25,247 nucleotides of DNA, taken from IMG/VR virus record IMGVR_UViG_3300044638_000378, positions 1 to 25,247 of that record; one strand, written 5' to 3'. Below are positions 1 through 25,247 of the stretch, piece after piece. Position 1 is the first letter of the stretch, and every line of letters begins with the position of its first letter. The notes under the pieces were generated by a model, which was not told where the DNA came from, made no database searches, and worked only from the letters and a program-made list of their open reading frames with translations. The stretch is from a virus. Both the position numbers and the translations under genes were made by a program.

Positions 1-7
1 CCACTTG

Positions 8-211
8 TTAAAACCTTTTGGCATTTTCATTCTGTTTAGTTTTTATAATTTTTTTAAGATAAATAGCTAAGTCTAATGCTTCCTCGTATGCGTGTTGCAA
101 CCAATCCTGTTCGGTTAAATCAGTTCTATCCATTGTAGTACCGTATTCCTTTAACCCCTTGTCCTCTCTTTCTAAAAGGTCATCTATTATTGAGTATAAT
201 ATCCTGCTCAT
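8..211 (-). CDS. small conserved phage protein, possibly MazG/DUF550-like
   Basis: This 67-aa acidic, helical protein has the core KEYGTTMDRTDL followed by DWLQHAYEEALDLAIYLKK. Short phage proteins with a WLQHAxEEAxDxAxYLK segment resemble part of the all-alpha NTP pyrophosphohydrolase (MazG-like) group, where an ExxD/EExxD helix binds Mg2+. Here EEALD is visible, but only one such helix is present, so enzymatic activity is not assured. Its start overlaps the stop of the upstream exonuclease gene (TAATG), implying translational coupling. The stop is 7 bases from the window edge. Family assignment is from memory of similar proteins and is tentative. Confidence 0.72.
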   Translation of the reverse strand: MSRILYSIIDDLLEREDKGLKEYGTTMDRTDLTEQDWLQHAYEEALDLAIYLKKIIKTKQNENAKRF

Positions 212-945
212 TATTTATCAGTTTTTGAATGATACTTATTACAGGTGTTACATTTGTACTGTATCCTAGTTAACCCTGTTGCAGTAATTACCTTGTTATT
301 TCTTATCAGGTCATCACTACCACATTCAGGACAAGTACCCCTATCGTGTCCAAATACTATTCCATAATGCGTTTTAGGTTCTATGTGCAAAGATAAAGCC
401 TTATGCACTTGCTCCAACAATACTACATCTTTTTTGCAGTATTTAATCATTTTCTCCATTGCTATCTTATCCTTCTTTAGTAGAATGTCCTTCCACAATG
501 AATACTCTGTTTTTATCTTTTGCCCTAATCCTAAATAATCTGCAATGTAGTTAAGTCTATTAGAATTAAATCTAAACTTTTGCCTAGCTACCTTTAATGT
601 ATCTATGGTTGTGTATTTAGGAAACATTTCAATTTTATGGAATAGGCATCTAGTCCTAACCCACGCTAAATCAAATTTGTCCCCATTGTGTCCTACCAAT
701 TCATTTGCCTGATTAGCTACTTCAATAAACTTTTGAAGCATTCCTTTGTCATTCTGTTTAGCATCCCATTGCAATGCGTAAACTTCTTTTTCTTCTTCCC
801 ACTTGTAACATATACAGATAATTGCCCTCTCTTGTATAATGTTTGAATAGTCTATGTTTTTCTTGTATCCTGCCTCCCAAAATAAGCCGATGTTAGGACT
901 TGTCTCAATGTCAAAGAAAAGCCTTCTGCGTTTTGTTTTTAGCAT
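211..945 (-). CDS. DEDDy-type 3'-5' exonuclease with C-terminal zinc ribbon
   Basis: This 244-aa protein has a ribonuclease H-like exonuclease fold. Motif Exo I is FFDIETSP (D12, E14). Exo II is LVGHNGDKFDLAWV (D92). Exo III is YCKKD (Y169, D173), the YxxxD form that places it in the DEDDy group with DnaQ-like and DNA polymerase B proofreading domains. The last ~40 residues hold two CxxC pairs (CPEC at about 206 and CNTC near the end), a likely zinc ribbon for nucleic-acid binding. The probable role is phage DNA metabolism: trimming, repair or recombination. It is coupled by TAATG junctions to the M15 peptidase upstream and the small protein downstream, so it is read at the end of the lysis transcript. 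The substrate cannot be inferred. Confidence 0.88.
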   Translation of the reverse strand: MLKTKRRRLFFDIETSPNIGLFWEAGYKKNIDYSNIIQERAIICICYKWEEEKEVYALQWDAKQNDKGMLQKFIEVANQANELVGHNGDKFDLAWVRTRCLFHKIEMFPKYTTIDTLKVARQKFRFNSNRLNYIADYLGLGQKIKTEYSLWKDILLKKDKIAMEKMIKYCKKDVVLLEQVHKALSLHIEPKTHYGIVFGHDRGTCPECGSDDLIRNNKVITATGLTRIQYKCNTCNKYHSKTDK

Positions 946-1409
946 TATATTTGTTTGTATTGTGTACTCCCATTACTTCTTATAGCTTTTAAAACTTGTT
1001 TTCTTTGTTTACCTGTGCTTTCATAAGAAACGTGAACCCAATCAGGATTTTCGTTTGTCCCAAACTCCCAAATTAATTGGTCAAATTCTAGGTTATTTTT
1101 GATATAATCAAATACCATTTTATTTGTTACCCCATTAGGTGTACCATCCATATCAATATCAATAGCTTCGCCTTGACAATGTTGACTTGTCAAACTTCCC
1201 TTCACCGCACGATTAAGTTCAATAGACCTGTACCCACTAGAAATATGAATAGGGCATCTAAAGTGCGCCCTAATAGGCTCAAATACCTTTTCTGCTAATA
1301 GCTTAAAATTAGCAATATGTTGTTCTGTTGGCATATTACTAATGCCATTACGCTTTGCGCTTTCACTTCTAATTACTTCTGATAAGTCTAGGTGTTCTGA
1401 TAATTTCAT
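945..1409 (-). CDS. endolysin: M15-family zinc peptidase
   Basis: This 154-aa protein carries the peptidase M15 signature SQHCQGEAIDID, where H77 and D84 are the expected zinc ligands, and WVHVSY near residue 126, where the His is the third ligand. The upstream segment SSGYRS is also typical of the family. M15 enzymes cut peptide bonds in peptidoglycan stems (D-Ala-D-Ala or L-Ala-D-Glu type). With a holin immediately upstream, it is the likely lytic enzyme of the phage. There is no signal peptide or separate wall-binding domain, so release through holin lesions is expected. The ATG sits one base after the holin stop. The exact bond cleaved cannot be told from the motifs. Confidence 0.92.
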   Translation of the reverse strand: MKLSEHLDLSEVIRSESAKRNGISNMPTEQHIANFKLLAEKVFEPIRAHFRCPIHISSGYRSIELNRAVKGSLTSQHCQGEAIDIDMDGTPNGVTNKMVFDYIKNNLEFDQLIWEFGTNENPDWVHVSYESTGKQRKQVLKAIRSNGSTQYKQI

Positions 1410-1410
1410 C

Positions 1411-1623
1411 TTAATCTTTTTTAAATATTTTTTCTGCAGTAGTTAAACCCAAACATCCAAAAGCCAAACTTGCAACTGCCCAAACTAATGATTCACTAGG
1501 TGCTTTGTCTAATGGACTGAATGAATTATGATACATAGTTACACATAACGAAACTACGCATAATAATCCACATAAACGCTTCATTGATAATCTACCACTA
1601 TCTTCTGTAAAAAATTGTCTCAT
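1411..1623 (-). CDS. holin, small two-helix membrane protein
   Basis: This 70-aa protein has two hydrophobic segments, about residues 15-31 (RLCGLLCVVSLCVTMY) and 44-62 (SLVWAVASLAFGCLGLT), a charged N-terminus and a lysine-rich C-terminus. The opening FFTEDSGRLS resembles small holin-like proteins common in Bacteroidota phages, which I recognise from memory. Size, topology and position directly before the endolysin gene, with a one-base gap, support a holin that permeabilises the inner membrane. It follows the lipoprotein gene by one base. Two other small membrane proteins are encoded upstream, so holin and antiholin roles cannot be separated here. Confidence 0.82.
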   Translation of the reverse strand: MRQFFTEDSGRLSMKRLCGLLCVVSLCVTMYHNSFSPLDKAPSESLVWAVASLAFGCLGLTTAEKIFKKD

Positions 1624-1624
1624 A

Positions 1625-1960
1625 TTAATTAGTTGTATCTGCTTTTACTTTACCCCAAAAGTTCTTTTTTTCTTTTATTAGGATAGTGTCGTGAATATAA
1701 ATAGTGTCTTTTTTGATTTCACTAAATTCACTAATTTCATTTTTTAATTCACTAATTTCACTTTTCATCTGTGTAATGGTTGCAACTGCTTTTGTAACTA
1801 ATTGTTTCTCAACTTTACTTGCACTTACTTGTACCTTTACAGATTTTTCATTATTCGCATTGATGCGCTTCATTAGTGTTTCAAACTCAATGTCTTGATT
1901 ATCAACTTTTTGAGCAGATACACCACATCCAAATAGGAATAAAATAAATAGATATTTCAT
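1625..1960 (-). CDS. small secreted or lipoprotein with coiled coil; outer-spanin candidate
   Basis: This 111-aa protein starts MKYLFILFLFGCGVSAQ, a signal sequence. It could be cut as a lipoprotein (LFG-C, Cys12; the -2 Phe is not ideal) or by signal peptidase I after SAQ. A long heptad-like helix follows (about 45-80, with ITQMKSEISELKNEISEF), then a DTIYIHDTI segment shared in style with the 175-aa protein of the same cassette. The gene overlaps the stop of the preceding short TM/coiled-coil protein and is followed by the holin. A membrane-anchored coiled-coil protein next to an exported coiled-coil protein in a lysis cassette is the arrangement of two-component spanins, which join inner and outer membranes in the last step of lysis. 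This role is an inference from context. Confidence 0.72.
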   Translation of the reverse strand: MKYLFILFLFGCGVSAQKVDNQDIEFETLMKRINANNEKSVKVQVSASKVEKQLVTKAVATITQMKSEISELKNEISEFSEIKKDTIYIHDTILIKEKKNFWGKVKADTTN

Positions 1961-2226
1961 TAGTTAATCTTTTGAATTTTACCTAATTGCTCTAATGTTG
2001 AAAGTTTAGTAGTTGCTGCTGCTAAACTAGAATCACATCTGCGTAAAGCATTTGTAACTATGTCAAGTCTTGTTTCTAGCTTCTCAATCTTTACATCTTG
2101 ATTTTTTGCCTGTCCCTGAAAGGTACTGCGCACATCAACATACAAATAACCGATAGCTATTAGCACTACAAACAAAGTCCCTACGATGGGATTAGAAGCA
2201 AATTCTTTAAATTTAATTGGTATCAT
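1960..2226 (-). CDS. single-TM coiled-coil protein; inner-spanin (Rz-like) candidate
   Basis: This 88-aa protein has one N-terminal membrane segment (about residues 13-31, IVGTLFVVLIAIGYLYV). The remaining periplasm-facing part is charged and helix-forming, with KIEKLETRLDIVTNALRRC and a second helix to the end. This is the layout of inner-membrane spanins: an N-terminal signal anchor plus a periplasmic coiled coil. Its stop overlaps the start of the exported coiled-coil protein (TAATG), so the two are likely made together. Sequence similarity to Rz itself is not evident, and such proteins diverge too far for recognition by eye. A minor tail or accessory membrane role is possible. Confidence 0.74.
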   Translation of the reverse strand: MIPIKFKEFASNPIVGTLFVVLIAIGYLYVDVRSTFQGQAKNQDVKIEKLETRLDIVTNALRRCDSSLAAATTKLSTLEQLGKIQKIN

Positions 2227-2227
2227 A

Positions 2228-2755
2228 TTATAACTTTTTATAGTAACCTAATGAATAACCCTGTGTGCCATAGTTTACGATTATAAGTCCCTTATTTGGT
2301 ACTTTTAACCCTACCCCTATACTAGCACCTAAAACATTATTATAGTTCCTTAATTCGCCTCCTATTAGTAATTCCGTTTTAGGCTTAATAGTCTTTGTAA
2401 TATATATAGTTTTTTCTTGAAGTTTAGCTTCAAAACCCCTACCTATTATTTTATTTTGTGTAATTGTGTCCTGAATGTAGAACGTATTTGAATCTAGATT
2501 TATTGTGTCTGAATACGCTTTAACCTGCGCATACTCGTTAATTATGCGTATTGTATCGTGTACAGGAATCTGTACAGAATCTAGTTGTATTATCTTGTAT
2601 GGAATAGAATCCCCCTTTTTATACTTAGTCAATGTTTTAACATTGAATATCGTATCTGTTTTTATTGTGATTGTATCCTTACTATATTTTGGAGTAGTAA
2701 ATAATAATAGAATAACTACTGCCAATAATACAATTAACAATAAATTCTTAGTCAT
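2228..2755 (-). CDS. membrane-anchored protein with DTI repeats, lysis-cassette unknown
   Basis: I place the start at 2755, giving 175 aa beginning MTKNLLLIVLLAVVILLLF. The further in-frame start at 2797 is GTG, lies inside the upstream gene and would put charge before the membrane segment. The start overlaps the upstream stop in an ATGACTAA junction. One N-terminal TM helix (residues 3-19) is followed by a beta-rich region with recurring DTI units (KDTITIKTDTIF, VHDTIRI, SDTINL, IQDTITQ) and a glycine-rich end (LIGGELR, GASIGVGLKV, YGTQGYSLGYY) that looks like a few beta hairpins. Such DTI-rich anchored proteins occur in Bacteroidota phage lysis regions. The function is unknown; a spanin-like or envelope role is possible. 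Confidence 0.75.
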   Translation of the reverse strand: MTKNLLLIVLLAVVILLLFTTPKYSKDTITIKTDTIFNVKTLTKYKKGDSIPYKIIQLDSVQIPVHDTIRIINEYAQVKAYSDTINLDSNTFYIQDTITQNKIIGRGFEAKLQEKTIYITKTIKPKTELLIGGELRNYNNVLGASIGVGLKVPNKGLIIVNYGTQGYSLGYYKKL

Positions 2756-2921
2756 ATTTCTTACTTGCTTTGTAGTAATAACGAATGGCAAAGACACCTG
2801 AAATAATAGCAGTCAAACCTGCTACCAAAGTTACAAAAGGTTGTACCTGTGTTAGTGTTAAGGAAGCTGCAGTTAGACTGATGCCTGTATTAACTAATGC
2901 TTGACTGCTATCCTGTGTCAT
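2748..2921 (-). CDS. small hydrophobic protein, holin-like
   Basis: This is a 57-aa reading frame, ATG at 2921 and TAA at 2748-2750. It begins MTQDSSQALVNTG. Residues 13-27 are moderately hydrophobic, and a clear TM helix spans 29-47 (FVTLVAGLTAIISGVFAIRYY), followed by a basic tail KASKKYD. The start lies two bases after the stop of the 52-aa gene (TAATATG), and the end overlaps the next start (ATGACTAA), so it is embedded in the operon with junctions like those of its neighbours. Size and topology fit a holin or antiholin. It could be the holin proper, with the 70-aa protein as a partner, or the reverse. Confidence 0.72.
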   Translation of the reverse strand: MTQDSSQALVNTGISLTAASLTLTQVQPFVTLVAGLTAIISGVFAIRYYYKASKKYD

Positions 2922-2922
2922 A

Positions 2923-3081
2923 TTAATCTTCTTTCAAATCTACAACCTTAGCCTCATCTTTAGGCTTTTGGTCTTCTGCTAACTTACCAAAGAAGTTTAA
3001 CAATGGCAACCCAAATTCAGTTGGGATTTTGTTGATGTACGCTTGAAGTTCGTTCAAGTCTTTTTCGCTTAATTGTAACAT
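2923..3081 (-). CDS. 52-aa acidic soluble protein, first gene of the lysis cassette
   Basis: This 52-aa frame runs from ATG at 3081 to TAA at 2923-2925. It begins MLQLSEKDLNELQAYINK, an amphipathic helix, then TEFGLPLLNFFGK and a charged tail rich in Lys, Asp and Glu. No domain is recognised. It is the first gene after a Bacteroidota-type promoter candidate whose -7 box ends 15 bases upstream, so it would have a very short leader. It is coupled to the holin-like gene by a TAATATG junction. Codon choice and junctions match the neighbours, which supports it being real despite its size. Confidence 0.7.
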   Translation of the reverse strand: MLQLSEKDLNELQAYINKIPTEFGLPLLNFFGKLAEDQKPKDEAKVVDLKED

Positions 3082-3096
3082 AAATTTAAATTTGTA

Positions 3097-3130
3097 CAAA
3101 TATATAACTAAAATGGATTAGGAAGTACAA
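3097..3130 (-). promoter_or_regulatory. Bacteroidota-type promoter candidate for the lysis cassette
   Basis: Read on the minus strand, TATATTTG (3104-3097) matches the Bacteroidota -7 consensus TAnnTTTG. A TTG at 3130-3128 lies 23 bases upstream, slightly farther than the usual 19-21. The predicted start of transcription is about 3090, giving a leader of roughly 9 bases before the ATG at 3081. The perfect 12-bp palindrome ATTTGTACAAAT (3090-3101) overlaps the -7 box and could be an operator. The -33 part lies inside the end of the preceding gene. Confidence 0.5.
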
Positions 3131-3422
3131 TCGTTTTAGGATTTATTATATTATCTAAAGTGATAACAAGTTGGGCATCTAAAGCCTCAACATCAACCCC
3201 TGCGTTTAACCAACCTTCTACGATTAATTGAGTAAGTTCTTGATATGGGACAAACCCTTCCGATGGTGGGACTAATCCTAAACTAACAGGACTTTGTGCC
3301 ATATGTTCGCCATCCGTAATTTGTCTATATGCGTTTACTGTTACTACTACATCGGTTAAGCCATCTATTGACTTTGCCGTTACCATTGAATTTTGTGGGA
3401 TTACCCATTGAAAATTTGCCAT
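3108..3422 (-). CDS. small fibre-associated protein (DUF7936-like)
   Basis: This 104-aa protein opens MANFQWVIPQNSMVT and carries a central segment PPSEGFVPYQELTQ followed by LIVEGWLN. Short phage proteins with a predicted beta half and an F-x-PY-x-x-LTQ...W helix are common next to tail-fibre genes, and I recall them grouped as DUF7936. It starts 11 bases after the large fibre gene and ends with PNPF. The likely role is an accessory of the tail fibre, as a tip, chaperone or connector, but no activity is known. The lysis promoter candidate overlaps its 3' end. Confidence 0.75.
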   Translation of the reverse strand: MANFQWVIPQNSMVTAKSIDGLTDVVVTVNAYRQITDGEHMAQSPVSLGLVPPSEGFVPYQELTQLIVEGWLNAGVDVEALDAQLVITLDNIINPKTIVLPNPF

Positions 3423-3433
3423 ATTATTTTATT

Positions 3434-6400
3434 TTACCAAGTTGTTAATGCCGTTCTTACCCAAGTGTTTGTTGCCGTACATACATAAATAAATCCTGCC
3501 GTTACTACGATATCCCCTGTTGTACCTGTTGCAGTAGCCGAAGCCGGTGCAGTACCCATACCACTAACTAAACGAATGTTTCCGTAAAGACCTGTTGTTG
3601 TTGTTACACTATTACCTATAACCGTTGTGTTAGTACCTAAACCTGTTGCATCGTGTCCAATAACAATTTGATTAGATTGATTATCTGCTAATGCCTTAGT
3701 AAAACTTCCTATAAAAATAGAATTATTCGCAACAGTTATTGTAGTAGTACCATTAGCAATAAACCTTCCTGAGTTAGTACCTACAAAAGCATTATTTGAA
3801 CCTGTTGTATTAGATAATCCTGCTGCTGAACCAATAAATATATTGCTACTACCTGTTGTATTGCTTTGTCCTGAACTTGTTCCTATAAATGAATTGCTTG
3901 CACCTGTTGAATTGAATATACCTGAACTTGTTCCTACAAATGTATTAGATGTACCTGTGCTTGTTAATAATCCTGTACGATACCCAATAAATGTATTAAA
4001 GTTTCCTGTTGTGTTAGTGTTACCTGAGTTAAATCCAAGAAATGTATTTTCTGTTCCTGTTGTATTAGCTTGTCCTGATGCTTGACCAACAAATGTATTG
4101 CCACTTGCAGTTGTATTAGATTGTCCTGAATTTAAACCTACAAAAGTATTATTAGTACCTGTTGTATTAGATTGTCCTACAAACGCACCTACAAAAGTAT
4201 TAGCACCTCCTATTGTATTAACATTTCCAGCATTAATTCCTAAGAATGTATTTGAACCTCCTATTGTATTTTGTATACCTGCTCCTTGCCCTAAAAATGT
4301 ATTAAAGTTTCCTGTTGTATTATTAATACCTGCTTGACTTCCTACAAAAGTATTATTTGTTCCTGTTGTATTTCTTCTTCCATTATTTCTACCAAAAAAT
4401 AAATTTGAAGGAATATCACTTGCTCTTATTTCTGTTGCAACAACTAATCCACTACTTGCAAAAGTTGATGAAGCAGAAGTTGTACCAATAGTCTTAATAC
4501 TTAAAACTACTGTACCATTAAAATCTGTTGTTGGTGTAATTGTTAAAACCGCAGTTGATGAAGCTAATGGGCCACTTGCTCCTGTTGCAGAAACAGTTGT
4601 ACTTGTACCACCATAGTTTATAGTAATACTTCCTGCCGTTCTACCTGTAATTGTATAAGCTATTTGATAGTAAGTACCATTAACCGCAGCTAAAGTAGTT
4701 GTCAAAGGGTCTACCGAACCAACTGTATGCGTATAACCACCTACGTTTAAGTTAGTACCTGCTAAAGTCCAATTCGTTCCTGTTCCTGTAACTGCTGCTA
4801 ATTCCGAACCTAATGGTGCAGTATCACTTGAAGCAGTACCTATGAAACGAGTAGTACCATTTACATCTAATCTAAATCCAGCATCTGTGAATGTACCTCC
4901 GTTTTGTAAAAGTAAATTTCCTGTTGTAAACCATTGACCTGATTTAGTTGCAAAAGCAGGATAAAATTCAAATCCAGATGTTCCTGAAGATAAGAATTGT
5001 CGAGAATGTAGTTGTGCAAAGTTAAAGGATGGATTTCCTAAAGAAAATGAACCACCAGCTGAAGGAACTATATTTCCACTAGCTCTAATAGCATAAAGAT
5101 TTACTCCTGTAAAACCACCATTATTAAATGTAGGTGCAATATCTAAACCAACTAAATTATCCCCATTCGCAGAAGCTACTAAAGTAGTATTAATTAATTG
5201 ACCTCTACTTATTGCACTAACCGCAGTTTCAGTACCACCAACTGTTAATTGTGTTGCAGTACCTAAAGTTTGTGTTCCGATGCCTGTATCACCTGCTAAA
5301 AAGTTAGCAGCCATTCCATCCATATATAAGTTCCATCTACTTGCTCCAACAGGAATTGAACCCCTAAATCCATAGTTAGCTGAAGCACCTATCATACTTG
5401 GAGAAACATTAAAACCAGTATTAGTTCCAACAGATGAACCTGCTCCTATTGTTCCTTGTGTTGCGTTGTAATGAATATATTGAGTGAGAGCAAAAGAAGT
5501 TGCTTGAGTGTTAAGTTGATTATTAAAAGCAAGAATATTTGCATTAGCATCACTTTGTACTACCCCTGATTGGCTTACAACAAGAATAGTAGCACTTCCT
5601 GTAATGTTTTTACCAATAGCTAATGATGTACCACCTATACTTAAAGTACCAATACCCAAACTTCCTGCCATATAGTTGTTAGCAGTACCATCCATATAAA
5701 GATTCCATCTGTTTGTACCACTTGGGATTAAACCTCTAAAGCCGTAGTTTGTTACACCACCAATTAAATTTGAATGTGCATAAAAAGCAGTTTGTGTAGT
5801 AATAGTTGAACCTGCTCCAATAGCACCTTGTTCTGCATAATAATGATAATAATTAGGTAATGTAAATGCTGCCGCTTGAGTATATGAAGCTATATAAACC
5901 CCAAATCCTCTTAAAGTAACATCACTTTTAATTTCTCCATATGCTGCAATATTAGATGCCGTAGTAGAACCTGTCAAACCTTTTGCAATTTGAAATGAAT
6001 TTGCATTGAAACCACTTGAAATACCTATACCTAAACCACCACCACTTGAAATTGTAGTATTAGAAGCCAATGTTATCAAAGTACCACTATCACTTACATT
6101 AGAATTTCCTATTGTAGAAGCACCTGTGAACTTTGGTAAAGTGTTTGTAGTACCTGTACCTGTTACAGGGTTAGTTAAAGCGTTTTGCTTTGAATTAAAA
6201 GTTGACCAATCCGCACTTGATAATAAACCCCTATTTGTAGCCGAAGCCGTTGGTAAGTTAAAAGTATGCGTACTTGTAGCACTTGAAATATTAAAATCCG
6301 TACCACTTGTACCTGTCGCAAAAGTTTGACTTAATGCCGTTAAAGTATTTAAAGTAGTTATGCCTGTGTCAGCATCTGTACTATTTACCCATTGCGTACC

Positions 6401-6622
6401 ATTGTACTTTAATACTTGACCATTAGAAGGACTTGTTAAAGTTACATCCCCTAATTGTGTTAAGGTATAATCGCCTTCAGTAGCTACAATATTACCTACC
6501 CTACCAAATACAGAATTGATTGTATTAGGCAAAGGATAACCACCTGAAGGTGCTATAATATTTACAACTTCTTCAGTTACGTTTATATCTATAATTTCCT
6601 CTGTTACGTTAATATCTGCCAT
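3434..6622 (-). CDS. large repeat-rich tail fibre or spike protein
   Basis: This 1062-aa protein is low in Cys and rich in Thr, Ser, Asn and Gly, as in extended trimeric beta fibres. The N-terminus has twin INVTEE units and a segment VFGRVGNIVATEGDYTL common at fibre attachment ends. TNRGLLSSADWSTFNSKQ (around residue 135) is a partial copy of the repeat in the neighbouring 588-aa fibre. Two related blocks of about 120 aa each end in NYGFRG...RWNLYMDG (codons at about 5690-5715 and 5320-5342). Residues about 751-954 are twelve 17-aa repeats (NTTGxxNTFVGxxxGxx). The end has GTTGDIVVTAGFIYVCT and NTWVRTALTTW, a probable receptor-binding tip. It sits among tail genes and is the likely host-recognition protein. 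Confidence 0.9.
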   Translation of the reverse strand: MADINVTEEIIDINVTEEVVNIIAPSGGYPLPNTINSVFGRVGNIVATEGDYTLTQLGDVTLTSPSNGQVLKYNGTQWVNSTDADTGITTLNTLTALSQTFATGTSGTDFNISSATSTHTFNLPTASATNRGLLSSADWSTFNSKQNALTNPVTGTGTTNTLPKFTGASTIGNSNVSDSGTLITLASNTTISSGGGLGIGISSGFNANSFQIAKGLTGSTTASNIAAYGEIKSDVTLRGFGVYIASYTQAAAFTLPNYYHYYAEQGAIGAGSTITTQTAFYAHSNLIGGVTNYGFRGLIPSGTNRWNLYMDGTANNYMAGSLGIGTLSIGGTSLAIGKNITGSATILVVSQSGVVQSDANANILAFNNQLNTQATSFALTQYIHYNATQGTIGAGSSVGTNTGFNVSPSMIGASANYGFRGSIPVGASRWNLYMDGMAANFLAGDTGIGTQTLGTATQLTVGGTETAVSAISRGQLINTTLVASANGDNLVGLDIAPTFNNGGFTGVNLYAIRASGNIVPSAGGSFSLGNPSFNFAQLHSRQFLSSGTSGFEFYPAFATKSGQWFTTGNLLLQNGGTFTDAGFRLDVNGTTRFIGTASSDTAPLGSELAAVTGTGTNWTLAGTNLNVGGYTHTVGSVDPLTTTLAAVNGTYYQIAYTITGRTAGSITINYGGTSTTVSATGASGPLASSTAVLTITPTTDFNGTVVLSIKTIGTTSASSTFASSGLVVATEIRASDIPSNLFFGRNNGRRNTTGTNNTFVGSQAGINNTTGNFNTFLGQGAGIQNTIGGSNTFLGINAGNVNTIGGANTFVGAFVGQSNTTGTNNTFVGLNSGQSNTTASGNTFVGQASGQANTTGTENTFLGFNSGNTNTTGNFNTFIGYRTGLLTSTGTSNTFVGTSSGIFNSTGASNSFIGTSSGQSNTTGSSNIFIGSAAGLSNTTGSNNAFVGTNSGRFIANGTTTITVANNSIFIGSFTKALADNQSNQIVIGHDATGLGTNTTVIGNSVTTTTGLYGNIRLVSGMGTAPASATATGTTGDIVVTAGFIYVCTATNTWVRTALTTW
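3761..4372 (-). repeat. twelve 51-bp (17-aa) tandem repeats in the fibre gene
   Basis: Twelve consecutive units of exactly 17 codons follow N-T-T-G-x-x-N-T-F-V/L/I-G-x-x-x-G-x-x. Units at the 5' end of the gene keep the motif well, while those near the 3' end drift (TSTG, NSTG, NAFVG). The regular Gly and Asn positions suggest a stacked beta-roll or trimeric beta-helix shaft similar in principle to YadA-type head repeats. The DNA copies are diverged enough that most differences are at third or variable positions, which points to selection on the protein and makes fresh slippage expansion less likely. Confidence 0.93.
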
Positions 6623-6990
6623 TAGATTTTAGTTATATCTTCTTGAACAAAAAAAGTACCCCAAACATATGTTTTCACTTCGCCACTAGGAAAAGCTACG
6701 TTCATATCATATAAATAGCTTCCTGCAGCAATAGTTACTTGCTTGTTTAAAGTAATTTGATTGTTACTAGCACCGCCAATAGTTATTGAACTATCAGCAG
6801 TTGATAGGGTCAAATCAATAGCTGAAGCATTAGCAGTCTTTCTTACCTGAATAGTAATCGTACTACCTGATAAATCTACTGCTACATTATTTGCAGTTAT
6901 AGCAAATACCTGCGCCCAAGTATCGTTTCTCCATATTTGGACATTATATTGTGCAGGTCTTAAATCTGCAGTTGTTGTTGAACAAGACAT
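6622..6990 (-). CDS. small beta-sandwich baseplate or fibre-adaptor protein (BppU-N-like)
   Basis: This 122-aa protein is built from alternating beta strands: VQIWRNDTWAQVFAI, AVDLSGSTITIQVRK, AIDLTLSTADSSITI, GSYLYDMNVAFPSG, and YVWGTFFVQEDITKI. Input strand, then DLSGxTIxxQVRK, then G-x-Y-x-Y-x-M is the pattern of N-terminal domains of baseplate upper proteins that anchor receptor-binding proteins. It lies exactly between the two fibre genes, with a TAATG junction to the 1062-aa fibre and one spare base to the 588-aa fibre, so it may link a fibre to the tail. The 124-aa protein encoded at 11813-12187 has a comparable strand plan. The assignment rests on pattern, with no firm homology. Confidence 0.75.
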   Translation of the reverse strand: MSCSTTTADLRPAQYNVQIWRNDTWAQVFAITANNVAVDLSGSTITIQVRKTANASAIDLTLSTADSSITIGGASNNQITLNKQVTIAAGSYLYDMNVAFPSGEVKTYVWGTFFVQEDITKI

Positions 6991-6991
6991 A

Positions 6992-8758
6992 TTATTTTAA
7001 TTTATTTTCTAATTCTAAAATTCTTTTTTCTAATGCAGCTATTTTTAAAACATACAAATCATTGTAATTTAGCATCAAAGTAGCATCTTCATTATCCCCA
7101 TCTATTCGCTTATTTAAAGTAACTAAATCAGGCAATACAGATTGAACCTGTTGCGCTGAATATCCATATCTTACTAAAGTAGGATTAGACTTTAAAGTAT
7201 ATTTAATTACATCTATGCCATCCAAATTAATATTAGGATTTGTTTCAATTACATCTTTTAGTCTTATATCTGAATAAGAACCATAGTATGTAATATACAT
7301 ACCACTATCATTAAAATATCCTATATCTGTAAATGATGCATTATTATTTCTACTATAAAAATGCGTATTCCCATCACTATTATTACCCATTATTCTACCT
7401 TCATAGCCTGAACCAAAGTTAGAACTATAAAAGTCAATAGGCACATTACTTGAACCACCTTGTCCTAAATTAAGTTGGTTGCCATCGTTTATAGTTAAAC
7501 TTCCTGTAAGTGAACCACCTGTTAATGGTAGATAATTTCCTGTTGCGGAATTATTAAAAGTATTCCAATCAGTACTTGATAGGTAACCTGAAGTACTTGC
7601 AGATGCCTGTGCTAAAGTAAATGTTAGTGAACCATTTACAACACCACCTGAACCTGTAATAGATAAAACCCCACTAGGAGAAGAACTTATACTTCCCAAT
7701 GTAAACGTACCTGCTTTACTATCTAATTGCGTTTGAACATTTGAAGTAACACCATTAAGGTATGCCAATTCCGTTGCAGTTGTAATACTAGCTACTAAAG
7801 CACCTCCGCTATTAGAACTTACTGCTCTATTTGCAGTTAAAGAAATTGTACTTTGTTTATTGTTAAATGTATTCCAATCTGTTGAAGATAAATAACCATT
7901 AGAAGAAGCAGTAGATTGATTGATAGTAAATGTCAAAGAACCATTGACAGGCGCACCGCTACCTGTAATTGCTAATACATTTGTAGGGGATGAACTAACA
8001 CTACCTAAAGTAAATGTACCTGCTTTGCTATCAATTTGTGCCTGTACATTAGATGTAACTCCATTTAAATAAGCTAACTCTGTTGCAGTTGTAATACTAG
8101 CTACTAAAGCACCTGAACTATTAGAACTTACCGCCCTATTAGTATTTAAAGAAATAGCATTCTGTTTTCCATTAAAAGTATTCCAATCAGTAGAACTTAA
8201 AAATCCACTTGTAGATGTATTAGCTTGACTTAAACTTATAACATTACCTGAAATGCTTAAAGGTGCAGATGCGCCTGTTAGTCTTAAACTATATGCAGTA
8301 TCTGCATTTGCTCCCTGCGCTGCAGTTGCAAAATCGCCTGTGTTATTATTAGCTGCAGTACCAAATGTTCTATATGCTAAAACATCCGTTCCAATAACTA
8401 ATCCCAAAGATGTTCTTGCAGTTGCTGCGTTTAATCCACTAGCACCACCATCCCATTTTAATCTATCAGCAAATCCTGCATCCCATTCTGTTTGTTTAGC
8501 AGTTGTTGGTATAGAATACCCTGCAGTAAATGTAAGTGCCAAAGTACCACTTGTTGTAATAGGTGTACCTGTTATACTTAATCCTGTTGGTACAGTCATA
8601 GCAACACTAGACACTGTACCTGTTCCACCAAATAAACTTGATATTTGACTTAATGTAATCTTTTTTAATTGCCCTGTTGCTGCATCCCCCAATACCGTTA
8701 AATCATTTACTGAAGGTGCTACATTAGTTGCTAATTCGTTTATCTTTTTACTTTGCAT
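6992..8758 (-). CDS. tail fibre with C-terminal S74 self-cleaving chaperone domain
   Basis: This 588-aa fibre protein starts MQSKKINELATNVAPSVNDLTVLGDAATG, a usual opening of Bacteroidota phage fibres. The middle contains two full 103-aa repeats. The last ~93 residues are a peptidase S74 (intramolecular chaperone of endosialidase type) domain: SDIRLK, with S496 and K501 forming the expected Ser/Lys pair, then GYSAQQVQSVLPDLV and a C-terminal coiled coil (LKIAALEKRILELENKL). S74 domains trimerise the fibre and then cut themselves off, usually just before the catalytic Ser, so the mature fibre would be about 495 aa. The gene begins two bases after the stop of the 142-aa neck-protein gene (TAATATG). 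Confidence 0.93.
   Translation of the reverse strand: MQSKKINELATNVAPSVNDLTVLGDAATGQLKKITLSQISSLFGGTGTVSSVAMTVPTGLSITGTPITTSGTLALTFTAGYSIPTTAKQTEWDAGFADRLKWDGGASGLNAATARTSLGLVIGTDVLAYRTFGTAANNNTGDFATAAQGANADTAYSLRLTGASAPLSISGNVISLSQANTSTSGFLSSTDWNTFNGKQNAISLNTNRAVSSNSSGALVASITTATELAYLNGVTSNVQAQIDSKAGTFTLGSVSSSPTNVLAITGSGAPVNGSLTFTINQSTASSNGYLSSTDWNTFNNKQSTISLTANRAVSSNSGGALVASITTATELAYLNGVTSNVQTQLDSKAGTFTLGSISSSPSGVLSITGSGGVVNGSLTFTLAQASASTSGYLSSTDWNTFNNSATGNYLPLTGGSLTGSLTINDGNQLNLGQGGSSNVPIDFYSSNFGSGYEGRIMGNNSDGNTHFYSRNNNASFTDIGYFNDSGMYITYYGSYSDIRLKDVIETNPNINLDGIDVIKYTLKSNPTLVRYGYSAQQVQSVLPDLVTLNKRIDGDNEDATLMLNYNDLYVLKIAALEKRILELENKLK
7592..8209 (-). repeat. two 309-bp (103-aa) tandem repeats in the S74 fibre gene
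   Basis: Two full copies, 7901-8209 and 7592-7900, encode 103 aa each, starting SGFLSSTDWNTFN and NGYLSSTDWNTFN. They share runs such as GALVASITTATELAYLNG and SKAGTFTLGS. A third, truncated copy (SGYLSSTDWNTFN) follows from 7591. The repeats match at most residues but differ at many synonymous sites, so the duplication is not very recent. They probably form repeated shaft modules, and recombination between them could change fibre length. Confidence 0.93.
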
Positions 8759-8759
8759 A

Positions 8760-9188
8760 TTATGGTATTTGACAGGTATCGTTTAATGAAGATAATGTTA
8801 ATGAAAAGTCTATTTTCACACCTGCTAAATAATCAGGGTCTGATTCCGTATAAAAAGAAACAGTCATATTATCACTAGCAATCCAATTATAAATAGGGTC
8901 TCTTAATTCAGCAACCATATCCTGACCTATTAAAGTCATATCACTTAACACCTCTGTTTCGTTTGTTTCTTCCATTAACATTCTATCCATTACATAGATA
9001 GAAAAATTGTATTGTATTTGTTTAGCTAAAATCTGTGCATCTGTTAAACTAAAAAACATAGCAGGATAAGTAACTTCGCCATTACTTAACCTTTCCCATA
9101 CATCCCCAAAATACACAAACTTAATTTGCTCGTGATTGTTTGCGAATGTTGTTATTTGTTTTACTATTTGATTTAGTGTTAATGCCAT
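8760..9188 (-). CDS. neck or tail-completion protein candidate
   Basis: This 142-aa mixed alpha/beta protein begins MALTLNQIVKQITTFANNHEQIKFVYFGD and continues with YPAMFFSLTD, a long strand IQYNFSIYVMDR and a helix SDMTLIGQDMVAELRDPIY. Helix, strands, then a helix in the middle at about 140 aa is the layout of phage neck and tail-terminator proteins, and the gene follows the portal and the head-tail connector candidate. Such proteins close the neck or the tail end. Sequence alone does not distinguish these roles. It is followed directly by the fibre gene. Confidence 0.75.
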   Translation of the reverse strand: MALTLNQIVKQITTFANNHEQIKFVYFGDVWERLSNGEVTYPAMFFSLTDAQILAKQIQYNFSIYVMDRMLMEETNETEVLSDMTLIGQDMVAELRDPIYNWIASDNMTVSFYTESDPDYLAGVKIDFSLTLSSLNDTCQIP

Positions 9189-9255
9189 TTGTTTTTGTTT
9201 TTTCTAAATAAACTTTTAGCTTATTTTGATTTTTAATATTTGCTTCTTTGCTCAT
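9121..9255 (-). CDS. possible 44-aa basic protein overlapping the neck gene start
   Basis: A frame of 44 codons starts at ATG 9255, two bases after the stop of the 190-aa connector gene, in the same TAATATG arrangement that joins other genes here. It begins MSKEANIKNQNKLKVYLEKTKTNG, a Lys-rich helix, and then overlaps the first 68 bases of the neck gene in another frame, ending at 9121-9123. The otherwise empty 67-base gap between two genes and the start context argue for it. The overlap and low-complexity Asn/Lys tail argue against it. It may serve only to carry ribosomes to the next start. Confidence 0.33.
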   Translation of the reverse strand: MSKEANIKNQNKLKVYLEKTKTNGINTKSNSKTNNNIRKQSRAN

Positions 9256-9256
9256 A

Positions 9257-9829
9257 TTAGCAGCCTATTTTACCTTGATATTTTTGTGCTAGGTTTTTAT
9301 TCTCATAACAACTATCATCCTCTAAAAATAAAGATGAAGTGTAACCTTCTAAATCAGGAACTATTGTATCTATACCACTTGTAAAGTTTAAATATTCAGG
9401 GAACATAGTATTGTTCTGTCTTAAATATTTAATCAATCTTTGCTTGTAAAATTCTGCTCTAGTCCTGTATCTATTTGCCACATCAATCATATCCTGCATT
9501 GATGGATTCTCTTGATTGTCTCCACCTTTGCGAAGCAATCCTTTATTATAAAACTGATATGATAAGCCCATTGGCAATTCACTCATAACATAATAGATAA
9601 GGCAATCAGTAACATAGTTATCTAATAAACCTTGTTCATCCATATTTAAGGTGCAGTTATTAACTCCATCTTGTAATCTGTTATATAATGTACTACCTAA
9701 TGCAGGTAAAATATACATATCTTGTGCAGTCTTGATTTCAGGTAAAACTAATTTTTCATCCACATTAGCGTGTAAGCCTGTTCTATCTTTAATACTCTGT
9801 ACCGATATGAATAATGTATTTAATGACAT
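9257..9829 (-). CDS. head-tail connector candidate (DUF6712-like)
   Basis: This 190-aa, mainly helical protein begins MSLNTLFISVQSIKDRTGLHANVDEKLVLPEIKTAQDM and continues with LPALGSTLYNRLQ, DNYVTDCLIYYVMSELP and a helix RTRAEFYKQRLIKYL. Proteins starting with a strand or helix, then LPxIxxAQDxxIxPxLGxxLY..L, are frequent in Bacteroidota phages just after the portal, and I recall them as DUF6712. They resemble head-tail adaptor (gp6-type) proteins in size and helical content. It lies between the portal and a neck protein, which fits an adaptor ring under the portal. The C-terminal Cys-rich end (CYENK, KIGC) has no assigned role. Confidence 0.78.
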   Translation of the reverse strand: MSLNTLFISVQSIKDRTGLHANVDEKLVLPEIKTAQDMYILPALGSTLYNRLQDGVNNCTLNMDEQGLLDNYVTDCLIYYVMSELPMGLSYQFYNKGLLRKGGDNQENPSMQDMIDVANRYRTRAEFYKQRLIKYLRQNNTMFPEYLNFTSGIDTIVPDLEGYTSSLFLEDDSCYENKNLAQKYQGKIGC

Positions 9830-9833
9830 CTTA

Positions 9834-11816
9834 TTATTTTTTTCTTGTAACTATGTTTGTTTTCCACTCGTGTCTGCAAGATGCGCTTATTCTTCCATTA
9901 TTGTTCCACCAACCACCACCTCTATCCCAAACTGAATAACCTAATCTTGCTGACATTTGTTCAATTTCACTTCTGCTATAAAATTTATCTGCTCTTATTA
10001 AATTTTGACAAAATGGTCTGCTTGTAGATAAATTTGAATCACTAAATCCTGATTTCCATTCGTAAGAATATCTAACAAGCATTTCTGTTGTTGTAGGTTT
10101 TACTTCACCTATAGTTTTGCTTAATGGTTTTACTAATTGTCTTTCAACTACAACATTTGAATCAATCCCTTTTCCTATTTTTTTATCAATAGAAGTTATA
10201 ATATTTCTTTCTTCTAGGCTTCTAATTACTACTATAACTTCAGCTACACTAACATTTAAAACCTGTGCAAGAACTTCAGGAGTAATATCTTTCTGCTTAG
10301 AAATTTGGTCTAAAATATTAGATTCTAATTGATTAACTTCTGCAAACATTTGATAATCAGTATCATCTGAAAATCTTGTTTTCTTTTGCCATACATTATA
10401 ACTATCTTTTACATCACCAAATTCAAAAAATACTTTAAATTCTTCATCTGAAAATTGAGTATTTAATTCTTCTTCACCTAACCAAAGAGTTACTTCTTCA
10501 TCACTTAATGCGTATCCTGTTTTAAGCATTGCAGTTGCTTGTTCTCTATTGATTTTACCTTTTGCAAATTCACGAATAATGCGCTGCATATTCTGCCACT
10601 CTCTGCCCTTTAAACCTTTGATATGTTCATTAACAGATAGTTCCTGTACAGGTGCATTAACATCTGCAACAGGAGCATATTTAGTCATATCAATACCAAT
10701 CTTTTCTAATATCCATTCTTTAGGCGCAACCGATACTATTGTAGCCTCACTAAATTCAATACCTATTGGTTCTGTAGGAATAATCTTAATTTCACTTTCA
10801 ACACCTTTAAATTTAGCTAACATATTAAAGATACTTTCTAAATGCATTTGTTTAGCATTTACATAAGTGTTCTTAAATATTTCATAGCCATCACGCATTT
10901 CTGTTCTAGTGCCTAACTTACCTGCTTCAGCAATTCCCATAATTGAAGGGGTAGTAACTTGATGCCCACTAAAAATATTAGTCTGAATCAATTCATCTAT
11001 CTTACCAAAGTCCTCTTTTGTTAAATCACTTGTACCTAAATCATCAATAACAGGCTTTCTAGATATGTCATTCACAAAGGCAATCATATACTTTTTGCCA
11101 TCTGCACCACTATATGTCTTTCTAATTCTATTATCTACATTTCGCTTTTCCTCATCATTAGGTTCCCCATTTGGTAAAGTAATAAGTTTACTAGCAGAAA
11201 ACCCTGTCTGTGCATTTCCTAAGATATGCTTAGATACCTCAATGTCAGATTCAATATAGTTTAATGCAGCAAAGTATGAAGGCAATCCATATATACCAAT
11301 ATTAGGTCTGTATTCCTTAACATATAAAATCTGCTTACCTGTTGGTTGCTTAGGATTAAATGCAGCAATTACTTCAGGCTTTACCTTGTTATCCTTCCAA
11401 TCTTCTTTATACCAATACTGCGTATTATCTTTATTTGTGCGCATCTTTGTATAATCACAATGCCAAATCTCTGCAAGATTACCTGATAAATCCCAAATGA
11501 TTTCTAAAAATGAACCACCAAAGATTTCAATATCCAATGATACCTTTCTAGTTAAATCATTTAAAGATTCAACTCTATTTGCTTTGTCTATGAATGCCTG
11601 TGCATCAGGCTGACCTGACCAACCATTGCCTGTAATATAATGTACCTTACTTTTAATAATGGCACTATGCTTAGAAGACTTATTATATAAATCTACTATG
11701 TATTCAGGATAGTCATTGTTTTCGCCATATTTAATGTACCCACCATCAATACCTTTTTTCTCTTTGAATTCAGGCTGTCTAGCTTCTGCGAATGTTAATA
11801 CTCTTAAATCTATCAT
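9834..11816 (-). CDS. portal protein with winged-helix-like and Cys/His C-terminal extension
   Basis: This 660-aa protein has a portal core at about residues 1-390: GGYIKYGENNDYPEYIVDLY, HSAIIKSKVHYITGNGW, a wing/stem region around YRPNIGIYGLPSYFAAL, and IKIIPTEPI. Residues about 392-450 (GLKGREWQNMQRIIREF, then INREQATAMLKTGYALSDEEV) are usual in Bacteroidota portals. Residues about 497-548 look like a winged helix: ILDQISKQKDITPEVLAQVL, then VAEVIVVIRSLEERNII and a basic wing. The last ~80 residues have FCQNLIRADKFYSRSEI and GYSVWDRGGGWW, ending CRHEWKTN, with C603, C647 and H649, similar to the C-termini of MuF-type proteins. The portal forms the dodecameric DNA channel. Its start overlaps the upstream stop (ATGA). 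Confidence 0.88.
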   Translation of the reverse strand: MIDLRVLTFAEARQPEFKEKKGIDGGYIKYGENNDYPEYIVDLYNKSSKHSAIIKSKVHYITGNGWSGQPDAQAFIDKANRVESLNDLTRKVSLDIEIFGGSFLEIIWDLSGNLAEIWHCDYTKMRTNKDNTQYWYKEDWKDNKVKPEVIAAFNPKQPTGKQILYVKEYRPNIGIYGLPSYFAALNYIESDIEVSKHILGNAQTGFSASKLITLPNGEPNDEEKRNVDNRIRKTYSGADGKKYMIAFVNDISRKPVIDDLGTSDLTKEDFGKIDELIQTNIFSGHQVTTPSIMGIAEAGKLGTRTEMRDGYEIFKNTYVNAKQMHLESIFNMLAKFKGVESEIKIIPTEPIGIEFSEATIVSVAPKEWILEKIGIDMTKYAPVADVNAPVQELSVNEHIKGLKGREWQNMQRIIREFAKGKINREQATAMLKTGYALSDEEVTLWLGEEELNTQFSDEEFKVFFEFGDVKDSYNVWQKKTRFSDDTDYQMFAEVNQLESNILDQISKQKDITPEVLAQVLNVSVAEVIVVIRSLEERNIITSIDKKIGKGIDSNVVVERQLVKPLSKTIGEVKPTTTEMLVRYSYEWKSGFSDSNLSTSRPFCQNLIRADKFYSRSEIEQMSARLGYSVWDRGGGWWNNNGRISASCRHEWKTNIVTRKK

Positions 11817-12187
11817 TGTCTAATTGTATAAGTGTCTGTTGTTGTATATTGGTTATATGTCAAGGTAGAACCTGAAAGCCACATAATCCCTGTTTCTAGC
11901 TTATTTAAGCCTGTAATATCTAAATTGGTAGTACTTGCTTGTTCGTATATTTCATAGGTGTACTGACCTTCTAATGCGTTTTTAAACTTAGTATTTGTAA
12001 CGATACTAAATTGATTAAATCTGTCTTTGTATAAACTTGTATCTGCTGCGTTTAATACTACGAATTTAATGACATTATTACTACTCCTATTCGTGAACAC
12101 AAATAAATAATTAGGGTTAGTCAATAACTGCTTTTCAGTTAATGTCATAACAATAGTATTAGTTTCGCCTTTAGTTAAATGTATCAT
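11813..12187 (-). CDS. Ig-like or BppU-N-like structural protein of unknown role
   Basis: I place the start at ATG 12187, giving 124 aa. A TTG one codon earlier adds nothing. The protein is a run of beta strands: MIHLTKGETNTIVMTLTEK, PNYLFVFTNRSSN, VIKFVVLNA, DRFNQFSIVTNT, GQYTYEIYEQ, and GIMWLSGS with a Thr/Tyr-rich end. Short proteins beginning LTKGxTNTxxxTLTE are common in flavobacterial phages and I do not know a proven function. The strand plan resembles the small fibre-adaptor encoded at 6622-6990. Its stop overlaps the portal start (ATGA), while upstream lies the longest gene-free stretch, with a terminator and a nested inverted repeat, so it likely heads a new transcript. Confidence 0.78.
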   Translation of the reverse strand: MIHLTKGETNTIVMTLTEKQLLTNPNYLFVFTNRSSNNVIKFVVLNAADTSLYKDRFNQFSIVTNTKFKNALEGQYTYEIYEQASTTNLDITGLNKLETGIMWLSGSTLTYNQYTTTDTYTIRQ

Positions 12188-12229
12188 CAATTATAAATAG
12201 CAATTATATAAATATTTACAAAATGAATC

Positions 12230-12282
12230 AGTAAAGGTAAAACTTGACTTATGTTCTAATAAAGCAAGTCAATAACTTTACT
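12230..12282. repeat. nested inverted repeat in the gap upstream of the Ig-like/portal genes
   Basis: The outer arms are AGTAAAG (12230-12236) and CTTTACT (12276-12282). The inner arms are TTGACTT (12244-12250) and AAGTCAA (12266-12272), with a 15-base centre. The arms are separated by 7 bases on one side and 3 on the other, so the whole is an imperfect 53-base palindrome. It lies between the terminator behind the tail tube gene and the start at 12187, in the only gene-free stretch above 150 bases (12188-12351). It could be an operator or a folded leader. No good TAnnTTTG promoter box is seen between it and the start. Confidence 0.6.
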
Positions 12283-12291
12283 TTTTGACAC

Positions 12292-12325
12292 ATAAAAAAC
12301 CCCCACCTTGTTTAAGGGTAGGGGA
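12292..12325 (-). terminator. intrinsic terminator after the tail tube gene
   Basis: On the minus strand, a C-rich arm CCCCTACCCTT (12324-12314) and AAGG-TGGGG form a GC-rich stem with a bulge and a loop of about five bases. Six T residues (complement of the A run at 12294-12299) follow directly. It begins about 27 bases after the tail tube stop. Stem plus T tract fits a Rho-independent terminator and suggests high-level transcription of the preceding gene is stopped here. Confidence 0.82.
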
Positions 12326-12351
12326 ACTAAACTATGAAAAACTACAAACTT

Positions 12352-12870
12352 TTATCCTGCAGTTGTAAGTGCAGCAGCAACTGTGCTATTTACTTCAGGT
12401 GCTAATGCAGGTTCTGCACCTGTAAAAGTCAAAGTGTAACCACTTCTATCACCTTCAGCAGTTCCTGATGTTGCGTTTCCTGCAGTCAAATCTAATGCTC
12501 TAGTTTTACCTAAGTAGAAAAACTTGCCATTATTATCTTTTGCAACCGCTACAAGTCTATTCTGTGCCAATAACAAGATTTCGTTTCTTGTATTTGCTTG
12601 TAGCTTATTTAAAATTATTGTCAATTCAGGAGTAAAATACAAAGTGCCATTTTGAACATTTGATGCCACATTCTCTGTGAACAAAGATGTTCCTTTTGTT
12701 AATTCGTATTTATAGAATCTTTTACCTACGGCTTTTGTTAATGCAGTAATTACACCACTTGCTTCGGTTGTAGATGTTACATCTGAACTTGCAATAAAAT
12801 AAACTTCCGTAATTCCACCTAGTGAATCACGGCAATCTAAGGTATATCCTTGTGTTAATGCGCACGGCAT
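12352..12870 (-). CDS. probable major tail tube protein
   Basis: This 172-aa protein begins MPCALTQGYTLDCRDSLGG and is rich in strands: GITEVYFIASSDV, FYKYELTKGTSLFTE, GTLYFTPELTIILNKL, NEILLLAQNRLVAVAKDNNGKFF, and GYTLTFTGAEPA. The long TLYFTPELTIILNKLQ helix-strand unit and the final TLTFTGAE strand are typical of a family found in Bacteroidota phages between the major capsid gene and the portal or neck genes. Size and beta content fit a tail tube protein, whose stacked hexameric rings form the tail lumen. A head decoration protein is the main alternative. Terminators on both sides suggest separate, strong expression. Confidence 0.72.
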   Translation of the reverse strand: MPCALTQGYTLDCRDSLGGITEVYFIASSDVTSTTEASGVITALTKAVGKRFYKYELTKGTSLFTENVASNVQNGTLYFTPELTIILNKLQANTRNEILLLAQNRLVAVAKDNNGKFFYLGKTRALDLTAGNATSGTAEGDRSGYTLTFTGAEPALAPEVNSTVAAALTTAG

Positions 12871-12891
12871 AATATATTATTTTATTGTTTT

Positions 12892-12920
12892 AAAAAATGG
12901 GGAGTATATTTCAACTCCCC
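12892..12920 (-). terminator. intrinsic terminator after the major capsid gene
   Basis: On the minus strand, GGGGAGT (12920-12914) and ACTCCCC (12905-12899) form a perfect 7-bp stem with an 8-base loop. This is followed by an A and six T residues (complement of 12892-12897). It starts 7 bases after the capsid gene stop codon. This is a textbook Rho-independent terminator. Confidence 0.9.
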
Positions 12921-12927
12921 TTTATAA

Positions 12928-13878
12928 TTAGATAGTTACCTTTACGATTTCATCAGGGAATGCAACGTTCACACCCATTTTGAATTCTGCAGCAAATCTT
13001 ACTTCATCAGCTTCTTTAGCAAAGAAGATTTCAAACTTTTCTTCTTCATTCAATAAGTCTGTACCTAAGAACAAGTTGCTTAAACGCATTGCGTAAACAT
13101 CATTAGTTCCGTTAAGACCTTGTAAAGCTACTACTTTAATTGAAGTGCCAGGAAGTACAAATTCAGAATCAGCCTTACCATCAAATGCATAGTTGAACAT
13201 ATTTGCGTTCTTCAATGCAATAGTGTAAGTTCTGAAAGTATCCATACCACATACGATAACCATATCATCAGCAGCAACAACTTTTGCAGGGATTGCTCTG
13301 TAAACACCATCAAATAAAGATACTACGTTTGCAGCAGTAATAGATGTCAAAGGCGCACCTGAAATAAATCCTGATACGTTTGCATCAACAACACCTGAAG
13401 CAGCACCAATCAATTTGATTAAACCATCAAACTTGTTTAAGTTACCGTTTGCAGATGCAGTATCACCCTGCCAAATTGCACTCTCTAATTGAGAAGCAAT
13501 AGTCTTTGCTTTCTTGTCAGAAAATTCTTGCTCAAAAGGAATTGAATCGTACTGAGAACCTGTAGGTAAAGCCTTTTGTAAATACTTAGATTCTAATGTC
13601 TTAGGACATAAAGCCTCTTGTACTTTGATTTTACCAACTGTTACAGTTCTTTGTGTGAAAGAAGTTGTACCTGATGCGTTCCAACCGCAAGTACCACCTG
13701 CTTGGAAAAATGCATCTGTGTCCATAATGTTGATTGTCTCTGCAGACTTTACACCAACCATTACGTTACCTGCACTCTTAATTAAAGATGCAGTTTTTGC
13801 GCCTAATACTGAAGAAGTAACCAATAATGCTTCGTTCTCTTTAGTATAGTTTGCTAATGAACTTACTGAAAATGCCAT
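12928..13878 (-). CDS. major capsid protein
   Basis: This 316-aa protein begins MAFSVSSLANYTKENEALLVTSSVLGAKTASLIKSAG and has a central loop QAGGTCGWNASGTTSFTQRTV, the helix ALCPKTLESKYLQKAL, a segment SQLESAIWQGDT, and a C-terminal strand MRLSNLFLGTDLLNEEEKFEIFF followed by EVRFAAEFKMGVNVAFPDEIV. An LFLGTDLxxEExxFxIF...A.F..GV.VAFP end is typical of HK97-fold capsid proteins of Bacteroidota phages. Position after a protease and a scaffold-like gene, and the strong terminator just behind it, support the most abundant virion protein. There is no obvious N-terminal scaffold domain, in keeping with a separate scaffold gene. Confidence 0.9.
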   Translation of the reverse strand: MAFSVSSLANYTKENEALLVTSSVLGAKTASLIKSAGNVMVGVKSAETINIMDTDAFFQAGGTCGWNASGTTSFTQRTVTVGKIKVQEALCPKTLESKYLQKALPTGSQYDSIPFEQEFSDKKAKTIASQLESAIWQGDTASANGNLNKFDGLIKLIGAASGVVDANVSGFISGAPLTSITAANVVSLFDGVYRAIPAKVVAADDMVIVCGMDTFRTYTIALKNANMFNYAFDGKADSEFVLPGTSIKVVALQGLNGTNDVYAMRLSNLFLGTDLLNEEEKFEIFFAKEADEVRFAAEFKMGVNVAFPDEIVKVTI

Positions 13879-13889
13879 TGTTTATTAAT

Positions 13890-14495
13890 TTATTTGTTTA
13901 AAATTGCGTTTCTATATTTCTCAATTCTTTCGTACTTGCTATCATTAGTAGTTACATAAGATTGAAATGCGTTTGCTGCTTTTTGAGTAGGCTCTGCAGT
14001 TGGGGTGTTTGAAAGTGCTTCTACTAATTCAGCTACTTGTGCAAACCCTTGTTTTACTTTGCTCTCTAATTCAGCAATTTTCGCATCTAATTCCATTTTT
14101 TTCTTCTCGTAATCTTCCTTTAATTCTGCAATCATTGCAGTTGTGTCTTGTGCAGGTTCAACAGGTGCAGCAGGTGCAACAGGTTCTACTTCTACAACAT
14201 CTTCTTTAGGAGAAGAAATTTCTACGATAGCACCTAATTCATCAACTGTAATAGATGTACCATCCATTAATTGATGCTCACCCATTGGAGCAGGTGAACC
14301 ATCAGCCATTGTAACCATACCACCAATTTCTAAAGCAGATATCATAACTTTCGTTCCATCTACTAAAGAATATTCAGCCATTTCTACCTTAGTTACTTCA
14401 GCTGCTACAGGAGCAACAGGAGCAACAGGCTCAACAACTTGTGGCATATCTTCAAATAATGCTCTTATTTGTTGTAATGCTTCTTTTGGATTCAT
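13890..14495 (-). CDS. capsid scaffold-like protein
   Basis: This 201-aa acidic protein has an N-terminal helix (MNPKEALQQIRALFEDM), a Pro/Ala/Val-rich linker, two related beta units (EYSLVDGTKVMISALEIGG and HQLMDGTSITVDELGAIV), a second Pro/Ala-rich linker, and a coiled coil at about 120-155 (AELKEDYEKKKMELDAKIAELESKV). The end is basic (KYERIEKYRNAILNK). It lies between the XkdF-like protease and the major capsid gene, where scaffold genes sit. An acidic extended protein with a central coiled coil and a basic C-terminal helix fits a scaffold removed by the protease during head maturation. The twin DGT units are unusual for a scaffold and may bind capsid subunits. Confidence 0.77.
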   Translation of the reverse strand: MNPKEALQQIRALFEDMPQVVEPVAPVAPVAAEVTKVEMAEYSLVDGTKVMISALEIGGMVTMADGSPAPMGEHQLMDGTSITVDELGAIVEISSPKEDVVEVEPVAPAAPVEPAQDTTAMIAELKEDYEKKKMELDAKIAELESKVKQGFAQVAELVEALSNTPTAEPTQKAANAFQSYVTTNDSKYERIEKYRNAILNK

Positions 14496-14544
14496 TTTTC
14501 TTTTTATTTAAATGTTAATAAATATTATTGTTTATCACTTAGAA

Positions 14545-15132
14545 CTAAATTTGTTCTAATATGTTAATTATCTTCTGCATTTTAATTTCTTCATTAGTTA
14601 ATTTAGGAGTATAATTAAATATACCCTCAATAGAAAATCCATTAATTAATCCTTCTTTTACTTTCTCCCATACTTCATCATTTTCTACTAGCATAGATAC
14701 AAACCAACTGCCATCAGGTGCATCCTCAAATCCTTTCATTGGTTCAATACCTCTAGATTTATCACTAATAAAACTTTCAAACATTGTAACCCCTGTCTCA
14801 ATTTGGTTAGGGTCGTGCATTAAGTTAACATTGTTCTGATAACCTTTTTTAAAGTATTTCTGAACAATCTTTGTAATAGTATCTTTAGAAAAAGCAACAT
14901 AATAATCCCCAAAAGAAGCATCGCTTCTAAAAATAGGAGTATCAGCCAACATAGCGCAACCACTAATAATACGCTTATCTTCACTAATAATTTGAAACTT
15001 TTGTTCATTTTTAAACGCATTCCAATTCTTTTGAATGGCAGGTCTATCTACTAATGAAACGAACTGCACCTCTGCATCATCGTTTAAATCATCAGATATT
15101 TCCAACATATATAAAGGTAATTCCATACTCAT
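14545..15132 (-). CDS. XkdF-like prohead protease
   Basis: This 195-aa protein contains AEVQFVSLVDRPAIQKNWNAF at about residues 20-41, the hallmark opening of XkdF-like putative phage serine proteases. It also contains NLMHDPNQIETGVTMFESFISD, where a conserved His followed by a strand and ES resembles the catalytic region of prohead proteases, and GSWFVSMLVENDEVWEKVKEGLINGFSIEGIF near the end (INGFSIEG is a strong family marker). The expected role is cleavage of the scaffold and capsid during prohead maturation. It directly precedes the scaffold-like and capsid genes. The start at 15132 (MSM) could also be two codons later. Confidence 0.88.
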   Translation of the reverse strand: MSMELPLYMLEISDDLNDDAEVQFVSLVDRPAIQKNWNAFKNEQKFQIISEDKRIISGCAMLADTPIFRSDASFGDYYVAFSKDTITKIVQKYFKKGYQNNVNLMHDPNQIETGVTMFESFISDKSRGIEPMKGFEDAPDGSWFVSMLVENDEVWEKVKEGLINGFSIEGIFNYTPKLTNEEIKMQKIINILEQI

Positions 15133-15152
15133 AAATATATTTTTTTTAAATA

Positions 15153-17138
15153 TTAACTAAATCTTGCTCTTTGTCTTATTGCAGTTATTCTTTCTTGACT
15201 GCTAGTAACATCACTTTCAACTACATAGGCTCTTACTGCTTGATTCCCAATATCGTTAATAGTCTGTTGGCTTAGGTTAGTTGTTTGTGCCTGTGGTAAT
15301 TGTGGTGTAACAGGTGCAGACATATTGATATTTGCACCTATACCTGCTCCTGCATTATTAGGTAATGGAGTAGCCATAATCTTTTTAACACTCATAAAGC
15401 CTGAAGCAATAGTTGTAGCTGCAGCAATAAAGTTAAATGGGTAAGGAACATCTTTTAATGCTCTTGTAGCACCTGTATAGGTATTCATTACTGCCTGTGC
15501 AATAGCTAATGCCTTACCTGCAGCAGATTCCCTACCTACTATTTCAATAGCTGCATTAATACCTGCGTTTAATATATTTAGCTTTTCATCTTGAACTTGT
15601 CTTTCTAATGCTATTTTTTGTGCAGCAGTTTGTTTATCAAATGCATCTAATTCAGCTTGTGTATGCATTCTGCTTGTGATATTTTGCCTTTCTAGTTCCC
15701 TTGTTTTATCAAACAAATCTAATTGGTCTTTAAATTTAGCTTCACCATATGCTTTACTTAATTCATAATCTGCTATTAATAATGCTTCTTGTTCTATTCT
15801 TGCTTGTGCTTCTCTATTTAATCTAGCTACATTAATAGCATCATCTAATGAAGCTAATTCTATTTTAAGTGCAGCAGATTTTTCATTGAATGCTATTTCT
15901 GCATCTGTTCTTGCTTGTGTCCCAACATTATAATTATTAATGTTATCTTGAAGCCTTTTAAGTTCTAAATCAGCTTCTTCAGCACTAATCTGTTTTTTTG
16001 TTTGTAATTTTAATACTTCATCTTTAATCAGTTCTGCATTTGCTTTTCTTTCATCTAATGTAATCTTATTATTACTAGCTGCAATAGAAGCATCTAATGC
16101 TAATTTTTCTTTTGCTAATCCTGTTTGATTAACTAAATATTCAGACCTTAATCCTGCAACCTGTGCTTCAATACCTGCTTGTTCATTAATAGCTTCTTTT
16201 AATGCAACTTGTAATTCAATACTTGTTCTATTTTGTGATAGTTCAGCAGAAGCAGCAGCAACCTTAGTTGCAGCTAATTTCTTCATTGCCTTTTCTTGTT
16301 CATCTAAAACACCACCTAATTTATTATTCGCTGCTATTCTATCATCTATGCTTTTAAATTCATCATCCCTTACTTGTCTTAATGTTTCAGCTTGTCTATC
16401 ATATTTTTCAACTAATCCTGATAATTCTGCAGCAGCTAACTTTGCATTATTTTGAAGTGCTATTATAGCCTTAGATTGTTCATATACTGCTTTTACATTT
16501 ATTTTAGATGCCTTATCAACAACACCGCTAACTACATCAACAACAGATGCTGCTGCAGCACCAAAATTGTTATATATTTTTTTACCTGCTTCAACTGCGC
16601 TATCTGCAGTTTGACCTAAAAATGTTTTAGTTTCTTCAATTCCTTTTGTTAATTCTTTTATCTTTTCAATATCACCACCACCAAAAAAAGAATCTTCCCA
16701 CGCTAATTGTGCTTGTTGTATAAATAATTTAATCCCACCAAATGCTAATTTTAATGGGGTAATTGCTAGTGTTAACAATCCTGTCATTACCTTAGTTAAT
16801 GCATCAAATCCATTAGTATTTTTAGATACTGAAGAAGTTACATCTATAAAAATATCAATTAATTTATTAGCTATTGCAGCAATAGTACCAAATACTGCAG
16901 CAACAGAATCTGCAACCTTTTGATTTTTAGATAGTGTTTCTTTAAAGAAATTAAATGCACCTGCAATTATAGAAATTACACCTAATGATTTAATCGTATT
17001 TCCTAAAGATGAAAATGCACCCTGACCTTCTTTGGCAGACTTAACACTTTCTTTTGTCTTATTATTTAGATTGTCTACATTTTTAGAACCTGCTTCTGTA
17101 TCAATCGTTATCTGTAAATTTAATTTTTCTTCTGCCAT
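15153..17138 (-). CDS. tail tape measure protein
   Basis: This 661-aa helical protein begins MAEEKLNLQITIDTEAGSKNVDNLNNKTKES. Hydrophobic stretches lie near residues 50-65 (LGVISIIAGAFNFF) and 80-100, followed by long coiled coils (about 220-520, with repeated Ala/Glu/Lys-rich heptads). The end contains KALAIAQAVMNTYTGATRALKDVPYPFNFIAAATT, a segment common at the end of Bacteroidota tape measures. The protein sets tail length and is ejected with DNA. At about 0.15 nm per residue it would predict a tail near 100 nm. Its start overlaps the stop of the 687-aa tail gene (TAATG). Separation from the chaperone gene by three genes is unusual. Confidence 0.88.
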   Translation of the reverse strand: MAEEKLNLQITIDTEAGSKNVDNLNNKTKESVKSAKEGQGAFSSLGNTIKSLGVISIIAGAFNFFKETLSKNQKVADSVAAVFGTIAAIANKLIDIFIDVTSSVSKNTNGFDALTKVMTGLLTLAITPLKLAFGGIKLFIQQAQLAWEDSFFGGGDIEKIKELTKGIEETKTFLGQTADSAVEAGKKIYNNFGAAAASVVDVVSGVVDKASKINVKAVYEQSKAIIALQNNAKLAAAELSGLVEKYDRQAETLRQVRDDEFKSIDDRIAANNKLGGVLDEQEKAMKKLAATKVAAASAELSQNRTSIELQVALKEAINEQAGIEAQVAGLRSEYLVNQTGLAKEKLALDASIAASNNKITLDERKANAELIKDEVLKLQTKKQISAEEADLELKRLQDNINNYNVGTQARTDAEIAFNEKSAALKIELASLDDAINVARLNREAQARIEQEALLIADYELSKAYGEAKFKDQLDLFDKTRELERQNITSRMHTQAELDAFDKQTAAQKIALERQVQDEKLNILNAGINAAIEIVGRESAAGKALAIAQAVMNTYTGATRALKDVPYPFNFIAAATTIASGFMSVKKIMATPLPNNAGAGIGANINMSAPVTPQLPQAQTTNLSQQTINDIGNQAVRAYVVESDVTSSQERITAIRQRARFS

Positions 17139-19201
17139 TAGTATGTTGTTTCAATTACTTTTAATAAACTTATTTTGGTCGTATTGTATTCCATAGGATT
17201 ATATCCTTCTACTGTATTTAATCTGAATAGTACACCATCTATCCAAATGTATTTGCTAAAATCTAGGTTGTTAATGTCTAGGGTATTTAGCAATGCAGTA
17301 CAGGTCAATAGCTTACTATCTTTGCTAGTTATTTCAGCTATGTATTCACTATGATATGCATTAAACAAATTTGTAGTTGGATATGATGTAGTATTTATAT
17401 ATACCTCTTTTGGCACACCAAAGTTTATATCTTGGTCAGGAACTCCACTACCATTAAAATGCAAATGTCCTGCATATCCATATACTGTTCCTGTATGCAA
17501 ATTTCCACTATTATTTTGATTTCGTATATGCCAACTATGTACCCCTGTTATTTTTTGAACTTGCATAATACGAATAACACTATCCATTTGTTGCTCCTTA
17601 GTATTATTATCAGATAACTTAAATATTTTCGTTACTCTTTTTTCTTCTCCTGCTATCTGTACTAATGGGCTTGATGCAAATATTATTTCAAGTGATTCTG
17701 TATCTTTACTGAAATCATAATTAGTATCATATAACCTATCACCATAGTTTTCATTATATTTCTTTTTATAGTTTTCATTGTAATAGTCTGAATCATCTTT
17801 GTATTTATATTGGTAATACCTTGCATTTAATTCACTCATTGGCTTAATGCTTAATGGCTTAGACCTATCTATTTTTTCAGACCAATCTAAAGCATTAGCA
17901 CTTGTATTAGGATAGAAATCAATATAAGGTTTTATATAAATCTTTTTATCGTTAAATATATCATCATATACATAAAGATTATACATTTTACAAATACTTA
18001 AAAAGAAATCCTTTTGGAATATGCCTTTTGGTATAGTATCATTAATAACTAAGGCATCATTATAATTTAAAGGAACAGGAACAATAGAACCTGAAAAAAA
18101 TGATACTTGAGCATATGTAATTGTAACAGGTGGGTCATCTCTATTTGGTGCAGTATTAGTATATCTAAAAGTTATTGCATCATTAGTATTCATTAATATT
18201 TCAAATTCTCCATCTTGTGCAATGCTATTTGAAGTATATACAATCGTACCATTTTTATAAATATTAAATGTACCACTTGTACCATCTCCTTCAAATGTAT
18301 AAACCATTTTTAAGTTTATAGAAGTTGCGCCTGTGTATGTAAATACACTATTTGCACTACTAGCAACCAATCCTGAACCTGTAACGGTATCAAATGTAAT
18401 TGCGCTTGTACCTGTAATTTCTTGCTCTGTTGTTTTTGTAGCTACATTTAAAGTGCTTGTTGTCTTTGTTAAAGTCTTTTGATTGTGTGGTATAATTAAT
18501 CTTTTAAATGGGTCAGTATTTAATAAAGGAAAATCATAAACATAACCACTACCTTCAAATATTTTTTCTAAATATTCTTTCACAAATAATGCAGGTCTAA
18601 ATGTCATTACATTATAATCTCTATTATTTGTATTTCTATATGTTCCATAATCAATCAATGGGTAGTAATATCCTGAACCATAAGATAAACTATTATTTAC
18701 ACCTCTATCCCCTGCAGTTGCTCCTGATACTTCCCAACTATCAATTATATTATCGTGATTATAAGTATGATTGTAAATGCTAAAGTCTAGTTCCTCAATT
18801 TTTTTATTACCTAATGCAGTAATAAATCCACCTAACTCCCCAAATACAGAACATTGATATTCAATAGCTTTGCCATCTACTATGATTTCTAGTATTCTTA
18901 ATGTGCCTTTAAAGACCTGTATTTTATCAATAAAGATTCTACACTGTGCAGCCTTTGCAGCGTTGTAATTATAATTAACATTAGGAAATGCATCATCTGT
19001 AGTATTAGCATTACCCAAATCAAATACAAATCCAAATACTCTGTTGTTTGTAGAATTACCTGCTATGTTAATAGTCTTTGAAAAGGATGTATTCTTTGAA
19101 CCGAAATCAGTAATATCATCAATGGCATAATTAAACTCTGTGCTTAATTCCTTTGATAATTCTAATTTATAATCTTCTATGTATATTTCTGTACTAACCA
19201 T
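17138..19201 (-). CDS. tail structural protein, probable tail tip or hub component
   Basis: This 687-aa mainly beta protein begins MVSTEIYIEDYKLELSKELSTEFNYAIDDITDFGSK. The opening resembles the N-terminal part of a family I know from Bacteroidota phages, with an SKTINIAGNSTNNRVFG segment and then a Tyr/Asn-rich body. Repeated aromatic runs (YYNENYKKKYNENYGDRLYDTNYDF) lie at about residues 470-500. The C-terminus has IWIDGVLFRLNTVEGYNPMEYNTTKISLLKVIE, a usual end for this type. It lies between another tail protein and the tape measure, joined by overlapping stop and start codons on both sides. The likely role is a tail-tip hub or host-contact part. The precise role is not settled. Confidence 0.8.
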   Translation of the reverse strand: MVSTEIYIEDYKLELSKELSTEFNYAIDDITDFGSKNTSFSKTINIAGNSTNNRVFGFVFDLGNANTTDDAFPNVNYNYNAAKAAQCRIFIDKIQVFKGTLRILEIIVDGKAIEYQCSVFGELGGFITALGNKKIEELDFSIYNHTYNHDNIIDSWEVSGATAGDRGVNNSLSYGSGYYYPLIDYGTYRNTNNRDYNVMTFRPALFVKEYLEKIFEGSGYVYDFPLLNTDPFKRLIIPHNQKTLTKTTSTLNVATKTTEQEITGTSAITFDTVTGSGLVASSANSVFTYTGATSINLKMVYTFEGDGTSGTFNIYKNGTIVYTSNSIAQDGEFEILMNTNDAITFRYTNTAPNRDDPPVTITYAQVSFFSGSIVPVPLNYNDALVINDTIPKGIFQKDFFLSICKMYNLYVYDDIFNDKKIYIKPYIDFYPNTSANALDWSEKIDRSKPLSIKPMSELNARYYQYKYKDDSDYYNENYKKKYNENYGDRLYDTNYDFSKDTESLEIIFASSPLVQIAGEEKRVTKIFKLSDNNTKEQQMDSVIRIMQVQKITGVHSWHIRNQNNSGNLHTGTVYGYAGHLHFNGSGVPDQDINFGVPKEVYINTTSYPTTNLFNAYHSEYIAEITSKDSKLLTCTALLNTLDINNLDFSKYIWIDGVLFRLNTVEGYNPMEYNTTKISLLKVIETTY

Positions 19202-20427
19202 TATCTGAATTGACTGTTTACATATTTAGATACTTCAATGTCTATTTCAAAATTAAATAACTTATCTGCACTTTCTAGTTTGTATTGATAGTTATTATTG
19301 CTAATTGTAACAGGGAAAAATGCACCCTGTACTTCCATATAAACAATAGGACTAGCTACCAACTGTGCTAACCAATCGTAATCCTGTTGTCTTACCCAAT
19401 CAGATATTAAATGAAACATATCCTTATGTTGGATGGCATAGTTAACTGTGCTTTCATTATACTTGTTATAGGCATCAATGTTTTTCATTGCGTTACCTGA
19501 TAGCTGATATTCGTTTTTTCTATAGCTTGTTTTTGTGAACTCACTAGACCTTCTGTTAACTAATGCAAATTTCATTGTATCCCAACCGCCTAATCTATTT
19601 AAAAAGTTCAGGTTATATTGTCTGAATTTAGGGTAGCACTTCTGCGTAAATCTTAACTTCCTAGATTCAGCAGCACCCAATTTTATATATACATCGTATC
19701 CATAAGCAGATTCAGTTATTAAACTTCTACCTGCAAAAGTATTAATACTAGCAGCAGAGCAGTTAAATAGGTTCATCTGTCCGCTAAATGTAATTGAACC
19801 ACTAGCAGTATCAAGTATAGAACCTGCTTCACTAAGGACATCTATTTTAGCTGAATAAGCACCTGCAGTTACCCTAAAGAATGTAGCATAAAAATTATCA
19901 CCGTATTCAATCGTAATATTATTTGTATCCCTTTCTGTTAGCCAATCATCTGTAAAGTTTTCTATTAATAGATTGTCATAGTAATCAGATAGCACTAATG
20001 GATTATCTTCATTAGTAAACAATATGTCTGCGAATAAAGGTGGATAGTAATTATATGCACTTAATGCACCTGAAGCTAAATTAGTAAAAGTTAATAGATT
20101 ACCACCTGATACATATTCTTCTCCTATTCTTATTTGAGAATCTACTTTTATTTTATCATTTGATGCTACTAGGATTGATGAACCTGAAGGCTCAAAGTAA
20201 TTAGTAACAAAAGACCTAATCATAGGGGAAGGATTAAAAATACCATAACTGCCTTCTGCAGATGGGGATGGGTATACTTTAGTTCTACTTACCTGTGCGC
20301 CATTAACGAAAACATCGTACACGAATTTAAATGCAGTGTTATTTACATTAGTTGAACTAGATACATACCATAAGTCATCGTGCATACTTGAATAAGGTGC
20401 AGGACTACTTTGAATTGTTATTGCCAT
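19201..20427 (-). CDS. tail structural protein, distal-tail-like candidate
   Basis: This 408-aa beta-rich protein opens MAITIQSSPAPYSSMHDDLWYVSSSTNVNNTAF, then KFVYDVFVNGAQVSRTKVYPSPSAEGSYGIFNPSPMIRSF. This opening (PxPYxxxxxxLWYV, FKYVxDVxVNG) is frequent in tail genes of Bacteroidota phages and suggests an Ig-like N-terminal domain. The middle contains LRFTQKCYPKFRQYNLNFLNRLGGWDTMKFAL, resembling a galectin-like or sandwich fold with a GGWD turn. The end is a strand NYQYKLESADKLFNFEIDIE. Its position before the 687-aa tail gene and tape measure suggests a distal tail or tail-tip component. It starts four bases after the previous stop. Confidence 0.78.
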   Translation of the reverse strand: MAITIQSSPAPYSSMHDDLWYVSSSTNVNNTAFKFVYDVFVNGAQVSRTKVYPSPSAEGSYGIFNPSPMIRSFVTNYFEPSGSSILVASNDKIKVDSQIRIGEEYVSGGNLLTFTNLASGALSAYNYYPPLFADILFTNEDNPLVLSDYYDNLLIENFTDDWLTERDTNNITIEYGDNFYATFFRVTAGAYSAKIDVLSEAGSILDTASGSITFSGQMNLFNCSAASINTFAGRSLITESAYGYDVYIKLGAAESRKLRFTQKCYPKFRQYNLNFLNRLGGWDTMKFALVNRRSSEFTKTSYRKNEYQLSGNAMKNIDAYNKYNESTVNYAIQHKDMFHLISDWVRQQDYDWLAQLVASPIVYMEVQGAFFPVTISNNNYQYKLESADKLFNFEIDIEVSKYVNSQFR

Positions 20428-20430
20428 TGT

Positions 20431-21141
20431 TTATTTTCCTTTTGTTTCTTTTGTAATATTTGCTGCTATCCTTACTGCAGTATCACTTATAACTGCATAA
20501 GCTACTGCATCTGTAAACTTTTTATCAAATACCTGTGCTACTGCATTATCAAAATACTTAGTTTGTTTAATACCTTTCTTTTTAATATTAACAGATATTG
20601 CATATGCTAATGCTCTTTTATTACTAGCAGTTGTAAGTATAGTCTTTAGTGCTTGTTTCTTTTTTTGCGTTGGGCTTATACCTCCATCCCTGCTAGTTGT
20701 TACATTATCTGTTCTAACAGATTTCCTAGCCTTATTTAGCCAAGTAAATATATTAGCTGCCATTTTTCTATTAGGGTATATTGTCTTAAATGAATAAGGA
20801 CTATCTGAAGGTTCACCACTAATCTTACCTTTAACACCTTTGTTAATATAATCAAAATACTTAATCTGTTCGCTACCTGAAGGATAACCTAAGTTTAAAA
20901 CATATTTAGTACTAAATTTTGTAATTGTAGGAAATGATACTTCTGTAAGTTTACCACTAGCTATTGACCCTGACTTTTCTAAATTAGCTAATATAGCATC
21001 ATTAAATTCTAATCCAAATACAAGCAAAGTCTGTTCAAGAATAGGCAGTTTCTTGCTATTCAATACCGTATAGTCGCCACTTCCAATCTTTTGAATATAG
21101 CCATTCCTTAGTGCTTCTATTTGATTTCTACTAATGCTCAT
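20431..21141 (-). CDS. unknown tail-module protein, possible tail-completion role
   Basis: This 236-aa basic protein begins MSISRNQIEALRNGYIQKIGSGDYTVL. It contains LPILEQTLLVFGLEFNDAILANLEKSGSIASG, a helix followed by a small strand pair, and TEVSFPTITKFSTKYVLNLGYP. The C-terminal half is Lys-rich and helical (ISPTQKKKQALKTILTTASNKRALAYAISVNI). The lone central helix followed by strands is reminiscent of HK97 gp10-type tail-completion proteins, which act on the tail end before head joining, but no motif proves it. It follows the chaperone gene after a hairpin and precedes tail structural genes by four bases, which places it in the tail operon. Confidence 0.72.
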   Translation of the reverse strand: MSISRNQIEALRNGYIQKIGSGDYTVLNSKKLPILEQTLLVFGLEFNDAILANLEKSGSIASGKLTEVSFPTITKFSTKYVLNLGYPSGSEQIKYFDYINKGVKGKISGEPSDSPYSFKTIYPNRKMAANIFTWLNKARKSVRTDNVTTSRDGGISPTQKKKQALKTILTTASNKRALAYAISVNIKKKGIKQTKYFDNAVAQVFDKKFTDAVAYAVISDTAVRIAANITKETKGK

Positions 21142-21173
21142 ACCAATAAATAGATTAATAGGCTTAAAATAAC

Positions 21174-21200
21174 TATCCCCACCTTTTTAGGGATGGGGAT
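21174..21200 (-). terminator. GC-rich hairpin after the tail chaperone, possible weak terminator
   Basis: The arms ATCCCCACC (21175-21183 on the plus strand) and GGGATGGGGAT (21190-21200) pair over nine positions with one bulge, around a short T-rich loop. On the minus strand the stem is followed by a weak T stretch (TAGTTATTTT), so termination may be partial. It lies 27 bases after the frameshift product's stop and before the 236-aa gene. The stem is similar in sequence to the one at 12300-12324. Confidence 0.55.
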
Positions 21201-21227
21201 GTTAACCAAAAAATCCAACTATGAAAA

Positions 21228-21979
21228 CTATCTAATCTTTTTTATCTGCTCATTATCGTAATCATTCTTAGCTTTTAAATAGGATAATGTATTTAAGAAA
21301 TGAATAACCTTTAATTCATATACATCCTGTAAAACTATTGCCTCGTGTTCACATACTATTTTTGCGCAGTATTGCCACCCAAAAAACTCCATAAAATTGC
21401 TGCCACCTTTTCTGCTTTCTCTACTGTCAACCCCTGTTTGTTCATACTCTCCATCAAATAATCCTTTGTAATTGGCATCCAATCGTTGAATACTTGATAA
21501 AAAAAAACAACAGAAAAATAGACTTCTTTAAAATTAGCATACAAAATATCATTAGCATATTCTTGATGCAGGTCTGAATCATATTTTAAATCTACATATT
21601 TAAACCATTTCCTTTCCTGTGGAATAACTACTGAAGCAGCAACCTTATGTAAATTAGGTATTAAGTCTTTCATAAAAAACTTGCTTTCTATGTATCTTGC
21701 AGTATTAATATCTTTAGCATCCTTTATAAACCTGTACCTTCTTTTATTTGCAATGATTCTATCTACAGGAACTCCTTCATAATTATCCTTTAAGAAATAT
21801 AATTCAGACCTGTATTTGTCTAATTCTTTTTTAGGCAGTTTATTTACTTCATTTTCAGTTAAACTGTTTATAATTGCAATTAGCTTATGTTCAATGTCCT
21901 TTTCTGTCCAATCTTTAGATGGGTTAGTTATTATTGGATACATCTGCTGATACTGCCAAACACTTATTTTGTCCCACAT
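21228..21979 (-). CDS. tail assembly chaperone, -1 frameshift product (250 aa)
   Basis: The short gene 21356-21979 (207 aa) ends in a T-TTT-TTG heptamer at 21386-21380, in phase with codons 198-200 (AGT TTT TTG). A -1 slip there moves reading to GGG TGG CAA and adds 50 residues (GWQYCAKIVCEHEAIVLQD and on) up to the stop at 21228-21230, giving a 250-aa protein. This mirrors the lambda G/GT arrangement, in which a short and a frameshifted long chaperone coat the tape measure during tail assembly. The -1 frame is open across the slip site and has no plausible start of its own for these 50 residues. The join is inferred and not shown experimentally. Confidence 0.72.
21356..21979 (-). CDS. tail assembly chaperone, unshifted product (207 aa)
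   Basis: This 207-aa, mainly helical protein begins MWDKISVWQYQQMYPIITNPSKDWTEKDIEHKL. Its core is helical (LIAIINSLTENEVNKLPKKELDKYRSEL), followed by VPVDRIIANKRRYRFIKDAKDINTARYIESK, a long aromatic helix FKEVYFSVVFFYQVFNDW and a helix ending WSFLGGNTAQK. The opening, size and helical body are those of Bacteroidota phage tail assembly chaperones, though the recognition is from memory. Like lambda G, it sits upstream of the tape measure and has a slippery site close to its 3' end. Its first 16 bases overlap the end of a 42-aa membrane peptide gene. Alone it would be the major, unshifted product. Confidence 0.8.
   Translation of the reverse strand: MWDKISVWQYQQMYPIITNPSKDWTEKDIEHKLIAIINSLTENEVNKLPKKELDKYRSELYFLKDNYEGVPVDRIIANKRRYRFIKDAKDINTARYIESKFFMKDLIPNLHKVAASVVIPQERKWFKYVDLKYDSDLHQEYANDILYANFKEVYFSVVFFYQVFNDWMPITKDYLMESMNKQGLTVEKAEKVAAILWSFLGGNTAQK
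21380..21386 (-). promoter_or_regulatory. -1 ribosomal slippery heptamer
   Basis: The minus-strand heptamer is T TTT TTG in zero-frame phase, a canonical X-XXY-YYZ site that lets both tRNAs re-pair in the -1 frame. The zero-frame stop lies 22 bases downstream. Downstream bases GGGTGGCAATACTGCGC could form a modest stem, but I do not see a strong pseudoknot. Confidence 0.75.
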
Positions 21980-22092
21980 AGTTGCTTAATTTTAGATAAA
22001 GATACTGCAATTAAATATACTAAACAAGCTAAAGGAACTGAAATAATTGTAAACTTTAATAGTTCGTATGTAAATGTTAATGCTTCTTTCAT
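21964..22092 (-). CDS. 42-aa single-TM protein
   Basis: The frame runs from ATG 22092 to TAA at 21964-21966. The protein begins MKEALTFTYELLKF, followed by a membrane helix TIISVPLACLVYLIAVSL at residues 15-32 and a basic end (SKIKQLCGTK). The ATG overlaps the stop of the 81-aa gene (TAATG), and the last 16 bases overlap the start of the tail chaperone, so it seems coupled on both sides. No family is recognised. Together with the 27-aa peptide nearby it makes two tiny membrane proteins in the accessory block, far from the lysis cassette. Roles in superinfection exclusion or membrane association are possible but unsupported. Confidence 0.6.
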   Translation of the reverse strand: MKEALTFTYELLKFTIISVPLACLVYLIAVSLSKIKQLCGTK

Positions 22093-22337
22093 TACTTATT
22101 TAATTTTTTATATAGCTTTTCTGCCTTCTTAATTAATAGTATTAATGATTCAAGTTTATTAATATCTAATGTTATATGGGTATAACCTTCTGTTTTTATC
22201 TGTATATCTTCTGCTCCATTAAATATACATTCATAATCATCTAATTCACAATCTACTATTGTAGTACTTATTTCATCATTATCAACTATAAGTTTGTTAT
22301 TTAAAGGATATATCATATCCTCAATGTTTTCTTTCAT
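22092..22337 (-). CDS. 81-aa acidic protein of unknown function
   Basis: I place the start at ATG 22337, giving 81 aa. A longer form from TTG 22364 would begin inside the base of a terminator-like hairpin. It begins MKENIEDMIYPLNNKLIV, continues with an acidic strand region (NDEISTTIVDCELDDYECIFNGAEDIQI) and a strand YTHITLDI, and ends in a Leu/Lys helix (KLESLILLIKKAEKLYKKL). The alternating strand pattern and the terminal helix suggest a small folded domain. No family is recognised. It is preceded by a hairpin that may limit expression and is coupled to the 42-aa gene by TAATG. Confidence 0.7.
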   Translation of the reverse strand: MKENIEDMIYPLNNKLIVDNDEISTTIVDCELDDYECIFNGAEDIQIKTEGYTHITLDINKLESLILLIKKAEKLYKKLNK

Positions 22338-22354
22338 AATGTTTGTTTTAAAAA

Positions 22355-22420
22355 ACCACCCCAAGTACCCAAATTACTACCTTTGTTATTTTTTAATATT
22401 AAAAATTTTCTTGAGGTGGT
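22355..22420 (-). terminator. long-loop hairpin followed by T tract
   Basis: The arms at 22355-22365 (ACCACCCCAAG) and 22410-22420 (CTTGAGGTGGT) pair at 10 of 11 positions. The 44-base loop contains a perfect 16-bp palindrome TTTTTAATATTAAAAA (22390-22405). On the minus strand the stem is followed by T residues (complement of the A run at 22350-22354). It could be a terminator between the 27-aa gene and the 81-aa gene, or an attenuator. The large loop makes it less typical. Confidence 0.5.
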
Positions 22421-22428
22421 CTATGCTC

Positions 22429-22512
22429 TTAAATGTTTTGAAATATCGCAACTACTAAGAATGCGAATATAAGAATAATTACTGCTTGTATGTTTTCTTT
22501 TTTCTGTTTCAT
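22429..22512 (-). CDS. 27-aa membrane peptide
   Basis: The frame runs from ATG 22512 to TAA at 22429-22431. It starts MKQKKENIQ, basic, then a hydrophobic helix AVIILIFAFLVVAIF and ends QNI. This is a positive-inside single-span micropeptide. It starts nine bases after the stop of the 61-aa gene and is followed by the long-loop hairpin. Its composition is not random for AT-rich DNA, which would be unlikely to give such a clean charged-then-hydrophobic layout, so I think it is coded. There is no family match and no function can be stated. Confidence 0.55.
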   Translation of the reverse strand: MKQKKENIQAVIILIFAFLVVAIFQNI

Positions 22513-22521
22513 ATTAGTTTT

Positions 22522-22707
22522 TTATTGTAATTCAATTTCTTCCATAGTTATTAATGAACCATATTGTTCAGCTTCTTTTTCACACTTATTTGCGAATTCA
22601 CAAGCCTCACCATAATAGATAAATGCACCTAGAATATTATTGCTCCAATCTTTAACTAGAAAGATTTTCTTACCTGCTAATTGTTCTTTAATTGATATAT
22701 TTTTCAT
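22522..22707 (-). CDS. 61-aa acidic protein of unknown function
   Basis: This 61-aa protein begins MKNISIKEQLAGKKIFLVKDWSNN, with strands KIFLVKDW and LGAFIYYGEA, a helix CEFANKCEKEAEQYG and a final strand SLITMEEIEL. A strand-strand-helix-strand layout of this size suggests one compact domain. No family is recognised. It lies 44 bases below the 102-aa gene and is followed by the 27-aa membrane peptide, likely on the same transcript from the promoter at 23082-23114. Confidence 0.72.
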   Translation of the reverse strand: MKNISIKEQLAGKKIFLVKDWSNNILGAFIYYGEACEFANKCEKEAEQYGSLITMEEIELQ

Positions 22708-22751
22708 AATAAATGTGCGTTGTTCAGTCGCACCCCTGACTTCTTGATGGG

Positions 22752-23060
22752 TTATAAAAAGTTATATTCGCCATTCCATCTAGGGGAAGATGGGTCAGAA
22801 TCATTGTAATAAGCAGCATCCATAGCTTTTTCAGCTTCAAACATATTATCATATGCTACTGCACCTGCTTTTGAATAGCCATTCCAACCTTTTAATTGAT
22901 TAGCACAATTACTAACTCTTTTTTGTGCTTGTTCCATTTCAGTTAAAGCAACAGGCATTTTAAACCAATCCTGTGCTAATAACCAATTTTGATAAGAAAC
23001 AGGTGTGCTTAAAAATTGCATCCCTTTGTACTTTCCGAATTTCAATGTAAAATTTTTCAT
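22752..23060 (-). CDS. 102-aa protein with exonuclease-X-like FGKYKG motif
   Basis: I start it at ATG 23060, giving 102 aa. The upstream in-frame ATG at 23117 precedes the predicted promoter -7 box and would add residues that look non-coding. The protein begins MKNFTLKFGKYKGMQF, then PVSYQNWLLAQDWFK. FGKxKGxxFxxxPxxYxxWLL is the signature of a short accessory domain often fused to exonucleases (exodeoxyribonuclease X C-terminal, DUF3820-like), thought to bind nucleic acid. The rest is Ala/Gly-rich with WNGYSKAGAVAYDNM and RWNGEYNFL. As a free-standing protein it may be a small DNA-associated factor. It is the first gene downstream of a good promoter, so it heads the accessory block. Confidence 0.75.
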   Translation of the reverse strand: MKNFTLKFGKYKGMQFLSTPVSYQNWLLAQDWFKMPVALTEMEQAQKRVSNCANQLKGWNGYSKAGAVAYDNMFEAEKAMDAAYYNDSDPSSPRWNGEYNFL

Positions 23061-23081
23061 AGTTTGGTGTTTTTGATAAAT

Positions 23082-23114
23082 CAAAGATAGTACAGGATAT
23101 ATACACATTCCAAA
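23082..23114 (-). promoter_or_regulatory. Bacteroidota-type promoter upstream of the accessory block
   Basis: On the minus strand, TTTG (23114-23111) is followed after 21 bases by TATCTTTG (23089-23082), a full match to the -33 TTTG / -7 TAnnTTTG pattern. Transcription would start near 23077, leaving about 17 leader bases before the ATG at 23060. It lies between the terminase large subunit stop and the 102-aa gene. Confidence 0.75.
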
Positions 23115-23141
23115 CATTTTGTAAACTATTTTTAAACTTTG

Positions 23142-23174
23142 TGATGAACGGTAAATAAAGCTGATGAACGGTAA
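23142..23174 (-). repeat. two 13-bp direct repeats upstream of the promoter; LytTR-like site candidate
   Basis: The plus strand has two copies of TGATGAACGGTAA, at 23142-23154 and 23162-23174, 20 bases apart. On the minus strand each is TTACCGTTCATCA and contains ACCGTTCAT, which fits the LytTR-domain binding consensus [TA][AC][CA]GTTN[AG][TG]. The usual spacer is 12-13 bases, and here it is 11. The copies lie 28-60 bases upstream of the -33 box, as an activator site would, and the outer one abuts the terminase stop codon. Confidence 0.65.
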
Positions 23175-24326
23175 TTACATCATAGAATACCTGCCTGAAC
23201 CCCTTTTCATATTGAAATTATTCCAAGCCAATGCCAATGCCATAACACAGTCATCGTGAAAGCCTGATGGTGCAGAGTACCTAACCCCATTAGATGTGAA
23301 CTGATATTCAAATACCTGTAGTTCATTTGTGATTGCGCCTTCAGGAAATCCTATCTTACCCTGTTGTATGGCAGTTGCAAGACCTTCCATAAGTTGCTGC
23401 TTACTAGAACTCGTAAACTTTAGACCTTCTATTGCAATGCCTTCCCTTTGTAAGTCCTCTAGGATAGGGTCTCCTACACCTGTACTATCCACCAATATAG
23501 GGCATTTAGGCAGCCTTTTTATATTCTCCTTAGTGTTATGCCAATCCATTTGATACCTGTCAAAATAAGCCACATTCCCTGCATTATCAAGACCTATGAT
23601 AACTGTATGGTCAACAGACTTTGCAAGGTCAATGCCAAATGCAACTATTTGTTGGTTGCTAATTGGCTTAACGCAATCCTGAATAAACTTGTTACCAAAT
23701 GGGTTTGCGCTATTCTCTGATGGGTTAGCCATATATTCCTGCTCAAACACTACGTTTGGCAGTTGCATCCTAGCTTCATCTATTTCCATTGGGTCTATAA
23801 ATGGGTTATCATAGCTAGTGAATTTAAAGGATGCCCAATCCTGTTCACCATCTTTCATAAACAGGCTATAGAAATAGTTTTTCCCTCTAGGGGTAGATAG
23901 GAATACTGCCTTCCCTTTATAATCAGTTAAGGTTGGTCTAATACTATTTTGCCATCCTGATTCTAGGTCAGGGATAAAGGATGCTTCATCTATTATAACC
24001 AAATGGAACTTTCTACCTCTAAGGTTATCTAATCGTTCCCCTGTAAAGAATTCTATTTGTCCACCATTAGGAAAGTCTATTCTTAAATCAGACTTGTTTT
24101 TAGGCAATTCTAGGGATTCATTTAGTTTAGCAAAGAAAACCTTAGCTAGTCCATAAGTAGGGGTAATATAAGCCACAGAAAGACCTTTAACGGCATATGT
24201 AACAGAAAGTATCTGTGATAGTTCTGACTTACCAAATCTACGACCACACATCACCACCCTGAAACGCTTATCACATTCTAGGATTCTTTGTTGGTTTGCG
24301 TGTGGATTAGGTAAGAATATCTGCAT
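23175..24326 (-). CDS. terL: terminase large subunit
   Basis: This 383-aa packaging ATPase-nuclease has Walker A CGRRFGKS (about 27-34), Walker B LVIIDEAS (D113, E114), the coupling motif AVFLSTPRGKN near 140, and a nuclease domain with AFGIDLAKSVDHTV (near 232), LVDSTGVGD and GFHDDCVMALALAW (near 360). The acidic residues in these last motifs form the expected RNase H-like nuclease metal site. The protein pumps DNA into proheads and cuts it at the end of packaging. Length and motif order are complete. The start overlaps the stop of the small-subunit gene (TAATG). It is followed by repeats and a promoter, so the next block may be separately controlled. Confidence 0.97.
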   Translation of the reverse strand: MQIFLPNPHANQQRILECDKRFRVVMCGRRFGKSELSQILSVTYAVKGLSVAYITPTYGLAKVFFAKLNESLELPKNKSDLRIDFPNGGQIEFFTGERLDNLRGRKFHLVIIDEASFIPDLESGWQNSIRPTLTDYKGKAVFLSTPRGKNYFYSLFMKDGEQDWASFKFTSYDNPFIDPMEIDEARMQLPNVVFEQEYMANPSENSANPFGNKFIQDCVKPISNQQIVAFGIDLAKSVDHTVIIGLDNAGNVAYFDRYQMDWHNTKENIKRLPKCPILVDSTGVGDPILEDLQREGIAIEGLKFTSSSKQQLMEGLATAIQQGKIGFPEGAITNELQVFEYQFTSNGVRYSAPSGFHDDCVMALALAWNNFNMKRGSGRYSMM

Positions 24327-24685
24327 TATAAAATGGTTTTACCATCTACAAAGATAACCTCTATTTTATTATCTGACTTAATATCCATCTGTTCCTTTGG
24401 TTTGCCATATACTCTAGTAAGTAAAGTTTCAATAGAATATAGACTGCCTTTGTTCATTGAATTTAATATTGCCTTACATATTGTTCTTTCTAATGCAGTA
24501 GCTAAAACATCATCCTGTATAGATTTCAGTTGTTCTTCAGTCATAGCCATTAAATTTTGTACTGTATCATTTACTTCAGATAGTTTATACCCCTGCTCAA
24601 TAAGTAAGCTAACATACTTTTTAGGTCTGCCATTAGGATTACCTGATTGACCCTTTACATATGGTATCAAATGTTCTTTGCTCAT
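24326..24685 (-). CDS. terminase small subunit candidate with KGQSGNPNGRP motif
   Basis: This 119-aa protein begins MSKEHLIPYVKGQSGNPNGRPKKYVSLL. The stretch KGQSGNPNGRP (residues 11-21) is the mark of the DUF5681 type N-terminus, often found on small packaging proteins. A helical middle (EEQLKSIQDDVLATALERTICKAIL) and a segment YSIETLLTRVYGKPKE follow, a usual end for such proteins. Position directly upstream of terL, with a TAATG overlap, strongly suggests the DNA-recognition subunit of the terminase. The basic Gly/Asn/Arg motif probably contacts DNA. The exact family is recognised from memory only. Confidence 0.85.
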   Translation of the reverse strand: MSKEHLIPYVKGQSGNPNGRPKKYVSLLIEQGYKLSEVNDTVQNLMAMTEEQLKSIQDDVLATALERTICKAILNSMNKGSLYSIETLLTRVYGKPKEQMDIKSDNKIEVIFVDGKTIL

Positions 24686-24701
24686 TCTGTTATTGTTCTG
24701 T

Positions 24702-25055
24702 TTATTTATCTAATTTAGATTTAAAATGCTCACACAATACTTCCATCTTTGCTATGTAGTATGTGCTAAAATCTTTGTACCCCTCGTTGTTCTGTTGGTA
24801 GTTTATAAATAAAATTCCCCTTAATCTTTGTGATGGGGTTTTGTTTGTGTCTAGGTCTGTCTTAATACTATCTAGATTATCTAATTCATCCTGTTGAAAT
24901 GATTCTTCTTTGATAGCTATGTAACAAAATCTTTGGTTAAGTTGGAATACCTGTGCTGCATCAACAGGTGATAGTTCCTGTGTGCCAAAGGTAACTTTAA
25001 TGGTTTTATCCTTTCTAGATGTTAAGCCTTCTATTTGTGCAGGTAGTATTATCAT
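24702..25055 (-). CDS. conserved phage protein upstream of the terminase
   Basis: This 117-aa protein opens MIILPAQIEGLTSRKDKTIKVTFGTQELSPVDAAQVFQLN and contains TPSQRLRGILFINYQQ near residue 75 and a C-terminal helix YYIAKMEVLCEHFKSKLD. The layout (strand, TSRKDxTxKVTFxTQEL, a helix, TPSQRLRxILF, and a HFKSKLD end) is found in many Bacteroidota phages just upstream of the terminase. I know no proven function. It starts with an ATGA overlap with the 40-aa basic gene and ends 16 bases before the terminase small subunit start. A packaging-linked role is possible from position alone. Confidence 0.82.
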   Translation of the reverse strand: MIILPAQIEGLTSRKDKTIKVTFGTQELSPVDAAQVFQLNQRFCYIAIKEESFQQDELDNLDSIKTDLDTNKTPSQRLRGILFINYQQNNEGYKDFSTYYIAKMEVLCEHFKSKLDK

Positions 25056-25174
25056 TTGCCTTGTCCCCTTGATGGTTTTGGTTTGGGTGTATGTTTGTTA
25101 TAAGACTTCTTTGCCTGTCCTCTTTTGCGCTTACCAAATGAAACTTTGGATGAATCGCTTTTACCTTTTGCCAT
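25052..25174 (-). CDS. 40-aa highly basic protein
   Basis: The frame runs from ATG 25174 to TGA at 25052-25054. It encodes MAKGKSDSSKVSFGKRKRGQ and a tail rich in Lys, Pro, Gly and Ser that ends in GQGK. Small proteins starting MAKGK-SxKVSFGKRxxGxAKKxxNKH are frequent in this position in Bacteroidota phage genomes. About one third of residues are Lys or Arg, which suggests nucleic-acid binding, without a defined fold. Its stop overlaps the next start (ATGA), so it is coupled to the 117-aa gene. Confidence 0.75.
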   Translation of the reverse strand: MAKGKSDSSKVSFGKRKRGQAKKSYNKHTPKPKPSRGQGK

Positions 25175-25232
25175 TTAATTTCTCTTTATGTTTGCTTTTT
25201 AAATATTCCATATGTGTCTTAGTATCCCCCAT
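25161..25232 (-). CDS. possible 23-aa peptide or 3' end of a gene running in from the edge
   Basis: A minus-strand frame is open from the window edge (codons read CAA TGC CAT TTA GTT before ATG at 25232) to a TAA at 25161-25163. From the ATG it reads MGDTKTHMEYLKSKHKEKLNG and ends KR. The helical, Lys-rich end could be the C-terminus of a gene that begins outside the window, or a tiny protein. It overlaps the first 14 bases of the 40-aa gene. It cannot be settled without the neighbouring sequence. Confidence 0.35.
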   Translation of the reverse strand: MGDTKTHMEYLKSKHKEKLNGKR

Positions 25233-25247
25233 AACTAAATGGCATTG

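Follow-up and report, generated by a model that had tools for sequence, protein, structure and literature searches.

In phage lambda, a gene of the tail module gives a short chaperone product, gpG, and a -1-extended product, gpGT, which carries a separate C-terminal domain. The recoding of the lambda tail chaperone is ribosomal (PMC5009743). Bacterial RNA polymerase also slips efficiently in vivo on nine A or T, and U UUU UUU is a comparatively weak slippery site in E. coli (reviewed in PMC5009743). Genes expressed by transcriptional slippage, such as Thermus dnaX, the Shigella type III secretion genes and some IS elements, have a homopolymer of nine T or A followed by a functional second frame. 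A literature search, with most subscription journals outside its scope, found no relevant papers on frameshifted tail chaperones of flavobacterial or Bacteroides phages.

The window analysed here is the whole 25,247-nucleotide stretch of viral DNA. Like lambda gpG/gpGT, a gene on its minus strand lies in the tail module and gives two products, a short one and one that is extended in the -1 frame by a separate C-terminal domain (Table 1). It differs from lambda in its switch site, which is a run of nine Ts (T9) containing T TTT TTT. Past this site the zero frame runs on beside the -1 frame for 47-68 codons (16-84 codons in a sister family described below), so that each product has its own C-terminus. 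The gene follows the large terminase gene (TerL) and lies several genes away from the tape measure gene, and searches gave neither a sequence match nor a PDB fold match to known chaperones. With the transcriptional slippage genes it has in common the nine-base homopolymer and the functional second frame; those are not tail genes. Recoded tail chaperones are well known. What is different here is the T9 site, the long two-frame stretch with two selected C-termini, and the question of ribosome versus RNA polymerase. The sequence comparisons below indicate that the frame switch is real and that the gene gives two proteins, one of 207 aa and a transframe protein of 250 aa.

Table 1. Features of the recoded gene, with positions in the window
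Feature	Position	Strand	Evidence or status
207-aa zero-frame product (proposed gpG-like short form)	21356..21979	minus	Kept in all relatives; AlphaFold2 pLDDT 86
-1-frame C-terminal extension, 90 aa (LSSIQRLDANYKGLF..GWQYCAKIV..KKIR), and stop	21228..21500	minus	-1 wobble pattern; linker and two-helix hairpin
Two-frame region: the 47-codon zero-frame C-terminus, overlapping the initial part of the -1 extension	21356..21499	minus	Omega-like ratios; sliding window
T9 run (nine A on the plus strand), zero frame GTT TTT TTT TAT	21499..21507	minus	Almost certain frame-switch site; invariant across relatives
Slippery heptamer T TTT TTT, in phase and part of the T9 run	21500..21506	minus	345/345 loci; 189/189 and 116/116 distinct sequences
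Heptamer T TTT TTG of the original prediction	21380..21386	minus	Present, not conserved; not taken as the programmed site

The original prediction had placed the switch further downstream, at T TTT TTG. The 207-aa open reading frame that it described, the zero-frame phase of this heptamer (AGT TTT TTG) and the 50-codon -1 continuation from the heptamer to the stop at 21230-21228, for a total of 250 aa, are all present in the window. The -1 frame was said to open exactly at T TTT TTG, but its open stretch begins 47 codons before that, at 21527. Nine codons were counted from the slippery run to the end of the zero frame, where there are actually seven sense codons between TTG and TAG. Overlooked altogether was the in-phase T TTT TTT, which lies 40 codons upstream of T TTT TTG. 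With the switch at the T9 run, the 250-aa transframe protein is made up of 160 aa from the zero frame and 90 aa from the -1 frame. Residues 1-160 are common to the 207-aa and 250-aa proteins, and their C-termini differ. The residues at the junction are V-F-F-L-S, and the predicted tryptic junction peptide of the 250-aa protein is EVYFSVVFFLSSIQR.

Homologous loci were gathered by searching viral contigs with the zero-frame protein, with the -1 tail and with profiles of each, which yielded several hundred loci. In the window's family, 345 loci had both the N-domain and the -1 tail, and 189 distinct sequences were left after duplicates were removed; together with 116 from the sister family, the set comprises 305 distinct sequences. 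The tail was in the -1 frame and the junction read TTTTTTT TAT at every one of the 345 two-domain loci. T TTT TTT was located at the junction of N-domain and -1 tail in all 189 distinct sequences of the window's family, and a conserved in-phase X XXY YYZ heptamer, in the form T TTT TTT, was present in 305/305. The run itself had nine Ts in 187/189 and ten in 2/189 sequences of the window's family. Across both families it had nine in 289 and ten in 16, and seven or eight in none, so that in all 305 the coding sequence holds nine or more consecutive A or T, as expected for transcriptional slippage. The Phe codons at the site were TTT in every case, while a quarter of the nearby Phe codons were TTC (776 TTT, 267 TTC). 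In the window's family the zero frame stays open for 47-68 codons past the site and the -1 frame for 82-91 codons; upstream, the first -1 stop comes 4-33 codons before the site (3-48 codons across both families). A sequencing error in the T run was excluded by the agreement of all 305 distinct sequences, which come from cultured phages as well as many metagenomes. Collectively, these results leave little doubt that the frame switch occurs at the T9 run.

T TTT TTG, by comparison, was found only in the window and in the near-identical contig L001 (1/189 distinct sequences). The next relatives, with 84-88% aa identity, read ATT TTG or ACT TTG at this position. The original prediction had named an alignment of homologous genes as its own check. 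In this alignment the -1 extension and both frames were kept in every relative, but T TTT TTG was not; it was missing from 188/189 distinct sequences, and as a programmed site it is refuted by that check. Although the heptamer is in phase and close to the zero-frame stop, the 100 nt 5' of it are already under -1-frame constraint, and a slip at this place is extremely improbable. It may add a little slippage in the window's phage alone.

Substitutions were counted in 84 disjoint sequence pairs by zero-frame codon position (1/2/3). Before the site the counts were 106/44/437, a zero-frame wobble pattern; in the overlap they were 176/336/274, and in the tail 50/398/94, a -1 wobble pattern. Omega-like ratios were 0.14 for the N-domain in the zero frame and 0.14 for the tail in the -1 frame. 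In the overlap they were 0.74 for the zero frame and 0.48 for the -1 frame, and the unused zero frame in the tail gave 2.32. A sliding window revealed that the mixed pattern sets in no more than some tens of bases past the T run, ~100 nt before T TTT TTG, and two-frame coding was already seen in the first 60 nt after T TTT TTT. For 26 of 27 representatives, synonymous shuffling of the zero-frame codons in the overlap left the -1 frame open in 0-2.2% of trials, and for the remaining one in 13%, suggesting that the open -1 frame is more than chance. These substitution patterns indicate that coding is in the zero frame before the site, in two frames for 47-68 codons and then in the -1 frame only, and that purifying selection acts on both frames of the overlap.

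Sequence searches found no close relatives among cultured phages or bacterial genomes. The cultured relative came through fold search alone, in which the zero-frame model matched gp38 of Nonlabens phage P12024S at ~20% identity. P12024S gp38 belongs to the sister family, which includes the cultured Nonlabens phages P12024S/L. The P12024S gene lies directly after the large terminase gene and carries CTT TTT TTT TAT CAT, and the last part of its 81-codon -1 continuation is annotated as a separate gene, gp39. It has the same N-domain as the window gene, a homologous -1 tail and the same place after TerL. Unlike the window gene, it is annotated as two hypothetical genes, and its zero frame extends just 25 codons past the site. 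We note that these two annotated genes (L360:23136-23830) are the halves of one recoded gene. Throughout the sister family, NTT TTT TTT T was present at the junction of N-domain and -1 tail (116/116 distinct sequences). Both the codon that follows the site (TAT, TAC, TGG, TTG, TTA) and the one in front of it (GTT, CTT, ATT, TTT) vary, and still the run has nine Ts in 102/116 and ten in 14/116. Profile comparison showed that the N-domains of the two families are homologous (hhalign, E 2.8e-13), and likewise their -1 tails (E 4.6e-8). In PHROG the gp38 family is phrog_32199, listed apart from phrog_38404, and both are of unknown function; phrog_38404 matches the -1 tail, and its 55 positions equal the length of gp39. 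The two entries probably belong together, which would join them into one recoded gene.

The annotation of gp38 and gp39 as separate genes corresponds to a different reading, in which the -1 open reading frame would overlap as a gene in its own right, with a start codon of its own and no fusion to the N-domain. Candidate starts do recur in the -1 frame of the window's family, with TTG at codon 6 in 170/189 and ATG at codon 36 in 140/189 sequences, and AAGGTGG stands upstream of this ATG. Shine-Dalgarno sequences are not used by genes here, however, and -1 coding constraint is already visible upstream of the codon-36 ATG. In the stretch from the upstream -1 stop to the conserved domain, 81/116 sequences of the sister family have no ATG, GTG or TTG; ATG is missing there from 107/116 of the sister family and from 49/189 of the window's family. 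We consider an independent gene very unlikely, and favour a product fused to the N-domain through the frame switch.

For the switch itself, we propose that most decoding stays in the zero frame and would give the 207-aa protein. In a fraction of cases, two tRNA-Phe in the ribosome would slip in tandem from T TTT TTT to TTT TTT at 21507-21499, and the shifted decoding would give the 250-aa protein, whose last 90 residues are predicted to form a flexible linker and a two-helix domain. The same 250-aa protein would be made if RNA polymerase slipped on T9 and added one U to some mRNAs, which would then be translated in the ordinary way; mass spectrometry of the junction therefore cannot separate the two. 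We regard ribosomal and transcriptional slippage as about equally likely. The switch at T9 combined with a ribosomal -1 slip stands at roughly even odds, and the transcriptional switch is a serious possibility that we put a little below even. We infer the ribosome, rather than RNA polymerase, as well as the ratio of the products.

The tail-chaperone precedents in the cited literature are ribosomal. The absence of an obvious stimulator, which the original prediction had remarked on, was borne out by folding, consensus folding and a Shine-Dalgarno scan. No conserved RNA structure was detected downstream of the site (consensus fold -1.03 kcal/mol with no compensatory pair; folding z-scores near 0), and a Shine-Dalgarno-like motif precedes just 1 of the 25 minus-strand genes of the window, where upstream regions are A-rich. 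The usual ribosomal stimulators thus appear to be missing, though sites of low efficiency do not strictly need one, and the lack of a visible RNA stimulator in folding and consensus folding is consistent with slippage by RNA polymerase. A downstream hairpin was considered as stimulator and rejected, as it amounted to a small invariant TATC/GATA pairing without covariation. The sequence TATCAA or TATCAT directly after the run and GAT(A) ~17 nt further on (21476-21499) vary little or not at all within the window's family, and the two could form a weak pairing.

The length of the run also bears on the question. It is nine or ten in all 305 distinct sequences and never seven or eight, lengths that a ribosomal heptamer alone would permit, and nine A/T is the length of efficient in vivo slippage by RNA polymerase (PMC5009743). 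Long A/T runs are depleted in the relatives' coding DNA whatever their phase: in 89 related loci, T runs of at least eight were observed twice against 20.6 expected, and A runs of at least nine once against 18.3 expected, making the T9 site nearly the sole such long run in this coding DNA. Against this, the depletion could stem from replication errors, and constraint on the protein can account for the two Ts that are not part of the heptamer. FF is preceded by V, I, L or F, whose codons all have T in the middle, and is followed in the -1 frame by L, V or I. The sequence therefore does not decide between ribosome and RNA polymerase. Nor is the phase of the heptamer an argument for the ribosome, since nine Ts in a row always include a T TTT TTT that is in phase. 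With a probability somewhat below even, slippage of RNA polymerase on a T9 of exactly maintained length, rather than ribosomal frameshifting, may set the tail-chaperone ratio in a widespread lineage of Bacteroidota phages, with the codons after the run encoding two selected C-termini. A T9 site that suits both machines, in phages without Shine-Dalgarno sequences, offers a clean test of which of them sets the ratio of the tail proteins, and the cultured phage P12024S lends itself to such a test.

To consider what the gene encodes, the zero-frame protein and the -1 tail were folded separately, using AlphaFold2 for the zero-frame product. The shared residues 1-160 form a confidently predicted domain, to which the zero-frame C-terminus adds two helices (zero-frame model pLDDT 86). 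In the model of the -1 tail, a disordered linker leads into a two-helix hairpin. One protein, A0A6J7WJY4 (243 aa), matched both the zero-frame model and the -1 tail, which suggests that it is a single-frame fusion of both parts. Pfam and PHROG searches with the window gene gave no match above noise, and PDB fold searches with the zero-frame model gave no match and no chaperone. Fold matches in BFVD were unnamed proteins, and named tail assembly chaperones appeared only at E 0.68, 1.4 and 3.5.

The gene order in the window is TerL, the recoded gene, genes for proteins of 236, 408 and 687 aa, and a gene for a 661-aa tape-measure-like protein (phrog_3336, E 1.1e-8). Within the tail module, the recoded gene thus precedes the tape measure gene, though not immediately as in lambda. 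In the sister family it has the same place after TerL and is followed by small neck- or tail-completion-like genes; P12024S gp49 is a weak tape measure match. What defines the gpG/gpGT class is a tail-module gene recoded into two products, with a C-terminal domain that is separate, and here a conserved -1 extension is joined to the zero-frame product at a slippery site. By this analogy, the window gene quite likely encodes a gpG/gpGT-like tail assembly chaperone. If it works as in lambda, the tape measure protein would acquire a coat of the short form, and the long form, the rarer of the two, would use its -1 domain to bring in tail-tube subunits. The original prediction of -1 recoding in the tail chaperone of a phage without Shine-Dalgarno sequences is supported, for a probable chaperone, by 305 distinct homologues, cultured flavobacterial phages among them, and fails for the site. 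The protein, which occurs in hundreds of contigs of uncultivated aquatic phages, thereby gains a probable role, and the 305-sequence set supplies an invariant switch site. A Bacteroidota host is likely for the window's phage, given its genes without Shine-Dalgarno sequences, its 33% G+C and its homology to a flavobacterial phage.

The sole other A/T homopolymer of at least eight in the window is a T8 on the plus strand at 15140-15147, between two genes. Gp10 of Flavobacterium phage 6H, a weak fold match, was rejected as sharing the arrangement; it has T TTT TTC TAT, but a -1 stop follows directly. In this gene (L361:10047-10927, minus strand), the T TTT TTC TAT is near the gene end, and a long open -1 frame lies beyond it and the -1 stop, so a different junction may operate there.
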